Of a stretch of 64,000 nucleotides of DNA, positions 1 to 64,000 are shown one piece after another; position 1 is the stretch's first letter, and the number at the start of each line of letters is the position of its first letter. A model generated the notes under the pieces. That model was not told where the DNA came from and searched no databases. It was given only the letters and a program-made list of their open reading frames with translations. Source of the stretch: Arthrobacter sp. MYb227 (GTDB lineage Bacteria > Actinomycetota > Actinomycetes > Actinomycetales > Micrococcaceae). A program made the translations under genes and the position numbers. Location of the stretch: NCBI RefSeq assembly GCF_002975435.1, contig NZ_PCPT01000006.1, positions 1-64,000 of the forward strand. The letters run 5' to 3'.

Positions 1-108
1 CTGCTGGCGAGCCAGCTCCGCGTCAATACGCTCGGCGATCTCCGGATCAAGCGTGGAAATATCCTGCGTCAGCGATGACTCGACGAGTGTGTTGTTCAGG
101 GCCGTCAT
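1..108 (-). CDS. glyA: Serine hydroxymethyltransferase, N-terminal fragment (runs off window)
   Basis: Only the first 36 codons are present; the rest lies beyond the left edge. The N-terminus carries LDPEIAERIDAELARQQ, which matches the opening of bacterial SHMTs, PLP enzymes converting glycine plus methylene-tetrahydrofolate to serine. An AAGGAG ribosome site lies 10 bases before the ATG at 108. The gene is divergent from a GntR regulator. In related actinobacteria such a pair often heads a sarcosine oxidase operon (known context, not visible here), which would suit the creatinase gene nearby because creatinase releases sarcosine. The family call rests on a short segment, so it is moderately sure. 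Confidence 0.7.
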   Translation of the reverse strand, partial: MTALNNTLVESSLTQDISTLDPEIAERIDAELARQQ

Positions 109-145
109 CCAGTGGTCACTCCTTGAAGTACAAGTTGTTTATGAT

Positions 146-155
146 TGATATATCA
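146..155. promoter_or_regulatory. Candidate GntR operator, palindrome TGATATATCA
   Basis: A perfect 10-base palindrome lies just downstream of the inferred glyA transcription start, in the gap between glyA and the divergent GntR gene. FCD-type GntR proteins usually bind short AT-rich palindromes of this kind. That this regulator binds here is inference. Confidence 0.4.
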
Positions 156-167
156 GAACTAGACGCA

Positions 168-196
168 ATGCTATGATGAGGATCACATGCTGTCAA
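168..196 (-). promoter_or_regulatory. Probable glyA promoter
   Basis: On the minus strand a perfect TTGACA -35 box (191-196) is followed after 17 bases by TAGCAT (168-173), a near-consensus sigma-70 type -10 element. Transcription would start about 161 and run into glyA. Confidence 0.6.
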
Positions 197-272
197 TGGT
201 CGGGTCAAAAGAAGACAAAACGATGAAGCAACTAAGATGTTTCCCGTAATTTCCTCGCTAAGGAGTCGTTAG

Positions 273-944
273 ATGAGCAATATTGCAGCGCCCGTAGAGC
301 TTGCCGACGCGCCAATTTCCCTGGCCGAGCAGGCCTACCGCGACATCCGCGACCGGTTGATCATGCTCGATATCCGTCCCGGGGAACCCATCAACGACGG
401 GGCACTGGCCCTGGAGCTCGGCGTGGGCCGGACCCCGGTGCGCGAGGCGCTCAAGCGCCTGGAGATCGACCACCTGGTGGTTTCATACCCGCGCCGCGGC
501 ACCTTTGCCACGATCGTTGACATCACCGAACTCGCGGACGTCTCCGAACTACGTCGATCGCTGGAGCCGCTGGCCGCCCGCAAGGCCGCGCTCAGTGCCC
601 CCGATGCGGACCGCGAAGCCCTGCGCGCGCTGGCCCGCGACATCGAGCGGCTCGGGGAGAAGAAGGTCGACAAGCGCGGGCTGATGCAGTACGACCTCAA
701 CGTCCACCGCCTCATCTACCGAGCTGCGGGAAACCCCCACCTCGAGGAAACCCTGATCCGCCTGGACAACCTGGCCACCCGCATCTGGTGCCTGGTGCTG
801 GACAAGGTACCCTCGGTCTCGGGGCACATCGAGGAACACGTGGACCTGCTCGACGCCATCGTGGCGGGGGAGGCCGAATCGGCCGAGGCCATGGCCCTGG
901 CGCACATTACCAGCTTCGAGCAGACGATCCGCGCCGTCCTGTAA
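273..944 (+). CDS. GntR family transcriptional regulator, FCD (FadR-like) subfamily
   Basis: A 223-residue DNA-binding regulator. The N-terminal winged helix (about residues 18-85) contains GRTPVREALKRLE, the GntR recognition-helix signature. The C-terminal all-helical FCD domain (about 90-218) keeps the usual metal/ligand positions: Asp and His in DLNVHRLIYRAAGNPHL, the His in GHIEEHVDLL, and the late His in ALAHI. These domains commonly bind carboxylates or amino acids. A TAAGGAG ribosome site sits about 7 bases before the ATG. It is divergent from glyA and separated by a promoter region holding a palindrome, so control of glyA and whatever follows it is the likely role (inference). Confidence 0.88.
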   Translation: MSNIAAPVELADAPISLAEQAYRDIRDRLIMLDIRPGEPINDGALALELGVGRTPVREALKRLEIDHLVVSYPRRGTFATIVDITELADVSELRRSLEPLAARKAALSAPDADREALRALARDIERLGEKKVDKRGLMQYDLNVHRLIYRAAGNPHLEETLIRLDNLATRIWCLVLDKVPSVSGHIEEHVDLLDAIVAGEAESAEAMALAHITSFEQTIRAVL

Positions 945-1050
945 GCGTGCCGAGGGAAGGCCGGGAGGAGCCTTGGCTTGCCGGGTGATCATCGCGGAAG
1001 GCCCGCAAGCCCCTTCAAGGGGTGAGTCCAGCGGAACCTATGATGAGTGG

Positions 1051-1872
1051 ATGCGGGAAAAACCGGACACGGCCAACTCTTCGAAGCGCGCCCCGATCTA
1101 TGTAGAGATTCTGGTTCGGGCGCCCATGGAGCGTGTGTGGAAGCTGACCCAGGACAGCGATCTGCACCCCAGATGGGATCTGCGGTTCTCCAAGATTGTG
1201 CCCTTGGGCCATGGCGAGGATGGTCCTGTCGACTTCCGCTACGAGTTCCACCTTCCGTTGTATGCCATCCACGGAACCGGGACCTCCTTGGTGCACCGGC
1301 ATCGAGCGGACGGGCAGGCAACCTCGGTGCTGAAGTTCGACACGGCCGATCCGCTGTCCCCGATCGGCCGAGGCTCCGGATATTGGCGATACATCCCCAC
1401 AAGGGACGGAATTCGTTTCATTACGGGCTACAACTACCGCCCCGGAATGGGGTTGGTCGGAAAAGCCCTGGACTCGAGCATCTTTCGCCCAGCGCTCGGG
1501 TGGGCGACCGCCCTGAGCTTTGACCGCCTGAGGCTCTGGGCTGAATCGGGTGTGGATCCCCGCACGGCGCGCAACCGGTGGTCCTTGGACGCGGGGGCGC
1601 GAACGGGAGGCATGCTGGCTGCCTGGCTTCTGCTACGCCGCGCCCGAATGACGTCAAGCAATGGTGTTGCCTTGGCCGGTGTGGCCGCGGCCCTTTCCGC
1701 ATTCACGGTTCTGTCCCATTGGACGGTTCCAAGGGCGCGCCGGTGCCTGCGGCGCGCACCCGATGCCCGAGCAGCTCGTGCACCATCAACCCTTGCCGGG
1801 CTGAAAACGAATGACGAACGTGGAGCCGGAGTCCGACCAATGGAAGGAGACGAAAATGGCTTCGATCTTTGA
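1051..1872 (+). CDS. SRPBCC-fold protein with C-terminal hydrophobic segments
   Basis: A 273-residue protein if read from the ATG at 1051; an upstream TTG at 973 is also in frame but has no better ribosome site. Residues from about 15 to 175 look like an SRPBCC/polyketide-cyclase fold: PIYVEILVRAPMERVW opens the domain, with conserved-looking W, D and R in HPRWDLRF. A hydrophobic, alanine-rich part follows (about 190-235) and could form one or two membrane segments, then an Arg-rich tail. The 3' end overlaps the next gene by 17 bases, indicating translational coupling with the DUF4166 gene. Ligand and function are unknown. Confidence 0.65.
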   Translation: MREKPDTANSSKRAPIYVEILVRAPMERVWKLTQDSDLHPRWDLRFSKIVPLGHGEDGPVDFRYEFHLPLYAIHGTGTSLVHRHRADGQATSVLKFDTADPLSPIGRGSGYWRYIPTRDGIRFITGYNYRPGMGLVGKALDSSIFRPALGWATALSFDRLRLWAESGVDPRTARNRWSLDAGARTGGMLAAWLLLRRARMTSSNGVALAGVAAALSAFTVLSHWTVPRARRCLRRAPDARAARAPSTLAGLKTNDERGAGVRPMEGDENGFDL

Positions 1873-2539
1873 GCTGGCGCTGGGACAGGACTTCGAGCGG
1901 TTGCACCCCATGCTCCAGAAACGCTTCGGCGTGGACGTGGAGGCGGGCTATGCGTGCGTTGGCCGAGGCATCTTTTCCGAGGTCAGGCGCGGTGCATGGT
2001 GGACCCTGCCGTTCCTGCACCTGGGCACCTACCGCAACATCCTGTTTCCCGGGCAGGGGAGGAACATCCCCTTCACCATCGAGAACCACCCCTACACCGA
2101 CGGGTTCGGCCGCCCGACCGTCACCTTCGTGCGGACCTTGGGACCGGCTCGCGCCAAGAAGAGCCGCTTCGATGCCACCATGGTGCACAGCCCTCGGCGC
2201 CGCGGAATCGTTGATTACCTCGGAACGCACCAGCACCTGGCCACAGACCTCAAGCTGGAGGTCCTGACCGATGGGTCGCTCCATCTTCAAACAGGCGACC
2301 TCCGCTTCTACGAGGGCCCCTTGGCATTCACTGTTCCTGCGATCTTCACCGGCACCGCTGATCTGTATGAAAGCTATGACGATGAACGCGGAGTGTTCAC
2401 CATTCAGTTGCAGGTGCGGAACCCTGTTTTTGGATTCCTCTTTGGGTACCGCGGCGAGTTCACCTGTACGTATCCGTCACTGGCTGACGCGGTTGCCCCA
2501 TCGGCCCTCAAGCCGTTGAGGGAAGAACTCCGTGAGTAG
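1856..2539 (+). CDS. DUF4166 domain-containing protein
   Basis: A 227-residue soluble protein. It resembles DUF4166: HPMLQKRFG near the start, a GRGIF segment, PFTIENHPYTDGFGRPTVTF in the middle, and the closing GYRGEFTC motif. In other bacteria DUF4166 domains occur alone or fused to NAD(P)-binding oxidoreductase domains; the biochemical role is unknown. The ATG at 1856 is preferred over an in-frame ATG at 1811 because AAGGAGA sits 6 bases upstream of it. It overlaps the SRPBCC gene, so the two are probably co-translated. Confidence 0.8.
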   Translation: MASIFELALGQDFERLHPMLQKRFGVDVEAGYACVGRGIFSEVRRGAWWTLPFLHLGTYRNILFPGQGRNIPFTIENHPYTDGFGRPTVTFVRTLGPARAKKSRFDATMVHSPRRRGIVDYLGTHQHLATDLKLEVLTDGSLHLQTGDLRFYEGPLAFTVPAIFTGTADLYESYDDERGVFTIQLQVRNPVFGFLFGYRGEFTCTYPSLADAVAPSALKPLREELRE

Positions 2540-2587
2540 CGGCTGACCGCTGGGAAAGGCTGCCGAAGGGGAGCCGTACGCGGGTCG

Positions 2588-4051
2588 CTACTGGTCCGTG
2601 ATGCGCTCGTGGAGTTCCTTGACGATGGCCTCATGCAGGGTCTTAAGCTGGTCGTTAGTCAAGCCCGACGGGTCGACAGTCCCGTTGCCGAGCCCTCCCT
2701 CGGGCAAATCGCCCGGGGCCGGTTCGGCGTCGGTGGAGCAGCGCAGCTTGTTGCCGGTGGCCGTGAGCAGGCAGGACGAGCCGTCGGCATTCAGCTGTAC
2801 ACGGTAGTTCACGTTCTGCTTCTGCCCGATGCTGGCGTGCCAGACCCCTTCGCCGCCCGGCACGATCTCCATGACGGCCATGCCGGTGGCCCAGTCGCTC
2901 AGGGAAGAATAATCGGCCTTGATCTTGTCCGCAGTGGCTGCATTCGACTGGCGCGGGCTGCGCAGAGAGTACAGTTTCGCGGAGGCACTCGTTCCCGCCG
3001 TCACCTGCGAGCTGTCGAGCACCGCCACGTGGTCGATGGTGCGCGAGGAAGCCCGCGAGGTGAACGGCGAGAAGAACCCGAACTTCGCCTCTCCGTGGTT
3101 CAGACTGAAATTCGAATGGCTTCCAAGGTTCGTGTCGTCTTCGTCCTTGGGCTCATCGGTGATGCCGGTGGACTTCAGGATGTTGGTGCTCCACCAGCCG
3201 CCGTTCAGCGTGGCCAGCGAGGCATTGATGCGGCGCGACTGGGAAATGGATACGGCCGGGCCGGGAAGCTGGCCGGAAGCGACCTCGGGCCTGTACTCCA
3301 GTTGGTCGGTGCTTCCGTCGTAGATGATGACGCCGGCCGGAACGTCGCTTGGCGCCAACCAGTTTTCGAGCTTTGTCACCGGGACAACGATTTTCGGGAT
3401 GCCGTTGTCGCAGTAGCCCCAGGTGTCCACATCCTTGGCGATTAAGCCGGTGTCGATGCGGGCAATGGCCCTGGTTAGGCTGTTGCCGAAGATCCCGTTC
3501 ATCCGCTTGTTGGCGTGCGGTGCGAAATCGCAACGCTCGCCGGTTGCCTGGCCGGTCAGCGCCAGTTTCTGCACGATCATGGTCTCGTAGCCCGGGCCCA
3601 GCCAGCCGCGGCGCTCTACCAGGGTCGAGTACACATTCTTCCCGGCCAGGTAGGTGGTGCCGGCGATATCTCCCACGGTGCCCGAGCTGTTGGATGATGC
3701 CTGCCGTTCGGCGACCAGGTAGGGTGCGCGCAGCCCGGTTTCCGGAAGAAGCTCTTCCTCGGCGGAAACCACCGCAACGGTGTCGCGCAGGTGCACGTTG
3801 GCGTTCCAACTGGCAGCCAACGCCAACGGCACGGCGATGATGGCAGCCAACACCCCGAGGCCTGCGATCCGACGCTTGCTGGCGAAGAAGCCAATCACTG
3901 CGACGAGAATCCCGGCAACCAGCAAAGTGAGGGCCAGGCCGCCGCCAAAAAAGAAGCCGGTGAAAACCCGTGCCCTGGTCAATGGGTCTAGCAATGGACT
4001 TGCCAAGACGGCAAGTAGGACCGCGCCGACGATGGCTAATGGCTTTTTCAC
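2588..4051 (-). CDS. Membrane-anchored protein of unknown function
   Basis: A 487-residue protein from the GTG at 4051, chosen because AAAAGGA lies about 10 bases upstream. An in-frame ATG further upstream (4171) would add a polar, unlikely leader. Three hydrophobic segments lie in the first 90 residues (about 3-20, 33-55, 63-83). A large hydrophilic domain follows with a few cysteines (ERCDF, GYCDN, SCLLT, LRCS), suggesting an extracytoplasmic part with disulfides. The tail is acidic and Pro/Gly-rich, then a short helix. I do not recognise the family. It is convergent with the DUF4166 gene and divergent from the transporter. Confidence 0.6.
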   Translation of the reverse strand: MKKPLAIVGAVLLAVLASPLLDPLTRARVFTGFFFGGGLALTLLVAGILVAVIGFFASKRRIAGLGVLAAIIAVPLALAASWNANVHLRDTVAVVSAEEELLPETGLRAPYLVAERQASSNSSGTVGDIAGTTYLAGKNVYSTLVERRGWLGPGYETMIVQKLALTGQATGERCDFAPHANKRMNGIFGNSLTRAIARIDTGLIAKDVDTWGYCDNGIPKIVVPVTKLENWLAPSDVPAGVIIYDGSTDQLEYRPEVASGQLPGPAVSISQSRRINASLATLNGGWWSTNILKSTGITDEPKDEDDTNLGSHSNFSLNHGEAKFGFFSPFTSRASSRTIDHVAVLDSSQVTAGTSASAKLYSLRSPRQSNAATADKIKADYSSLSDWATGMAVMEIVPGGEGVWHASIGQKQNVNYRVQLNADGSSCLLTATGNKLRCSTDAEPAPGDLPEGGLGNGTVDPSGLTNDQLKTLHEAIVKELHERITDQ

Positions 4052-4426
4052 GGGACAATATTCCTTTTGGCTATGGGTGATGAAACTCCAAGACATACTT
4101 TCACGGGCCGGTCCGGGATGTGAATCGATCGGTAATGAGTCGTTGCGGCGAGGGCTTGGGCTGATATGCACCCGGGCGGGTATCGAGCGCGGGCTCGCAT
4201 TGAAGTCTCGACCATGCTGCTGCCCCCCCGCAGAAGCCCGAACAATCCCGTTCTATCGGACATTGGCAAGAGCAGTTGGGGTCCAGGCGTTACTTCTTCC
4301 GGAGACGCGGTGTTCAACCCGGGAAGTCGGTGCCTTTCTTGCCCCTGTGGCACCACGGTGGTTTCCGACTGCTCCGCGAGGGGCAGGGCCAATGAGTGCC
4401 TCACCATGCTTCACCCACAAAACCCC
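4052..4426. other. Non-coding stretch upstream of the transporter promoter
   Basis: No convincing gene was found here. Open frames run through it, including an in-frame extension of the transporter, but they lack ribosome sites and family resemblance. No tRNA or known riboswitch pattern was recognised. The 3' end leads into the TTGACA promoter described separately. Confidence 0.4.
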
Positions 4427-4455
4427 TTGACAGTGACTCGGGACACAAATACAGT
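4427..4455 (+). promoter_or_regulatory. Consensus promoter for transporter-creatinase unit
   Basis: TTGACA (4427-4432), a 17-base spacer and TACAGT (4450-4455) match the vegetative sigma consensus. The predicted start, near 4462, falls within the TGCAAC repeat block. It lies about 50 bases upstream of the transporter ATG at 4511, which supports that start over longer readings. Confidence 0.7.
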
Positions 4456-4456
4456 C

Positions 4457-4484
4457 AATGCAACAGCGTTGCATTCATTGCAAC
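4457..4484. promoter_or_regulatory. Triple TGCAAC repeat, candidate operator
   Basis: AATGCAAC (4457-4464) and GTTGCATT (4468-4475) form a perfect 8-base inverted repeat with a 3-base spacer, followed by a third copy ATTGCAAC (4477-4484). The block covers the predicted transcription start, so a bound protein would repress. The IclR regulator downstream is one candidate (inference). Confidence 0.55.
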
Positions 4485-4510
4485 TCCCAAATATTCTGGT
4501 GGTATCCACA

Positions 4511-5911
4511 ATGACTCAGAGCAATAACATCTCGGCACGCCAAAGCACTGCCGCAAGTTCTGCCTCGAAAGCTTTCACCACAGATCCATCCATCGACCTT
4601 GGCCCAACGCTTAGCGGCCAGGAACGTCCCGACCCGGCGGGCATTGGCAAGAAGACCCGGCGAAAGGTTGTTGCCGCAAGCTTTATCGGTAACTTTGTGG
4701 AATGGTTTGACTATGCTGTCTACGGCTACCTTGCGGTCACCATCACAGCGGTTTTCTTCCCGGATTCCGATCCGACCACGGGGCTGATGCTGACCTTCGC
4801 TCTCTTCGCGGTTTCATTCTTCGTTCGCCCACTGGGAGGCTTCGTCTGGGGCCACATCGGAGACCGTGTCGGGCGTCGCGAAGCGCTATCTTGGTCGATC
4901 TTGATTATGTCCGCAGCAACCTTCTGCATCGCACTGATCCCGTCATACGACACCATTGGAATCTGGGCACCAATCCTCCTGTTGATCATTCGCGTGGTTC
5001 AGGGCTTCTCCGCTTCCGGTGAATATGCAGGAGCCTCGGCCTTCCTGGTGGAATACGCGCCGGCCAACCGCCGTGGACTCTATGCAGCAGTGGTTCCGGC
5101 TAGCACGGCCACAGGTTTGCTGCTTGGTTCACTGTTGGCGGCTCTACTTACGGGAGTGTTGGCCACCGAGGATATGCACTCGTGGGGCTGGCGCCTCCCC
5201 TTCCTGCTGGCAGCACCCATGGGCCTGATTGGCCGCTACATCAGAACCAAACTTGAAGATTCCCCGGTCTTCAAGGAGCTGGCCCAGGAAGACGAAGCTG
5301 TCAAGGCACCGGTTAGCTCGCTGTTCAAGAACCACTGGCGCCAGCTTGTCCAAGCCGTGGGCGCAGTTTTGCTCAATGCTGTGGGCTTCTATGTCATCCT
5401 CAGCTACATGCCGACCTATCTGTCCCAAGAGTTGGGGCTCGAGGAAACCGCTTCATACGTTGCCACGACCGTCGCTTTGACCACGTACATCGGTTTCATC
5501 TTCCTGACGGGGATGCTTTCGGACCGGATCGGACGCAAAAAGGTCCTGATGACCGCATCCATTGCATTTGTCCTCTTTACGGTTCCGGCATTCATGCTTC
5601 TGGAATCGGGCACGTTCGCCGTCGTGATCTTGGTCCAGATATTGCTTGGCGGAATGCTGGCACTCAATGACGGAACCTTGCCCAGCTACCTGGCCGAAAT
5701 GTTCCCCACCCGGGTCCGCTACTCAGGATTCGCCGTCTCTTTCAATCTCTCCAACGCGCTCTTCGGCGGCACCGCCCCGTTTGTGGCCACAGTGCTGATT
5801 GCCACCTCCGGCAACGTGATTGCGCCCGGCTGGTACCTCATGGCCGCAGCAGTCATCTCACTGGTGGCCGTCGCTTGCTCGGTGGAAACCAGCAAGAAAC
5901 CGCTGGCCTAG
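4511..5911 (+). CDS. MFS transporter, metabolite:H+ symporter (MHS) family
   Basis: A 466-residue inner-membrane transporter with about 12 hydrophobic segments. The polar N-terminus (about 50 residues) is followed by NFVEWFDYAVYGYLA, the hallmark of the MHS group (ProP, KgtP, ShiA). Further MFS signatures are GDRVGRREAL after TM2-3 and SDRIGRKKVL in the second half. The ATG at 4511 fits the promoter just upstream, though its ribosome site is weak. It is followed after 63 bases by creatinase on the same strand, so creatine or a related methylamine or betaine is the likely substrate (inference; substrate cannot be read from sequence). Confidence 0.82.
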   Translation: MTQSNNISARQSTAASSASKAFTTDPSIDLGPTLSGQERPDPAGIGKKTRRKVVAASFIGNFVEWFDYAVYGYLAVTITAVFFPDSDPTTGLMLTFALFAVSFFVRPLGGFVWGHIGDRVGRREALSWSILIMSAATFCIALIPSYDTIGIWAPILLLIIRVVQGFSASGEYAGASAFLVEYAPANRRGLYAAVVPASTATGLLLGSLLAALLTGVLATEDMHSWGWRLPFLLAAPMGLIGRYIRTKLEDSPVFKELAQEDEAVKAPVSSLFKNHWRQLVQAVGAVLLNAVGFYVILSYMPTYLSQELGLEETASYVATTVALTTYIGFIFLTGMLSDRIGRKKVLMTASIAFVLFTVPAFMLLESGTFAVVILVQILLGGMLALNDGTLPSYLAEMFPTRVRYSGFAVSFNLSNALFGGTAPFVATVLIATSGNVIAPGWYLMAAAVISLVAVACSVETSKKPLA

Positions 5912-5974
5912 GACCACCCCATTTCTTTCTTCCAACACAGCAACACCATTCGATCAACAATATTAGGAGTCACC

Positions 5975-7231
5975 ATGACCATTGCACCGGCCAACGCAAC
6001 CAATGTTTCCGAGCTAGAGCGCCTGAAGACCCTACACAACGGAGCCAAGCAGCAGCTCACCTTCTCCGACGCCGAGTTTGAGCGCCGTCTTGCGGGACTA
6101 CGCCAGATCATGGCCGCCAAAGACCTCGATGCGGTCATCCTGACCAGCTATCACGGGATCAAGTACTACTCCGATTTCCTCTACACCACCTTCGGCCGCA
6201 ACTACGCGCTGGTTGTCACAGCAGACAGCTCGACAACGATCACCGCGAACATCGATGCGGGCATGCCGTGGCGTACCAGCTACGGCGATAACATCGTTTA
6301 CACCGACTGGAAGCGCGACAACTTCTACTACGGACTGCAGGAAGCACTGAAGCGCAACGGCGTCAAGGCAGCCCGCCTCGGCGTCGAAGACGACGCCCTG
6401 CCGCTGCTGACCCGCCAATCCATCTCTGCCACCTTCGAGGGTGCCACCCTGGTGGATGTCTCGCAGGATGCCATGCGCCAGCGCATGATCAAGTCCGCCG
6501 AGGAAATCGAGGTCATCAAGCACGGTGCACGCATCGGTGACATCGGTGGCGAAGCCATCAAGGCAGCCATCCGCGAGGGCATCACCGAGTACGAGGTCGC
6601 ACTGATCGGCACCGAGGCCATGGTGCACGAAATCGCCAAGACCTTCCCGCACCGCGAGGTGCGCGACACCTGGGTCTGGTTCCAGTCCGGCATCAACACC
6701 GACGGCGCGCACAACTGGGCCACCACCCGCAAGCTTGAGCGCGGGGACATCCTCTCGCTGAATTGCTTCCCGATGACTTCGGGCTACTACACCGCCCTGG
6801 AGCGCACCTTGTTCCTCGGAGAGCCGGACGAGCGCTCCCTGCAGGTGTGGAACGCCAACGTCGAGGTGCACAAGCGCGGACTGGAACTCATCAAGCCCGG
6901 CGCCGTCTGCAAGGACATTGCCGCCGAGCTCAACGAGATCTTCATCGGCCACGGCCTGCTGCCCAACCGCACCTTCGGCTACGGCCACTCCTTCGGCGTC
7001 CTCTCGCACTACTACGGCCGCGAGGCGGGCCTGGAACTGCGCGAGGACATCGACACGGTGCTGGAGCCGGGCATGGTTGTCTCCATGGAACCAATGGTCA
7101 CCGTCCTGGACGGCGAGCCGGGTGCCGGCGGCTACCGCGAGCACGACATCCTGGTCATCGGCGAGGACGGCGGCGTGGAGAACATCACCAAGTTCGGCTT
7201 CGGCCCGGAAAACAACATCATCGACGCCTAA
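5975..7231 (+). CDS. Creatinase (creatine amidinohydrolase)
   Basis: A 418-residue cytosolic enzyme that hydrolyses creatine to sarcosine and urea. It has the N-terminal creatinase domain and the C-terminal pita-bread domain of the M24 family. It matches creatinases rather than Xaa-Pro peptidases: INTDGAHN holds His246, equivalent by a constant 14-residue offset to catalytic His232 of the Pseudomonas enzyme, and the same offset brings Glu276 (ALERT) and Glu372 (SMEP) into register with Glu262 and Glu358. The metal ligands of true M24 peptidases are absent. TAGGAG lies 7 bases before the ATG. Codon use is strongly G/C-ending, as in well-expressed genes. It is the key gene of this catabolic block. 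Confidence 0.92.
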   Translation: MTIAPANATNVSELERLKTLHNGAKQQLTFSDAEFERRLAGLRQIMAAKDLDAVILTSYHGIKYYSDFLYTTFGRNYALVVTADSSTTITANIDAGMPWRTSYGDNIVYTDWKRDNFYYGLQEALKRNGVKAARLGVEDDALPLLTRQSISATFEGATLVDVSQDAMRQRMIKSAEEIEVIKHGARIGDIGGEAIKAAIREGITEYEVALIGTEAMVHEIAKTFPHREVRDTWVWFQSGINTDGAHNWATTRKLERGDILSLNCFPMTSGYYTALERTLFLGEPDERSLQVWNANVEVHKRGLELIKPGAVCKDIAAELNEIFIGHGLLPNRTFGYGHSFGVLSHYYGREAGLELREDIDTVLEPGMVVSMEPMVTVLDGEPGAGGYREHDILVIGEDGGVENITKFGFGPENNIIDA

Positions 7232-7245
7232 CTGATCCCCGTAGC

Positions 7246-7286
7246 CTGGGGCGGTGGATTACCTCATGGGTGATCCACCGCCCCAG
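7246..7286 (+). terminator. Strong hairpin after creatinase
   Basis: A perfect 14-base inverted repeat (CTGGGGCGGTGGAT at 7246-7259, complement at 7273-7286) with a 13-base loop. No U-tract follows, so it may terminate weakly or stabilise the upstream mRNA end while letting some transcription reach the deaminase gene. Confidence 0.65.
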
Positions 7287-7322
7287 AGCATAAATTCTAG
7301 GATTATTGAGAGTACTGGAGCC

Positions 7323-7782
7323 ATGAAACTAAGCGAACAAGACCACAAAGGTTATGCCGCGGCACTGGCGCAAGCCCGCCAAGGCGCTGCCGAAAGTGGA
7401 GTACCCCTTGGCTCAAGTATTTTCGCATCGGGACTCTTGCTGGGCGAGGGACGCAACCGCAGAGTTCAAAATGGTGATCCGACGGCACATGCTGAAAATT
7501 GATGCACTTCGCAATGTCGGACGGCGTTCCAGCTATGCAGGGGCCACCCTGTATTCGACGCTGGCTCCCTGTGCCCTTTGTGCCGGCGCCGCGATCCAAT
7601 GTGGTATTCAACGGGTTGTGGTTGGGGAGAGTGAAAACTTTGCCGGGGAACTTCAATTACTCAAGGATCGTGGCATCGAAGTCGTGCTCATCGATGACCC
7701 GGAGGCCACTGCCCTGATGAAAAATTTCATCACGCAAAACTCGCAACTTTGGCATGAAGACATCGGCATTGAATCGCCGTGA
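7323..7782 (+). pseudogene. Yeast-type cytosine deaminase, interrupted by a +1 frameshift
   Basis: Two frames together encode one zinc-dependent deaminase of the Fcy1-like CDA family. The first (7323-7502) gives residues 1-59 ending at the catalytic motif HAE. The second resumes directly with IDALRNVGRR and carries the zinc site PCALC, then CGIQRVVVGE and a WHEDIG tail like yeast Fcy1. The break is in the run GAAAATTGA near 7494-7500: removing one A restores HAEIDALRN and one continuous frame of about 152 residues. This is either a true inactivating mutation or a homopolymer sequencing error. Beside creatinase, a role as creatinine deaminase is conceivable, since some cytosine deaminases act on creatinine, but this is inference. 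Confidence 0.8.
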
Positions 7783-7862
7783 TACCTCGGAAGCACAGCA
7801 AACCGGGGTACGGTTTTGCATAGACGCACGATCTTGTACCAACATTATTGGAGAGAACCCTC

Positions 7863-8660
7863 ATGGTTGCCCAAACTACCGAAACCCCAGCCGTTGAACC
7901 CCGCGGCGCTTCGGTTATTGTCAACGTTATTGATGTTCTGCGCTGCTTTACCATTGAACATCCGGTACTCGGGGTCACCGAGATTGCGGTACAGGTTGGA
8001 CTACACAAATCCAGCGTCTCAAGAATCCTGACAACGCTGGAACAAGAGCGCATTGTTGCTAGGGATGAAACAACCCGTAAGTATTCTCTCGGGTTGGGCC
8101 TCATTGCCGTGGCCGGTCCTTTGCTGGCAAACCTTGATGTGCGTAGGGTGTCGTTCCCGTTCCTCAACGAATTGGCTCTGGTTACCGAGGAAACTGCGGT
8201 GCTCACCATCTGGGATGGGCAAGAATCGATTTCCGTTGAGCAAATTCCAAGTATCCATCAGGTCAAACACACTTCTGCCATGGGTAGTCGTTACAACACC
8301 GCACTCAGTGCCTCGGTACAAGTATTTATGGCGCATGAAGAATTGAGCCGTGCCGTGGAATTGCTCGACACAGGATCCGTACGCCTGGTAGAAAATTCCC
8401 AGCGCGAAAGGGATGCCTATCTCAAGCGATTGGAAGCGGTGCGAACGCGTGGCTACGCGGCAAACCACGGGGAAACCTCACCAGATGAGGTAGGGGTTGC
8501 CGCTCCAATCTTTGACCACCGTGGCACGGTTGTTGCCAGTGCCATGATTGCCGCTCCGTACTACAGAGTCACCGAGAAACAGCTGCATCAGTTGGGTACC
8601 GCCTGTATGCGTGCAGCCAAGCAGATCAGCGTCCGTCTTGGTGCACCAGTGAACCAATAG
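7863..8660 (+). CDS. IclR family transcriptional regulator
   Basis: A 265-residue regulator. The N-terminal winged helix (about 17-80) includes TEIAVQVGLHKSSVSRIL, the IclR helix-turn-helix, and the C-terminal effector domain (about 90-255) ends with AAPIFDHRGTVVASAMIAAP, the typical IclR closing motif. The ATG at 7863 is chosen because GGAGAG sits about 7 bases upstream. Such proteins sense small aromatic or carboxylic metabolites. Its place between the creatinase/deaminase genes and the cupin/dehydrogenase genes makes either set a possible target; the TGCAAC repeats at 4457-4484 are the best nearby operator candidate (inference). Confidence 0.88.
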   Translation: MVAQTTETPAVEPRGASVIVNVIDVLRCFTIEHPVLGVTEIAVQVGLHKSSVSRILTTLEQERIVARDETTRKYSLGLGLIAVAGPLLANLDVRRVSFPFLNELALVTEETAVLTIWDGQESISVEQIPSIHQVKHTSAMGSRYNTALSASVQVFMAHEELSRAVELLDTGSVRLVENSQRERDAYLKRLEAVRTRGYAANHGETSPDEVGVAAPIFDHRGTVVASAMIAAPYYRVTEKQLHQLGTACMRAAKQISVRLGAPVNQ

Positions 8661-8671
8661 GTCGTGAGTAC

Positions 8672-9082
8672 ATGATTGAAAAACGCGGAGCTCACGGCTT
8701 CGATTATCCGCTACATGAGGGAACATTAACTCGCATACAGTTCCATTTTGCGGACTCGATGGGCATGCCGGTGGCCATCCAAACTTGGGAACTAGCACCG
8801 GGCGGCTTTGAGGGCATGCATGTACATGAGCCCGGGCAGAGCGCACTCGAAGAGTTTTATCTAGTTCTTGAAGGCACCGCCACAATGCGTGTTGGTGAAC
8901 AACACCATGAATTGGGTGCCGGCGATAGCGTATTGGCGCAGGCTGGAGTGCCACATGATGTCCAAAATACGGGGAACGGTGTGCTGCGCCTGCTGGTGGT
9001 TTGGGGCAGGCCCGGTGGCAAGGATTTTTCTGGCTTTGGTTCTTTTGCTGCCTCAATGCTGGCGCGAACCAAAGAAACATAG
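8672..9082 (+). CDS. Cupin domain protein
   Basis: A 136-residue single-domain cupin. Motif 1 is visible as GMHVHEPGQSALEEFYLVLEG (His50, His52, then Glu, ending in G), and motif 2 as GVPHDVQNTGNG with the third metal-binding His. Such small metal-binding barrels act as isomerases, dioxygenases or sugar/ligand-binding proteins; the reaction cannot be told from sequence. It starts 11 bases after the IclR stop, so the two are probably cotranscribed. The ribosome site is weak. Confidence 0.75.
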   Translation: MIEKRGAHGFDYPLHEGTLTRIQFHFADSMGMPVAIQTWELAPGGFEGMHVHEPGQSALEEFYLVLEGTATMRVGEQHHELGAGDSVLAQAGVPHDVQNTGNGVLRLLVVWGRPGGKDFSGFGSFAASMLARTKET

Positions 9083-9087
9083 ATTCC

Positions 9088-9097
9088 CCGGTACCGG
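9088..9097. promoter_or_regulatory. Palindrome CCGGTACCGG between cupin and dehydrogenase
   Basis: A perfect 10-base palindrome lies 6 bases after the cupin stop and 59 bases before the dehydrogenase ATG. It could be an operator, but a palindrome this short may occur by chance. Confidence 0.25.
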
Positions 9098-9156
9098 AGT
9101 CAGGTCCCGAGCATGCCCTCCGTGTGACTGGGGGCACTTCCCGGTAGTGTGGGTTT

Positions 9157-10848
9157 ATGGGGCAAACACCATTTTCACAAAACTTTGATGTCATAGTTGT
9201 CGGCGCGGGTCTGGCCGGACTCGTAGCAGCGACCGAAGCGGTCAGCGCCGGGTCTCGAGTGCTGTTGATCGATCAAGAATCTTCGGCAAACCTTGGGGCA
9301 CAAGCGCACTGGAGTTTCGGTGGAATTTTTCTTGTCAATTCCCCCGAACAGCGCAGGCTTGGAGTTAAAGACTCCGAAGAATTAGCCCTACGCGACTGGT
9401 TCAGCACTGCCGGATTTGACCGAGAAGAAGATTATTGGCCACGAGAATGGGCCAAGGCCTATGTGCATTGGGCGGCGAACGGAAAACGCGAATGGCTCCA
9501 CGAACATGGAGTGAGATTCTTTCCCGTGGTCGGATGGGCCGAACGCGGCGGGGCAGGGGCCCAAGGCCCCGGAAACTCGGTTCCCCGGTTTCATATCACG
9601 TGGGGTACTGGTCCTGGTCTCGTTGAACCATTTGCCCAGGCAGCCCACACGGCACAAGCCAAGGGAATGCTTAAGATCTTATGGCGGCACCGGCTCGATG
9701 AACTGATCGTTGAGGGGCAGGAAATCGCCGGGGTACGCGGGCACATCCTTGAACCGGATGCCGCGGAACGTGGTGTTGCAACAAACCGTACCGAGCTAGC
9801 CGAGTTCGAATACTTTGCCCCGGCGGTTATCATTGCCACCGGCGGCATTGGCGGAAATGTTGCCAAGGTGCGTGACGCCTGGCCACAGCGGCTAGGCACC
9901 CCACCTACCCGCATGGTTTCCGGGGTCCCAGCACATGTTGATGGGCGCGGACTTGATATTGCTCATGCCGCCGGTGGAAGACTCATCAATGGGGACAGGA
10001 TGTGGCACTACACAGAAGGCATCGGTAACTGGAACCCGGTCTGGGCCAACCATGGAATCCGTATCCTGCCGGGTCCCAGTTCGCTGTGGCTAGATGCAAC
10101 AGGCAAACGTCTTCCCGATCCACTATGGCCGGGGTTTGATACCTTGGGCACCCTTGAATACTTGCGTGGCACCGGGCACGACTACAGCTGGTTCATTCTT
10201 AATAGGCGCATTATCGGCAAGGAATTTGCGCTTTCGGGCAGCGAAAAAAACCCGGATCTAACAGGCAAAGACATCAAGGGAGTCTTGGCCCGGGCAAGAG
10301 CCGATGTTCCCGAACCGGTACAAGCATTCTTGGATCACGGTGAAGATTTTGTGCAGGCAGAGACTCTTGAAGAACTAGTGCACAAGATGAACGAGCTCAC
10401 CGGTGAATCATTGCTCGATGCCCAAGAAATAACGGAAGTAGTAAATGCGCGTGACGCCGCAGTGCAAAATAGCTTCGGAAAAGATGGGCAGATCGCTGCG
10501 ATTCATGGTGCTCGGCATTATCTGGGAGACAAGCTGATTCGTACGGTGAAGCCCCGCGCGCTGACCGACGCCAAGGACGGTCCGCTCATTGCTGTGCGCC
10601 TCAACATTCTGACGCGCAAATCCTTAGGTGGACTCAACACGGATCTAAGCTCTCGCGTCTTGGATGCGAGCGGTCAGCCTGTGCCTGGTTTATACGCTGC
10701 AGGGGAGGCCGCAGGTTTTGGCGGAGGAGGCTATCACGGATACCGGGCTCTTGAGGGAACCTTCTTGGGTGGGTGTTTATTTAGCGGTCGAGCCGCCGGA
10801 GCGGCAGCTGCGACGCAGAGCAACGTGTTGCGGGTCAAACGGCAATAA
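9157..10848 (+). CDS. FAD-binding dehydrogenase (KstD / fumarate-reductase flavoprotein-like)
   Basis: A 563-residue flavoprotein. The Rossmann dinucleotide fold is clear at the N-terminus: DVIVVGAGLAGLVAATEA, with the acidic residue at LLIDQE. ATGGIGGN marks the return to the FAD domain, and the C-terminal GLYAAGEAAGFGGGGYHG is the conserved flavin-closing segment of the 3-ketosteroid dehydrogenase/fumarate reductase superfamily. It resembles the mycobacterial Rv0785-type 'FAD-binding dehydrogenase', whose substrate is unknown. The ribosome site is weak. It follows the IclR-cupin pair on the same strand and could belong to that unit. A ketosteroid role should not be assumed. Confidence 0.8.
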   Translation: MGQTPFSQNFDVIVVGAGLAGLVAATEAVSAGSRVLLIDQESSANLGAQAHWSFGGIFLVNSPEQRRLGVKDSEELALRDWFSTAGFDREEDYWPREWAKAYVHWAANGKREWLHEHGVRFFPVVGWAERGGAGAQGPGNSVPRFHITWGTGPGLVEPFAQAAHTAQAKGMLKILWRHRLDELIVEGQEIAGVRGHILEPDAAERGVATNRTELAEFEYFAPAVIIATGGIGGNVAKVRDAWPQRLGTPPTRMVSGVPAHVDGRGLDIAHAAGGRLINGDRMWHYTEGIGNWNPVWANHGIRILPGPSSLWLDATGKRLPDPLWPGFDTLGTLEYLRGTGHDYSWFILNRRIIGKEFALSGSEKNPDLTGKDIKGVLARARADVPEPVQAFLDHGEDFVQAETLEELVHKMNELTGESLLDAQEITEVVNARDAAVQNSFGKDGQIAAIHGARHYLGDKLIRTVKPRALTDAKDGPLIAVRLNILTRKSLGGLNTDLSSRVLDASGQPVPGLYAAGEAAGFGGGGYHGYRALEGTFLGGCLFSGRAAGAAAATQSNVLRVKRQ

Positions 10849-10889
10849 AAAACCACACCGAGCAAGTACTGCTTGAGGGTCGGTGTGGT
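10845..10889 (-). terminator. Rho-independent terminator for the small membrane protein gene
   Basis: ACCACACCGA (10852-10861) pairs with TCGGTGTGGT (10880-10889). Read on the minus strand the stem is followed by a run of six T. On the plus strand it also stands just after the FAD dehydrogenase stop. Confidence 0.8.
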
Positions 10890-10901
10890 CTATTGGTGTG
10901 A

Positions 10902-11117
10902 TTAGTGTGTGAAATGGTAAACGGTTCCAAAGAGAGCCGCCGAAATTCCAAAGGACATGCCGATCATCATCGGTAGCCACGTGCCGCCGTAGCTGGCAAC
11001 GAAGAGTGCGAAGACAACAAACAGCAAGGCTGCGAGGACTCCGCCAAGAACGATGGCGCCGCCACCATGATGGTGTACGGCTGCCTCCTGTGCATTTTTA
11101 TGAAATAGAGTAGCCAT
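10902..11117 (-). CDS. Small membrane protein, unknown function
   Basis: A 71-residue protein with two predicted membrane helices (about 20-42 and 46-68) and a His-rich AVHHHGGGA segment before the first helix. A rho-independent terminator right behind its stop supports a real gene. No family was recognised. It is divergent from the DUF2087 gene. Confidence 0.6.
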   Translation of the reverse strand: MATLFHKNAQEAAVHHHGGGAIVLGGVLAALLFVVFALFVASYGGTWLPMMIGMSFGISAALFGTVYHFTH

Positions 11118-11162
11118 GCCCTCAGGGTATGCCTAAAGAAATGGAAAAACGAGGGTTGCAAA

Positions 11163-11666
11163 ATGAAAGAATCATTGACCAATAATCCGACGGATTGGCG
11201 CAGAATCTTCGGGGCTCTTGCCAATGAAGACACTCGACGCGCATATGCCCAAGCCATCCTTGGGATTGAAACGGATGGCAGCTCGATAAAACAAGCCAAG
11301 GCACTGAAAAACCTGCGGTCCGCAGGACTTTTAGACGAAGACGGTAAACCCGACGAAGGGGTTTTTACCCGTGCCTTGGCCCAAATCGCCAGCACAACAC
11401 CGAAAGAGGGAGTGCAACGGTTCCTCGATGCCGATGGGCGAATTGAGCGTTATCCCAAGGCTTACGGTGAGCGTGTTGGGCTGCTGCGTCACGTGGGGTC
11501 CCAGATCCTGAAGCATGGTGAAGAGCTTACTGAAACAGATTTGACCCTCCGCCTTGAAGAAATTTCCGACGATGCAGTGCTGTTGCGGCGCTATTTGGTC
11601 GACTATGGTGTGGTGATTCGCCGCCCCGATGGCTCCATTTATCGCTTGGCTGATGGCTCTGACTAA
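11163..11666 (+). CDS. DUF2087 domain protein, possible transcriptional regulator
   Basis: A 167-residue protein. The first 60 residues (WRRIFGALANEDTRRAYAQAIL) resemble the winged-helix start of ArsR-like regulators. The second half matches DUF2087: GVQRFLDADGRIERYPKAYG, then DDAVLLRRYLVDYGVVIRR and a final IYRL. In other bacteria this domain is found in GNAT-linked or ArsR-like proteins. The target is unknown. The start lies 45 bases from the divergent small membrane gene. Confidence 0.75.
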   Translation: MKESLTNNPTDWRRIFGALANEDTRRAYAQAILGIETDGSSIKQAKALKNLRSAGLLDEDGKPDEGVFTRALAQIASTTPKEGVQRFLDADGRIERYPKAYGERVGLLRHVGSQILKHGEELTETDLTLRLEEISDDAVLLRRYLVDYGVVIRRPDGSIYRLADGSD

Positions 11667-11769
11667 TAATCGATGTGCCAACTATCGCTAAAGGGGGTAA
11701 TTTCATTCATGAACATTATTGAGTTCTCCCCGTTGTATTGCCTCTCTGTATCCTCCAAGGAGCCTCCCA

Positions 11770-12546
11770 TTGTCTGACCCGTACGCCTCAACTAATGGTG
11801 GTTCAAACCATGATTCATGGAACCAGCCAGGGTACGGTAGCGGGCAGAATCAGGGACAATACCCAGGGCAACATCCCGGATATAACCAGGGTAACTATCC
11901 GCCCTTTACCGGGTATCAGTACCCGGTGTGGAACTTACCGCCACGCACCCACGGAATTACCACCGCTGCGCTGGTCTTAGGCATTATTGCCGCGGTCATT
12001 TCTTTGGTGCCGTTCTTTGGATTTATAGCCTTCGTACTTGGACCATTGGCGATGATTTTTGGCATCATCGGCATCGTGAGGCGTCTAAACCGTCGTGGAT
12101 TCGCTGTTGCGGGGCTGGTCACCGGTGCCTTTGGTGTGCTCGTCTCGATACTATATGCATTGCTCTTTTCCACCATGATGCAATACATGGATAAAACCGA
12201 CACCTATGAATTCGTTACCCGCTCGGTCGGCGAATATCACTTAGCGATCACCACCACCGATTCCATCCCCGAGATCTCGAATAACCAGCGTGGCACCTAT
12301 ACCGAGCGATTAACTGCTTCAAGTTTCTTTGGTGGGGTTGTTGCAACAAATGTAGGGGATAACGACGGAAACGTTGGCTGCAAAATCTTCAGTTCCGATG
12401 GGACACTGCTTGCCGAAGACGCTGCAACGGGCCTAGGGGCCGAAGCAGTCTGCATGATTGGGGCACCTTGGATGGGAAGTAACTACGATTTCGACGTCAG
12501 CGACGTGCTTGATGCCCGAATGCTCAGCGGCGTACCGGCTAACTAA
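11770..12546 (+). CDS. DUF4190-like membrane protein with Pro/Gln/Tyr-rich N-terminus
   Basis: A 258-residue protein from a TTG at 11770. That start is preferred to the ATG at 11719 because AAGGAG stands 7-8 bases upstream and the protein then begins SDPYAST, a common opening for this group. A flexible Gly/Asn/Gln/Pro/Tyr segment (about 5-55) precedes two membrane helices (about 62-90 and 100-130) joined by a short loop, as in DUF4190, and then an extracytoplasmic domain with two cysteines. The function is unknown. Its stop overlaps the convergent phosphatase gene by 4 bases. Confidence 0.7.
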   Translation: MSDPYASTNGGSNHDSWNQPGYGSGQNQGQYPGQHPGYNQGNYPPFTGYQYPVWNLPPRTHGITTAALVLGIIAAVISLVPFFGFIAFVLGPLAMIFGIIGIVRRLNRRGFAVAGLVTGAFGVLVSILYALLFSTMMQYMDKTDTYEFVTRSVGEYHLAITTTDSIPEISNNQRGTYTERLTASSFFGGVVATNVGDNDGNVGCKIFSSDGTLLAEDAATGLGAEAVCMIGAPWMGSNYDFDVSDVLDARMLSGVPAN

Positions 12547-13433
12547 CTTCCAAACCCCTGTGCGCGCCGAGCGCTAATAATGCGCTCGGCCGACTGTAAG
12601 GCAGCCGGGTAGTGTGCGCCCGGGCCCAAGGCAATAAAACAGGGGGCTTCAAAATCCGGTAGCTCAAGATCGTCGTAGCGGTAGGGCAGGTAAGTGCCAC
12701 CGGAACGACGGACCAACAACGCCCCGGCGGCAATATCCCATGGTTTGGTATCCATCCCCAGCGTCACATCGCACCAACCGGCTGCAACATGAGCAAGCGC
12801 AAGGGCCGCCGAGACCTTGCGCCGTACCGTGGCAAAGGCAGTGACCCACGAGCCAAACTCCGTGAGACCCAAGGCGCCATCAACCTCTAGCGCCTCTGCC
12901 GAGGGGTAATCTGTCATGAGGTTTGCATGGGCCTGATCGGGGCGGTTTTCGGGGGTAAGTATTTCGGAGTTCAGGTAGGCATGCTGTGCATCGGCAGAAA
13001 ATTCAAGCTCGGCCATCGGATCTAACACCACACCGGCAAGTAGTTGGCCATCGCGTGCCGCGGCAATGGAAATGCAGAAGAATGCGATGCCGTGAGTAAA
13101 GTTGCTGGTTCCATCGATGGGGTCAACAATCCATTGGATGCTTCCGGTGCCGATGGCTCCGCCTTCTTCACCCAGAACCCAGGAGTCTTCTTCGGCGGCT
13201 AGAAGGTGCTCGCTAATGATCTGTTCGCTGCGTTTATCGAAGGCCGTGACCAAATCGTGAGCGTTTGTCTTATTTTCGCGCTGCACCGAGTTGCGGAAAG
13301 CCTCGCGTAGCAGCGGGGCCGCCTTGCGCGCCGCTTCGAGTGCCACTAAACGCAATCGATAGGCAAGATCAATATCGGCTTGGCTGAAGTTTTCGGTAGT
13401 CACGAGTTCAAGCGTAGTCGGTAGAAACACCAA
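12543..13433 (-). CDS. Inositol monophosphatase family protein
   Basis: A 296-residue metal-dependent phosphatase of the inositol-phosphatase/fructose-1,6-bisphosphatase/PAP phosphatase superfamily. Metal and phosphate sites are complete: the Glu of VLGEEGG, WIVDPIDGTSNF (the DxxDGT motif) and the C-terminal KPWDIAAG. The substrate may be myo-inositol phosphate, histidinol phosphate or 3'-phosphoadenosine phosphate; sequence reading alone cannot choose. Shorter starts within the first 12 residues are possible. Convergent with the DUF4190-like gene, divergent from the MarR gene. Confidence 0.88.
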   Translation of the reverse strand: MVFLPTTLELVTTENFSQADIDLAYRLRLVALEAARKAAPLLREAFRNSVQRENKTNAHDLVTAFDKRSEQIISEHLLAAEEDSWVLGEEGGAIGTGSIQWIVDPIDGTSNFTHGIAFFCISIAAARDGQLLAGVVLDPMAELEFSADAQHAYLNSEILTPENRPDQAHANLMTDYPSAEALEVDGALGLTEFGSWVTAFATVRRKVSAALALAHVAAGWCDVTLGMDTKPWDIAAGALLVRRSGGTYLPYRYDDLELPDFEAPCFIALGPGAHYPAALQSAERIISARRAQGFGS

Positions 13434-13448
13434 AATTTAGTTTGACGA

Positions 13449-13505
13449 GGCAACTAATTCACTCATATAGTTTCATAGGGCAACAATTGCCTAGGTCAAC
13501 TAATT
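13449..13505. promoter_or_regulatory. Candidate MarR operator region
   Basis: GGCAACTAATT (13449-13459) and GTCAACTAATT (13495-13505) are near-identical direct repeats flanking the inverted repeat GGCAA-CAA-TTGCC (13479-13491). All lie within 80 bases upstream of the MarR gene that heads the efflux operon, the usual site of autoregulation. Confidence 0.5.
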
Positions 13506-13524
13506 TTATTGGAGAGTGAAGCTC

Positions 13525-14022
13525 GTGCCGCACGGTTCCTCACAAACGCTCGAACTCTTTGAAAGCGTCGGATTGCTTAACCGTGCCCTGCGTCAGCTTG
13601 CTCATGTGGGTGAACTTGATCAAAAAACTGGTTTTGCGGGTATCAGCATCCTGGGCTATGTCTACCGTCAGGAACCGGCGAGGGCCACGGATATTGCCCA
13701 TTGGCATGGGATTGGCCCCGCTGCCATGAGTCGACAGGTTGCCGACCTTGAGGCGCAGGGTTTGCTGCGACGTACCCCATGCACGCTGGATGCCAGGGTT
13801 CAGCTAATTTCCCTCACGGCCGAGGGACGGGCTGAGGTTGAAAGTTCCCGTCAACGTCGCACCGATCTCTTCGCGGACCTACTCGCGGATTGGGATGAGG
13901 ACGAAATCTCACAAGCGACTTCCACCGTCAACCGAATCCAGCAGGTGCTGCGCGCCGGCATCGAAAAAATGCACGGCAAAACCACCCCTGCGGCCACCGT
14001 CGCACCGAAAGGACAAGTATGA
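13525..14022 (+). CDS. MarR family transcriptional regulator
   Basis: A 165-residue winged-helix regulator. ATDIAHWHGIGPAAMSRQVADLEAQGLLRRT is the helix-turn-helix and CTLDARVQLISLTAEG the beta-wing (about residues 55-105); helical dimerisation segments lie at both ends. The GTG at 13525 is chosen because GGAGAG lies 8 bases upstream; an in-frame GTG at 13516 overlaps that site. The stop overlaps the transporter start in ATGA, so the two are translated together. By family precedent it represses the efflux gene and is released by a toxic ligand. Confidence 0.85.
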   Translation: MPHGSSQTLELFESVGLLNRALRQLAHVGELDQKTGFAGISILGYVYRQEPARATDIAHWHGIGPAAMSRQVADLEAQGLLRRTPCTLDARVQLISLTAEGRAEVESSRQRRTDLFADLLADWDEDEISQATSTVNRIQQVLRAGIEKMHGKTTPAATVAPKGQV

Positions 14023-15584
14023 GCGAGCAACAGAAAGCCGCGGCGCAGACGCGTGAAATTCGTGGCGATACGCCTCAGATGGGTCAAAAAGAGGTGGTGC
14101 GCTCCATCACCGGTGTGCTCGCCGCGTTCTTTGCCGCAATGCTTGCTACAACCATTGTTTCAATCGCTCTACCCACCATCATGGATGCGCTCAATGGAAC
14201 GCAAACCGATTTTAACTGGGTCATTACCGCGGCTCTTTTGGCCAACGCGGCAACCACCCCCATCTGGGGTAAGTTGGCAGATCTTTTTGACAAGAAAAAG
14301 CTGCTGCAACTTGGCATTATCATCTTCATTGCCGGATCCATGCTTGCCGGTTTTGCCATCAATATACCGATGCTTATGAGTGCCCGCGTGGTGCAGGGCG
14401 TCGGCATGGGCGGGTTAACCGCAATGGGCATGGCGGTCATTGGCACCGTCATACCGCCGCGTGAACGAGGCCGTTACTCGGGTTACTTCGGTGGTGTCAT
14501 GGCGGTTGCTACGGCCGGTGGGCCGCTACTGGGCGGGGTTATCGTTGACTCGCCGTTGGGTTGGCGATGGACATTTTTCATCGGTATTCCCATTGCCCTG
14601 ATTTCCATGTTCATGATCCACAAAACCCTGCATATCAAACATATTGCTCGCAAGGTATATATTGACTGGGCCGGAGCCGTGCTCGTCACCATCTCCGTCT
14701 CGGTGCTGCTGATCTGGGTTTCCTACGTGGGCAAGGAAGGGTTCTTCGAATTCAACTCCTGGCAAACCTACGCAATGGTTGGTGGATCATTGGTGCTTAT
14801 CGCCCTATTGATCTGGATCGAGGGACGCGTTCCCGAGCCAGTCATCCCACTGCGCATTATTGCCACGCGTACCACTGCACTTTCAATCATTGCCTCAATT
14901 TCTATTGGCGTGGCAATGTTTGGCTCCGGCGCCTTCCTAGGCCAATACTTCCAGGTAGCGCGCGAAGCAACCCCAACCATGGCCGGGGTCATGACCCTGC
15001 CGATGATCGTAGGTAACCTCTTTGGTTCGGTATTCTCCGGACAACTCATCTCGCGTTTGGGGCGCTGGAAGATTTTCCTGGTCATCGGCGCAATAGTGAA
15101 TATTGGCGCACTGGCCCTGCTGGGCACCATGAGTCATGACACCAACTATTGGATCATTGCCACGGGAATGTTCTTTAACGGCATTGGCATGGGTTTCATG
15201 GTGCAAAACTTGGTACTCGCGGTCCAGAACACCGTCAAGGTCACCGATATTGGTACCGCGAGTTCCACGGTTGCCTTCTTCAGGTCCGTCGGTGGTGCCG
15301 CGGGCGTTGCGGTGCTTGGTGCCATGCTTTCGGATAAGGTCTCTTTGCTAGTGATCGATGCGCTCACCGCCGCCCACCTGATTTCACCCGATGGTTCGGG
15401 AGGCGTCGCAGGTGGAGGTGCCTCGCTAGAGCTTTCGTCAATGCCACCGGCGGTACGAGCCCTGTATGAGACGGCGTTTGGTGATGCAACCGGCATTATC
15501 TTCATGACCTCGGCGATCGTTGCCGTGGTTGCCCTGGTGTGTATCTTGTTCATCAAGGAAGTCCCACTACGTAAAACCATCTAA
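14019..15584 (+). CDS. MFS drug efflux transporter, DHA2 (EmrB/QacA) family, 14 helices
   Basis: A 521-residue inner-membrane drug:H+ antiporter. DHA2 signatures are visible: LATTIVSIALPTIMDAL in TM1 (motif D1), GKLADLFDKKKLL (motif A), VVQGVGMGGL (motif B) and GPLLGGVIVD (motif C) followed by WRWTFFIGIP. About 14 hydrophobic segments can be counted. The ATGA overlap with the MarR gene makes a two-gene resistance operon closed by a hairpin terminator. Specific drugs cannot be predicted. Confidence 0.9.
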   Translation: MSEQQKAAAQTREIRGDTPQMGQKEVVRSITGVLAAFFAAMLATTIVSIALPTIMDALNGTQTDFNWVITAALLANAATTPIWGKLADLFDKKKLLQLGIIIFIAGSMLAGFAINIPMLMSARVVQGVGMGGLTAMGMAVIGTVIPPRERGRYSGYFGGVMAVATAGGPLLGGVIVDSPLGWRWTFFIGIPIALISMFMIHKTLHIKHIARKVYIDWAGAVLVTISVSVLLIWVSYVGKEGFFEFNSWQTYAMVGGSLVLIALLIWIEGRVPEPVIPLRIIATRTTALSIIASISIGVAMFGSGAFLGQYFQVAREATPTMAGVMTLPMIVGNLFGSVFSGQLISRLGRWKIFLVIGAIVNIGALALLGTMSHDTNYWIIATGMFFNGIGMGFMVQNLVLAVQNTVKVTDIGTASSTVAFFRSVGGAAGVAVLGAMLSDKVSLLVIDALTAAHLISPDGSGGVAGGGASLELSSMPPAVRALYETAFGDATGIIFMTSAIVAVVALVCILFIKEVPLRKTI

Positions 15585-15598
15585 TACGCACTGCTGGA

Positions 15599-15651
15599 AG
15601 AGGGTGATGGGCTGGTATTCAAAAACATTGGATATCAACCCATCACCCTCT
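15599..15651 (+). terminator. Terminator hairpin after the MFS efflux gene
   Basis: AGAGGGTGATGGG (15599-15611) pairs perfectly with CCCATCACCCTCT (15639-15651), with further partial pairing inside (TGGTATTC / GGATATCA). A short T-containing stretch follows. Confidence 0.75.
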
Positions 15652-15739
15652 TTGCTGCTCTGGGGTGCGGGTTTGTGCGGATTGGACCAGTCGTTACGGA
15701 TGAATCGACCAAAAGCTTAGATGATCTATCCGAGATTCT

Positions 15740-15764
15740 GATCACTTTTCTTCGTACTGTGATC
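15740..15764. promoter_or_regulatory. Inverted repeat GATCAC / GTGATC before the permease
   Basis: Two 6-base arms separated by 13 bases end 26 bases before the permease ATG. A possible operator for the 5-aminovalerate/GABA permease; the pairing is short, so low confidence. Confidence 0.25.
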
Positions 15765-15790
15765 TAGTCGTACATACGGAAGGAACCGCG

Positions 15791-17317
15791 ATGACTAAAG
15801 CTTCACCACGGGTGCAGGGCGCTCAGCCCGCACTGAAAAAGGTTTTGGGTCGATGGGACACCCTCGCCATTGGCGTAGGTGCAATGATCGGCTTTGGCTG
15901 GGTTGTCCTCACCGGCGATTGGATCACCACCGCTGGACCGTTTGGCGCGGCCCTAGCCATGGTTGTCGGTGGCGGGATCATGGTGGTTGTTGGCCTCACG
16001 TACGCCGAACTTGTGGCGGCAATGCCCAAGGCTGGAGGAGAGCACAACTATCTGCTGCGGGCCATGGGCGCTCGCTGGTCATTTGTTGGTTCTTGGGCCA
16101 TCGCCGGCGGTTACATCACCATTGTTGCCTTTGAGGCAGTAGCCCTTCCCAAAACGGCGCTTTATCTTTTCCCCAACCTAAATCAAGTTAAACTCTGGGA
16201 TATTGCTGGCTCCGAGGTGTACCTAACCTGGGCGCTAGTTGGTGTGCTGGGCGCGGTGGTCATCACGGCAATCAATATTCGCGGCATCAAGACGGCGGGT
16301 GTAGTCCAAACCTTTGTTGTCCTCTTCCTCTTTGCCATCGGGGCTGTCTTGCTCTTTGGTTCCTTTACCGGTGGTTCAACTGCCACGATGGAACCATTCT
16401 TCTCTAACGGTGTTGCAGGGTTCTTCGGGGTGATGATCATCGTCCCATTCATGTTTGTTGGCTTCGATGTGATCCCGCAATCGGCAGAAGAGTGCGATAT
16501 TCCACCGCGACGCATCGGCAAATACGTGATCATCTCGGTACTCATCGCCACCGCCTGGTACGTTATGGTCATCCTTGCAACCTCCTCCGGAATGGGTCCG
16601 GCGGCACTTGCAAACTCGGATCTTGCCACAGCAGATGCCATGGGTGCCTTGTTCAACTCGGAGCTGATGGCCAAGGTGTTGATCTGTGGTGGCATTGCAG
16701 GGATTTTAACCTCCTGGAACTCGCTGCTCATGGGGGCCTCACGCCTGCTTTACGCCATGGCTGCCTCGGGGATGCTCCCGGCATGGTTCGCCAAACTTCA
16801 CCCCAAATACCGCACCCCGGTTAACGCGCTGCTCTTCATTGGTGGGCTCTCGGTGCTTGCCCCATTCTTCGGATCGGCAATGCTGGGTTGGCTTGTTGAT
16901 TCGGGTTCACCATCAATTGTTGTCGCTTACCTGCTTGTTGGCATCGCCTTTGTCATCTTGCGCAAGCGTGAACCCACTATGGACCGCCCCCTACGCATTG
17001 GTGGCAAGGGCAACTTTGGTCAAGCAATCGGTGTGACCTCGGTGCTCTTCTGTGCCGGATTAATCTCCTTGTACCTGCCCGGGATGCCGGCAGCCATCGC
17101 CGTGGAACCATGGATGCTCTTTGGCGCTTGGTGGATTCTGGGCTTCGTTTTCTTGGCCCGTATCCCACGTGGCATCGAACCAGGAATTAATGCCGAAGAA
17201 GAACTCTTGGCACGCCTCGCTATGCGCAAAAACTCAAAAATATCAACGGTTCTTGGCGCCTCGCCGGTATCCGGGAGCATGCCGAACGAAAAGGTAAAAG
17301 AAGGTAATCACCTATGA
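15791..17317 (+). CDS. APC family amino acid permease
   Basis: A 508-residue membrane transporter with about 12 helices. The first helix carries GVGAMIGFGWVV, the unwound TM1 substrate motif of APC proteins, and PKAGGEHNYLLRAMG is the conserved TM3 region. GFDVIPQSAEECDIP is the TM6-7 segment, near the typical GxExxxxxAEE pattern of GabP/YeeF-like carriers. GGAAGGA lies 7 bases upstream of the ATG. The stop overlaps the CoA-transferase start (ATGA, 17314-17317). Context suggests 5-aminovalerate, GABA or a related omega-amino acid as substrate (inference). Confidence 0.88.
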   Translation: MTKASPRVQGAQPALKKVLGRWDTLAIGVGAMIGFGWVVLTGDWITTAGPFGAALAMVVGGGIMVVVGLTYAELVAAMPKAGGEHNYLLRAMGARWSFVGSWAIAGGYITIVAFEAVALPKTALYLFPNLNQVKLWDIAGSEVYLTWALVGVLGAVVITAINIRGIKTAGVVQTFVVLFLFAIGAVLLFGSFTGGSTATMEPFFSNGVAGFFGVMIIVPFMFVGFDVIPQSAEECDIPPRRIGKYVIISVLIATAWYVMVILATSSGMGPAALANSDLATADAMGALFNSELMAKVLICGGIAGILTSWNSLLMGASRLLYAMAASGMLPAWFAKLHPKYRTPVNALLFIGGLSVLAPFFGSAMLGWLVDSGSPSIVVAYLLVGIAFVILRKREPTMDRPLRIGGKGNFGQAIGVTSVLFCAGLISLYLPGMPAAIAVEPWMLFGAWWILGFVFLARIPRGIEPGINAEEELLARLAMRKNSKISTVLGASPVSGSMPNEKVKEGNHL

Positions 17318-18516
17318 GCTCTATTCGCCCGCTTGAGGGAATAGTAGTAGCGGATTTTTCGCGGGTTCTTGCCGGTCCCTTATGCACCATGACACTTGCT
17401 GACATGGGCGCGACGGTGATCAAGGTTGAGCGCCCCGGGTCCGGGGATGACACCCGCAGCTGGGGTCCACCCTTCTCCGCCACCGGTTCCACCTACTTCG
17501 AATCGGTCAATAGGAATAAGCAATCGGTAACCCTTGATCTGAGCCATCCAACGGATAAAGAACTAGCCAAAGAACTGGCGTTGCGTGCAGATGTTTTGGT
17601 AGAAAATTTCAAACCCGGTGGCATGGACATCATGGGATTGGGATACGAACAACTCGCGGAACTGAACCCCAGGCTCATTTATGCCTCGATCTCGGGCTTT
17701 GGGTCCACCGGGGGAGCGCACCTACCCGGCTACGACTTCATGGTTCAGGCTTTGGGTGGACTGATGTCAATTACCGGTGAACCGGATGCAGATCCAATGA
17801 AGGCCGGGGTGGCGCTTGTAGATGTGCTCACCGCAAAGGATGCAACAATCGGTGTGCTTGGTGCGCTGAACGCGCGTGCGACAACCGGGCGCGGTGCCCA
17901 CATTGAGGTCAATCTGCTTTCTAGCTTGCAAGGCGCGTTGGCTAACCAGGGGCAAGCCTATTTAGGAGCCGGAAAGGTGGCAACCCGTATGGGTAATGCG
18001 CACCCCTCAATAGTTCCTTACCAGCTACTGAGGTGTGCCGATGGCTCGGTGGCCGTGGCCTGCGGTAACGATGCCCAATTTGTGAAACTCTGTACCGAGA
18101 TTGGAGAACCGGCGCTGGCACAGGATGCACGCTTTGCCACCAACTCGGCGCGTGTTGCCAACCGTGAGGTGCTGATCCCGCTCCTTGAAGCGGCCTTGCA
18201 GTCCGATCAGGGTGCGGGCTGGCAGGATCGCTTCAGCGGTATTGGGGTTCCGGCTGGCAAGGTAGCGGGCATCGATGAGGGCCTTGACTATGCCCAGTCG
18301 CTGGGACTTGACCCGATCATTGAGGTGCGCGATGCGCACGGCGTCGTTGTTGGGAAACAGGTGCGCCATCCCATTACCTGGACCCCGGCCCTGGATGCCC
18401 CGACTCACGCCCCGCCTCATCTTGGTGAGCACACCGAGGCGATTCGCGACTGGCTTTCCAACACCGAAACACAAACCCCCATCCCGCAACAACCGCAGGT
18501 TCTAAGCACGTCCTAG
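17314..18516 (+). CDS. Class III (CaiB/BaiF) CoA-transferase
   Basis: A 400-residue enzyme of the formyl-CoA/carnitine CoA-transferase family. The N-terminus LEGIVVADFSRVLAGPLC and ADMGATVIKVERP form the conserved CoA-binding half; RNKQSVTLDL and the central YASISGFG are typical. The catalytic Asp is expected in LPGYDFMVQALGG. It is coupled to the permease by an ATGA overlap. With glutaryl-CoA dehydrogenase nearby, a succinyl-CoA:glutarate CoA-transferase role, as known for the human family member SUGCT, is attractive but inferred. It overlaps the convergent PucR gene by 15 bases. Confidence 0.85.
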   Translation: MSSIRPLEGIVVADFSRVLAGPLCTMTLADMGATVIKVERPGSGDDTRSWGPPFSATGSTYFESVNRNKQSVTLDLSHPTDKELAKELALRADVLVENFKPGGMDIMGLGYEQLAELNPRLIYASISGFGSTGGAHLPGYDFMVQALGGLMSITGEPDADPMKAGVALVDVLTAKDATIGVLGALNARATTGRGAHIEVNLLSSLQGALANQGQAYLGAGKVATRMGNAHPSIVPYQLLRCADGSVAVACGNDAQFVKLCTEIGEPALAQDARFATNSARVANREVLIPLLEAALQSDQGAGWQDRFSGIGVPAGKVAGIDEGLDYAQSLGLDPIIEVRDAHGVVVGKQVRHPITWTPALDAPTHAPPHLGEHTEAIRDWLSNTETQTPIPQQPQVLSTS

Positions 18517-20064
18517 TGACTGCGGTGAAGATTCTTCACGGCGCAATGCTAACCATAGGTGCGCCGCGACATCAGGATCATCAAGATTAACATCGAGTAA
18601 TCCACCGGCCACCGAGATCCGGTGCCGCAGCGAATTGCGGTGAATACCTAGGGCGCGTGCCGCATCTTCCCAGGTGCCACGCGCCCTCAGGTATTCACGC
18701 ACCGTTGCCAGCAAATCTGCTCGCGGGTAATCGGCAAGCACTTTCACCCACCCGCTGGCCCGGGCATCCTCGCTGGCGCTCACCGCCACCAGATGTCCCT
18801 CGGGCGCCGCAAGCGTTGCTTGCCTTAAGACTGCAAGATTCCCGGGGATTTCGCCAAGACTTACCGGATCTCCTAGCGCCGCTGCTAAGGAGCCCGAAAC
18901 TTCTTGTTCAATGATTGCTGAGACACCAAGTAGCGCATTTTCTTCAAAGGATTCGGGCTCAAGAGCGTTTGATCTATCGCCCAGCCCGGAAGCAGAAAGC
19001 ACCAAGTACAGGATTGAGTCCTGCACATAGCGCAAAACGCATTGATCGACAGCGGCACCAAGATTTGGCAGTCCGGGTTCGGCAACTAGGCGCACGGCAG
19101 CGCGTGCCGCGAGTCCAGGATCATCTCCTGGTGAAAGCCTGATACCCAGCAGCCTGACGCGGCTAGGTAACTCACCCAAGCCCACGTCCTCGGCAACCAT
19201 ATGGGCCGCCTCGCTTTGCCCGTGCAAAAGTAGTTTGGTGGTTGCCGCACCCAACGCATTCGTGGTCCCCACCATGACCTCGCGTTGTCTGGCGCGCAGG
19301 GCCAGCAGCGTGGATACGGTCATAATGATCTGGCGATCGGCACGAGTTAAGGTGCGCCCGGAACCAATGCATAAAAACCCATGAATTCTGGTGCCCAGCA
19401 GAATTGGGTAGAGCACCACTGGTTGCCCGTTGATTTCAAAGGTTGCAGCCGAGGGGACCCCGGCCTTATTGAAACGGATCGACTCGGCTCGCAGTGCGGG
19501 TATTAGTGCTGTGGTGGAGGTCGGCCATACTGTCTCAACACTTGCATCTGCCGGAAGATACGCCGCCCAACCACCAAGTGCCTGCGCCAGCCCCCGCACC
19601 ACCGCATGTGTGGCATCCGGGCGCATTGCCGCGCGAGCCAGGGCCGTCTGGGTGCCCAAGGAGTCCATCAGATTAGTTGTGTCATCCCTTGTGGAAAGCT
19701 TCCAATAAGCACGGGTGACATTTTGGAAGGGTACCCCGTCGGGAACTATTGCCAATTCGATGCCGGATGTCCGGCTTGCCGCCACTACATGTTCGGGAAC
19801 GCGGCTGAGCCAAGGACCGAGTCCCAGACCCACCGCGCGCACATTCTTGGCCCCCAGTCTTGCCATATATTTTTGACTCAACGAGGCTGAAGTGGCAAAT
19901 GGCATGCCGGTGGTCAGTAACAATTCCCCGCCCTCAAGATAGGGTGTCGGATCCTCGAGTTCCGAGACATGGACACCGGTGACGGGTTTTGCACTAAATC
20001 CCGAGCCATCACAGGAAGTAAGGTCGCTGCCCAGCTCGGCACCCAATTGCAAAAGAGAGATCAT
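18502..20064 (-). CDS. PucR family transcriptional regulator
   Basis: A 520-residue regulator. The N-terminal PucR-type sensing domain (about 8-125) includes GVHVSELEDPTPYLEGGELLLTTG, its hallmark. A middle region of GAF/GGDEF-like character (about 170-400) is followed by the C-terminal HTH (about 455-515): YLRARGTWEDAARALGIHRNSLRHRI. Such proteins often activate purine, GABA or polyamine catabolism. It is divergent from the aminotransferase gene; direct repeats in the gap may be its site. No ribosome site precedes the ATG, so it may be leaderless. Confidence 0.88.
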   Translation of the reverse strand: MISLLQLGAELGSDLTSCDGSGFSAKPVTGVHVSELEDPTPYLEGGELLLTTGMPFATSASLSQKYMARLGAKNVRAVGLGLGPWLSRVPEHVVAASRTSGIELAIVPDGVPFQNVTRAYWKLSTRDDTTNLMDSLGTQTALARAAMRPDATHAVVRGLAQALGGWAAYLPADASVETVWPTSTTALIPALRAESIRFNKAGVPSAATFEINGQPVVLYPILLGTRIHGFLCIGSGRTLTRADRQIIMTVSTLLALRARQREVMVGTTNALGAATTKLLLHGQSEAAHMVAEDVGLGELPSRVRLLGIRLSPGDDPGLAARAAVRLVAEPGLPNLGAAVDQCVLRYVQDSILYLVLSASGLGDRSNALEPESFEENALLGVSAIIEQEVSGSLAAALGDPVSLGEIPGNLAVLRQATLAAPEGHLVAVSASEDARASGWVKVLADYPRADLLATVREYLRARGTWEDAARALGIHRNSLRHRISVAGGLLDVNLDDPDVAAHLWLALRREESSPQSLGRA

Positions 20065-20074
20065 GGGCTAAATT

Positions 20075-20112
20075 ATCCAATACTAACCACCGCTTTAGGC
20101 AGATCATCCAAT
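20075..20112. promoter_or_regulatory. Direct repeat ATCCAAT, 31-base period, between pucR and gabT
   Basis: ATCCAAT occurs at 20075-20081 and 20106-20112, each preceded by a similar TT-AT or GATC-AT context. A period of 31 is close to three helical turns, as in tandem sites for regulators that activate omega-amino-acid catabolism. It may bind PucR (inference). Confidence 0.4.
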
Positions 20113-20146
20113 GACGCGTGTCACGTCCTCAAATATGGTTGAGCTC

Positions 20147-21508
20147 ATGACCGAAACACTCACGGCAGTGAATGCCAGCACAGTAGAACAAACCCGCAAC
20201 CTCGCCACAGCGATCCCCGGCCCACGCTCCATCGCGTTGCATGCCGAACGCACGGCCCAGGTCACCAACGGGTTTGGCATTACCCTGCCGGTCTTCGTGA
20301 CCCGCGCCGACGGCGGCATCATCGAAGACGTTGACGGTAACCGACTGATCGACTTTGCCTCCGGCATCGCGGTGACCTCGCTGGGTGCCGGCAACAAGCG
20401 TGTGGCCCAGCGCGTCGCTGCTCAGCTCGAAGCGTTCACTCACACCTGCTTCATGGTCACCGAATACGAATCATTTACCCAGGTCTGTAAATGGCTTAAC
20501 GAAAACACCCCCGGCGACTTCGAAAAGCGCACCGGCTTGTTCTCCACCGGCGCCGAAGCCGTGGAAAATGCCATCAAGATCGCCCGCGCCGCCACCGGAC
20601 GACCCAACGTGCTGGTCTTCGACGAGGCCTACCACGGCCGCTCGCTGCTCACCATGGCGATGACCGCCAAAATCAACCCGTACAAGCTGAACTTCGGCCC
20701 GCTACCAACCGAGATTATCCGTGCGGCCTCCGCTAACCCACTGCGCCCGGCTCAGGGTCTGGCTGCCGGAGCTGCGGCCGCGCTGGAATCCGTTGAAGCA
20801 ACCATCCTTGAACACGGTGCAGACACCTTTGCCGCAATGGTCATCGAACCGATCCAGGGCGAGGGCGGCTTCATCGTCCCGGCTGCCGGTTTCATCCCGG
20901 GCCTGCGCAAACTGGCAGATAAGTACGGCATCGTGCTGGTCATCGACGAGATCCAGGCCGGAATGGGTCGCACCGGAAAGCTTTTTGCCTCCGAACACGA
21001 GGGCGTCGCCGGAGACTTAATCCTCACCGCCAAGGCCCTTGCCAACGGCGTTCCGCTATCTGCCGTCACCGGGCGCGTAGATCTAATGAACGCACCGCAT
21101 GCCGGTGGTCTAGGTGGTACCTACGCCGGAAACCCGCTGGCGTGTGAGGCAGCACTTGCTGTCTTTGAACAGTTCGAGGACGGCACGCTGCTGGAGAATG
21201 CTCGCCGTATCGAGGAAATCGCCCGAGGAGTCCTCGAGCCGCTGCTTGCCTCCACCTCTATCGTCGCCGAAATCCGTGGTCGCGGTGCCATGCTCGCCAT
21301 CGAACTTGCCGACGCCGGCACCCTTGAACCACGCGCTGACCTTGCCAAAGAAATCTCCGCGGCCTGCCACCGCGCCGGTGTCATCACCCTGACCTGCGGT
21401 ACCCACGGCAACGTCGTGCGCCTGCTGCCACCACTTGTCATTGGCGAAGAACTGCTGCGTGACGGCCTGAACGTGCTGACCGAAGCCATCACCAACGCCG
21501 CCAAGTAA
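20147..21508 (+). CDS. gabT: 4-aminobutyrate / 5-aminovalerate aminotransferase
   Basis: A 453-residue PLP-dependent class III aminotransferase transferring the omega-amino group of GABA or 5-aminovalerate to 2-oxoglutarate. The FSTGAEAVENAIKIAR loop binds cofactor phosphate, VIEPIQGEGGF and VIDEIQAGMGRTGK hold the PLP-binding Asp, and LTAKALANG contains the Schiff-base Lys. In-frame ATGs at 20111, 20135 and 20147 all have poor ribosome sites; the last is preferred because the earliest overlaps the ATCCAAT repeat. It heads a run of catabolic genes. Glutaryl-CoA dehydrogenase directly downstream favours 5-aminovalerate (DavT) as at least one substrate. Confidence 0.9.
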   Translation: MTETLTAVNASTVEQTRNLATAIPGPRSIALHAERTAQVTNGFGITLPVFVTRADGGIIEDVDGNRLIDFASGIAVTSLGAGNKRVAQRVAAQLEAFTHTCFMVTEYESFTQVCKWLNENTPGDFEKRTGLFSTGAEAVENAIKIARAATGRPNVLVFDEAYHGRSLLTMAMTAKINPYKLNFGPLPTEIIRAASANPLRPAQGLAAGAAAALESVEATILEHGADTFAAMVIEPIQGEGGFIVPAAGFIPGLRKLADKYGIVLVIDEIQAGMGRTGKLFASEHEGVAGDLILTAKALANGVPLSAVTGRVDLMNAPHAGGLGGTYAGNPLACEAALAVFEQFEDGTLLENARRIEEIARGVLEPLLASTSIVAEIRGRGAMLAIELADAGTLEPRADLAKEISAACHRAGVITLTCGTHGNVVRLLPPLVIGEELLRDGLNVLTEAITNAAK

Positions 21509-21559
21509 CCAGCCCACAAAACTTACCTCCCGCTCATCAAAAAATTTTAGGAGTACACC

Positions 21560-22747
21560 ATGCCCCTCACGGCACCCGAAACCCACCTGCTTGACCCGGC
21601 CGATCTAATCAACTTCGATTCGCTGCTTTCCGCCACGGAGCTCGCATTGCGCTCCAAGGTCCGCGGATTCGTCCAGGAAACTATCAAGCCAAACATCGCC
21701 TCGTGGTACGCCGACGCCGTCTTCCCTCTGGAAATCGTTCCGGAAATGGGCAAGCTGGGTCTGCTGGGCATGCACCTTGAGGGCTATGGCTGCGGCGGCG
21801 GCACCGCCGTTGAATACGGTATTGCCGGCTCTGAGCTCGAAGCCGGAGACTCCGGGCTGCGTACCTTTGTCTCGGTCCAAGGTTCGCTGGCCATGAGCGC
21901 CATTCACAAGCACGGCTCCGAGGAGCAGAAGAACGAATGGTTGCCCAAGATGGCCAAGGGCGAGGCCATTGGTTGCTTCGGGCTGACCGAACCCACCGCC
22001 GGCTCGGATCCTTCCGCGATGAAGACCTTTGCCCGCCGCGACGGCGATGACTGGGTCATCAACGGCACCAAGCGCTGGATCGGTCTGGCCAATGTGGCAC
22101 AGGTTGCCATCATCTGGGCGCAGACCGATACGGGCATCCGCGGCTTCGTGGTCCCCACGCGCACCGCCGGTTACAAGGCCACCGTCATTGAACCCAAGCT
22201 TTCAATGCGTGCTTCAATCCAGTGCGAGATCGAACTGACCGACGTGCGTCTGCCGGCTACCGCGGTACTGCCCAACGTCGTGGGACTCAAGGGCCCGTTC
22301 TCCTGCCTGAATGAGGCGCGCTACGGCATTATCTGGGGTGCCATGGGCGCCGCACGTGATTCCTTCGAGGACGCACTTGCCTATTCCAAGACCCGCATGC
22401 AATTCGACAAGCCATTGGCCGGGTACCAGCTGACCCAGCTCAAGCTCGTGGATATGGCCTTGGAAATCAACAAGGGCTATCTGCTGGCCCTACACATTGG
22501 CCGCCAGAAGGATGCCGGAACCCTTGACCTGCACCAGATCTCGGTGGGCAAGCTGAATAACTGCCGCGAGGCCATCAAGATTGCCCGCGAGGCGCGCACC
22601 ATCCTGGGCGGCAACGGCATCACCCTTGAATACTCGCCGCTGCGCCACGCCAACAACCTCGAATCGGTGCGCACCTACGAGGGTACCGACGAGGTCCACA
22701 CACTGATCCTGGGCAACAAACTCACCGGCGTCCCGGCCTTCCGCTAA
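21560..22747 (+). CDS. gcdH: Glutaryl-CoA dehydrogenase (acyl-CoA dehydrogenase family)
   Basis: A 395-residue FAD enzyme converting glutaryl-CoA to crotonyl-CoA plus CO2. Family signatures are GCFGLTEPTAGSDPS and the C-terminal GGNGITLEYSPLRHANNLE. RTYEGTDEVHTLILGNKLTG matches the glutaryl-CoA dehydrogenase ending, with the catalytic base Glu in YEGT. FVSVQGSLAMSAI near residue 100 is in the expected place of the GCDH substrate loop. TTAGGAG lies 7 bases before the ATG. It follows the aminotransferase by 51 bases and precedes gabD by 30, a clear operon. Confidence 0.85.
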   Translation: MPLTAPETHLLDPADLINFDSLLSATELALRSKVRGFVQETIKPNIASWYADAVFPLEIVPEMGKLGLLGMHLEGYGCGGGTAVEYGIAGSELEAGDSGLRTFVSVQGSLAMSAIHKHGSEEQKNEWLPKMAKGEAIGCFGLTEPTAGSDPSAMKTFARRDGDDWVINGTKRWIGLANVAQVAIIWAQTDTGIRGFVVPTRTAGYKATVIEPKLSMRASIQCEIELTDVRLPATAVLPNVVGLKGPFSCLNEARYGIIWGAMGAARDSFEDALAYSKTRMQFDKPLAGYQLTQLKLVDMALEINKGYLLALHIGRQKDAGTLDLHQISVGKLNNCREAIKIAREARTILGGNGITLEYSPLRHANNLESVRTYEGTDEVHTLILGNKLTGVPAFR

Positions 22748-22777
22748 ACCTCCCGACTCACACAACAGACGAGAACC

Positions 22778-24241
22778 ATGACCGAAACAATCACACGCAC
22801 AGGCGTTGTTGAACTAAACCTGCTCATCAACGGAGTCTGGGTCACCGGCGAGGGCCCGGAGCTTGCCTCCAGCTCACCCACCAACCCGGATCAAGTACTT
22901 GCCACCGGTGCTACCGCAACGGTGGACCAGGTCCAGGGTGCAATGGCTGCCGCCCGTGCGGCGGCCCCAGGCTGGGCAGCAACACCCATGGCCGAACGCG
23001 GGGGATACCTCACTCGCGCCGCTGCCATCATCACCGCCAACGCCGATGCCTGGGGCACCGAGTTGGCCCAGGAAGAAGGCAAGACCTTCGCCGAAGGCCG
23101 TGGCGAGGTGTTGCGTGCGGCCCAAATCTTCACCTACTATTCGGCAGAATCCGACCGCTTGGCCGGGGAAGTCTTTTCCTCCCCGCGTCGCGGGGAGCAG
23201 ATTCTTGTCACCCGCAAACCATTGGGTGTTATCGGGGTCATCACCCCGTTCAACTTCCCGATTGCCATCCCGGCCTGGAAGATCGCCCCGGCGCTGATCT
23301 TCGGCAATACAGTTATTTGGAAGCCAGCATCCACGGTACCGCTGCTGGCCCTTCGGCTAGCCCAGGCCCTGGTAGAAGCTGGCCTACCGGTAGGCGTGCT
23401 GAACCTGATCATTGGCTCCGGTTCGCTGGGGGATGCAATCGTGAACCACCCTGATCTGGACGGGCTGACCTTCACCGGTTCCACGGGTGTCGGACGCATG
23501 TTGGCTGCTGCAGCGGCCGGAAATGGTGTGCCGATTCAGGCGGAGATGGGCGGCAAGAATGCCTCGGTGGTTCTTAATGATGCGGACCTGGAACTAGCCA
23601 CCGAACAGGTGCTCTTCGGTGCCTTCCGCTCCACCGGGCAGAAATGCACGGCGACTTCGCGACTTGTACTTCAAGAGGATATTGCCGATGCCTTCCTGGC
23701 GCGGCTCACCGAGCGCCTGAACGATTGGAAAACCGGGGATCCTACCGACCCATCGGTCCAGATGGGACCTGTGGTCTCCGGCTCCGCTGCAGCCGAAATT
23801 CGTGCAAGCATCGAGGCCTCCATCGCCCAGGGTGCACAGCTTCGCTTCAGTGGGGATGTTTCCGGCCTCGGGGATGCCTTCGTAGCTCCCACGGTGCTAG
23901 AAATCCCTGCGGGTGAAGAAAATATCTCCTGGCGTGATGAATTCTTCGGCCCGGTACTGGCGGTACGCCGCGCGGCAACGGTGGCCGAAGCCTTCGCATT
24001 GGCCAACGATTCGGAATACGGCCTGAGCTGTGCGGTCTTCACCCAAGATCTCACCAAGGCACTGGCTGCCATGGAGAGCATTGATGTGGGAATCTTGCAC
24101 GTGAATTCCGAATCGGCGGGTGCCGATCCACATGTGCCATTTGGCGGGGCCAAAAAGTCCGGTTACGGACCCAAAGAACAGGGCGCCGCGGCCAAGGAGT
24201 TTTTCACGCACACCACCACGGTGTACCTGCGCGGGGCATAA
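22778..24241 (+). CDS. gabD: Succinate / glutarate semialdehyde dehydrogenase
   Basis: A 487-residue NAD(P)-dependent aldehyde dehydrogenase. ITPFNFPIAIPAWK and KPAST form the cofactor site, FTGSTGVGR the nucleotide-binding loop, QAEMGGKNASVVL holds the catalytic Glu, and GQKCTATSRL the catalytic Cys. It oxidises the semialdehyde made by the neighbouring aminotransferase: succinate semialdehyde from GABA or glutarate semialdehyde from 5-aminovalerate. Glutarate would then be activated by the CoA-transferase and oxidised by GcdH. Some features also resemble 2,5-dioxovalerate dehydrogenases, so the substrate remains inferred from context. Confidence 0.88.
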   Translation: MTETITRTGVVELNLLINGVWVTGEGPELASSSPTNPDQVLATGATATVDQVQGAMAAARAAAPGWAATPMAERGGYLTRAAAIITANADAWGTELAQEEGKTFAEGRGEVLRAAQIFTYYSAESDRLAGEVFSSPRRGEQILVTRKPLGVIGVITPFNFPIAIPAWKIAPALIFGNTVIWKPASTVPLLALRLAQALVEAGLPVGVLNLIIGSGSLGDAIVNHPDLDGLTFTGSTGVGRMLAAAAAGNGVPIQAEMGGKNASVVLNDADLELATEQVLFGAFRSTGQKCTATSRLVLQEDIADAFLARLTERLNDWKTGDPTDPSVQMGPVVSGSAAAEIRASIEASIAQGAQLRFSGDVSGLGDAFVAPTVLEIPAGEENISWRDEFFGPVLAVRRAATVAEAFALANDSEYGLSCAVFTQDLTKALAAMESIDVGILHVNSESAGADPHVPFGGAKKSGYGPKEQGAAAKEFFTHTTTVYLRGA

Positions 24242-24270
24242 TTCAACTCCTGACCACCAAATATCTAGTC

Positions 24271-24320
24271 GGGGCGTCGGTCGTCATCCAGTGGGACGGA
24301 TGAGAACCGACGCCCCACTG
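24271..24320 (+). terminator. Intercistronic hairpin with alternative pairing, after gabD
   Basis: GGGGCGTCGGT (24271-24281) pairs perfectly with 24306-24316, extended inside by TCATCC (24284-24289) with GGATGA (24298-24303). A competing helix CAGTGGG (24289-24295) with CCCACTG (24314-24320) excludes the first. No T-run follows. It may be a terminator, an mRNA-stabilising element or a switch between gabD and the 3-hydroxyacyl-CoA dehydrogenase gene. Confidence 0.6.
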
Positions 24321-24408
24321 ATGTCTAGGATGAAAATTGAAAACCCCTTCCGGCGCTGGGTCGCCGAGCCAGCAAACTAGGACATTTGAGAAGAGAGTGG
24401 ATTCGACG

Positions 24409-25287
24409 ATGAGCACACAACCAAGCATTGAGAATATTTCAACGATTCTGGTCATTGGTGCCGGCACCATGGGACGCCAGATTGCCATGACCGCGGCTTT
24501 GGCCGGGTATTCAACAATTATTCAGGACATCTCCGAGGACGGGCTGGAAGCTGCCCGCACCGAGCTCGAAGAATGGGCAGCCGGACGCGTTGGAAAGGGC
24601 AAGCTTGAGCAGAGCGCTGCAACGTCAGCGCTTGCAGCACTTAGCTACAGCACCGATCTTGATACCGCAGCGGCACATGCGGATTACATCATTGAGGCCG
24701 CCACCGAGCGACTCGATATTAAGACGGCGATCTTTGAAAAGCTTGGTGTGCTGGCTCCTGCTCACGCGATCCTTGCCACCAACTCATCAACCCTTGGCTC
24801 TTCAAAGGTTGCCCAGGTCACCGGACGTCCGGCTCAGGTATGCAATATGCATTTCTTCAACCCGGCACTTGTCATGAAATGTGTTGAGGTGGTTCGTCAC
24901 GAATCTACAAGCGATGCGACAGTTGAGATCACTATGGAACTTGCCCGTCGATTGGGCAAAGAACCTGTGTTGATCAACAGAGAAATTCCGGGCTTCATCG
25001 CAAACCGGCTGATGGGCGCCATCCAGAAGGAAGCCCTGTACCTAGCCGATGCTGGAATCGCAAGCATTGATGATATTGATACCACCGCGCGTACCGCGTT
25101 GGGCCACCCGATGGGACCATTTGCGCTCATGGATATGGTGGGCCTCGATGTCATCGACTTCATCGCGCAGGCAACTTACGCGGAAACCGGCTTGGAAGAA
25201 GATGCGCCAAACCCCGGCATTGCGGCGTTGGTTGCCGAAGGCAAACTTGGCCGGAAGACCGGGGCCGGATTCTACAACTACAACTAG
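24409..25287 (+). CDS. 3-hydroxyacyl-CoA (3-hydroxybutyryl-CoA) dehydrogenase
   Basis: A 292-residue NAD-dependent enzyme. VIGAGTMGRQIAMTAALAG is the dinucleotide-binding motif, NMHFFNPALVMKCVEVV contains the catalytic His with the NP motif, and IPGFIANRLMGAIQKEAL opens the C-terminal dimer domain. Length and single-domain layout fit short-chain 3-hydroxybutyryl-CoA dehydrogenases. It would oxidise 3-hydroxybutyryl-CoA made from the crotonyl-CoA of the GcdH step; the hydratase and thiolase are not in this window. The ATG at 24409 has a GAGAG upstream and gives the standard N-terminus. It overlaps the convergent PPOX gene by 4 bases. Confidence 0.9.
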   Translation: MSTQPSIENISTILVIGAGTMGRQIAMTAALAGYSTIIQDISEDGLEAARTELEEWAAGRVGKGKLEQSAATSALAALSYSTDLDTAAAHADYIIEAATERLDIKTAIFEKLGVLAPAHAILATNSSTLGSSKVAQVTGRPAQVCNMHFFNPALVMKCVEVVRHESTSDATVEITMELARRLGKEPVLINREIPGFIANRLMGAIQKEALYLADAGIASIDDIDTTARTALGHPMGPFALMDMVGLDVIDFIAQATYAETGLEEDAPNPGIAALVAEGKLGRKTGAGFYNYN

Positions 25288-25724
25288 TTTCCGGTATCCG
25301 CCTCGGGCTGTGCACCGAGGCGGAAATGCCGTCCGGTGATCTTGGAAACTTCGATTTTCACCCAAGCTTCCTTGTGGGTGGGAATCCACGGAGAAACACC
25401 GGAGGCGCGGGCGGCTTCAATTTCTGCCTGAGTTTGTAACTGGTGGGCGACGCCATGAACAACCACCGACCACGCCTCATCGGAGAGAATTCCATCTGCC
25501 TCGAAAGCCACATGGTCATTGACCGTGAGGGCCGCAAGTTTTTCGCCGGGTGAGGTACGGATGTAAATGGTTCGATCCATGACCGCATAATTGAGTGGAA
25601 AAATATCGACGATTCCACCAACTGTTGTGGCAAGTCGGCCATGGTTGGTGTGCTCGAGTAAACGCCATGATTGGTCGTCATCTAGCACGAGTACTGGCTG
25701 ATCATCTCCGTGTACAAACATCAT
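25284..25724 (-). CDS. Pyridoxamine 5'-phosphate oxidase-like flavin/F420-binding protein
   Basis: A 146-residue single-domain split-barrel protein. HTNHGRLATTVGGIVDIFPLNY and SPGEKLAAL are typical of the PPOX-like FMN/F420-binding family common in actinobacteria. The reaction is unknown; members reduce quinones or bind flavins or haem. Convergent with the 3-hydroxyacyl-CoA dehydrogenase. Confidence 0.8.
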   Translation of the reverse strand: MMFVHGDDQPVLVLDDDQSWRLLEHTNHGRLATTVGGIVDIFPLNYAVMDRTIYIRTSPGEKLAALTVNDHVAFEADGILSDEAWSVVVHGVAHQLQTQAEIEAARASGVSPWIPTHKEAWVKIEVSKITGRHFRLGAQPEADTGN

Positions 25725-25856
25725 GATCCCAGTATTCTACTTTCCGTAGAAAAGAGCTAGGTGTGTTGGTTTGTGTCGCGTAGTTTCGCACCCCTATGAC
25801 ACTCGAATCATCCTTTGGATCGATCGGTGTTCACCGACCCGTGAAAGACTAAGAGC

Positions 25857-26933
25857 ATGGTCAAGGATTTGAGTGTGGAACATGCCAGGCACATTGCCGC
25901 ACGTTTCGAAGATCGCGTCTACGAATTGCGCGCCAAGCGTGCCCGCGAACGCGGTCTGATTCCCACCATCCTCCCGTACACGGGCTATGGGCTTGCCGAT
26001 CCCGACACCGGCTGGGTACGAATTTTTGCTCGCGCGGTGCTGGCCAAGCCGGGCGCCTTCGATGCCGGACGTCACCGTGCCAAGGTCGTTGCCGACGGGG
26101 TGCGTGGCTGGCGTAACTTCATCTCACCCATCGTCCCCAATGGGCATGTCCTGGTGCGTATTAATGGTGAAGACTTTGAGATGCGGGCGGATCGTGGAGG
26201 CGTGATCGATGCCAAAGTCGCAGCAACTCTGAGCCCCGGATGGCATGAAATAACCTTGACAATCGAGGGTGGGAGCCCCGTCAATGCTCCGGTCCTGATG
26301 GTGGATGCTGCCCAAGAATTTGGTGTACTTTCCGATGTGGATGACACGGTAGTTGTCACCGCGCTGCCACGCCCACTCTTGGCGGCCTGGAACTCATTTG
26401 TCCTCTCCGAGCACGCGCGGCTCGCAACACCGGGCATGGCAGTAATGATGGAACGACTGCTGCGTAATAAGCCCGGCGCTCCCACCTTCTATCTTTCAAC
26501 TGGCGCCTGGAATGTGGCGCAAACGCTGACCCGTTTTCTCTCACGAAATCTATATCCGCAGGGTCCGCTGTTGCTGACCGACTGGGGTCCCACCGAACGA
26601 CGCTGGTTCCGTTCCGGTATGCAACACAAAGCCGACCAGCTACGTCGCATCGCTACCGAATTCCCGCACATGAAGTGGTTGCTGATTGGGGATGATGGCC
26701 AGCATGACCCGTATTTGTATGCCGAGTTTGCGCGCCGTTACCCGGAGCATGTTGCAGCAATCGTGATTCGACAGCTCACCCCTTCCGAGGCAGTTCTCGC
26801 CGGTGGGCGCAGCCATGGGATCCTGAATTCGACACCCGGGGTGCCGTGGGTTTATGAACCAGATGGTGCGCGTATTGCCGAACAGCTGACCGAACTTGGC
26901 TTCCTAGAAGCCGATCCACTCCCGGGGAAGTAA
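25857..26933 (+). CDS. App1-family phosphatase (DUF2183)
   Basis: A 358-residue protein. The C-terminal half is the App1/DUF2183 HAD-like phosphatase: VLSDVDDTVVVT supplies the DxDDT nucleophile motif, FYLSTGAWNVAQTL motif II, and LLIGDDGQHDPYLY motif IV. The N-terminal part (about 1-160) is a predicted beta-rich domain. Yeast App1 is a phosphatidate phosphatase; bacterial substrates are not established. Its stop overlaps the following thioesterase start by one base (TAATG), so the two are co-translated. Confidence 0.82.
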   Translation: MVKDLSVEHARHIAARFEDRVYELRAKRARERGLIPTILPYTGYGLADPDTGWVRIFARAVLAKPGAFDAGRHRAKVVADGVRGWRNFISPIVPNGHVLVRINGEDFEMRADRGGVIDAKVAATLSPGWHEITLTIEGGSPVNAPVLMVDAAQEFGVLSDVDDTVVVTALPRPLLAAWNSFVLSEHARLATPGMAVMMERLLRNKPGAPTFYLSTGAWNVAQTLTRFLSRNLYPQGPLLLTDWGPTERRWFRSGMQHKADQLRRIATEFPHMKWLLIGDDGQHDPYLYAEFARRYPEHVAAIVIRQLTPSEAVLAGGRSHGILNSTPGVPWVYEPDGARIAEQLTELGFLEADPLPGK

Positions 26934-27400
26934 TGACTGACGGACATAAAATTCGTGTTGAAGTACCCATGCGTTGGGGTGATATGGATGCGTATGGACA
27001 CATTAACAATGTGAATCTAGTACGCATGATGGAAGAAGCGCGTATCGCGGGTTTTGGGGTTCCAGGAGGCACCGGTAAACCGGGCATCGAACCTCAGATT
27101 GACTTGTTTTCAACTGTTCCACCCAACACCCAAATTCTGGTGGTCGAGCATCGTGTGCGCTATATCAAGCCGCTTGATTACCGCAATGTACCTGCTCACG
27201 TGGATCTGTGGATTAGCAATATCAAGGGCGCAAGCTTTGACATTTGTTACGAATTCCATGATCCAGTGGACGGTGGAGTGTGTGTGCGAGCAGCAACTAC
27301 ACTCGCGTTCTTTTCCGTTGAAACACAACGTCTGCTGCGCCTAAGCGCCGAACACAAGGAATCGTTGGGTGCTTTCTCAGCCGATCCCATTTTCAAGTAA
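26933..27400 (+). CDS. Acyl-CoA thioesterase, hotdog fold (4HBT-like)
   Basis: A 155-residue hotdog protein. MRWGDMDAYGHINNVNLVRMMEEAR is the 4-hydroxybenzoyl-CoA thioesterase-type motif with the active Asp/Asn and the long helix. It probably cleaves acyl-CoAs in the cytosol. Co-translated with the App1 phosphatase, hinting at a shared lipid-turnover role. Confidence 0.85.
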   Translation: MTDGHKIRVEVPMRWGDMDAYGHINNVNLVRMMEEARIAGFGVPGGTGKPGIEPQIDLFSTVPPNTQILVVEHRVRYIKPLDYRNVPAHVDLWISNIKGASFDICYEFHDPVDGGVCVRAATTLAFFSVETQRLLRLSAEHKESLGAFSADPIFK

Positions 27401-27493
27401 ATAGCTAGTTTTCAACGGCATTTGCTACGACAAAGTGACCAACAAAGTTGGTGCAAGCAGTGGAATCGCATTCCGACACTTTAGAGTGAAGGT

Positions 27494-28096
27494 GTGAGAC
27501 TCTTACTGATCCGACATGGTGAAACAGCTTCGAACGTGATCCAGGCGCTGGATACTGCGGCCCCCGGGGCACCCTTGAATGAAGTGGGCGTGGCTCAGGC
27601 CGAAAAGCTTGCCCTGAGCCTGGGCGAGGAAAAACTTGATGCGGTCTATTCGTCACCCCTGATCCGGGCAAAGATGACAGCGACGCCTCTCGTGGTGCCA
27701 CGTGGTCTGATCCTTGCCGAGCATTCCGGGCTAAGCGAGATATCTGCCGGCGAGCTAGAAATGCGCACGGATCTTGACGCCCAACTGGCCTACCGAGACG
27801 TATTTTTTAAGTGGTTGCAAGGCGATCTAAGCGCCAAAATTCCCGGTGGTGAAGATGGCAGGACGGCACTTGATCGCTTCGGTGCGGTAGTTGAACAGGC
27901 ACAGCATGATGGTGTTGAATCCTTGGCGGTGGTCAGTCATGGGGCCATGCTGATGACCTGGGTGGCAAGTCGAAAATCAAACTTTGATCTTTCGCTATTG
28001 CGTGACGCTCCGATGCAAAATACCGGTGTTGCGGTTCTCGAATCTGGGCTCGGCGATCGGTGGAATATCGAAAGCTGGCAGGGGCAAAAGCTCTGA
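27494..28096 (+). CDS. Histidine phosphatase (phosphoglycerate mutase-like)
   Basis: A 200-residue enzyme starting at a GTG. LLIRHGETASN carries the catalytic His with the RHG motif; YSSPLIRAKMTA holds the second Arg, LSEISAGELE the acidic residue, and VVSHGAMLMTW the second His. The length fits broad-specificity phosphatases such as GpmB/CobC-like proteins rather than glycolytic mutases. The substrate is unknown. Confidence 0.85.
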   Translation: MRLLLIRHGETASNVIQALDTAAPGAPLNEVGVAQAEKLALSLGEEKLDAVYSSPLIRAKMTATPLVVPRGLILAEHSGLSEISAGELEMRTDLDAQLAYRDVFFKWLQGDLSAKIPGGEDGRTALDRFGAVVEQAQHDGVESLAVVSHGAMLMTWVASRKSNFDLSLLRDAPMQNTGVAVLESGLGDRWNIESWQGQKL

Positions 28097-28179
28097 GAAC
28101 TGCTCGTGATGCTCGTACGAATATGTGGTGAAGGGTACCCGTTTGAGTCGTACGTTACTGCAGAACACAAAAAAATCGA

Positions 28180-28198
28180 TTAGGATAGGTTTACCTTC
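28180..28198. promoter_or_regulatory. DtxR/IdeR-type iron box upstream of the siderophore-interacting protein
   Basis: TTAGGATAGGTTTACCTTC matches 14 of 19 positions of the DtxR consensus by my count. It lies 25 bases before the GTG of the reductase gene and so should repress it when iron is plentiful. Confidence 0.7.
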
Positions 28199-28222
28199 CC
28201 TAATTCAAGAAAGCGGTGTTCG

Positions 28223-29071
28223 GTGACCACACAGCGATTGGCGCGTCCGGTTCGTCCTCAGATTGTTCTTGAAGTTCTCGCTACAGAGATGCTTTCCGAG
28301 CACATGATTCGGCTAACTTTTGGTGGCCCGGGTTTCGAGAACTTTCAAGACAAGCCCGTTTCGGATCGCTATGTGAAGATTTTGTTTGCCAAGCCGGAAC
28401 TAGGCCTCATTCCACCGTATGACCTAGATGCTTTGCGCGAGCAGCTGGCACCGGAAGATTTTCCGGTGCGGCGTACCTACACGTTGCATCATGTTGACTT
28501 AGAAGCAGGGACCGTACAAATCGACTTTGTGGTTCACGGCGATGAAGGCATTGCTGGCCCGTGGGCGTTGAACGCAAAAATTGGGGATCAGATTTGCTTC
28601 AATAGTCCCGGCGGGTTGTACACCCCAAACCCAGAGTTTGCTCGACACCTACTGATCGGTGATGAGACCGCCCTGCCGGCGATTTCGGCGGCCGTGCTGG
28701 ATATGACTCCGGAGATGGTCGGCGATATTTATCTCGAGGTTGGTGGCCCGGAAGATCACGTCACGCTCGATGTGCCCGAGGGGATCACTGTTCATTGGTT
28801 ACATCGAGGTGGGCCCTTTACCCCGGAGAACACCCGACTCGAATCCGTGGTTCGTGCGGCACCTTGGTCCGATGATAGCGTGCAAGTTTTTGCCCACGGT
28901 GAGCGTGAAACGATGAAGACACTGCGCGCGTATCTGCATGGTGAACGTAAGGTCGACCGCAAGGCGATGTCGCTTTCGGCATACTGGGCCTTCGGTCGAG
29001 CAGAAGATGAATTCCAGGCGGAAAAGAAGAGCCCCATCGGGCAGATTTTTCCAGAGGTAGCTAACGCCTAA
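28223..29071 (+). CDS. Siderophore-interacting protein (NADPH-dependent ferric-siderophore reductase)
   Basis: A 282-residue FAD protein of the SIP/ViuB family, which releases iron from ferric siderophores in the cytosol. The FAD-binding part shows FPVRRTYTLHHVD and FVVHGDEGIAGPWALNAKIGD; DETALPAISAAVLDM begins the NADPH half; and the SIP C-terminal SAYWAFGRAEDEF is clear. The GTG start lies just behind an iron box, so it joins the haem genes in the same iron regulon. A strong terminator follows. Confidence 0.92.
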   Translation: MTTQRLARPVRPQIVLEVLATEMLSEHMIRLTFGGPGFENFQDKPVSDRYVKILFAKPELGLIPPYDLDALREQLAPEDFPVRRTYTLHHVDLEAGTVQIDFVVHGDEGIAGPWALNAKIGDQICFNSPGGLYTPNPEFARHLLIGDETALPAISAAVLDMTPEMVGDIYLEVGGPEDHVTLDVPEGITVHWLHRGGPFTPENTRLESVVRAAPWSDDSVQVFAHGERETMKTLRAYLHGERKVDRKAMSLSAYWAFGRAEDEFQAEKKSPIGQIFPEVANA

Positions 29072-29110
29072 ACTTACCGGTTGCCTGCCGGGTACTGCCT
29101 CCAATAAATA

Positions 29111-29151
29111 GTGAGGGGCTTCCACAATTCTTAATCGTGGAAGCCCCTCAC
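29111..29151. terminator. Bidirectional terminator
   Basis: A perfect 15-base inverted repeat (GTGAGGGGCTTCCAC, 29111-29125, and complement 29137-29151) with an 11-base loop, followed by CGTTTT. It separates the SIP gene from the convergent DUF916 gene. Confidence 0.85.
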
Positions 29152-29191
29152 CGTTTTCAGAGAAACGAAATGCTCTAGGCATGACATAAAT

Positions 29192-30220
29192 TTAGGTGCG
29201 GTTTGTGGAACGTTCCGCTAAGGAATCTTCGAGACCATCCTCCAGTTCATCCTCGTAGTATCGTCCTTGGCGTAGGCCAATGATCAGAGCTACGGCTATC
29301 AGGATGAGCAGAAGTCCAATCTGTCCCCACGGGATATTCCAGCTTGAGATGCTGGAAACATGTTCGGTACCCGAGGCGCCGTCAATACCCTCGGGAATAG
29401 TTGTGACTTTTGTCGTCAGGGAGAAAATCGGCCAGATCCCTCCGAACTCTTGAATAACGTTGACACTGGACCCGGGAATCAATTCCTCCGTGGAGAAGGT
29501 CTTAGTCGACTCTCCCCAACCGAAGAGCCCGCTGGTTGTAATCGAATAATTACCGCGCGCTCGTACCGTTCCGGAATTGTTCAGCGTGAAAGTTACAGTG
29601 GCCGTGGTGGGCGCAAACGGATTCCAAGCAAGTGGGGTGAGAACATTCAAATCCTGTGTTTCCAAGAAAACAGTACCTTCACCGCCAACGCGCACATTCA
29701 CGCGGTTTGCCAGACGCTGATCCACCACAACGGTACCGCCGCTGGCGGTATCAAGGTAGGAGGAAATCAGACCGCCAACATAATCACCCGGGGCGGTATT
29801 TTTCGGGACTTCAAGGGTGAAATCTACTGATTCGGTTTCGCCGGGAGATAATGTGATTTTAGGTTCACTGACCTTGACCCATGAGCCAACGACCGTTGAG
29901 GGATCATTTGCGGGAAGTAGGTCCAGTGCTCCCGAACTTGACGTGATTCCATCGGCCGCGTAAATGGTTAGTGAAACTTCATTGGAGCCTAAATTCGTCA
30001 CCTCGAATGCGTCTTTCTTCTTCGCCCCCGCTTCGAGATCGTAGCTGAAGTTGGTGCGCGAATCATCACCTCCTGGCCGGATGCTCCAAGAAAGTTCGTC
30101 CGAAGGTGCCGCTTGTGCCGGTGCGCCCAAGAGCGGTAATGCAGCGATCAGCGCCGCAGCGATCAGCGCCGCGCCCCAACGGGAAAGGTTCGGTGAAAGT
30201 ATTGAAAGCTTCAAGCTCAT
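29192..30220 (-). CDS. DUF916 (WxL-interacting, peptidoglycan-binding) surface membrane protein
   Basis: A 342-residue exported protein. The signal peptide (residues 1-37) ends at APAQAA; the body (about 40-290) matches DUF916: LSWSIRPGGDDSRTNFSYDLEAGAKKKDAFEVTNLGS, then PGETESVDFTLEVPKNTAPGDYVGGLI. A membrane helix (about 297-318) and an acidic/basic cytoplasmic tail end it. In Firmicutes such proteins (WxLIP) hold WxL-domain proteins on the wall. Here the upstream neighbour is an HtaA protein with a WxL-like C-terminus, so the pair probably forms a surface haem-binding complex (inference). No iron box precedes it, and a terminator stands between the two genes. Confidence 0.8.
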   Translation of the reverse strand: MSLKLSILSPNLSRWGAALIAAALIAALPLLGAPAQAAPSDELSWSIRPGGDDSRTNFSYDLEAGAKKKDAFEVTNLGSNEVSLTIYAADGITSSSGALDLLPANDPSTVVGSWVKVSEPKITLSPGETESVDFTLEVPKNTAPGDYVGGLISSYLDTASGGTVVVDQRLANRVNVRVGGEGTVFLETQDLNVLTPLAWNPFAPTTATVTFTLNNSGTVRARGNYSITTSGLFGWGESTKTFSTEELIPGSSVNVIQEFGGIWPIFSLTTKVTTIPEGIDGASGTEHVSSISSWNIPWGQIGLLLILIAVALIIGLRQGRYYEDELEDGLEDSLAERSTNRT

Positions 30221-30305
30221 GATGTCCTAGAAACTGAATCGTGGGCGAATTTGGAGGGAAAACGCATGATTGGGTGTGAATGCGAGCCGAGCTGGCCGGA
30301 ACGCG

Positions 30306-30357
30306 CAAAAGTGGGATGCTGTTTCACTGCAGTGAAGCAGAGAAGCAGCACCCCACT
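30306..30357 (-). terminator. Terminator behind htaA
   Basis: On the minus strand AGTGGGGTGCTG (30346-30357) pairs with CAGCATCCCACT (30310-30321), with one mismatch and an inner GAA/TTC pairing; TTTT follows. It ends htaA transcription before the DUF916 gene. Confidence 0.7.
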
Positions 30358-30368
30358 AGAGACGATAG

Positions 30369-31754
30369 TTAGTCGCTAATTGCCGTAATCGTCAATCTCG
30401 ACGTGTAGTTACCTGCCGGGGTGCCCGCCGGAGCAATCAAGTTCAGAACTGCCTCGACGGTAGCGGTCGATTTTCCTGTTGAGGTCACTAGGTTCCGCGC
30501 TTCTGCCAGACCCGTGCCCGGGGTAACTGTGTCGCCCGCATTCACAACGCCGGTGGTTCCGCTGCCGCCCGGAACCCACCCGAGGGCCGATGCCGTGAAA
30601 CTATTGGATCCGGACTCGAACGCGGATGACTTTCCGGTCAGTGACCAACCGGTTGAGTTCTCCCGGGAATCGGTGACCGTGATTTCTGGAAGTGCACCGC
30701 TAGCGCTAAAGCCGGCAGCGTTCTGTTCAGCGTTGCCGAGCGATATAGAACTCCCACCGAGCGTCCAAGAGAATGCGCCCGGTGTTACCGTTTTGGTCGG
30801 TACCTTGACAGCTACATCCACGGACTTCTCGGTATCAGTGTCGGCCGGGGGAGCTACCACAGGTGGCTTGGCATCCCAGTTGACGGCCAGATCGGTTGCT
30901 ACCTTGCGTGGATCGGCACCACCACCAGAGGAGTACCAGTAGGGCTGGGCGCCGGTCTTGCCCTGGAATTCAATGAAGTCCTGGGGGAAAGCTCCCCAGT
31001 TTGCGCCAGTCGTTATCTGGTTCGTGACACTTGAAGGTGTGGTTACTTCCTTGTATTCAGGCGCCTGGATGAAGCCATCGGAGTCCACTTCTACACCCTT
31101 GAGGTTGGCCAGAGTGATTTTCTGCGGTGCGAGGGCTTCCCATGCGTCGGGGTCGTCCATGGAAGCGCCATATCCGCTTGCAGTTGCGGTGAGTGTTGCG
31201 GTTCCATCGGCCTTGACCGTCAACTCAGGATTAGTGGCAGACCAGTAGGTCAACCCGGAGTAGAACACCGAGGTGAATGAGCCGGTCCACTTGATGTTTG
31301 CGGTCTTGGCCGCTGTATCCACGGTGCCGGTTCCCTTGGAAAGGACAACCTTGTTGTTGCTGACCTTATCCAGTCCGACCGCGGCGACTGGGCCGCCTGC
31401 GCCGGTCTGGCATTTGTTGGCCCAGCTGGTGTTGATGGTGCTTCCGTCGGGTCCATCCTTGACGATCGCTACATTGCCTTCAGCTTGCTTGTAAAATCCG
31501 TCGCCCTCGGTCCACGCTCGGCTAGCACCGGAGTTTCCTGCTTTGCCGGCTGAAATGAAGTTGCAGGCACCTGGCTGGAAAGCGCCGGCACCGGATTCAA
31601 GGTTGAGGCCCCAGCTCAACGTGACATCTGAAACGTTTTGCTCCGCTGCTTGCGCAGGTGCTGCCAAAGCGCCGAGCGTAAGTGCGAGACCGGCGACAGT
31701 GGCGGCTGCGAGAGTTTTGCGAGTCGTGGGCGTTGCCCAACGGCGTGCGAACAT
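30369..31754 (-). CDS. htaA: HtaA-domain haem-binding surface protein with WxL-like C-terminal domain
   Basis: A 461-residue secreted protein. The signal peptide (1-36) ends at APAQAA. One HtaA domain (about 40-290) runs from VTLSWGLNLESGAGAF through YSGLTYWSATNPEL to PYWYSSGGGADP. After a linker the last 140 residues resemble a WxL domain: GWSLTG (WxL at Trp370) and the closing AGTPAGNYTSRLTI. No membrane anchor is present. HtaA proteins bind haem for the HmuTUV importer in corynebacteria. CGGAGGA precedes the ATG, and an iron box lies 23 bases upstream. A DUF916 protein encoded next is its likely wall partner. The His of corynebacterial HtaA haem sites is not obvious here. Confidence 0.85.
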   Translation of the reverse strand: MFARRWATPTTRKTLAAATVAGLALTLGALAAPAQAAEQNVSDVTLSWGLNLESGAGAFQPGACNFISAGKAGNSGASRAWTEGDGFYKQAEGNVAIVKDGPDGSTINTSWANKCQTGAGGPVAAVGLDKVSNNKVVLSKGTGTVDTAAKTANIKWTGSFTSVFYSGLTYWSATNPELTVKADGTATLTATASGYGASMDDPDAWEALAPQKITLANLKGVEVDSDGFIQAPEYKEVTTPSSVTNQITTGANWGAFPQDFIEFQGKTGAQPYWYSSGGGADPRKVATDLAVNWDAKPPVVAPPADTDTEKSVDVAVKVPTKTVTPGAFSWTLGGSSISLGNAEQNAAGFSASGALPEITVTDSRENSTGWSLTGKSSAFESGSNSFTASALGWVPGGSGTTGVVNAGDTVTPGTGLAEARNLVTSTGKSTATVEAVLNLIAPAGTPAGNYTSRLTITAISD

Positions 31755-31776
31755 TTTTCCTCCGAGTGATTGTTTG

Positions 31777-31795
31777 TGAGGTAAGGCTAACTTAA
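31777..31795. promoter_or_regulatory. DtxR/IdeR-type iron box upstream of htaA
   Basis: TGAGGTAAGGCTAACTTAA matches 16 of 19 consensus positions by my count, the best box in the window, 23-41 bases before the htaA start. Confidence 0.8.
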
Positions 31796-31855
31796 CTGTC
31801 TCAAATTACGCAAAGTATGCGTATATAATATTTTAAAATACAAGTAAGGTTCGGC

Positions 31856-33211
31856 TTACTTGTTGGTTTTTTGTAGTTTGAATGGCAGTGCAAGCCAGCC
31901 TTTGCGGAACCCGACCCAACTGAGCGCGGTTAGGCCCAGAAGTCCTGCTACGGACCACAAAAGCCAGTCTTGGTAGTCTCGCGCTAGCTCTATCGCCTCG
32001 GGGATTAACGATCCACCTAACCAGTTGGCAGCGCCCACCGCGGAGGTGGTGGCTGAGGCGAGCAAGGTGCTGAGCGGATCGCTCGACAGGGCTGTCTCTT
32101 CGGGCTCCAATACCCCCGGGGTCAATCCACTGTCCAAAACTGATCGATCGCCAACCGATGTTCCAAATTTGTCTAGAACACTATTTTCTTCGTCGGTGGG
32201 CGGATCTATGAAGCTTCCACTGTCGCTACCCGTTAAACCCGAATCGGAAATGCTCTCGCCCGGGGGCGGAACCGCTAGGACGGGGTTCTCAGGTGTGTAA
32301 CTGATGTAGAGCGTTGAGGAGATCTTGGCAATGTCTCTAGATCCGCCCGTCGAGTACCAATATGAGCCTTGCCCGGATTTTTCTTGAAAGTCCACGAACG
32401 CTTGCGGGAATGCGCCCCAAGTATTCCCGGTTCGAACCTGCGGGGATCCAGTATCCTCGACAGGAACTTCCTTATATGCGGGGTCAGTAACGATGCCCTT
32501 GTCGCCGAGGTTAACCGATGGCAAGGTGGCTATGACTACTCGTTGTGGCGCAAGTGGGGACCACCTACTGGTGTCTTCTCGGTCAGTGCCGTAACCACTG
32601 AGTGTGGCGGTCAAGCTTCCCTTGCCATTGGCAACCGTGAGTTCTGGATCTGTTGCACTCCAGTACGTCATGCCGTTATACAAAGCAGAGGTGAAGGAAC
32701 CTTTCCACTTGATACTCGCGGTTTTCTTGCCCGAATTAATAACCCCGGTTCCGCCCTCTATGACAATCTGAGCGCCAGTTCCAGGTTCGTTGAAACTAGT
32801 TCCAACCTTTCGGCCATCTTTGTCGAGGCATTTGTTTTCCCAGGAATCAACGACCCATTTACCGGCAGCATTTGGTTTTTCGATCCGCACTTGCCCAGAT
32901 TTTTGGGCATAGAATCCGTCTTTTTTAGCCCATTCTCGCGAAAACTTGGCATCTCCAGCGACACCGGCAGAGAGGAAGTTGCAGGTCCCCGGCGCAAAGG
33001 CGCCCGAGGTTGACTCCTTATTTAGTCCCCATCGAAATTGTGCGTCGGTAACCTTGAACTCCTGCTTGGAAGTGCTTGTTTCGGGGATCGTAACGCTAAC
33101 GTCGATGCCCCCTTTATCCGCAGCAACGGCTATACCCAAGGAGGAGAACGTCAAGGGAACCAGCAAAGCGGACGCGGCTAGTAGCCGGAACCGGCTCTGA
33201 GTGAGTTTCAT
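31856..33211 (-). CDS. HtaA-domain haem-binding protein, C-terminal membrane anchor
   Basis: A 451-residue exported protein. The signal peptide (1-30) precedes one HtaA domain (about 45-310): FRWGLNKESTSGAFAPG, YNGMTYWSATDPEL, GNTWGAFPQAFVDF and SYWYSTGG match the other HtaA protein segment by segment. A Ser/Asp/Pro-rich spacer follows, then a membrane helix (about 418-440) and a basic tail. By analogy with corynebacterial HtaA/HtaB it passes haem to the HmuT lipoprotein. It is the last gene of the hmu run and overlaps the preceding gene by ATGA. Confidence 0.85.
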   Translation of the reverse strand: MKLTQSRFRLLAASALLVPLTFSSLGIAVAADKGGIDVSVTIPETSTSKQEFKVTDAQFRWGLNKESTSGAFAPGTCNFLSAGVAGDAKFSREWAKKDGFYAQKSGQVRIEKPNAAGKWVVDSWENKCLDKDGRKVGTSFNEPGTGAQIVIEGGTGVINSGKKTASIKWKGSFTSALYNGMTYWSATDPELTVANGKGSLTATLSGYGTDREDTSRWSPLAPQRVVIATLPSVNLGDKGIVTDPAYKEVPVEDTGSPQVRTGNTWGAFPQAFVDFQEKSGQGSYWYSTGGSRDIAKISSTLYISYTPENPVLAVPPPGESISDSGLTGSDSGSFIDPPTDEENSVLDKFGTSVGDRSVLDSGLTPGVLEPEETALSSDPLSTLLASATTSAVGAANWLGGSLIPEAIELARDYQDWLLWSVAGLLGLTALSWVGFRKGWLALPFKLQKTNK

Positions 33212-34668
33212 ACACCTTGCCCTGCATGAGTCTTTTGAATTTCGTCGATAGTGGTTGTCGGTGGCGCTACTGAGGACGAACCTTGATCTGACGAATAAAG
33301 TGAGTCAAATGAGGCGCCGAAACCTTCGTCGTTGGAAATGGACTGTGGTTGCCGGCGAGGAACTGTTGGACGCGGCGCAGTGTTGTTACGTTTACGGGCT
33401 GCCGGGCGGAGTTTTTTGCGACGTACCGGACGTGTTTTAGTTTCACTCCGGCGCCTAGCTAAAGCGGTGATGAATGAAACCAGAAAAACAAGCAACAGTA
33501 TGGAACCGGCAATTATTACCGCGACCAGTGCCCACCAAACTCCATCGGCGCCCTCGGCTGCAGTGGAAGCGAGAGCTGCGGGATTGGCCATGACGCTGAA
33601 TTCTGCCTCGACGGAGGCACCAGAACCAGCCCCGGCTAGTTTGAGTTTGTGGGTACCCGCGGCCATATCCGAAGGGATCTGGACGACTCCGGCAACTTCG
33701 CCAAAGGTTCCTGCAGTGATTGGTCCGGCCGCGGTGATTCCAGCCGCTAGAGTTCCAACCACCTGTTCACCCGGGGCGAAGCCGCGGCCGGTGAAACCGA
33801 GGGTGCGCCCGGCAACAACGGTTTTTTGTTCGATGCCCAGCACGGGGTTTCCGCTTGTAACTGCCTGTGGAATGGTACCGCTCGATTGTGGTTCGCCGGT
33901 TGTAGGAACCTGTTCAGTGGTTCCATGCTCGGTTCCTGCGACGCTTCCCTGACCTTGCTGGGTCTGCTGCGTGGTAGCGCCGGAGTTCCCTATTGCGGGC
34001 TGCTGGGTAGCTTGAGTCTGCTGAGTGGCCGTTCCCTTGGCTTCGGATTTGGTTGTCGCTGCAGCGGGCTTGGCCGCACCGAAGCTAAGCGGAGTGAATG
34101 ATTCATTGTTGCCGTTTGCTACGCCATGCGCACCAAAGGTGATGATGCCGCATTGCACCTGGCGGCAATCAATATTCGTCTTGGACCCGGTGCTTGATTC
34201 GGCATTGAAGGTGGGACCGGGGATGACCATTTTTAGTTTAAAAGAACCCGATGCCGAGATAGTCCCACCATTGGCGGAGTCCGAGGTGCTAGAACCGGGA
34301 AAGGCAACAAATCGCTGGTATCCCTGGTTGTTCTTTGACTGTGCATCGGCAATATAGAAGAAGTCTTCTCCGGCTTTTCCGCCCTGGCTAGGGCGCCATC
34401 CGCCGCTGTTCTTCAGATACCCAAAAGTCACGTAGATTCCACCGAATGCCTTCGGAATGGACTGTAATCCGGATCCCGACACCGTGACACTCGTCGGCCC
34501 GCTGGCCGAGGCCTTTGCCTGGCCCAAGGAAGAAACTACGCTGATGCGAGGTGCAGCCTCGGCGGGTACTGCAGTGGCGAGATGCGCCAATGGGCTGGCG
34601 ACAAGCATCAAGCTTAGCAACCCGATCCAGAGCCGTTTCGCGGGTCGGTGTTTGTGCTGCTTCATCAT
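33208..34668 (-). CDS. Surface-anchored protein of the hmu operon, unknown function
   Basis: A 486-residue exported protein. The signal peptide (1-38) is followed by a beta-rich domain (about 40-195: VTVSGSGLQSIP, GGIYVTFGYLKN, with a Cys pair in DCRQVQCGI). A Gln/Thr-rich linker (about 200-265) leads to an Ig-like domain (about 275-355: GRTLGFTGRGFAPGEQV), a membrane helix (about 372-398) and a basic, Ser-rich cytoplasmic tail. The first domain looks like the neocarzinostatin/Ig-like domains seen in actinobacterial haem loci. ATGA overlaps on both sides tie it to hmuV and to the HtaA gene, so a role in haem relay is likely (inference). Confidence 0.75.
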   Translation of the reverse strand: MMKQHKHRPAKRLWIGLLSLMLVASPLAHLATAVPAEAAPRISVVSSLGQAKASASGPTSVTVSGSGLQSIPKAFGGIYVTFGYLKNSGGWRPSQGGKAGEDFFYIADAQSKNNQGYQRFVAFPGSSTSDSANGGTISASGSFKLKMVIPGPTFNAESSTGSKTNIDCRQVQCGIITFGAHGVANGNNESFTPLSFGAAKPAAATTKSEAKGTATQQTQATQQPAIGNSGATTQQTQQGQGSVAGTEHGTTEQVPTTGEPQSSGTIPQAVTSGNPVLGIEQKTVVAGRTLGFTGRGFAPGEQVVGTLAAGITAAGPITAGTFGEVAGVVQIPSDMAAGTHKLKLAGAGSGASVEAEFSVMANPAALASTAAEGADGVWWALVAVIIAGSILLLVFLVSFITALARRRSETKTRPVRRKKLRPAARKRNNTAPRPTVPRRQPQSISNDEGFGASFDSLYSSDQGSSSVAPPTTTIDEIQKTHAGQGV

Positions 34669-35483
34669 ACGAATTCCTCCCGGAGACCGTGGCGTGTGTT
34701 CAGATGGGGGCGAAGCGGAACAACCGCTAATCCGCCCGATTCCGGATGCTCAATAACCGCAACTTTGTGCCGGTAGACCTCTTCGATAATGTGTGGCTGC
34801 AGAACCTGGCGGGGAGTTCCAGCTATACGGATTTTCCCGGCATCCAAGAGGACGATGCGATCCGCATAGGCCGCGGCCAACGACAGATCGTGTAACACCA
34901 CTACCGCGGTCGCACCCATGGATGCGCGCTCTCGAGTGCGCGTCAGCAGTAATTCTTGATAGCGAATGTCCATCGCGGCCGTTGGCTCATCGAGCATGAT
35001 TAACTCGGTTTCCTGAGCGAGTGCGCGTGCAAAGGCGACACGAGCTTTTTCTCCACCCGAAAGCGCTGGGAAAAGCCGTGGCGCTAGCGTCGTGGATTCG
35101 CTGGCCTGCATGGCCGCAGCGATCACTTCGTCATCGTGATCCTCAAAGCTAGTACCCGCCCAAGGAGCTCGTCCCATGCGAACCACGTCCTGCGCGTCGA
35201 ATGAGAACGATACATTGGATTCCTGCATTTGAACGGCACGCAATCGCGCAAGATCTTTGACCTTCCAACCAGAAAGAGTGACGCCGTGAAGCGTAATGTT
35301 TCCCGAGTCCAAGCGGGTGTCTCCGCAAAGGGCCGAAAGCAAAGTGGATTTTCCGGCTCCATTTGGGCCCACCAGAGCCACAACTTCACCGGCATAGAGC
35401 TCTAACTCGACTCCGCTGAGAATCTCTCGCCCGCCCAATTCCAGGCGGGCCTGATGGGCTTGCATGACTACTCGACGGCTCAT
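34665..35483 (-). CDS. hmuV: Haem ABC transporter ATP-binding protein
   Basis: A 272-residue cytosolic ATPase. VGPNGAGKSTLL is Walker A, FPALSGGEKARVAFARAL the signature, LIMLDEPTAAMD Walker B, and VVVLHDLSLAAAYADR the H-loop. The FecE/HmuV type is clear from length and the HDLSLA pattern. The ATG at 35483 overlaps the hmuU stop as ATGA, which decides against the TTG two codons earlier. It powers haem import through HmuU. Confidence 0.92.
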   Translation of the reverse strand: MSRRVVMQAHQARLELGGREILSGVELELYAGEVVALVGPNGAGKSTLLSALCGDTRLDSGNITLHGVTLSGWKVKDLARLRAVQMQESNVSFSFDAQDVVRMGRAPWAGTSFEDHDDEVIAAAMQASESTTLAPRLFPALSGGEKARVAFARALAQETELIMLDEPTAAMDIRYQELLLTRTRERASMGATAVVVLHDLSLAAAYADRIVLLDAGKIRIAGTPRQVLQPHIIEEVYRHKVAVIEHPESGGLAVVPLRPHLNTRHGLREEFV

Positions 35484-36628
35484 GACCAACCACCAGCGCC
35501 CTTGCGTGTGCGACGAATCAACCAGAAGAAGAAAGGTCCACCAACGAGGGCGGTGAGCATGCCGATGGGTAGATCAGCGTTTGGAACCATAGTGCGTGCA
35601 GCAGTATCTGCGATCAGCAAGAGTAGTGCACCACCCAGTGCGCTAGCCGGTAGTAGTACCCGGTGCCCCGGGCCTAACGCCATGCGAAGGATGTGCGGAA
35701 CCACCAAGCCCACAAAACCTATGATTCCCGCAAAAGCCACGGCAGCACTGGTCAGTATCGCTACAAGCACGATCACCTGACGACGTAGCTTTTCCACATC
35801 GACCCCAAGATGCCGGGCCGGGCGCTCGCCCAGGGCCAAAAGGTCAAGTTTTCGAGTGAAAAAGAAAGCGATTCCAATACCGACAACCGTGATTGGTCCG
35901 GCCACCCAGACGTTGTCCCAACGGGTTCCATTTAACGATCCCAACTGCCAGAAGATTATTTCCTCACGTGAGGAGCTATCACCCAGAAACGTCATGAGCG
36001 CAATGACTGCACCGCCCACGGCATTGATTGCAACGCCGGTGAGAACCAACGTGACAACTTCGGTTCGGCCACCGGAACGTGCGGTTGCATAGACCAATGC
36101 AGTGGCCACGAGCCCACCGACGAATGCTCCAAAGGCCACGGTCCAAGTGCCAAAAAAGTTCAGCCCGAACACAATGACGATGCAGGCGAATGCCGCGGCT
36201 CCAGAAGAGACACCTACGACGCCGGGTTCTGCTAGTGGATTTCCAAAGACTCCCTGCATGAGTACACCGGAGCAGGCAAGCGCGGCACCAATGGTGATAG
36301 CCATGACTACCCGTGGAAATCTGATGGCCCACAAAGCCGATTCGGCGTGCTGTTGGGCCGGTAACGTTCCCCACTCGAGACCCAGCCGGTGCATTACGCT
36401 GGCAAAGACTTCGGAGGGAGTTAGTTGCATTTGCCCTATGCCGGCAGAGGCCAGCATCATGCCCAGCAATGAAATCGCCAACGCCGTAAGTAAAATCCCT
36501 GCGGTCAGTTTTCGGCGTGTGTTACGTGGACCATCGGACTCTGAGCAGAGATGAACCGGGAGTGTGCCGGTCAATTCGGGGGTTTCCCAGCGCACAAGTG
36601 GCAGGGGTTTGAGTTCCTCGGTAGCCAC
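35480..36628 (-). CDS. hmuU: Haem ABC transporter permease (FecCD family)
   Basis: A 382-residue membrane permease with about 10 helices. The start is a GTG just after the hmuT stop. FecCD signatures include RFPRVVMAITIGAALACSGVLMQGVFGNPLAEPGVVGVSSGAA (central conserved region) and GERPARHLGVDVEKLR, the coupling loop contacting HmuV, then GFVGLVVPHILRM. It forms the haem channel of HmuTUV. Confidence 0.92.
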   Translation of the reverse strand: MATEELKPLPLVRWETPELTGTLPVHLCSESDGPRNTRRKLTAGILLTALAISLLGMMLASAGIGQMQLTPSEVFASVMHRLGLEWGTLPAQQHAESALWAIRFPRVVMAITIGAALACSGVLMQGVFGNPLAEPGVVGVSSGAAAFACIVIVFGLNFFGTWTVAFGAFVGGLVATALVYATARSGGRTEVVTLVLTGVAINAVGGAVIALMTFLGDSSSREEIIFWQLGSLNGTRWDNVWVAGPITVVGIGIAFFFTRKLDLLALGERPARHLGVDVEKLRRQVIVLVAILTSAAVAFAGIIGFVGLVVPHILRMALGPGHRVLLPASALGGALLLLIADTAARTMVPNADLPIGMLTALVGGPFFFWLIRRTRKGAGGWS

Positions 36629-36630
36629 TA

Positions 36631-37743
36631 CTACTGAGCTCCGTCGGTGGTTGTTTCAGCTGGTGCATACACGGCCACGGATAGCGCTTCGAGGATACCC
36701 GCGGAGTTGGGACCAAAGCTTAGAACATCGGAGTCTGCCATGTCCACGATGCGATTCTTGGCACCTGCCGGAGTATGAGCTAGAGCCGGAACGCTCGTTT
36801 TGATTCCTTCTACACCGCCGGCAGATTCGAGGCCGCTGGACATCATGATGACCAGATCGGGAGCTGCCTCTACTAGTGCCTCGTCTGTCATCGGGCGCAT
36901 GCCTTTCCAACCGATGTCACTAGCTACATCTATGCCACCGATTGAGGTGATGAGTGAGTCTGCTCCGGAGCCCTCACCAAAAAGGTAGTAAACCCCTGAT
37001 TGCCCGCGAGCGTAAAGGAAAATCATGCGAAGGCGATCGTTACCTTGGGGAGTAATCTCCGAGATTTGCTCGGTGATGGCCGTGACCTGGTTGGTGGTTC
37101 GTTCGGCAAGTTTCGCTCCCTGTTCGGGAACGCCGAGTGCATCAGCGATCTGAGTGATCATCTCATCCGAGTTCTCGAGGCTGCGGTGCGAGTCCACCAC
37201 GAATACCGGGATGCCGGCCTCGCGCATCTGCAAGACCACGTCCCATGGCCCGAGTGAGGAGTCGGTGATTATCACCGAGGGAGCCAACTCGAGGATGGAT
37301 TCGGCATTTAATTCGTGACCGTTGTGCGTAACGAGCGGGAGGTCCTTGATCTCTTCAAAATCTGAGGAAACATCGCGCCCCACAACATTTTTGCCCAGAC
37401 CCAAATCGAAAACGATGCGCGATGAAGTCCCATATAGGTCGATGGGTAGGATGCGGGAAACATCAGTGATTGTCACGTTGGTGCCCTGAGCGTCCGTCAC
37501 GGTGACCGGCAGCTTTACTTCGGGATTATTTGCCACGGGGTCTAGCACTGCGGAAGCTAACAACGCTGTTGAGGGGCCCTCATAGTTCTTAGGATTATCA
37601 ATAAGTGTTGCACTACTCAGGGCTTTGCCTTGGCCTGTGGCTTCGGCTTCTAACGAAGATGAGCAGCCCACCAACATTGTTGCCAGCAGCGTGGCCACCG
37701 CTAGTGCTCGGTGAGTCCGGTGTCGAAACATGGTGGCGCGCAA
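36631..37743 (-). CDS. hmuT: Haem-binding lipoprotein of the HmuTUV importer
   Basis: A 370-residue lipoprotein. The signal sequence ends in LVGC, a lipobox with the lipidated Cys at residue 27. The body is a class III periplasmic-binding fold: ISRILPIDLYGTSSRIVFDLGLG, VTHNGHELNAESILEL (His near the position of the haem ligand in corynebacterial HmuT) and YARGQSGVYYLFGEGSGADSL (candidate Tyr ligand). A TTG at 37743 is chosen because AAGGAAG lies just upstream; an ATG four codons later is also possible. First gene of the hmu run, behind an iron box. Confidence 0.9.
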   Translation of the reverse strand: MRATMFRHRTHRALAVATLLATMLVGCSSSLEAEATGQGKALSSATLIDNPKNYEGPSTALLASAVLDPVANNPEVKLPVTVTDAQGTNVTITDVSRILPIDLYGTSSRIVFDLGLGKNVVGRDVSSDFEEIKDLPLVTHNGHELNAESILELAPSVIITDSSLGPWDVVLQMREAGIPVFVVDSHRSLENSDEMITQIADALGVPEQGAKLAERTTNQVTAITEQISEITPQGNDRLRMIFLYARGQSGVYYLFGEGSGADSLITSIGGIDVASDIGWKGMRPMTDEALVEAAPDLVIMMSSGLESAGGVEGIKTSVPALAHTPAGAKNRIVDMADSDVLSFGPNSAGILEALSVAVYAPAETTTDGAQ

Positions 37744-37832
37744 TTTCTTCCTTCGAGAGAGCTTTAGATCAAGATGGCCAGGTATTCCAAAACGCCTTGC
37801 GAGCAGTAGAGCGCCCGCGACAAACAGTAAGG

Positions 37833-37851
37833 TAAAGGTAGCCTAACTTCA
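37833..37851. promoter_or_regulatory. DtxR/IdeR-type iron box upstream of hmuT
   Basis: TAAAGGTAGCCTAACTTCA matches 14 of 19 positions of the near-palindromic consensus by my count, about 90 bases before the hmuT start. A further partial copy (TCTAACTTAAC) follows close by. Confidence 0.65.
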
Positions 37852-38143
37852 GGAGTCTAACTTAACGAAGGCAAGCATGTGCAAATTATTGAGCCTTGAG
37901 TGGAGGTTCTGGGGAGGGGAGTGTCCTGATTTACCTTGGAAGCTTTCTGAGTTAAGCCGAATGTGCCCTCACATGCGGACGCCCTTTTGACCACTTTCAC
38001 CCGCTAAAGTCTGGATAGAGGTGCGTTTGACCAGCTCTTTAAGTATTTTAATGAGACTTTCGAAGGCTCCGGGTGCTGGATGAGCAGTGGTGCGGGTGAT
38101 CGAGATTTATTAGGCACTTAGTACCTGTCGTTATTTATATTGG

Positions 38144-38162
38144 TAAGGTTAGGGTAACTTTA
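38144..38162. promoter_or_regulatory. DtxR/IdeR-type iron box upstream of hmuO
   Basis: TAAGGTTAGGGTAACTTTA matches 15 of 19 positions by my count and ends 28 bases before the hmuO start. Confidence 0.75.
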
Positions 38163-38190
38163 GATAAATCGCTCAAGCTCAGGGGAAATG

Positions 38191-38856
38191 ATGTCAGCAG
38201 AAGAGAAGCTTTTTTCTACGCAGCTCAAAGAAGTAACACAGACAGACCATAGTGAGGCAGAAAATAGTGAGTTCATCACAACCCTGATGAATGGTTCGCG
38301 AACGTCGCGGGATTACGTTCTGCTTCTTTCGCAGTACACCTATATTTATAGTGCGCTTGAGGCCGAAGTACGTGCCTTGGTCACGGACCCGGAGCTGGCA
38401 CCAATTTTTGATCTTCGATTGGAACGATCGAAGCGAATTCAGGATGACCTTGCACTGTTGTTGCCTCTCCACGGATTTACGGAGATTCCTAGGGCACTTA
38501 ATGGAACTCTCGAGTATGTGAGGCAGATTCATGAAGCAGCCAAAGACCCGGCGCGGCTCGTAGCACACCACTACCTGCGCTACTTAGGTGATCTTTCAGG
38601 AGGTCAGATCATTGGGCGCCTCGTGGAGCGACACTATGCGGTATCGCAAGATGCATTGAGTATGTGGCGTTTCGAGGGCATTGATAAGTACAAGCCATAT
38701 AAGGATGAGTACCGCGGGAAGCTCAATGACTATGCAGTGACCTCGGGTCGGGCTGATGCCCTGCTCGAAGAGGCTGCGAAGGGATTCGTGCTTAATAAGG
38801 CGCTGTTTAGGGATTTGCTCACCCAATCACAGCAGTCGGCGTTGCTGTCGGCATAA
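38191..38856 (+). CDS. hmuO: Haem oxygenase
   Basis: A 221-residue cytosolic enzyme that opens haem to biliverdin, CO and free iron. The proximal ligand is the His in TQTDHSEAEN; with the second of two adjacent ATGs as start it becomes His20, the same number as in C. diphtheriae HmuO, and AGGGG is better spaced to this ATG. LVAHHYLRYLGDLSGGQ is the distal-helix signature, and FEGIDKYKPYKDEYR matches the family C-terminal part. Divergent from the haem importer and controlled by its own iron box. Confidence 0.93.
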   Translation: MSAEEKLFSTQLKEVTQTDHSEAENSEFITTLMNGSRTSRDYVLLLSQYTYIYSALEAEVRALVTDPELAPIFDLRLERSKRIQDDLALLLPLHGFTEIPRALNGTLEYVRQIHEAAKDPARLVAHHYLRYLGDLSGGQIIGRLVERHYAVSQDALSMWRFEGIDKYKPYKDEYRGKLNDYAVTSGRADALLEEAAKGFVLNKALFRDLLTQSQQSALLSA

Positions 38857-38890
38857 GAGTCACCGGTGAATTCCAGTTTCGCCGGTGATT
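38857..38890. terminator. Bidirectional hairpin between hmuO and alkA
   Basis: TCACCGG (38860-38866) pairs with CCGGTGA (38882-38888), flanked by near-complementary GAG/TTC. It lies between two convergent stops. Confidence 0.5.
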
Positions 38891-39804
38891 CAAGGGGTGG
38901 AATCACGGAGTCTGGTAACGCTTCGTGATCCCACCCTTGATTTTTTCAAGCTTTCGAGACGGTCATCTGATGCCCACAACTGAACCATCGCATAGGAGCG
39001 AAAGGGTGTCCAGGCTTTTGCGAGATTGGATGCTTCTCGTTCACTCATTCTGTTCAGTGCCCGGCGGGCTACGAGATCTCCGGGTACAAACGCGTCCGGG
39101 TCACCCCGGCCGCGCATCTGCAAATAGTCGGCGGTCCAAGGTCCGACTCCACGTAATTCTAGTAACTCTGAGCGATCCAATGGAATCTCCGCGGTTCCAG
39201 AAAAGCTTTTCTTAGAGAAACTTTGAGCCATGAGATAGAGCGTGGCCGCGCGAGTCTTCGTCAGGCCGATGGTTTCGCGAAGCACCTCGACTCCCGGCTT
39301 AACTACAGATTCGGGGGTAGGAAATACGCGGAACCCGTCTGGTCCGGTAGCCCCGTAAGCAGTAACGAATCGTGCCCCGAAGGTTCGCCCGGCTGCAAGC
39401 GTTACCTGCTGGCCCAAGATCGTGGTGGCTGCTGCCTCGAAACCATTGAGGTATCCCACCAGTCGTAACCATGGGCGTTCAGTTACGAGTGGACCAAGTA
39501 TTGGATCGGTGGAGAAACACGCTTGTATGCCACTGAGATCGGTATCCAAATCTAGCCACGCGCGCACGGCGCTAGCAAGCCGATCCAGTGCTTTGGTATC
39601 TGCTGAGGGGCAAGCTAAATTGACTCCCTGGGGGTCAAATTCCAGTGTTACGGCATATATTTCAGAGGCCACAGTGATCAATCGAGTGTGCCGAAATGCT
39701 TCTGGCTCATGACTGTCTAGGGTGGGTATCGAGTGGATGCCAAGGGTGCGCATCATGTGCCGCGGATCGATGAGTCCATTCGCTTCGAGAAAACGTGTGC
39801 TCAT
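38890..39804 (-). CDS. DNA-3-methyladenine glycosylase II, AlkA-like
   Basis: A 304-residue HhH-GPD glycosylase removing alkylated bases. LLELRGVGPWTADYLQMRG is the helix-hairpin-helix, and DAFVPGDLVARRAL holds the catalytic Asp. TTILGQQVTLAAGRT marks the AlkA-type core. The N-terminus (about 1-110) is the AlkA fold only; there is no Ada-type DNA-binding fusion, unlike many actinobacterial versions. Its start overlaps the tag stop as ATGA, making a two-gene alkylation repair unit. Confidence 0.85.
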   Translation of the reverse strand: MSTRFLEANGLIDPRHMMRTLGIHSIPTLDSHEPEAFRHTRLITVASEIYAVTLEFDPQGVNLACPSADTKALDRLASAVRAWLDLDTDLSGIQACFSTDPILGPLVTERPWLRLVGYLNGFEAAATTILGQQVTLAAGRTFGARFVTAYGATGPDGFRVFPTPESVVKPGVEVLRETIGLTKTRAATLYLMAQSFSKKSFSGTAEIPLDRSELLELRGVGPWTADYLQMRGRGDPDAFVPGDLVARRALNRMSEREASNLAKAWTPFRSYAMVQLWASDDRLESLKKSRVGSRSVTRLRDSTP

Positions 39805-40397
39805 GCCGGCCAGATGCCCGACGTGCCACGCCGGTGCGAGCCCAGCAAGTGCGTATCAACAATCCCTAAGGCCTCCATGAGTGCAAACATCGTGGTGGGA
39901 CCAACAAAAGCGAACCCACGCTTTTTCAATGCCTTGGACATCGCGATTGACTCTTGGCTTGTTGTGGGAATCTGTGCAAAGGAATGTGGCCTGGGGGTTT
40001 GCTCGGGCTTGAAAGACCAGACGAAATTGGCTAAACCGCCGTCTTCGCGTAACTCGAGGGTCGCTTTGGCGTTCTTGACAGTTGCCAGAATCTTGGCTCG
40101 ATTGCGAATGATTCCTGCGTTGCCTAATAGTTCCTCTACTTTGGCTTCATCGAAGTCGGCAATGATCTCGGGATCAAAATCGGAGAATGCCGCACGAAAG
40201 TTTTCTCGCTTGCGCAAAATGGTTGCCCACGACAATCCCGATTGAAATGCTTCAAGACTTAAGCGTTCAAAGACGCCATGCTCATCATGCACGGGCATGC
40301 CCCACTCGGTGTCGTAGTACTGCCGCATCATGAGATCGGTAGCAGCCCATGCGGGGCGCGCCAGATTATCGTCACCAATGATGATTCCTGATTCCAT
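39801..40397 (-). CDS. tag: DNA-3-methyladenine glycosylase I, zinc-site variant
   Basis: A 198-residue enzyme excising 3-methyladenine. LEAFQSGLSWATILRKRENFRAAF matches the Tag core, including the catalytic-site Glu, and FVWSF and SKALKKRGFAFVGPTTMFALMEALG are typical. The E. coli zinc snap (Cys4, His17, His175, Cys179) is largely missing: the N-terminal Cys is absent, YHD is YYD, and HVVGC is HLLGS, leaving one His. The fold may do without zinc. The gene is upstream of and coupled to the AlkA gene. Confidence 0.85.
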   Translation of the reverse strand: MESGIIIGDDNLARPAWAATDLMMRQYYDTEWGMPVHDEHGVFERLSLEAFQSGLSWATILRKRENFRAAFSDFDPEIIADFDEAKVEELLGNAGIIRNRAKILATVKNAKATLELREDGGLANFVWSFKPEQTPRPHSFAQIPTTSQESIAMSKALKKRGFAFVGPTTMFALMEALGIVDTHLLGSHRRGTSGIWPA

Positions 40398-40448
40398 GGT
40401 CTAATCCTGCCATGTGTCCAAAGGTGTAGCGGTTATCGCCCATTGGCG

Positions 40449-40474
40449 CTATCATCGTTAAATGGCGATGATAG
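40449..40474. promoter_or_regulatory. ArsR-type operator overlapping the start codon
   Basis: CTATCATCG (40449-40457) and CGATGATAG (40466-40474) form a perfect 9-base inverted repeat with 8 bases between. The regulator ATG (40462) lies inside it. Such imperfect 12-2-12-like sites are typical for metal-sensing ArsR/SmtB proteins. Confidence 0.7.
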
Positions 40475-40857
40475 AATATGAGGGACAACGGTCGGGAGAA
40501 ACACCCGAAGTCCATGCACCAGCAGCGGCGCTATTCCACGGCTTGGCAGACCCCACTCGATTGATGATCCTTGAGCATCTACGCAGCGGCGAACATAAGG
40601 TCAAGGAGCTTACCGATCACCTTGGGTTGGCTCAGAGCACGGTCAGTGCGCATCTTTCGTGCCTTCGCGACTGTGGTCTAGTGGTTTCACGGCCCGCGGG
40701 CAGGGCAAGCATGTACTCACTGGCAAACGCTCAACTACTTTTTGCCTTATTGGATGACGCAAATCATTACATCGGGCTTAGCTCGAGCCATGAGTTGGAT
40801 ACCCACGACTTCGCAGAGATCCATGGCAACGAATCAACATTAGGAGCCACGCTTTAA
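40462..40857 (+). CDS. ArsR/SmtB family metal-sensing repressor
   Basis: A 131-residue winged-helix protein. LFHGLADPTRLMILEHLRSGEHKVKELTDHLGLAQSTVSAHLSCLRDCGLVVSRP spans the DNA-binding domain. Candidate metal ligands are Cys residues in SCLRDC and His residues in the C-terminal tail (NHY, SSHELDTHDF, IHG). No ribosome site stands before the ATG at 40462 (or 40468), so translation may be leaderless. It is co-translated with the CDF gene (TAATG overlap), the usual repressor-efflux layout. Confidence 0.85.
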   Translation: MAMIEYEGQRSGETPEVHAPAAALFHGLADPTRLMILEHLRSGEHKVKELTDHLGLAQSTVSAHLSCLRDCGLVVSRPAGRASMYSLANAQLLFALLDDANHYIGLSSSHELDTHDFAEIHGNESTLGATL

Positions 40858-41771
40858 TGGGCCACGATCATGACCACGGTTCCCAAGTTACTAACAGGAA
40901 AAAACTTGCCTGGGCATTCGGGATTACCTTCACCATCCTGATTGCCGAAGTCGTTGGCGCGATTCTTACAAATTCGCTGGCATTGCTCATTGATGCCGCG
41001 CATATGCTCACCGATTCAACGGGTCTCCTACTTGCCCTGACGGCTGCAACCTTGATCATGCGCAAGCCCACGGCGAAACGCACCTGGGGCTTCCGTCGGG
41101 CGGAGGTGCTCTCTGCAACATTGCAGTCCTCGTTGCTATTGGCAGTGGGTGTCTATGCGTTTATTGACGGTACGCGCAGGCTATTTCAACCAGCTGAAGT
41201 TGCCGCCGGGGGACTGCTGATCTTTGGCATCATCGGACTTTTGGGAAATATCGCCTCGCTGGCGATTCTGGCCTCGGGCAAAGACGACAACCTCAATATG
41301 CGCGCAGCTTTCCTTGAGGTACTCAACGATGCCTTGGGATCTGTAGCTGTAATAGTCTCCGCAATTGTCATAACAACCACGGGGTGGATGCAAGCGGACT
41401 CGATTGCGGCAATGCTCATTTCTGCAATGATCATCCCACGTGCCCTGAAGTTGTTGGGAGAAGCCACCCATATTTTGTTGGAATCCACGCCTAAGGGATT
41501 GGACCTGGAAAACGTGCGAGAACATTTGGAAGCCCACCCATTGGTGCTTGCCGTGCATGATCTTCACGCAAGCCAGATTGCCACGAACCTACCGATTCTT
41601 TCTGCACACATAGTGGTGGATGATGAGGCCTTCCATAATGGGGCTGCGGCCACGATGCTGGGCGAATTACAATCCTGCGTTGCCGAGCACTTTGAGGTGA
41701 GTATCGAACATTCGACATTCCAAATCGAGGCTTCCAGCCATCAAACGCCGGAGCATCAACGCCACGACTAA
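40857..41771 (+). CDS. Cation diffusion facilitator (CzcD/ZitB-like) efflux protein
   Basis: A 304-residue inner-membrane Zn/Cd/Co exporter with six helices. His-rich ends (MGHDHDHG and HQTPEHQRHD) are typical. TM2 holds the site HMLTDS (HxxxD). In TM5 the usual HxxxD reads EVLND (FLEVLNDALGS), so one metal ligand is Glu instead of His. The C-terminal cytoplasmic domain (about 205-290) with VHDLHASQI follows. Regulated by the ArsR gene in the same transcript. Confidence 0.9.
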   Translation: MGHDHDHGSQVTNRKKLAWAFGITFTILIAEVVGAILTNSLALLIDAAHMLTDSTGLLLALTAATLIMRKPTAKRTWGFRRAEVLSATLQSSLLLAVGVYAFIDGTRRLFQPAEVAAGGLLIFGIIGLLGNIASLAILASGKDDNLNMRAAFLEVLNDALGSVAVIVSAIVITTTGWMQADSIAAMLISAMIIPRALKLLGEATHILLESTPKGLDLENVREHLEAHPLVLAVHDLHASQIATNLPILSAHIVVDDEAFHNGAAATMLGELQSCVAEHFEVSIEHSTFQIEASSHQTPEHQRHD

Positions 41772-41804
41772 GACTTACAACGTGAGTAACGTTGAATATT
41801 CCCA

Positions 41805-41853
41805 CCCCTTTGCATGCCAGCCCCTTCTTGAGTGGGGCTGGTATGCAAAGGGG
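41805..41853. terminator. Long bidirectional hairpin after the CDF gene
   Basis: CCCCTTTGCATGCCAGCCCC (41805-41824) pairs with 41834-41853 over 20 bases with a single G-U pair and a 9-base loop. It separates the CDF gene from the convergent VanZ gene. Confidence 0.85.
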
Positions 41854-41883
41854 GCTCGGAAATAACCGAATGTGCGCCAGGAA

Positions 41884-42423
41884 TCAGCCGAGCAAAGCTA
41901 AATCTCGGGTATGGCTTCGCGAAACCTTCCGGACAACGAACCATCCTGCCACCGCCGCGATAGTGGCACCTGCCGTATTGGTAATGATGTCGGTAATGTC
42001 GGCGGCACGGTTGTTATTGAGCAGTAACTGAGTTATCTCGATCGAACACGAGATACCCAGGGACAATAACATGGTCTTTCCTACCGAATACGTGCGCCAA
42101 TAAAACGCAAGCATGAGTCCCAGCGGAGCGAAAAGACCAAAGTTTGCAACAAGTTCAATGCCTAAATCTCGTTCGCGATGAGCAAGGAATGGAATCCAAT
42201 TAAACGTTCCACCCGGGATGGACGGGTCAGGCTGTGGTGAAGCCGGAAGGACAGCAATGCATAGACCTAAGAACCAAAGAGGAATGAAAAGGCCTAAGGC
42301 CCTACGAAGGGCACGCTGGTTTCCGTTCTTTAGCAGATAAATCAGCCAACCCAGAATCAGTAAAGCGGCAAACAAACCGAAGCTGACAAGGATCGCAACG
42401 GTTGACACGGGGAAATAGAACAT
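41884..42423 (-). CDS. VanZ-like membrane protein
   Basis: A 179-residue protein with about five hydrophobic segments. VANFGLFAPLGLMLAFYWR and LGISCSIEITQLLLNNNRAADITDIITNTAGA are the VanZ hallmark (the Glu/Gln and N-rich loops). The general VanZ role is unclear; the original confers low-level teicoplanin resistance. No other glycopeptide-resistance genes are nearby. It is divergent from the ABC exporter genes across a 126-base gap with a palindrome. Confidence 0.8.
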   Translation of the reverse strand: MFYFPVSTVAILVSFGLFAALLILGWLIYLLKNGNQRALRRALGLFIPLWFLGLCIAVLPASPQPDPSIPGGTFNWIPFLAHRERDLGIELVANFGLFAPLGLMLAFYWRTYSVGKTMLLSLGISCSIEITQLLLNNNRAADITDIITNTAGATIAAVAGWFVVRKVSRSHTRDLALLG

Positions 42424-42463
42424 AGGTATATGAGACTATCTGCCTATTCTGAGAAGTTGCTGT

Positions 42464-42481
42464 CTCATACCCGGGTATGAG
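42464..42481. promoter_or_regulatory. 18-base perfect palindrome, candidate operator of ABC exporter
   Basis: CTCATACCCGGGTATGAG lies in the VanZ/ABC gap, 69 bases before the ABC start. A partial copy (GGTATATGAGA) stands at 42425-42435. It fits a TetR- or PadR-type operator, but no such regulator gene is adjacent. Confidence 0.6.
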
Positions 42482-42549
42482 CCGAGCATGCACCAAGTAG
42501 GGCCCTACGGATGATCCGAAAGCATACAGCCACCGAATAACGTGGAGGT

Positions 42550-43302
42550 ATGACCATTACTGCACCACATACCAGCACCGATATCGCTGTTTACGCCACC
42601 GGCCTGACCAAGATTTATGGCGAAGGAACTACCCGAGTTGAAGCCCTACGCGGGGTAGACGTTTCCTTTGCACGCGGAAAATTCACAGCAATTATGGGTC
42701 CCTCGGGCTCGGGCAAATCCACGCTCATGCATTGCTTGGCAGGACTCGACGAAGCAAATGGCGGCCAGATCGTCATTGGTGGAGCCGATATCTCACAGCT
42801 GAATGATGATGCACTGACTAAGATGCGCCGGGAGAAGGTCGGCTTCGTCTTTCAGTCTTTCAACCTGGTACCCACGCTCACCGCCGAAGCAAATATCCTG
42901 CTGCCGTTGGCCCTGGCCGGTAAGAAGCACGATAAGGCTTGGCTGGAAACGATCGTTGCCACCCTAGGGCTGAAGGACCGACTTAACCACAAACCCCACG
43001 AGCTTTCCGGTGGCCAGCAGCAGCGCGTCGCCGTGGCTCGCGCACTGCTTACTCGCCCCGAGGTCGTTTTCGGTGACGAACCGACCGGCAACCTGGATTC
43101 GCGTACCGGGGCCGAAGTGCTCTCGCTGCTGCGTTCCTCAACCCGTGAAATGGGCCAGACCATCATCATGGTCACCCACGACGCCGTTGCAGCCTCCTAC
43201 GCAGACACGGTGCTGCTGATGAAGGACGGCCAACTGGTGGGCCAGATTGAAGAGCCAACCGTTGAATCCGTCACCCAGGCACTTTCCGGGTTGGGTGCAT
43301 AA
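42550..43302 (+). CDS. ABC transporter ATP-binding protein (MacB/LolD type)
   Basis: A 250-residue ATPase. GPSGSGKSTLMHCLAGLD is Walker A, HELSGGQQQRVAVARALLTRP the signature, and VFGDEPTGNLDSRTG Walker B with the MacB/LolD-type D-loop. VTHDAVAAS is the H-loop. It partners with the FtsX-like permease whose gene starts 3 bases after its stop. The GGAGG is unusually close to the ATG. Confidence 0.92.
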   Translation: MTITAPHTSTDIAVYATGLTKIYGEGTTRVEALRGVDVSFARGKFTAIMGPSGSGKSTLMHCLAGLDEANGGQIVIGGADISQLNDDALTKMRREKVGFVFQSFNLVPTLTAEANILLPLALAGKKHDKAWLETIVATLGLKDRLNHKPHELSGGQQQRVAVARALLTRPEVVFGDEPTGNLDSRTGAEVLSLLRSSTREMGQTIIMVTHDAVAASYADTVLLMKDGQLVGQIEEPTVESVTQALSGLGA

Positions 43303-43305
43303 CCC

Positions 43306-45870
43306 TTGTTACAGCTAGCTTTAGCCAACCTCAGAACGTATTCGCGGCGCTTCATCGCCGTGACCCTAGCTGTCATGATCGGTACAGCATTCCTCGCCGC
43401 GACGCTCATGGTCAACGCCTCGGCCACCGAAACACTGAAAAACAGTATCGGTTCCAACTACTCCACCGCAGACCTCGTGATTTCCGGTGATTACTCGGCA
43501 GCCGCAGAAGCCGGGGACGATGAGAAGTCATCGACCTACGCACTTGGCGCCAAGGCGCTCAAGACGGTCGAAGGAACCGCAGGTGTTTCGGCAAGCCACG
43601 GTGGCGAAACACTGGGCGTAAGCGTTAACACCGGTAGCAAAACCTACTACGCGGTGATGCAGGTGAACCCGGCGGATGCCAGGTTAAACACCACGGTGCT
43701 TGAAACAGGAGCGCTACCGAGCAACGGAGAACAGGTAACCGTTGACGCCACGTACGCCAAGGAATACAACATCTCCATCGGAGATGTGCTGAATCTTCAA
43801 AGCACCACCAGCGAAGACAAAGAGATTAGCCGCGAAGTTAAAGTCTCCGGAATCACTGCCTCCTCCAACGACCCAATGACCGGTTCGGTCATGAACCTAA
43901 GTGTGGTTCCTGCACTCTTCCAGACATTCTCCGGCGGCGACGAAACCTCCTTTGACTACATCATTGTGGCCGCCGATGCAGGGACCAACCTGCAAACGCT
44001 CAAGGGATCACTTGCCACAGCGCTTGAAGCCACGGGCCTGAAGCATCTCAACGTCAACACCGCCGACGAACAGATTACCCAGGACATTGCGACGTTCTCT
44101 GGCGGTGAAGATCAGCTCACCATCGTGCTGCTGGTCTTCGCACTGATCGCCCTGGTAGTCACCGGGCTGGTGGTCATGAACACCTTCGCCGTACTGATCG
44201 CACAACGTACCCGCGAGCTAGCCCTCATGCGTACCCTCGGTGCCCTGCGCAAACAGATTCGCTCCTCGGTACTTATAGAGGCGTTGTTGGTAGGACTCAT
44301 CGCCTCCGCCGCAGGTGTGCTGCTGGCCACCGGTATCATGGCCGGGCTGATCGCCATTCTTGCCGCGACTGTCCCGGAAATGTCGTTCGCCGTGCTCGCC
44401 GTGAGCCCACAAGCGATTATTGTTCCAATCCTTGCCGGAACGCTTATTACGCTGATCGCCGCGTGGGTTCCGGCTCGCAAGGCCATGTCGGTGGCGCCAT
44501 TGGCGGCACTGCGTCCGGCCGATGACGCAACGGTCAGCAACAAGGCGGGCAAGATCCGCATCGTCTTCGGTTTGCTGCTGGTACTCAGCGGTGCCGCGGC
44601 ACTCGCGTACGGTGCAATCAAGGGAGATATCCTGATTGCCTTTGGCGGCGGTATGCTTTCCTTCCCCGGTGTGCTGATGCTGGGATCGCTCTTCCTACCC
44701 AAGACAGTTTCGGCGATTGGTTCGTTGACCTCTGGTGGCACAGTTCCGGGCAAGCTGGCAAGCCTCAACGCGGTGCGCAACCCCGGACGTACGACCGCAA
44801 CTGCCACCGCTTTGCTTATTGGTGTCACGCTTGTATCAATGATGATGGTCGGTGCACAAACGGCCAAGGCCTCCTTGAACGAGGCCTTGGGTAGCGAATA
44901 CCTGGTGGACGTCGAGGTCATTGACTACGGCATGTCCAAGGAATACAACGCGGACCAGCTGCAGAAGGTCAAGCAGCTCAAGGGTGTTGAGTCGCTCGCC
45001 GAGCTGACCCGGGTAGGTTCCTCCGCGAGCGGGCAAGAAGTCTTTGCTACCGATCCGCAAAACCTCAAGACGGTGCTCAACAGCACCAATCAGGTTCCCG
45101 GTGTTGGCGAGGTCTTGGTCAGTGGCGGCAACGACGGCAAGACCATGAGCGTTCGTGCCGGATACAACGAAGATGGTGCTGAGACCGGGACCAAGGCAGA
45201 GCTGAAAATGCTCATCTCCGAGAGCAACTCCCTGCAGCCTGTCGTTGGTTGGGATACTGCCGAACAAAAGTTGGGAATCACCCCAGCCAATGTGTCCAAG
45301 GAAATGGGTATTAATGCAGGATCCATCCTGTGGTTGAAGGTCGATGATTCACTGAGTAGCGCGGATCTACGCACCTTGCAGTCGGATATTGCCTCGGCAC
45401 TAAATGTTGAGGAATACGCGGTGGGTGGCGGTGTCATGGAGAAACAAATGTTTAACACCGTGATCGATATGCTGCTGATGATCGTTTCGGGTCTGCTGGC
45501 GGTCGCGGTATTGATCGCGCTAATTGGTGTCGCAAATACGCTGAGCCTTTCGGTACTCGAACGCACGCGCGAGAACTCGCTACTGCGTGCCCTTGGGCTG
45601 ACTCGCGGGCAGCTCAAGAAGATGCTTGCAACCGAAGCAGTTCTGATCGGCGGGGTCGCCGCGCTGCTGGGCGTAGTACTCGGCTCGGTCTACGGACTAT
45701 TGGGTGCGCAATCGGTTATGGGTGCCTTCGGTGCCATGAGCATCTCGATCCCGTGGCTACAGCTTGCCGGCGTGATCGCCGTATCGGTGGTTGCGGCGCT
45801 TGCCGCCTCGGTGGTTCCGGCGCGGCGTGCCGCCAAGCTGGCCCCGGTACAGGGACTAGCCAGCGAATAA
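43306..45870 (+). CDS. ABC transporter permease, FtsX/MacB family
   Basis: An 854-residue protein starting at a TTG directly after the ATPase gene. It has the double FtsX layout: TM1 (about 14-34), an extracytoplasmic domain (to about 265), three helices (about 270-390), two more near 420-460, a second TM and extracytoplasmic domain (about 500-705), and a last three-helix FtsX block (about 710-850). FtsX motifs RELALMRTLGALRKQIRSS and RENSLLRALGLTRGQLKKM occur once per half. Such exporters move antimicrobial peptides or lipoproteins; the substrate is unknown. Confidence 0.9.
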   Translation: MLQLALANLRTYSRRFIAVTLAVMIGTAFLAATLMVNASATETLKNSIGSNYSTADLVISGDYSAAAEAGDDEKSSTYALGAKALKTVEGTAGVSASHGGETLGVSVNTGSKTYYAVMQVNPADARLNTTVLETGALPSNGEQVTVDATYAKEYNISIGDVLNLQSTTSEDKEISREVKVSGITASSNDPMTGSVMNLSVVPALFQTFSGGDETSFDYIIVAADAGTNLQTLKGSLATALEATGLKHLNVNTADEQITQDIATFSGGEDQLTIVLLVFALIALVVTGLVVMNTFAVLIAQRTRELALMRTLGALRKQIRSSVLIEALLVGLIASAAGVLLATGIMAGLIAILAATVPEMSFAVLAVSPQAIIVPILAGTLITLIAAWVPARKAMSVAPLAALRPADDATVSNKAGKIRIVFGLLLVLSGAAALAYGAIKGDILIAFGGGMLSFPGVLMLGSLFLPKTVSAIGSLTSGGTVPGKLASLNAVRNPGRTTATATALLIGVTLVSMMMVGAQTAKASLNEALGSEYLVDVEVIDYGMSKEYNADQLQKVKQLKGVESLAELTRVGSSASGQEVFATDPQNLKTVLNSTNQVPGVGEVLVSGGNDGKTMSVRAGYNEDGAETGTKAELKMLISESNSLQPVVGWDTAEQKLGITPANVSKEMGINAGSILWLKVDDSLSSADLRTLQSDIASALNVEEYAVGGGVMEKQMFNTVIDMLLMIVSGLLAVAVLIALIGVANTLSLSVLERTRENSLLRALGLTRGQLKKMLATEAVLIGGVAALLGVVLGSVYGLLGAQSVMGAFGAMSISIPWLQLAGVIAVSVVAALAASVVPARRAAKLAPVQGLASE

Positions 45871-45891
45871 GTACTAGCTACACATGGTTCG

Positions 45892-45934
45892 GCGCGGGGC
45901 AGATACTTCCTTGAAGAGGGTATCTGCCCCGCGC
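45892..45934 (+). terminator. Terminator after the ABC exporter operon
   Basis: GCGCGGGGCAGATAC (45892-45906) pairs perfectly with 45920-45934; TGGTTTAATG follows. Confidence 0.8.
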
Positions 45935-46133
45935 TGGTTTAATGAATGTGGGTAAAATGCTCGGTTATTTCGCCCGCTCGTTGATTGCTGATGGCCGTGG
46001 GGGGGAGAATCGCGCCCGCGGTGCGGGACCTTGAATAAGCGTGTGCCGCTGGGTGGACGGTCGGAGCATTTCTACCCGTGGTATCAGGGATGGTGGTGAG
46101 TTGAAAAGCGCTTTCGAACGCTAAGGTTGTTCG

Positions 46134-46697
46134 GTGACTTCTACGCCGGCCTCGCGGCCTCATCTAACGACTGCAATTTCGGAATACGAGTTTCTGCGCT
46201 GGTATTGGCTGAAAGCCGAACTAGAAACCTTCGCACGTGAGATCGCCGTGCGTGCTACCGGGAACAAGGAGCTTCTTACAGCGCGAATCGGAGCAGCTCT
46301 GGCGGGGAGACGGTTTGAAGAACCAATGCCCACACGTCGCGCACAAGGACGGCAACTCTCGGCCCCGCTCTCGCACACAACGGTCATTCCCGTGGGCCAG
46401 CGTTCTAGCCAAGTCGTACGAGCATGGATGCTTGAGAAGCTTGGGCCAAGCTTCCATTTTGATGCTGAAGTGCGAGATTTTTTCGTGCAGTCTGACGGTA
46501 CAACGACGATGCAAGATGCACTTGATCATTTCCATGCAACCCGAAACCAGGGCAGCAAGAGTATCGATAGCCAGTTCGAGTACAACCGGTTTACACGTGG
46601 CTGGCACAAGAAATACCCGGATGGTTCGCGTGATGAACTCTTGGCAGACTGGCGCGCATATCGAGACACGCCAATCGATCGGCGCGGTCGTATTTAG
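46134..46697 (+). CDS. SAP-like / DUF6434 domain protein
   Basis: A 187-residue protein from a GTG. The N-terminal half (about 15-65: EYEFLRWYWLKAELETFAREIAVRATGNKELLTARI) resembles a SAP helix-extended-helix nucleic-acid-binding motif. The C-terminal half (FHFDAEVRDFF ... GWHKKYPDGSRDELLADWRAYRD) matches DUF6434. DNA or RNA binding is plausible but unproven. Convergent with ogt. Confidence 0.7.
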   Translation: MTSTPASRPHLTTAISEYEFLRWYWLKAELETFAREIAVRATGNKELLTARIGAALAGRRFEEPMPTRRAQGRQLSAPLSHTTVIPVGQRSSQVVRAWMLEKLGPSFHFDAEVRDFFVQSDGTTTMQDALDHFHATRNQGSKSIDSQFEYNRFTRGWHKKYPDGSRDELLADWRAYRDTPIDRRGRI

Positions 46698-46785
46698 TTC
46701 GGGCTTAAAAGCTCAATCAGGACGGTACCTCAAACGAGCCTGGACAATGTGCAGGTCATCGACTGTGCTGGGCTCGCAACCTTAT

Positions 46786-47364
46786 TTAGCTGGAAGCCTT
46801 TTCAAGATCCAGTAGAACCCGCTTGGCTTCTAACCCACCCAAATATCCACCAAGGGATCCATCGCTGCGCAACACCCGGTGGCACGGAACAATGATCGGC
46901 AGCGGGTTTGTGGCGCACGCGGTTCCCACCGCACGCACCGCTGCCGGGCGTCCGGTCAGTGCAGCCATTTCCTTGTAGCTCATGGTGTGCCCATACTCGA
47001 TTTTCGGTAGCGCAAGCTGCACTTCAAGCCGATAGCCACTGGAAAGCTGATGGTCCAAGCCCAAGTCAAAGTGGGTGCGCCAGTGCGCAAAATACTCATC
47101 GAGCTGTGTTGCGGCATCATCCAGCGGGGCTGCTCGATGCAAGATACGCACCCCCACCTTGTCAGCCAACACGCCAAGAACCGCGTCAAAGCCTTCCGCG
47201 GCAAAGGCAACACGCACCATGCCACGTTCCGTGCTTGCGAGCATCAGCTGACCCAGCGGCGAATCGAGCAGTCTGTAAGAAACATCGATCAATCCCTCTG
47301 CCGCGGCGCGTTCTGCCAGTTTCTGTGCGAGAAGATTCATTTCATGCATGGCAAGTTCACTCAT
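46786..47364 (-). CDS. ogt: Methylated-DNA-protein-cysteine methyltransferase
   Basis: A 192-residue suicide repair protein that takes alkyl groups from O6-alkylguanine. PIIVPCHRVLRSDGSLGGYLGG contains the active Cys in PCHRV and the following substrate-binding loop; VRAVGTACATNP is the recognition helix, where an Arg finger is normal. Its start overlaps the sigma factor stop (ATGA), an arrangement frequent in Arthrobacter relatives. Confidence 0.92.
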   Translation of the reverse strand: MSELAMHEMNLLAQKLAERAAAEGLIDVSYRLLDSPLGQLMLASTERGMVRVAFAAEGFDAVLGVLADKVGVRILHRAAPLDDAATQLDEYFAHWRTHFDLGLDHQLSSGYRLEVQLALPKIEYGHTMSYKEMAALTGRPAAVRAVGTACATNPLPIIVPCHRVLRSDGSLGGYLGGLEAKRVLLDLEKASS

Positions 47365-47846
47365 GACAGGTCCTTAGAATTGGTGAGTTCTTTGCGTAGG
47401 GTCTTGATTCCATCTGCCGCGGCACGCCGCAATGAGGTAGCAGTTCCACCCAAGAATGCGGGAATATCCGCATACGGGAAACCAAGTAAGTAGTGATACC
47501 CAATGACCTTGCGCTGTAGCTCGGTCAACGAGTGTAAGGATTCGAGCAGCTCAAGATCGTCGAATCCATCGACGGATGCTTCTTGTTCGGGCAAGGACTC
47601 CACAGGAATCGGATGCTTGGTGCGCAACGCATCAATTGCCTTGCGCTTGGCAATAGTGATGAGCCAAGCCTGCAGATTTGCCCCCACGGCAAGCTGCGGA
47701 TATGCCCGTAGGGCGGCAAGGAACGTTTCGCTCCAAGCATCCTGGGCATCATGTCCGGGACCCAGCAGCGCCGAGCACATGCGCAATACTGCCGGGCCGT
47801 GATCCCGCACTACTAGATCGAAGGGCGGGTTTGTTTTTATCTCCAC
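47361..47846 (-). CDS. ECF-like RNA polymerase sigma factor
   Basis: A 161-residue protein from the GTG at 47846; the frame is open further upstream but only inside jetC. Region 2 is seen as HDAQDAWSETFLAALRAYP and LQAWLITIAKRKAIDALR, and region 4 as SLTELQRKVIGYHYLLGFPYADIPAFLGGTATSLRRAAADGIKTLR. No anti-sigma gene is adjacent; the coupled downstream gene is ogt, suggesting control of alkylation damage repair (inference). It begins 37 bases after the jetC stop on the same strand, so it may share that transcript. Confidence 0.82.
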   Translation of the reverse strand: MEIKTNPPFDLVVRDHGPAVLRMCSALLGPGHDAQDAWSETFLAALRAYPQLAVGANLQAWLITIAKRKAIDALRTKHPIPVESLPEQEASVDGFDDLELLESLHSLTELQRKVIGYHYLLGFPYADIPAFLGGTATSLRRAAADGIKTLRKELTNSKDLS

Positions 47847-47883
47847 ACTAGGTAAACGTACCCGAGACTCGATCTGTGAGGTG

Positions 47884-50800
47884 TTAGCGCAAAATAATTG
47901 TTGTTGCCACGGCAGGCGAGCGGCCCGACTCAACAAAACCTGAGACATTCGAGCCCGGGTGCTTGATGATATCGGTAACCGAACCCAAATGGCGGGCAAG
48001 ATCGATCTTGTCCTCCGGCGCGGCAAGCAGCAGCTGGAACCCGAATTCCTGCAGCGCGTTAATGCCTGCGGCAGCGTACTCGGAGTTGGCCTGAATGAAC
48101 GCTTCATCGATCATCACGGTGCCATAGGCGGTGAAACCGGCCGAGGCAAAGCCCAACTGGTAGGCAAGCGCGGCACCCATAATAAACGAGGTGAAACGCT
48201 GTCCCTCACCACCGGAGAGAGTTCCGGGTTCCAGACCGGTTTCCAACTCACCATTTGGTTTGTGCTCGTTACAGCTGATTGTCACGTGCTGGCGCACATC
48301 AAGCACGGTGTCACGCCACGCGGCACGCGAGGGATCATCGAGGGAATCCACAAGGTATTCGAGTGCCTTGTAGCTCTCGCTCAGCGCCCCGGCACCGCGT
48401 GAAGAATATGCCCCGGCCAAGGCCTCCTTGAGGGCCTGACGGAAGGCACGCGCCTCATCGGGAACCGTCGTTTTGACCTCGAGGGCAAGCTTGGACCCAT
48501 GCTCGAAAGGTACATCGGCAAGAATCTGGTTCAGCGGAGAAATGCGTTCGGCAATCTGTCGGCGTTCCTCTTCCAATAGCTGCAAGAGATCTGAGAAACG
48601 TTCGTAGGAACGGTTGGAGAAATACTCGCGGAATTCTTCTTCGTGCTGCGGCAGCCCCTCCTCGATGATTCCCTGGTGCAGCGCAACATAATGTTCCGCG
48701 GCCTCAACACCTGTGCCAAAGCTGACGGCGGCCGAATTACCAAACTCACGGGCAAAAGCCTTGAAGGTATCCTTCAGCGCCGCCTCAAGGGTGTAGGTTT
48801 CGCGTTTGAGTTCGGCACCGGATTCCGAAAGCGTCAAGGCCAGGGCATTCAGTGCCGCCTCAAGTTCGGCGGTTTCCACGCGGTGGCCCTCTTCGAGCCT
48901 GGTGATCAGCGGGGCCAACTGCTCGCTGGCGGCCAAGAGCTCACTTGCCCATTCCTCGGTTGCCGAATCACGGACCTTTGCAGCACGCAGTGCTGTAGTC
49001 GCTTTCTCAAGGCTAACTGCAAGCGTTTTTGCTTCGGCGCGGGCAACCGCAAGGGTTCCGACGCATTCTTCGAGCTCAACCCGGGCGGATTCCAAAGCAC
49101 GGCGCACCGGTGACAGGTCTCCGGAGGTTGCAAGGGCCTCGGCCATACGTGCCTCAAGGTCCTGCAGCGTGGCAAGGGCACCTGAAGCATCAAGGGAGGC
49201 AAAGGTACGCTCATCCGATGCCAAGGTGCCCAGCAGGGCAAGCTTTGCCGAGAGTTGGTCCTTGGCAGCCGAACGATCATTTGCCACATCTTCGATGCGC
49301 GTCAGCTCGGCTTCCAAAGACTCGAGCTTTGCCTCTAGCTCGGAGATCTTTTCAGCATTGGTGAAGCCCAATAGATAATCGGAGGCGGCAACCGAGCGGG
49401 TATCGCGTTCAAAGCTTCCGGCACCGGTCTTGATGGTTCCTGCCAGCGAGATTGCCTTGTCGTGAATGTGCAGCCCGGCATCCGATTCAACACACACCAA
49501 CGGGTAATCGGCGGAAATTTTGGCCCTCAGCCAGATACCGGCATCCGAATGCTTGAAATCTAGCTTGCCCACCAGATCCCCTGGACCCGGGGTTACCTCG
49601 CGTGGAGTCTTTGAAATATCGTTCCAGCGAATTCTTCCCAAACCGGAAAGCGTATCGATCGCGTGGGTTACCGATTTCAGGTCTTCACCGCGCACCAAAA
49701 TGGTGGTGGCCAGGGAACGCAGCGCCTTTTCGGCAGCCGGACGCCACGGACCGTGAGCGGGGGACAGATCGATCAGTTCACCGGCAAACGGCAAATCCTC
49801 AATGTCCAGCTTCGTGGTCGCGGCAATGGCACGCCGCGCCGCAATAGAACGGTCATCAATATTTGAGCCACGCTTGGCATAGGAATCGATCTGAAGCTTG
49901 AGCTTGGAGATCCGATCCTTGAGGTTCATGACATTCGCCATGGCCTCGTACTCCATGGTGCGCGCATCCTTGGCAATCGAGGAGAGGTTCTCCGCACTGA
50001 CGGCGGCCTGTCGGCGCATTGCTTGGAGCCCTGAAGCCGTGAAACTAAAGGAAAGCCCGGCGGATTCAAAATCCGAGCGCAGCGTGCGTAGCACCGCTTC
50101 ACGATCGGCAAGGGATTTGCGAGCGGCCTCGGCCTCGCGTTCAAGGGCGGCAAGACCGGCACCACCACCGGCCTCAAGCTGTTCATTCAGCGAGGCAATC
50201 TTGGTATCCAACACCTGCTTGCGGGCAGTGGATTCCTCAATGAGAGCCGCGTTTTTCTCAACTGCAGCGGAAAGCTGTTCGGTTTCGCTACGCAGCGCAC
50301 GGGTGGCAAGCTGTGCACCAAAGGCGGGTAGCTGGGTACCCACCAGCGTATTGAGTTTGGACAGTTCCTTGCTCAGTTCCTCATGGCGCATTTTTTGCTC
50401 GGGAACATTGGCAAGCGCGTCACGCTGGGCACGGGCCTCCTCGAGCTGGCGGTGAATCCCGCGCAGGTGGGAGAAGTCTTCGATGGCTCCGGACGCGGCC
50501 TTCATGGTGGCCGGAATTTCTAGGACCTCGTAGCGGAAGAACTGGTTGACGCCGCGGTCAAGGCCCTTACCGTTTTGCAGGGTGCGCAATAGCGAGAATG
50601 CCTTGTCATTATCTATGCCCAGACGGCGACGGAATTTCTCCGCAAACGCCTTATGCACATCAAATGCCTCAAAGCCGGGCAATGATTTTTGCAACGAGGA
50701 AGGCGTGAAGCGCCTGGCCCCGTGGTCTTCGAGGGCAGCCGTATCAAGTACCCGGTTGCCCATGACATAGTGCTTGCCAACCTGCCCCTCAAGGCCGTTG

Positions 50801-51207
50801 GCAGGCAGGTCAAAGATTGCTCCAATGCATACGGAGGAACCCAACCCGTCTTCGTAGACCAGCGCGATGGCACTCCAGGTGGCCCCGGGACGCTGGTAGA
50901 GCGTGCCAGCCTCTGTCTTAAAACGACGCCCACGCATATACGAGTAGGTGGTACGCCGGTCCTTGCGGGTTGAGGCCTCGTGCGCGGATTCGTTAAGCCG
51001 TGGGGCAGCATAAAAGATGTGCCCAATACCGTCAAAGAGCGTTGACTTACCCACCCCGGGGTGACCGGTGAGCAGGGTTCCGGCGCGGTCAACATACAGG
51101 GTGTGGCGTCCGTGGAAGGTACCCCAGTTGATGACCTGGATTTGGGTGAGCCGGTGCTGGCCGGCATTCAGTGCATCGGAGAGCGGCAGGGTCATTTCGA
51201 TGCTCAT
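47884..51207 (-). CDS. jetC: SMC-like ATPase of a Wadjet/MksBEF system
   Basis: A 1107-residue structural-maintenance-of-chromosomes type ATPase. The N-terminus has QVINWGTFHGRHTLYV and Walker A GHPGVGKSTLF; long coiled coils (about 250-450 and 630-880) flank a hinge-like middle (SPAHGPWRPAAEKALRSLA). The C-terminus has the signature LSGGEGQRFTSF and Walker B YGTVMIDEAFI. It belongs to the MukB/MksF/JetC group. With JetA and JetB it forms a loop-extruding condensin-like complex that in Wadjet defends against plasmids. ATGA overlap with jetB. The nuclease partner JetD is not encoded after it. Confidence 0.88.
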   Translation of the reverse strand: MSIEMTLPLSDALNAGQHRLTQIQVINWGTFHGRHTLYVDRAGTLLTGHPGVGKSTLFDGIGHIFYAAPRLNESAHEASTRKDRRTTYSYMRGRRFKTEAGTLYQRPGATWSAIALVYEDGLGSSVCIGAIFDLPANGLEGQVGKHYVMGNRVLDTAALEDHGARRFTPSSLQKSLPGFEAFDVHKAFAEKFRRRLGIDNDKAFSLLRTLQNGKGLDRGVNQFFRYEVLEIPATMKAASGAIEDFSHLRGIHRQLEEARAQRDALANVPEQKMRHEELSKELSKLNTLVGTQLPAFGAQLATRALRSETEQLSAAVEKNAALIEESTARKQVLDTKIASLNEQLEAGGGAGLAALEREAEAARKSLADREAVLRTLRSDFESAGLSFSFTASGLQAMRRQAAVSAENLSSIAKDARTMEYEAMANVMNLKDRISKLKLQIDSYAKRGSNIDDRSIAARRAIAATTKLDIEDLPFAGELIDLSPAHGPWRPAAEKALRSLATTILVRGEDLKSVTHAIDTLSGLGRIRWNDISKTPREVTPGPGDLVGKLDFKHSDAGIWLRAKISADYPLVCVESDAGLHIHDKAISLAGTIKTGAGSFERDTRSVAASDYLLGFTNAEKISELEAKLESLEAELTRIEDVANDRSAAKDQLSAKLALLGTLASDERTFASLDASGALATLQDLEARMAEALATSGDLSPVRRALESARVELEECVGTLAVARAEAKTLAVSLEKATTALRAAKVRDSATEEWASELLAASEQLAPLITRLEEGHRVETAELEAALNALALTLSESGAELKRETYTLEAALKDTFKAFAREFGNSAAVSFGTGVEAAEHYVALHQGIIEEGLPQHEEEFREYFSNRSYERFSDLLQLLEEERRQIAERISPLNQILADVPFEHGSKLALEVKTTVPDEARAFRQALKEALAGAYSSRGAGALSESYKALEYLVDSLDDPSRAAWRDTVLDVRQHVTISCNEHKPNGELETGLEPGTLSGGEGQRFTSFIMGAALAYQLGFASAGFTAYGTVMIDEAFIQANSEYAAAGINALQEFGFQLLLAAPEDKIDLARHLGSVTDIIKHPGSNVSGFVESGRSPAVATTIILR

Positions 51208-51863
51208 ACGTCTTCGGTCTCCAACTCAAGTTCTTCGGTGTCATCGGTGCCCACGCGCTCGATTGCGGCAATGTATTCGGGGATTTCTTCGATGGTGGCA
51301 AAGGGCAATGCCAGAGCCAAGGCACCGGAAACTTTGTACTCGTTCTCTAACTCGGTGGGCAGAATGAGCTTGAGGCTCAGCAACCGGGCGAGTGCAGCAT
51401 CGGTGGTTTCTTCAAGTTTCTTATCGTCGGTATCCCCCGGGGCACGGTGTTCCACAAGGATTTCGCGGCTCGCCTCACGGGTAATCACCGCATCGGTACC
51501 GGTACCCTGATGACGTTCGAGCAGCAAACGTAGGCGCAATGCCAGCAACGTTTCTTCACGCTTCAGTGCCCGGCGCGGGGCAATGGCGGTTGTATGGGGG
51601 GCCTCAATAGAAACCGGGGACAGCAAAGCAATCTTCCGGGTCTGATCAATCTCGAGTTTCAGGAAGATCTCCGCAACGTAGGCAGCAATTTCGGCACGCC
51701 TATCAAGCACCAGCTGCCAGAGGCGTGGCTCGGCAACGCCGTCGAGGTAGGGGCCGCGCAATAGCCTGACAAGTAATTGGCGTAGCTGCAGGTCAAACGA
51801 TCCGGTGTCGCCCTCGAAGAGGCGGCGTTCGGCAATAGCGCCGTCGGGAAGCTGAGTACTCAT
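51204..51863 (-). CDS. jetB: DUF4194 protein, MksE/JetB-type subunit
   Basis: A 219-residue winged-helix-type kite subunit: FDLQLRQLLVRLLRGPYLDG, LWQLVLDRRAEIAAYVAEIFLKLEIDQ and LVEHRAPGDTDDKKLEETTDAALARL match DUF4194. Kite proteins bridge the JetC ATPase heads and JetA. ATGA overlaps on both sides fix its place in the operon. Confidence 0.88.
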   Translation of the reverse strand: MSTQLPDGAIAERRLFEGDTGSFDLQLRQLLVRLLRGPYLDGVAEPRLWQLVLDRRAEIAAYVAEIFLKLEIDQTRKIALLSPVSIEAPHTTAIAPRRALKREETLLALRLRLLLERHQGTGTDAVITREASREILVEHRAPGDTDDKKLEETTDAALARLLSLKLILPTELENEYKVSGALALALPFATIEEIPEYIAAIERVGTDDTEELELETEDV

Positions 51864-53317
51864 GCATGGTCCTTAGTGAAGCTGATGGCTGGCACCAGGG
51901 CGGTACGCGTGCTGCCGTCAACCTGGGTGAACGTGATTTCTTCAAAGCGTGTTTCATCCGGATCGTCCCCGGAGAGCCGGGCCGCCTCAATCAGGTAGCG
52001 GATTGTATTGAGGTGCTTGTGACGATCATCGAGGGTGTTGTAGATAGCACTCAGTGATGCATCGGAGCCAACTGCGGCACGGGCCGCGGTAATTGCGCTG
52101 TCCAGCACCGGGATATCGGGTCCCGGCGTGCTGGGAGTGCGCCGAATATCGGCAACCGAAAGTTCTGGAGGAGCGGCAAGCTTAGGTGGTGCTACATGCT
52201 CATCGGGATCATAAATACCCAGCCCGGCAATCGAAGTGAAACGTGGGCTATAAAGCTTCAGTGGGGCCACTAAGCTGCGCGAATGCAGTGCTCGTGAGGA
52301 AGCAACCACACGCTCGGCGGCACGCACCGCCTCACGCAATACAGCGGCTTCCTTAAACTCTTCGGATTGCACATAGGCGTGCAGTGACTCCGAAAGCCTG
52401 CCGTAGGACTGATGCACTTCCGAGGCTTGGCGGCGTAGTTCGCGCAAGAGATTGGCAAGCGTGTGGCGTTCTTGGGCGTCCAAGGCATCAACAAAGTCGC
52501 GTTCGAGGACCTCATTGACTGCCTCACGGAAACGAATCTGCGCCTCGGGGGAGTTCAAGAACTCGGTGAAGCCACGGAACGTTTCACCCTGTGGGGTGCT
52601 GCGTAATTGCTTATCGCCCTCGAGCACCGCACCTACGGCAACGCCCTTGACCGACGAGGATTCCATGATCTCCCCGCGAAGGGCATGGAGCATTTCCTGG
52701 ACTCCATCGCGCATGCGCTTGAAATCAGCGGGCAGCCCGGAAGCCATATCCAACACCGATCGGGTTGCGGCAAGCGCGCCTTCCTTGGGCAAAACGGCAG
52801 GGGAGGTGCCATCACGTAATGCCTGGATCTTTTCTGCACGTTGAGCAATCTCTGCTTCCAGGGCGCGGATACGTGCCTCGGGATCCGGGTCTGTTTCATG
52901 TGCCAAGGATTCAAGGGACACCAGCAGGGTGTTTAGCCGCGAAGAGTTGAGGTTGGTGCGATCTCCGGAGAAGTCGGCAAGAAATTTCAGTACACGCGCG
53001 GTCTGTGCCGTGGGTTCGTACACAAAATGTCCATCGACAAGCGGGCGGGCCAGAAACTGGTTTTTCACCCAAACATCGGCGTATTGTGCGGCGCTCGTGG
53101 AATCGTTGAATGAGGGATCCTCGGTGCGCACCACCTTAAGGAAAGATTCTAGCGAGGCATGGAAAATTTCTAGTCCGATGCGAGGCTTGGCGCTGGTAAA
53201 TTCGGCGCGCAGGAAGGCAACAGCCCACGGGGCTGCGGAGAGCAACTTCCAGGCCGCGGATGACCTAAATTGTTGCGTCTGACTCCACAACGGGCTCGCC
53301 TGGTGGGTAGTTCGCAT
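51860..53317 (-). CDS. jetA: DUF3375 protein, MksB/JetA-type kleisin subunit
   Basis: A 485-residue protein. The N-terminal helical part (AAPWAVAFLRAEF, GLEIFHASLESFL) and middle coiled coil (about 150-200) with LPADFKRMRDGVQEML agree with DUF3375, the kleisin of Wadjet type I. The ATG at 53317 is preferred to the GTG just before because AAAGGA is better spaced. First gene of the jetABC operon, divergent from the deacetylase lipoprotein. Confidence 0.85.
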   Translation of the reverse strand: MRTTHQASPLWSQTQQFRSSAAWKLLSAAPWAVAFLRAEFTSAKPRIGLEIFHASLESFLKVVRTEDPSFNDSTSAAQYADVWVKNQFLARPLVDGHFVYEPTAQTARVLKFLADFSGDRTNLNSSRLNTLLVSLESLAHETDPDPEARIRALEAEIAQRAEKIQALRDGTSPAVLPKEGALAATRSVLDMASGLPADFKRMRDGVQEMLHALRGEIMESSSVKGVAVGAVLEGDKQLRSTPQGETFRGFTEFLNSPEAQIRFREAVNEVLERDFVDALDAQERHTLANLLRELRRQASEVHQSYGRLSESLHAYVQSEEFKEAAVLREAVRAAERVVASSRALHSRSLVAPLKLYSPRFTSIAGLGIYDPDEHVAPPKLAAPPELSVADIRRTPSTPGPDIPVLDSAITAARAAVGSDASLSAIYNTLDDRHKHLNTIRYLIEAARLSGDDPDETRFEEITFTQVDGSTRTALVPAISFTKDHA

Positions 53318-53465
53318 CACGGTCCTTTTGCGGGGGTTGAACTAAACAATCCTAGTCCATCGGCGAGCCGTTTAATTGATGTAGCGCGACACTGTAGGGT
53401 CGTTTGCACCGAACCAGTGACCAACACGCGGTGGTCCTGCCGTGCCGTGGACAAGGGGAACACCG

Positions 53466-54773
53466 ATGCCGAAACGTAAATATCTTGCAGCGGCAGTGAT
53501 TGCTGCTTGCTCCCTGGTCTTTTCTGGTTGCTCGGCAACCGGTTCACCAGCACCGGAGCGAAGTCTACCGATTTCACTGCAAACAAGCACCGACGCTTCA
53601 GCTGCCGATCCTTCTGCCGCACCCGAGGAATCGACTGCCCCCGATGAGACCCAGGTGCTGGCCCAGGCAAATGCGTTGGCAGGTAGCTATGACTACGTTG
53701 GTGCGCTGAAGGTGCTGGAAGGTGCAAGCGGTGAGAAGGTTGAAACCGCACGCGAAGACATTAAAGCAGATCAAGCCAAGACGGTTGTTTGGGAAGATAA
53801 TTCAAAGATTTCCCACCTGTTCTTTCACTCCTTGGTGGTAGATCCCAAGCGTGCCTTTGATGGGGATGACCGCCAACAGGGGTATTTGGATTACATGGTG
53901 ACCATGGATGAGTTCAACAAGATCATTGCAGAGCTCTACGCCCGTGACTTTGTTCTGGTGAATCCGGCAGATATTGCCGGGTTGGATAGGAACGGCAAGA
54001 TGGTTTACCAGAAGATCCATCTTCCCAAGGGCAAGACTCCCATCGTCCTCTCCGAAGACGACGTGAGCTACTACGAGTACATGGATGGTGATGGGTTCCC
54101 CTCCAAGCTTCTGCTTGATGAGAATGGGAAGGTCACCAATCAGTACATAGATGCCAAGGGCAAGACAATGCTGGGTTCCTATGACATGGTGCCGTTGATC
54201 GATGACTTTGTTGAAAAGCACCCGGACTTCTCCTACCGAGGAGCCAAGGGGATCATCGCGTTGACTGGTTATAACGGTGTGCTTGGATACCGCACCTCGA
54301 AGAGTCAATACCCGGATAACAAGAACATGGCAAAGGACATTGCCACGGCAACCGAGGTAGCCGATGCCATGAAGAACACCGGATGGGTTTTTGCCTCACA
54401 CGCCTGGGGCCACATTGATATGGGCAAGAGCCCGGTGGCACGCGTGAAGAATGACATGAAACTTTGGGACGATGAGGTCCGTCCCATCATTGGTGACACC
54501 GATCAGTTCATTTACCCCTTCGGTGCCGACATTGCCCGGGTAGAGAAATACTCGGGCACCAAGTACGAGATGCTTAAGAAGGACGGATTCGACTTCTTCT
54601 ACGGTGTTGATGGAACCACAACGGCATGGATGCAAAAGGGCGATGGCTACCTGCGTCAGGCGCGCATCAACCTCGATGGCCTACAATTCGCCAAGGAAAA
54701 GCGTGGGGATCGTCCGGTGCTCAAGACCTTCTTTGACGTCAAGAAGGTCATTGACCCGGCCCGACCCAAATAA
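53466..54773 (+). CDS. Polysaccharide deacetylase-like lipoprotein
   Basis: A 435-residue exported protein. The signal sequence ends in VFSGC, a lipobox. A short Ser/Pro/Ala-rich linker and helical segment (about 50-105) precede a polysaccharide-deacetylase (NodB-like) domain: IVLSEDDVSYYEYM offers the metal/base Asp pair, SHAWGHIDMG the His motif, and FIYPFGADI a later conserved segment. The domain is unusually long, with a large insert after the DD motif. It probably acts on wall peptidoglycan or glycan. AGGGGA lies 6 bases before the ATG. Confidence 0.82.
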   Translation: MPKRKYLAAAVIAACSLVFSGCSATGSPAPERSLPISLQTSTDASAADPSAAPEESTAPDETQVLAQANALAGSYDYVGALKVLEGASGEKVETAREDIKADQAKTVVWEDNSKISHLFFHSLVVDPKRAFDGDDRQQGYLDYMVTMDEFNKIIAELYARDFVLVNPADIAGLDRNGKMVYQKIHLPKGKTPIVLSEDDVSYYEYMDGDGFPSKLLLDENGKVTNQYIDAKGKTMLGSYDMVPLIDDFVEKHPDFSYRGAKGIIALTGYNGVLGYRTSKSQYPDNKNMAKDIATATEVADAMKNTGWVFASHAWGHIDMGKSPVARVKNDMKLWDDEVRPIIGDTDQFIYPFGADIARVEKYSGTKYEMLKKDGFDFFYGVDGTTTAWMQKGDGYLRQARINLDGLQFAKEKRGDRPVLKTFFDVKKVIDPARPK

Positions 54774-54779
54774 GAAGTT

Positions 54780-55766
54780 CTAGAACTCTTCGCTTTCAAC
54801 CGTTTTTTGTTGGTGTGAGTTGTACCTGTCGCCAAGGATCGTGTTCTGGTTGATCAGCGCACCAACCTTGGCGAGCTGAGCGGCGTCCAAAGATACTGTT
54901 TGGGCTCCCATGTTTTCTTGGTGATGGGCAGAGTTCTTGGTTCCTGGAATGATATGAATGTGTTCGCCTTGAGCCAGTGCCCAGGCCAACGACAATGCTG
55001 CGGCTGTGGTTCCCCACGCTGTAGCCAGAGTCGTGAGCTGGTCAACGAGTTTGAGGTTACCGGGATAGTTTTCGCTACTGAAGCGGGGCATGAAATGACG
55101 CATGTCGGTTTTTGGGAGCCCTGCAATGTCGCGTAAGTTTCCTGTGAGATACCCACGGTAGAGCGGGCTGAAGGCGACAAACGCGGTACCTAGCTGCGCA
55201 CAAGTATCGATCAAGGCGATTTCTGGGTTGCGGGTAGCTAGCGAGTATTCATTTTGCACAGCAGCAATGGGGTGTATGGCATGAGCCCTGTTCAGGGTCT
55301 TGGCGGAGATTTCCGAAAGCCCAATCCCGCCAATCTTTCCTGCGCTCACGGCCTGGGCCAGTGCGCCAACCGATTCTTCCACCGGAATCTCGGGGTCAAG
55401 TCGATGTAGGTAGTACAGGTCGATGCGATCGGTCTGTAAACGTTGTAAGGATGCGTCGATCTGGGCATGGATCGTTTCGGGGCGGCCATCGATCTTGCCT
55501 CGTCCCTCAACTAACGATAAGCCGCCCTTGGATGCCAAGAAGTACTCGTCTCGACGGGTTTTTAGATACTCACCGATGAGTTCCTCGCTACGCCCGGCCC
55601 CATAGAGTGTTGCTGTGTCGATGTGGTCGACACCAGAATCTAAGACTTCGTTCAAGAGCCGGCCTGCTACCTGAGGTGTGGGAAAGCTTGAATAACCATG
55701 AACGATGTTCATCGCTCCAAAACCCAACGGATTTACACTCTGGCCAGCTAACATGCGTGAAGTCAT
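54780..55766 (-). CDS. Aldo/keto reductase
   Basis: A 328-residue NADPH-dependent reductase with a TIM barrel. DHIDTATLYGAGRSEELIGEYL has the catalytic Asp and Tyr, FLASKGGLS the Lys, and LYYLHRLDP the His. GGIGLSEIS and the C-terminal IHIIPGTKNSAHHQENM are the cofactor motifs. The ATG at 55766 gives the standard N-terminus; a longer reading overlaps the nuclease-helicase gene. It starts 13 bases after that gene. Substrate unknown. Confidence 0.88.
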   Translation of the reverse strand: MTSRMLAGQSVNPLGFGAMNIVHGYSSFPTPQVAGRLLNEVLDSGVDHIDTATLYGAGRSEELIGEYLKTRRDEYFLASKGGLSLVEGRGKIDGRPETIHAQIDASLQRLQTDRIDLYYLHRLDPEIPVEESVGALAQAVSAGKIGGIGLSEISAKTLNRAHAIHPIAAVQNEYSLATRNPEIALIDTCAQLGTAFVAFSPLYRGYLTGNLRDIAGLPKTDMRHFMPRFSSENYPGNLKLVDQLTTLATAWGTTAAALSLAWALAQGEHIHIIPGTKNSAHHQENMGAQTVSLDAAQLAKVGALINQNTILGDRYNSHQQKTVESEEF

Positions 55767-55779
55767 AGCCTTACTTCTA

Positions 55780-58700
55780 TCATGAGCCGAGGGCGAGGAA
55801 CGCACCAAGTTCTGAAAAGGCTGCGGGATTTGTGGGAAGGAAATGCGTTAGCCGTGGGGAACGAACGATCACAGCACGCCACTGACCACGAGATACCGCA
55901 ACATTAATGCGGTTGCGGTTGAGTAAGAATTCGATACCGCGAGCGGCATCATCTGCAGATGAACACGCCATTGACACCAAGACCACCGGTGCTTCCTGGC
56001 CCTGGAACTTATCAACGGTTCCGGCCCTCACGTCTTCAAGACCCGCGGCGTCGAGTTCTTGGCGCAATAGATTTACCTGGGCGTTGTATGCGGCGACCAC
56101 CAAGATGTCCTCGGCACGCAACTCGCGCTGTGCAATGCCTTCACCAGCAATCCACATCAAGCCCACATGAGCACGTACCTGATTGATGATCTCGGCGGCC
56201 TCTTCAAGGGATTGGGTAGTGTTTCCGTGATGCTCAACCAAAACTGTTTCAACACCCGCGGGTACCTCGGAGAGTGATCGAGTTGCAGCAGCTGCCGCAG
56301 ATTGAAGTTTCGACTCATAGCTAAGCGCCGAGACCTTTTGGCACAGCTCGGGGTGCATACGCCACGAATCGGCTAGGAAATAACCAAGGTCCTTGGGCAG
56401 CGTGGGGTGTCCGGCGCTGAGCCAGCCAAGAGCTGACTCATCAACGGGCTGTGGGTGGGAGCCCTGGGTGACCTGCGGGAGCTGTTGCGGATCGCCTAGC
56501 AACAACAAGCGCTTTGCTGCACGCGAGACGGCCAAAGTGTTTGCCAGCGAATACTGTCCTGCCTCATCGATGACCAATAGATCCAGGGAACCTTCGGGAA
56601 CCCGTTTGCCGGTCATGGTCCACGCGGTACCGCCAATCAGTGCACCCTCCTCACCATTGAGCAATCTTTCGATAGCATCATCGGTGGTTCCAGCCCACGG
56701 AACCTGGGTCTTATCTCCTACCTTTTGTTTTTTGGCTACCTGCTCCGGATACACTCCGGCTCCGGTGATTGCCTTTTCCAACACGTTATCTACAACCGCG
56801 TGGGACTGGGCAACAACACCAATCTTCCAACCCTGTTTAACAAGTGCGGCTATTACATGGGAAGCGACAAAGGTTTTACCGGTGCCCGGGGGGCCCTGAA
56901 CCGCAAGATATGAATGGTCAAGGTCGTTTAATGCCTCAACGATTGCCGGAACGAAGTTCTTGAGCCCGTTGATTTCCTGTGGAACCGGGGGACCTGAAAG
57001 CGTGCTAAAACGCGGTGCTGCCTTACGCAGGATATCTAAGCCCGGATGTTTCGGTAGGGAAGGCAAAGTGCCACCAACTGTGCGGGCAAGTTCGGCCAAT
57101 GATTCACGTAGCGAGGTTGTATTGATTGGCTGGTCTGGGGTGAGGGCTACCGGCAGGTTCCCAAAGGGAGAAACCTTGGTGTTTGATTTTTCGGTAATGA
57201 CAAAACGATCATCGTTTTCGCTGATTGTCGCGTTGAAAAGTCCCGAACGATCTGCCATCGAGGGTTCAAGCTCGGGCGGCAGTGGGTGCGCATACATCGC
57301 GAACCAACTCGAGCCCACCTTGAAATCTGAGCCTTCGGCCATGGTTCCGTGTAGTTCAGTCAGCCGGGATTCAACCCGGGCACGAGCAGAGGCCTTATGC
57401 CAGTCTTCAAGAATCTGCGCATCATCAACAACAAATACATTGCGGGTATCCGCCCAGGATTCAAAAGGCTGGTCGAGCCTGTCAAAGTGTTCCCACCAGA
57501 ATTGTTTGGCTTCCCGACGGTGATAACCGGTTGCCGCGGCAACCATGGCGATTGCTCGTTCATCATTGGTCAGCGCGCGGTTTTGTGGCAGGGCCTCAAG
57601 ATAGGTGCGCAGTGCTATTTCCTCTGCGCTGGGTTCAATCTCATCAATATCGGGAAGAGGTGTTTCTTCAACCCACTCGGTACGTGGTACATGCGGAACT
57701 AGGCTCATGAGCCAATCGCGTAGGCGCAATGTGGAGAGACAATCGTATTCGTTGTAGTCGCTAATTGATTCGAGGGTGCGTCCGGCCTCCACTGTATCGA
57801 TTTCCAATTGATCGCAATACTTGGCGTAGGCAACCACCGAGGCTCCGGCATCCTTCACGTCCCCGCCGCGTAAGTGCTCACCCATGTAGAGCGGTTCAAG
57901 CTTCTTAATGGAGTAGGAACGTTCGGAAATCATTAGTGAGTGGCGCACCGTGTCATAGAGATCAACGAGCAATCCGTCGCGTAGCCATTGATCGATAACG
58001 TCCTCATTGACCACGTGGCGCAACGAGAGATTACGCAAGGCACTCTTTTCATAGGGAGCATAGTGGTAGACCTTCATTCCCGGGTATATTGCCCGGCGAG
58101 CCTCGACATAGTTCACAAAATCGGTAAAAGCTGTACGCTCCTGCGCACGGGAATGCGCCCAGAACGGTTTAAACACTGGCTCACCGGTATCAATCTCAAT
58201 GGAACCAAATAGGTATTCAAGTCCCCACGAATCATCAAAGGGGTCCTGCCAGAGCGGGTCGCCCTCAAAATCGAAAAAGATGTCTCCGGGGTTGGGCTCC
58301 GGGAGTCGGGAAATTGTTTGGGTCTTAGAAACCTTGTAGCCGACCCCGCGTACGACTCCATCTCGTTCGCCGAGACCCAGCTGCATGCGTGCCTGTTCGG
58401 CAAGCCTGAAATTAGGGTCTTGAGGTTGGGTAATTTGTTCTGCAAGCTCGTGGATGGTGGTGATCCCCGATTCCATGAGCTTCTTGCGTTTGGTGGTGCT
58501 CATTCCCGCCACAAGTAGTAGATCATGGGTTGCCTCAACCTGGGCCGAGCAATAATCGCAGCGACCACAAGCCGTGACTCCGGCCTGTCCCCACGCTACC
58601 GGCAGGTCCTGTCTCTGGTGTGCCTTGATCAGTGTTTTGAAGCGTTCGCGGCGATCCCTAAACACTGGAAGAAGTTCATGCATGTGGTGTTCTGAATGCT

Positions 58701-59244
58701 CATTGTCGCCCAGCACCAAGGTGGTGAGGGGGGAGACTCTGATGCCCGCGGCTATCAACTGATCCCCATATGCTGCAAGCTGTAAGAGTGCAGTGACTCG
58801 TGCATGGCGAGCAAGCTTGGTGTCCCATACCGCATAGGAGCCATCTTCCTCGCGGATCAAAAAGTCGGCAAAGCCAACGAATTCCCCATCAAAGAACGTA
58901 GCTTGGAAGACAACATCGGCACCGGCATGTAACGCATCAAGGGTTTCTTGCTGGGCTTGGTGCAATGAGTCCTTGTTGCCACGCACTCCCGCCTGCAGGA
59001 TCTTCACCCCGCGCCCGGTGGCAGGGTCATGCTCCCCAAATTTGGCAAGTAACGAATCTAGGACCTTGTGTTCGTGAATATCTCCGAGTTCTGCTGTGCG
59101 TTCAAGCATTTCATCGGTCTCGGCCGTGGCGGTCTTACTTCGGCCGAGGCGTTCATCGAGCTTACTCAACGACGTGAATTCGCAGCTTGCTGCTGTTACG
59201 AGGTCACTGGCTGAGTAGATCAGGTCTTGATCGAGGAAAAACAC
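55780..59244 (-). CDS. TM0106-type RecB-like nuclease fused to SF1 helicase
   Basis: An 1154-residue DNA-processing protein starting at a GTG with GAAGGAG 9 bases upstream. First comes a RecB-like nuclease (about 1-230: VWDTKLARHARVTALLQLAAYGDQL, Asp and Lys of the PD-(D/E)XK site) with CGRCDYC, probably part of an iron-sulfur cluster. An RNase H/exonuclease-like domain (about 310-500: DIFFDFEGDPLW, YNEYDCLSTLRLRDWL) follows. The SF1B helicase (about 740-1150) has Walker A VQGPPGTGKTFVASH, VIDEAGQYSLA, GDPQQLPQV and the late VAVSRGQWRAVIV. The family is widespread but its role is poorly known; repair or defence is likely. Confidence 0.85.
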   Translation of the reverse strand: MFFLDQDLIYSASDLVTAASCEFTSLSKLDERLGRSKTATAETDEMLERTAELGDIHEHKVLDSLLAKFGEHDPATGRGVKILQAGVRGNKDSLHQAQQETLDALHAGADVVFQATFFDGEFVGFADFLIREEDGSYAVWDTKLARHARVTALLQLAAYGDQLIAAGIRVSPLTTLVLGDNEHSEHHMHELLPVFRDRRERFKTLIKAHQRQDLPVAWGQAGVTACGRCDYCSAQVEATHDLLLVAGMSTTKRKKLMESGITTIHELAEQITQPQDPNFRLAEQARMQLGLGERDGVVRGVGYKVSKTQTISRLPEPNPGDIFFDFEGDPLWQDPFDDSWGLEYLFGSIEIDTGEPVFKPFWAHSRAQERTAFTDFVNYVEARRAIYPGMKVYHYAPYEKSALRNLSLRHVVNEDVIDQWLRDGLLVDLYDTVRHSLMISERSYSIKKLEPLYMGEHLRGGDVKDAGASVVAYAKYCDQLEIDTVEAGRTLESISDYNEYDCLSTLRLRDWLMSLVPHVPRTEWVEETPLPDIDEIEPSAEEIALRTYLEALPQNRALTNDERAIAMVAAATGYHRREAKQFWWEHFDRLDQPFESWADTRNVFVVDDAQILEDWHKASARARVESRLTELHGTMAEGSDFKVGSSWFAMYAHPLPPELEPSMADRSGLFNATISENDDRFVITEKSNTKVSPFGNLPVALTPDQPINTTSLRESLAELARTVGGTLPSLPKHPGLDILRKAAPRFSTLSGPPVPQEINGLKNFVPAIVEALNDLDHSYLAVQGPPGTGKTFVASHVIAALVKQGWKIGVVAQSHAVVDNVLEKAITGAGVYPEQVAKKQKVGDKTQVPWAGTTDDAIERLLNGEEGALIGGTAWTMTGKRVPEGSLDLLVIDEAGQYSLANTLAVSRAAKRLLLLGDPQQLPQVTQGSHPQPVDESALGWLSAGHPTLPKDLGYFLADSWRMHPELCQKVSALSYESKLQSAAAAATRSLSEVPAGVETVLVEHHGNTTQSLEEAAEIINQVRAHVGLMWIAGEGIAQRELRAEDILVVAAYNAQVNLLRQELDAAGLEDVRAGTVDKFQGQEAPVVLVSMACSSADDAARGIEFLLNRNRINVAVSRGQWRAVIVRSPRLTHFLPTNPAAFSELGAFLALGS

Positions 59245-59332
59245 GATGCGGGCGCTCCTTCAAGGCTTGGCTTGCCTTCGAAACTAGCACTAACCCTGTG
59301 ACATTTTGGTTTCTTGCTTTCCGATCATGCAC

Positions 59333-61120
59333 TCAGCGTAGTGGGTAGTTTGAATCCTTGAGGTTCTCTTCGACACGGGTGTAAGCATCGCGAGCTATGG
59401 CTTTCCAGAACCGCAGGGCGAGGGATGGGTTCTTGGTTTCCAATTGTGCAATCGCTTCTGCGGTGAGTACCTTCAGATGTACCTCGCCCAGGGCGGTGAC
59501 TCGGGTTGTTTGATCTCCTTCACCACCGAGAGCAATTTCACCAAAAGTCATTCCTGCGGAAAGCGTTGCATGGCGGGTGGGTTTATCACCTTCGTGTGTG
59601 GAGGTCACTACCTTGCCGTTGAGAATGAAGTACACCCCACCAAAGTCTTGGCCCACCCGACGAATAATCTGATCATCGGCAACCTTAGATTCGGTCATAG
59701 CCGCATCGAGTACACGAATATCGGATTCTGCAAGTGGTGCCAGCGCGGCAAAATCAGAGATTGCTACCTCTTGCGGCATCAAATCGGGGGTTCCGTGCCG
59801 CAGGAGAAGGGTGGTTTCGGCCCATTCCACGGCGTCGTTGCGATTTGAGAAGAATTTGACCTCTTCAAGGGGAGCAAATAACTGATCTTGAACTAAGACT
59901 AGGGTGCGACTCTCGGCAGCCATGGCATTATTCAGATCTTGGATCATCCGAATGGCGATCTTATCTAGTTCATCGACCCGGCGTAGATCCAGGATGACAA
60001 GTTCAACATCCGCTGACAGATCACTCACCTCACGCACCATGGATTCGGTTCCGGCAAAGAGCAGATCCCCGGCCAGTTCTAAGATGTGAGCGCGTTTTCC
60101 GTACTCGGCCAGGAGCTTGACGGCATCTTCGGTGTGCCGGGTAGCCGAGGGAACATCGGTGATGTCGTAATGGTCGCGGATGACCGAGCGGCCAATGCGT
60201 GCCGCCCGCACAAAATGCAGACCCATGTCCTTACTGATGCGCTCGCTGGTCGCGAGCCCACGTACCGAGGAACCATGTGCATCAAGGGCGGGGGAGTAGA
60301 TAGCGAGTCCGAGCTGTCCGGGAAGTACAGCGATCAGTCCGCCACCGACCCCAGATTTTGCTGGAAGTCCCACGGCACTGATCCATGCGCCAGCGTCGTC
60401 ATACATTCCACAGGTGGTCATGACCGATAGAACTCGTTGAACGGCTTCGGCACTCATTACCTTGGCACCGCTGCTCGGGTGCACACCTCCATTTGCAAGT
60501 GAGGCGGCCATCATCGCAAGATCTGAGGTATTGACCATGACAGAGCAGGCTTTGAAGTAGTCTTCGAGCGCCGGGGTCGGATCTGTTTCAATAATATTGA
60601 AAGATCGCAACAGGTAGGCCAGTGCCCGATTTCGATGCCCGGTCAGGGCCTCCGAGGCATAAATTGTTTCGCTGAGGCTGAGCTCGCGGCCGGCACACTG
60701 AGAAAACATTTCAAGGATTCGCTCGAACCGTGAGGTTTCACCATCTTTGATCATCGAGATGGTGGCGATGGCACCTGCATTGATCATGGCGTTGGCGGGG
60801 CGTCCGGTTTTGCGTGCCAGGGAGATTTCATTAAAGGCATCGCCGCTGGGTTCAACATCGATTTTTGCATCGACCGCTGCCAATCCCTGATCGTCCAAGG
60901 CCAATCCATAGGAGAACGGTTTGGAGATCGACTGGATTGAAAACTCAAGCTCTGCATCACCTACCGTGTAAATGTGCCCATCTACCGTGGCCATGGCTAT
61001 AGCAAATTTTGAGGTATCGGCATCAGCCATGGCCGGGATGCCTTGGTAGGGCGTGCCGGAAGTGACCTTGAGTAGGTCCTCATAGAGATGGCTCAGGTAA
61101 TCAGCTATGGGGGATCGCAT
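59333..61120 (-). CDS. glsA: Glutaminase with C-terminal STAS and cNMP-binding domains
   Basis: A 595-residue fusion. The serine-dependent beta-lactamase-like glutaminase (about 1-305) converts Gln to Glu and ammonia: FSIQSISKPFSYG holds the catalytic Ser-Lys pair, then GNRALAYLL and KSGVGGGLIAVLPGQLGLAIYSP. A STAS domain (about 330-430: LVILDLRRVDELDKIAIRMI) and a cyclic-nucleotide-binding domain (about 470-580: GVYFILNGKV, GEIALGGEG, TTRVTA) follow. The latter suggest control by a cyclic nucleotide or partner protein. The ATG at 61120 gives the family N-terminus. It begins 11 bases after the SGNH hydrolase stop. Confidence 0.9.
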   Translation of the reverse strand: MRSPIADYLSHLYEDLLKVTSGTPYQGIPAMADADTSKFAIAMATVDGHIYTVGDAELEFSIQSISKPFSYGLALDDQGLAAVDAKIDVEPSGDAFNEISLARKTGRPANAMINAGAIATISMIKDGETSRFERILEMFSQCAGRELSLSETIYASEALTGHRNRALAYLLRSFNIIETDPTPALEDYFKACSVMVNTSDLAMMAASLANGGVHPSSGAKVMSAEAVQRVLSVMTTCGMYDDAGAWISAVGLPAKSGVGGGLIAVLPGQLGLAIYSPALDAHGSSVRGLATSERISKDMGLHFVRAARIGRSVIRDHYDITDVPSATRHTEDAVKLLAEYGKRAHILELAGDLLFAGTESMVREVSDLSADVELVILDLRRVDELDKIAIRMIQDLNNAMAAESRTLVLVQDQLFAPLEEVKFFSNRNDAVEWAETTLLLRHGTPDLMPQEVAISDFAALAPLAESDIRVLDAAMTESKVADDQIIRRVGQDFGGVYFILNGKVVTSTHEGDKPTRHATLSAGMTFGEIALGGEGDQTTRVTALGEVHLKVLTAEAIAQLETKNPSLALRFWKAIARDAYTRVEENLKDSNYPLR

Positions 61121-61130
61121 GATTCCCAGC

Positions 61131-61871
61131 CTAGGCGTTTGGAGCCTCGAGTGGGCCGTTTGCTTGCAAAGGAATATTGTTGAGGGCCTCACCAATGGCA
61201 TGACCTAGGATTTGAGCGCCGGCAATGGTTGGATGCACCCCATCATCGCTGAGTCCCGCTTTGAAGGTGCCAGCGGGTGTACGCAGCCCCGCCGCAGCAT
61301 CAACAAAGAGCCATCCTTGTTCCATGGCGAGCTGACGTAGAAACTCGTTGTAGATTGCTGTTTGGCTGGCTTCATCATCACGTGGCGGAACGCTCGAAAG
61401 CAATACCACTTCTGTTGAAACGATTTTTGTGAGGCTCTGGAGGTTTGCTGCAATTTGAGCAAACCCGATGCGGTGGGCAAGATCGTTGGTGCCAGCCACA
61501 ATCACTAGGGCATCTGCAGAGGCATGATGTAGAGCCCTGGTCATATCCCCGGTTTGTGCTCCACCCATGGCCCAACCACCAACCCAGGTAAGGTCGGAAG
61601 GCTGTCCCTCGGGGTGCACAAAATGGATCCACGAAGCCTCTCCAACCTGCCCGGCAGCCACCGTGTGGCTCCCTGCTGCTGTTATTGAGTCTCCGGCAAC
61701 CAGAAAAGTTGTGGAGTTGGCTTGGGCCAAGGTACCGAGCGCCAGGGGAGTGGGTTTCGGGCCCTGCGGAGCGCCGACAAGTGACAATAGGACCCCCAAG
61801 ATTCCGATGAGTGCTATTGGAAAGGCCAAACGTTGATTTTTCACTAGGTTTCTTCCCGCTTGATGCTTCAA
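61131..61871 (-). CDS. SGNH/GDSL-family hydrolase, exported
   Basis: A 246-residue protein. A membrane/signal segment (about 15-35) precedes an SGNH fold: VAGDSIT holds the nucleophile Ser, AGTNDLAHR the Asn block, and LSDDGVHPTIAG the catalytic Asp-His. Substrate may be an acyl or acetyl ester in wall or envelope glycans. It is directly upstream of the glutaminase gene, perhaps only a transcriptional neighbour. Confidence 0.85.
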   Translation of the reverse strand: MKHQAGRNLVKNQRLAFPIALIGILGVLLSLVGAPQGPKPTPLALGTLAQANSTTFLVAGDSITAAGSHTVAAGQVGEASWIHFVHPEGQPSDLTWVGGWAMGGAQTGDMTRALHHASADALVIVAGTNDLAHRIGFAQIAANLQSLTKIVSTEVVLLSSVPPRDDEASQTAIYNEFLRQLAMEQGWLFVDAAAGLRTPAGTFKAGLSDDGVHPTIAGAQILGHAIGEALNNIPLQANGPLEAPNA

Positions 61872-61901
61872 GCCTAGGGTGTGGGAGTTAGTGAAAAATG
61901 C

Positions 61902-63473
61902 CTATTTTGGCAACGATTCGGCATCTCTGAGCACAAAACGCTGCAACTTGCCCGAGGGAGTCTTAGGAAGTTCACTCACATAGGTGATCCGGCGTGGGTA
62001 GGCGTGCGCTGCATATTGGGTTTTGACCAGTTGTTGAAGCTCTACCGTGAGTTCGTAACTGCCCAAAAGTCCACTACGGAGCACCACATAGGCCACCAGC
62101 ACTTCGCCACGAAGTTCATCGGGGACGCCAATAACTGCCGATTCCAACACATCTGGATGCGCAGCTAGCACCGACTCGACCTCGAACGGACCAATCCGGT
62201 ATCCGGCCATGATGATCACATCATCGTCGCGGGAGGAGAAGAAAATATAACCGTCCTCGTCCATGGTTCCGGCATCCCCGGTGTAATACCAACGGCCATC
62301 GGCCGAGTAGCGTGCCGCGGTGAGCATTGGGTCTCCGGAATAACCGTTGAACCACATCATGGGTGATCCAGGAATATTAATAGCCACTCGCCCACGAGTT
62401 CCCGCTGGAGCACACTCATCCTTGTCTTCAAATAGAACGCAGGCCGAATATCCAGGCATGGGTCGTCCCATGGAACCGGGCTTGATCGTATCGATGACCT
62501 CTGGAGCCCAACCATTGACGATACACATGCCCATCTCGGTCTGACCATAGTGGTCACGTACCGGAACACCCAACACCGACTCTGACCAAGCAATAGTAGG
62601 AGCGTCTAATGGTTCACCGGCGGAAGAAGCCCGTTTGATATTTAGCCCCGGTACGCCATTAGGATGTGAGGCACGCATCGATCGAACGATGGTGGGTGCC
62701 GAAGCAAAGTTAGTGACTCCAAACTTTGCTAGTACTTGCCAGCAGAGTTCCGCACTGAAACCTGTAGTCAGCAACAGGTTACGCCTGCCCGCATAAAGTG
62801 GTGCCAGAATCCCGTAGTACAGACCGTAAGCCCAACCCGGATCCGCAACGTTCCAGAAGACATCGTCTTCTTGGACATCTAGCCCGTACTGGAAATAAAC
62901 ATTGAATGCTTCAAGAGCACGTACCGGAACCGGAACACCCTTAGGTGTACCTGTAGTACCGGAAGTAAAAATCTCAACGAGCGGATCATCGAGCAAACGT
63001 ACGCACGCCGTGAACCCTGCGGGTTGCTGATCAAGCAAAGGGCCAAGTTCCCCGGTGCTCAGCACCGGGTAGTCAAGTAGTTCTAACTTAGGTAGTTGGG
63101 CGTCATCGGCAATGATGAGTTTGGCTCCACCACCGGCAACCCGAACCTCAATGGCAGGGGTAGCGAAAGCCGTGAAAAGTGGTACGTGCACAGCACCTAA
63201 ACGCCAAAGGCCCAAGAGCGTATAGACAAGTTCGGCGCTCTTGGACATCAAGGTCGCTACCCGGTCTCCGGGTTTGATTCCACGGGCGGCAAAAAGTGAT
63301 GCTGCACGTTCCGAACGATCTTTGATCAGCCCATAACTCAAATCAACTGAGTCAAGGTTTGCATCAATAACTGTGAAGGCAATCTGATCCGCAGGGTGCC
63401 TATCGCACAAAAGCTGTGCAGGTTGTACCTGGGACGCCAGCGTTGAAGAAACCTGAATATTAAACGCTTGCAT
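61902..63473 (-). CDS. Acyl-CoA synthetase (AMP-forming), acetyl/medium-chain type
   Basis: A 523-residue ligase that activates a carboxylate to acyl-CoA via acyl-AMP. VEIFTSGTTGTPKGVPVP is the P-loop, DHYGQTEMG the adenine motif, WYYTGDAGTMDEDGYIFFSSRDDDVI the hinge region, and ELPKTPSGKLQRF carries the catalytic Lys. Overall it resembles medium-chain/acetyl-CoA synthetase-like proteins; the true substrate is open. The ATG at 63473 is favoured over a GTG five codons upstream. Confidence 0.88.
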   Translation of the reverse strand: MQAFNIQVSSTLASQVQPAQLLCDRHPADQIAFTVIDANLDSVDLSYGLIKDRSERAASLFAARGIKPGDRVATLMSKSAELVYTLLGLWRLGAVHVPLFTAFATPAIEVRVAGGGAKLIIADDAQLPKLELLDYPVLSTGELGPLLDQQPAGFTACVRLLDDPLVEIFTSGTTGTPKGVPVPVRALEAFNVYFQYGLDVQEDDVFWNVADPGWAYGLYYGILAPLYAGRRNLLLTTGFSAELCWQVLAKFGVTNFASAPTIVRSMRASHPNGVPGLNIKRASSAGEPLDAPTIAWSESVLGVPVRDHYGQTEMGMCIVNGWAPEVIDTIKPGSMGRPMPGYSACVLFEDKDECAPAGTRGRVAINIPGSPMMWFNGYSGDPMLTAARYSADGRWYYTGDAGTMDEDGYIFFSSRDDDVIIMAGYRIGPFEVESVLAAHPDVLESAVIGVPDELRGEVLVAYVVLRSGLLGSYELTVELQQLVKTQYAAHAYPRRITYVSELPKTPSGKLQRFVLRDAESLPK

Positions 63474-63566
63474 TGCGCGGATGACCACCCTTGGACGAGC
63501 TCAAGAAAATTACTTTGCTTGGAGTCAAGTTATCAGGTGACCATCCGAACAACGCTCAGTGTTAAG

Positions 63567-63863
63567 TTAGCGTTTGCGGCCCACGGCCAGCGACGCCAGC
63601 ACCACACCAGCGCTAACAGTGTTAACTGCCGGCCAAGCACCAATCTTTTTGGCCAATGGATGCGAAGCGCCAAAAGCTGCAAGATAGAGCGCCGTCAGGG
63701 CAGCAGCCTTTGGAGTTCCAGCATTAGCCTTCCAAGCCAGAAAAGCACCTGTTCCCGCAACGGCAAGAACTGCTCCGCCGAGTGGTCGGTTTTTAGTTGC
63801 GCGCGCAGTGGCGAAACCACCGAGGAGTCCGGCTCCAGCCAGAGCAGAAGGTAATAGCGACAT
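63567..63863 (-). CDS. Small membrane protein, unknown function
   Basis: A 98-residue Ala/Gly-rich protein with about three hydrophobic segments (about 3-20, 28-45, 52-66) and a last one near 80-95, ending in basic GRKR. AGGAG lies about 12 bases before the ATG. No family recognised. The remaining 137 bases to the window end hold no recognisable gene. Confidence 0.55.
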   Translation of the reverse strand: MSLLPSALAGAGLLGGFATARATKNRPLGGAVLAVAGTGAFLAWKANAGTPKAAALTALYLAAFGASHPLAKKIGAWPAVNTVSAGVVLASLAVGRKR

Positions 63864-64000
63864 GTCTTTTCTTTACTCCTAAAGTTCGTTGTTCCTCGGT
63901 AACCAGCGTAGGCCTGCGGTACCTAGATATGGGATCTTTGGGTGATTCGACGCTGAGTTGCTCAACGCCCTCATACATCGTGTCTTATCTTGGTTCCCTG

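Follow-up and report, generated by a model that had tools for sequence, protein, structure and literature searches.

The 64,000-nucleotide stretch of Arthrobacter sp. MYb227 DNA analysed here (the window) carries, on the minus strand, a gene for a secreted protein of 461 aa (30369-31754), in which a divergent HtaA-like domain is joined to a WxL-like tail, and, adjoining it, a gene for a WxLIP of 342 aa (29192-30220); both genes belong to a haem-uptake locus that also comprises hmuTUV, a haem oxygenase gene and iron-box-like sites. With a probability of roughly 0.7, we read the whole as the wall-held haem-capture end of this locus, the WxL tail being clasped by a membrane-tied WxLIP, and non-covalent anchoring of a haem-binding surface protein by such a clasp is the most likely interpretation of the pair. 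The first-pass annotation had placed both genes correctly, in coordinates as well as in frame.

Upstream of the pair, and also on the minus strand, lie genes for a 451-aa HtaA paralogue with a C-terminal membrane helix (31856-33211; 43% identity over query residues 18-305), for a conserved protein with a C-terminal hydrophobic helix (33208-34668), for the haem transporter ATPase HmuV (34665-35489; NCBIfam NF010068, 289.9 bits, cut-off 261), for the FecCD-type permease HmuU (35480-36628; PF01032, E 2e-94) and for the substrate-binding lipoprotein HmuT (36631-37743; PF01497, Peripla_BP_2, E 1.9e-31). The conserved protein has no Pfam match, may resemble neocarzinostatin-type folds and has a relative in 65 of the 73 related loci described below. 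The haem oxygenase gene (38188-38856, plus strand; PF01126, E 1.1e-44) is divergent from hmuT. Scoring against what we take to be the DtxR iron-box consensus gave six matches at four places in the 64 kb, compared with a mean of 0.35 (at most 1) in 20 resampled windows, and the four places precede the HtaA-WxL gene, hmuT, the haem oxygenase gene and a gene for a siderophore-interacting protein. The first site (31777-31795, plus strand, from position -23 of the HtaA-WxL start) has 3 mismatches, and no match of its type occurred in 100 shuffles; two overlapping matches upstream of hmuT (37828-37851, plus strand) have 5 mismatches each, and the site upstream of the haem oxygenase gene (38144-38162, plus strand) has 4. 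These sites suggest that the locus is under iron control. A table of PMC13001254 has htaA, hmuTUV and htaB among the genes changing in its comparison.

The 461-aa protein, which has relatives in named genomes, many of them related over its full length, begins with a signal-peptide-like region (residues 1-36, 31647-31754, with an AQA-A type end) and has no C-terminal hydrophobic stretch, both read off the sequence without a predictor; the earlier description of a protein with a signal peptide and no membrane anchor is thus borne out. The HtaA/CR-type domain occupies residues about 40-292 (30879-31637) and the WxL-like domain residues about 322-460 (30375-30791), the latter modelled with pLDDT mostly 93-97. 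Neither label can be assigned by single-sequence Pfam comparison, because both domains fall under the Pfam cut-offs; support comes from profile-profile comparison, AlphaFold/Foldseek and bridging relatives.

As to the tail, PF13731 (WxL) matches residues 356-453 with 15.2 bits (E 0.022), under the cut-off of 25, and across 13 proteins the best E is 0.00056, with six matching at E 0.1. A profile of 28 actinobacterial C-terminal domains, however, aligned with ten Bacillota WxL proteins at an hhalign probability of 95.2 (E 2.7e-8), and a second build from a different alignment at 92.3, while the controls gave 14.3 at most (against WxLIP) and otherwise 0.4 or less. Canonical WxL domains have two Trp-x-Leu motifs, the distal one of the form Y-x3-(L/I/V)-T-W-x-L-x3-P. 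Among 38 aligned proteins the first motif is largely kept (W in 33, F in 5), and in the window protein it is GWSLTG at residues 369-374 (30633-30650), just where it had been noted; the W and P of the LGWVP motif (residues 391-395, 30570-30584) are invariant. The distal Y-x3-L-T-W is missing, its W being replaced by I, L or V in all 38. The WxL-like C-terminus proposed in the first-pass annotation therefore holds at the level of profile homology, but as a divergent domain that misses the Pfam cut-off and has lost the second motif. Searching PDB sequences with the WxL-like profile yielded no WxL chain; this search is insensitive, since even the Bacillota WxL profile reached 9i25_A only at E 0.015. 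Single-protein PDB sequence searches gave nothing useful. The domain may bind peptidoglycan non-covalently.

PF04213 (HtaA) matches neither the N-terminal domain, up to E 1, nor anything else in its own genome, but the family of this domain aligned with 30 PF04213 domains at an hhalign probability of 94.6 (E 6.7e-8; reversed controls 0.2). Foldseek with the WxL-bearing model placed 8smu, 9bch and 6jsc at ranks 1-4: HtaA CR domains take ranks 1, 2 and 4, with a best E of 2.5e-4, and HbpA (9bch, titled haemoglobin receptor) comes third. These matches are moderate, only 3 of 766 being at E 0.001 or better, with TM-scores by target of 0.30-0.65 and unrelated beta proteins close behind. The CR profile matches seven HtaA-like WxL proteins from other loci at E < 1e-3. 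The S-x3-Y axial-ligand motif, located in the first helix of known CR domains, is absent; two residues beyond its place there is Y in 20 and F in 18 of the 38 aligned proteins, the window protein having F. Tyr165 and Tyr272 are invariant in all 38, and this conservation makes them candidate haem ligands. The HtaA call of the earlier annotation thus stands for fold and profile homology, with the same reservations of a missed cut-off and of divergence, and without S-x3-Y. Considering the missing Pfam match, the missing axial motif and the rank of HbpA, the domain could be HtaA-like in fold only and have a ligand other than haem, e.g., a haemoprotein or a different tetrapyrrole. We consider this unlikely in view of its surroundings: hmuTUV is present in 46 of the 54 related loci with a WxL-like domain (in the stretch read), and in the six of them where the WxL protein has no HtaA-like domain a canonical CR domain takes its place in every case. 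A canonical domain is found on a WxL tail also in locus L146, where PF04213 is above the cut-off (60.8 bits, with WGYKESFRRYV) and the gene adjoins those of WxLIP and hmuTUV, and some relatives come near the PF04213 cut-off of 24 (L075, 23.9; L082, 21.8; L071, 20.9 bits). In the surveyed genomes, PF04213 occurred in 0 of 60 of the phylum and in 66 of 296 of the class. Binding of haem by the HtaA-like domain is probable.

The partner was described beforehand as a DUF916 protein with a signal peptide and a membrane helix, and here the agreement is full. PF06030 (WxLIP_PGBD, the renamed DUF916) matches it above the cut-off of 27.3 (41.6 bits, E 1.4e-10; domain at 29768-30067), its N-terminus reads as signal-peptide-like (again, no predictor was used), and the three best Foldseek matches of its model in the PDB are Enterococcus faecium WxLIPs (9i1y_A, 9i1y_B and 9i25_C; best E 4.5e-12), with 268 columns aligned to 9i1y and TM-scores of 0.54/0.61. 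Going by its title and chain names, 9i25 is an E. faecium WxL/WxLIP complex. All 11 WxLIP proteins compared match DUF916/PGBD at E 0.1, and DUF3324 has no Pfam match in any of them or in that of the window, where a second Ig-like domain stands in place of DUF3324/HBD (29336-29728; AlphaFold strands, mean pLDDT 93.2). It is followed by the C-terminal membrane helix with a charged tail (29201-29329; model helix 261-303). In the profile searches the WxL-like domain and PF06030 were each matched just once in the whole genome of the window.

The WxL-like domain might bind peptidoglycan alone, with WxLIP being mainly a helper in folding and export and not an anchor. Such a division of roles would agree with the peptidoglycan binding, and possible attachment in trans, described for Bacillota WxL domains in PMC5817068, as well as with the Foldseek lists: for WxLIP, pilus chaperones (CfaA, CsuC and Caf1M) are among the matches that follow the WxLIPs, and the WxL-bearing model matches the pilins FimG and CsuA/B. 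It is rather unlikely, given that a hydrophobic C-terminal helix is found in all 50 related WxLIP frames of the 73 loci and that in three of these (L058, L062 and L079) the match covers just the first half of the profile, the DUF916 part, and is followed by the helix, which is what a tether would show. WxLIP may also be tether and chaperone at once. A bolder proposal, which we regard as tentative and somewhat doubtful, is that WxLIP and WxL are the Gram-positive counterpart of pilus chaperone and pilin: a strand of WxLIP would complete the WxL fold and stay there as a membrane-tied clasp, and such donor-strand clasps would serve Actinomycetota as general wall anchors that can be exchanged between cargoes. 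The cargo here would be a new branch of the HtaA superfamily that binds haem through a different iron ligand.

The pairing was followed in 73 related loci from named genomes, obtained by keeping the 80 best among 119 confirmed matches and spanning at most 9 kb on either side. A WxL-like domain is present in 54 of them, and in 50 of the 54 it is followed immediately downstream by a WxLIP on the same strand, with 88-435 bp between the WxL stop and the WxLIP domain; in the remaining four the contig ends 1, 3, 398 and 69 bp past the gene. Chance pairing is rejected, because all 50 named loci with sufficient flank past the gene have the WxLIP, with zero exceptions. The other 19 loci lack a WxL-like domain; no WxLIP was found in the stretch read of any of them, and most have other tails on the relative, LPxTG(-like), SLH, CWB2, Big-domain or other. 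Leaving out L070 (at a contig end) and L084 and L089 (which, by contig name, share genomes with the pair-carrying L048 and L047), 16 loci are informative; since 14 of them hold hmuTUV and none WxLIP, ordinary synteny is an unlikely cause of the pairing. Three of the 16 (L085, L097 and L103) show only HtaA proteins with a membrane helix, and a secreted one could lie elsewhere; in L064 the secreted HtaA ends straight after the domain, with no tail.

A survey of the order without HtaA in the query gave a similar picture. Of 396 genomes, 81 have a WxL-like domain, 71 PF06030 and 69 both (Fisher p 9e-62, uncorrected for relatedness); of the 12 with WxL-like only, ten have an adjoining WxLIP missed by Pfam (one of them split) and two are at contig ends. 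With 150 WxL-like places listed, at least 96 of 146 PF06030 places are preceded by a WxL-like domain no more than 1 kb away. The two domains also co-diverge: over 33 loci, with relatedness corrected through HmuT only, r between WxL and WxLIP is 0.844 and the partial correlation on HmuT is 0.783 (reached in 0 of 1000 permutations), while WxL and the HtaA domain of the same chain give 0.429. Joint transfer of both genes could account for the pairing and co-divergence in part. The conserved co-occurrence that the earlier annotation counted on is thus well supported; within Micrococcaceae, the family it named, the fusion of HtaA with WxL was met only in 2 of 197 genomes (that of the window and G016). 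The fusion also occurs in several other families, reaching Streptomyces, Tessaracoccus and Bifidobacteriaceae MAGs. Of 12 family WxL-like loci read, L023 and L028 have no adjoining WxLIP, and their genomes have one elsewhere. The pair is not haem-specific, other cargo including alkaline phosphatase.

In the anchoring that we favour, the HtaA-like domain would catch haem outside the cell, while the DUF916 (PGBD) domain of WxLIP would hold the WxL-like domain at the wall, with no sortase and no membrane helix of the haem protein's own, and the C-terminal helix would tie WxLIP to the bacterium's own membrane. Haem would presumably pass to the membrane-anchored HtaA paralogue, then to HmuT and HmuUV, and haem oxygenase would open it. 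For gut Bacillota, PMC10599100 proposes that WxLIP is inserted into a host membrane, in which case the locus would be a host-contact system. This seems highly improbable here, as the pair occurs in many genera taken, by name, as free-living and sits within a haem-uptake locus, and a C-terminal helix behind a secreted domain would be the usual stop-transfer for the own membrane. Our reading, if true, speaks against a host-membrane role of WxLIP. It appears that in many actinobacteria a surface protein that catches haem is fixed to the wall by a WxL tail and a membrane-bound partner, a clasp described mostly from lactic acid bacteria and their relatives, and the natural occurrence of related haem proteins with WxL plus WxLIP or with sortase, SLH or CWB2 tails offers a clean test of WxLIP function.

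In the sources consulted, WxL/WxLIP systems are described nearly exclusively from Lactobacillales and Bacillales. None of the papers searched contains HtaA and WxL together; if true, our reading extends the system to Actinomycetota. Like the Lactobacillales/Bacillales (DUF916-DUF3324) clusters, the pair consists of a secreted protein with a C-terminal WxL-type domain and an adjoining partner of WxLIP fold with DUF916, a second Ig-like domain and a membrane helix. In contrast to them, the second WxL motif is lost and LGWxP conserved, DUF3324 is not detectable by sequence, the cargo is haem-binding (as predicted) or a phosphatase, and nearly all haem loci have one WxL-like gene and one WxLIP, whereas one WxLIP with two WxL is the commonest make-up according to PMC10599100. 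With corynebacterial HtaA/ChtA and HmuTUV the locus shares the CR-like fold, the transporter type, haem oxygenase and iron-box-like sites; however, those proteins are presumably membrane-held by their own C-terminal helix (PMC12494546), while here the domain is divergent, without the axial tyrosine motif, and the proposed tether is a separate second protein.

The wall-held Isd system of Staphylococcus, built of NEAT domains and anchored by sortase, relays haem to an ABC transporter and to an enzyme that opens it. The relay proposed here would be similar, but the eight window proteins scanned (Pfam, NCBIfam) have no NEAT match. If true, our reading provides a new means of retaining an iron-scavenging protein in Gram-positive bacteria, a tether by a second protein that joins the own helix, sortase and the S-layer as an anchor of haem proteins.

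HtaA-WxL (30369-31754, minus strand, 461 aa) and its neighbour WxLIP (29192-30220, minus strand) are best read as an HtaA-type haem-binding protein that would be kept on the cell wall through a WxL-like tail gripped by WxLIP, which itself would be tied to the bacterium's own membrane. The minus-strand genes from 37743 to 29192 are hmuT, hmuU, hmuV, the gene of a conserved protein without a Pfam family, an HtaA-like gene whose product has a membrane helix, HtaA-WxL and WxLIP. HmuV scores above the cut-off of the NCBIfam haem-transporter family, HmuU and HmuT match FecCD and Peripla_BP_2 of Pfam, and a haem oxygenase gene (PF01126, E 1.1e-44) starts divergently at 38188; because of these family matches we regard 37743-29192 together with the haem oxygenase as a haem-uptake locus. 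The conserved protein (33208-34668, 486 aa) has no match in Pfam and none over cut-off in NCBIfam; a relative occurs in 65 of the 73 related loci drawn from the best 80 of 119 matches. Its N-terminal part may resemble neocarzinostatin-type immunoglobulin folds.

As to iron control, sites within five mismatches of a DtxR consensus were sought, and the 64-kb window holds six such iron-box-like matches at four places, where 20 resampled windows average 0.35. These places precede the siderophore-interacting protein gene, HtaA-WxL, hmuT and the haem oxygenase gene, and the best site, with three mismatches, begins at -23 of HtaA-WxL. Such sites occur in the upstream regions of 20 of 54 related loci versus 54 of 2000 random pieces, and the genome has three Fe_dep_repress matches above cut-off. 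Since one site (28180-28203) lies before the siderophore-interacting protein gene (28223-29071, PF04954/PF08021), the iron locus may extend past the hmu genes.

The Pfam profile search found no PF04213 (CR domain) match in HtaA-WxL or elsewhere in its genome; three relatives approach the cut-off of 24 bits (L071, 20.9; L082, 21.8; L075, 23.9; L-handles denote related loci in other genomes). The HtaA-like family profile matched that of 30 PF04213 domains with probability 94.6 (E 6.7e-8; reversed control 0.2), and a profile search of the PDB at E up to 10 retrieved only 6jsa (Corynebacterium glutamicum HtaA, E 0.03) and 9bch (HbpA, E 0.14). With the model of mature HtaA-WxL (pLDDT 88.2), the top two Foldseek matches were C. 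diphtheriae HtaA CR2, both fluorescent-protein fusions (TM-score by target 0.30 and 0.31), ahead of HbpA (0.65) and C. glutamicum HtaA (0.55); E ran from 2.5e-4 to 1.1e-3 over these four. Close behind came matches to a pilus adhesin complex, GH123 enzymes and a phage tail fibre. In known CR domains the haem iron is held by a tyrosine of the first helix (PMC12494546). The S-x3-Y motif of that tyrosine is missing from the HtaA-like domain; Tyr165 and Tyr272 are invariant (38/38 aligned proteins), and Tyr165 stands opposite the CR helper histidine in the profile alignment.

The WxL-like reading of the C-terminus, already made in the first-pass annotation, was examined with relatives. Alone, HtaA-WxL scores 15.2 bits against PF13731 (cut-off 25). 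An alignment of 28 actinobacterial C-terminal domains, compared with that of ten WxL proteins from Enterococcus, Listeria innocua and Companilactobacillus, gave probability 95.2 (E 2.7e-8, 134 columns), and a second profile built from a different alignment gave 92.3, with 14.3 against the WxLIP alignment and at most 0.4 against reversed and CR alignments. The first WxL motif keeps its tryptophan in 33 of 38 proteins and has F in the other five, the tryptophan of LGWxP is invariant (38/38), and that of the distal motif is replaced by I, L or V in all 38. The domain is WxL-like and not a textbook WxL domain, an assignment that is well supported once relatives are added.

The 342-aa product of the neighbouring gene exceeds the Pfam cut-off for WxLIP_PGBD (formerly DUF916, PF06030), a family hit at E 0.1 by every one of the 11 WxLIPs in the alignment; DUF3324 gave no Pfam match in any of these or in the window protein. 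The model of this product (pLDDT 93.2) shows two Ig-like domains followed by a C-terminal helix. Foldseek's top three PDB hits for it are E. faecium WxLIP chains (E 4.5e-12 to 4.5e-11), a pair in 9i1y and the third in 9i25, by title a complex with a WxL protein; a sequence profile of 37 WxLIPs retrieves these chains too (E 6.3e-5 and 7e-5). Three of 50 WxLIP frames (L058, L062, L079) retain just the DUF916 half and the helix, the second Ig-like domain being gone. In four Pseudoclavibacter loci (L040, L041, L046, L048) the WxLIP tail carries extra S/A-TG-type sequence ahead of its final helix, which may be a signal for sortase.

The HtaA-like alignment, scanned over named genomes, gave 119 confirmed matches, the best 80 of which define 73 loci. 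The WxL-like domain is present in 54 of these; WxLIP lies directly downstream on the same strand in 50, and in the other four the contig ends 1 to 398 bp past the gene. The WxL-like and HtaA-like domains share one frame in 48 of the 54, while in six a canonical CR domain replaces the HtaA-like one (E 1.7e-11 to 4.5e-6); hmuTUV lies in the examined stretch of 46. None of the 19 loci without a WxL-like domain has WxLIP within the flanks examined, 16 of them being informative. Among the carriers are Micrococcaceae, Microbacteriaceae, Cellulomonadaceae, Ruaniaceae, Dermabacteraceae and Propionibacteriaceae (each assigned through a single genus or species), as well as Streptomyces and Bifidobacteriaceae MAGs. 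With HtaA left out of the query, 396 genomes of the order yielded the WxL-like domain in 81, PF06030 in 71 and both in 69. Ten of the 12 genomes with the WxL-like domain only have a Pfam-missed WxLIP directly downstream and two end at a contig end; in the two with PF06030 only (G408, G545) it lies in reading frames 1203 and 1697 aa long. An insertion may have split one of the ten WxLIPs (L157:403-3049), whose two pieces are separated by about 1.5 kb. Over 33 loci, WxL-like and WxLIP divergences correlate with r 0.844 (partial on HmuT 0.783; 0 of 1000 permutations), above the r of 0.429 between the WxL-like and HtaA-like domains of one chain.

In an E. faecium complex modelled with AlphaFold, a hairpin strand of WxLIP runs parallel to a WxL strand (PMC10599100), and interaction in vitro is reported for E. 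faecium in PMC5817068; the solved complex, 9i25, was found by both structure and sequence searches. Foldseek matched the WxL-bearing model to pilins, among others, at E 2.5e-3 and weaker, and for the partner it listed pilus chaperones (from E 2.5e-9 on) just after the WxLIPs, amid many other Ig-like folds. These matches suggest, without proving, a donor-strand-like clasp; in the literature searched, a single paper uses both 'WxL' and 'donor strand', each one time.

Together, the WxL-like domain and WxLIP form a module. In the window genome, one WxL-like and one PF06030 match make the HtaA protein the only WxLIP client found. Among 12 WxL-like loci examined in the family Micrococcaceae, WxLIP adjoins the WxL-like gene in 10, and 6 of 13 aligned WxL-like proteins of the family match alkaline phosphatase. 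A PF04213 domain above cut-off, with WGYKESFRRYV, sits on a WxL tail in L146:5578-7257, adjoined by WxLIP and hmuTUV, and canonical CR domains with the same tail and WxLIP beside occur in L073, L076, L081, L091, L093 and L100; these fusions are natural domain swaps. In the informative loci without WxL, the secreted HtaA ends in SLH repeats (L059, 88 bits, in a stretch without hmu genes), CWB2 repeats (L063, 160 bits), LPxTG-like signals judged by eye (L075, L077, L082, L083), an LAxTG-like signal (L090, at 21.7 bits short of the cut-off of 27), Big domains (54 bits in L092; 32 bits in L071, where the cut-off is 35.5) or other repeats; the tail is absent in L064, and in the stretches examined of L085, L097 and L103 only membrane-helix HtaA forms were seen. 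Secreted phosphatases (alkaline phosphatase, metallophosphatase) with a terminal WxL-like domain, most adjoining a WxLIP gene, were seen in L020-L029.

The WxL domain is placed almost wholly in Lactobacillales and Bacillales by PMC10599100 and PMC5817068, and no report of HtaA combined with WxL was found in the literature searched. Actinomycetota DUF916 proteins are already so labelled in public plasmid records, in one of which the small WxL-like neighbour of a Clavibacter DUF916 gene is annotated as hypothetical. On Clavibacter phaseoli plasmid pCCh (L104), the genes of a glycoside hydrolase, a small WxL-like 'hypothetical protein' and a DUF916 protein are consecutive, a row resembling the small-WxL clusters of Bacillota.
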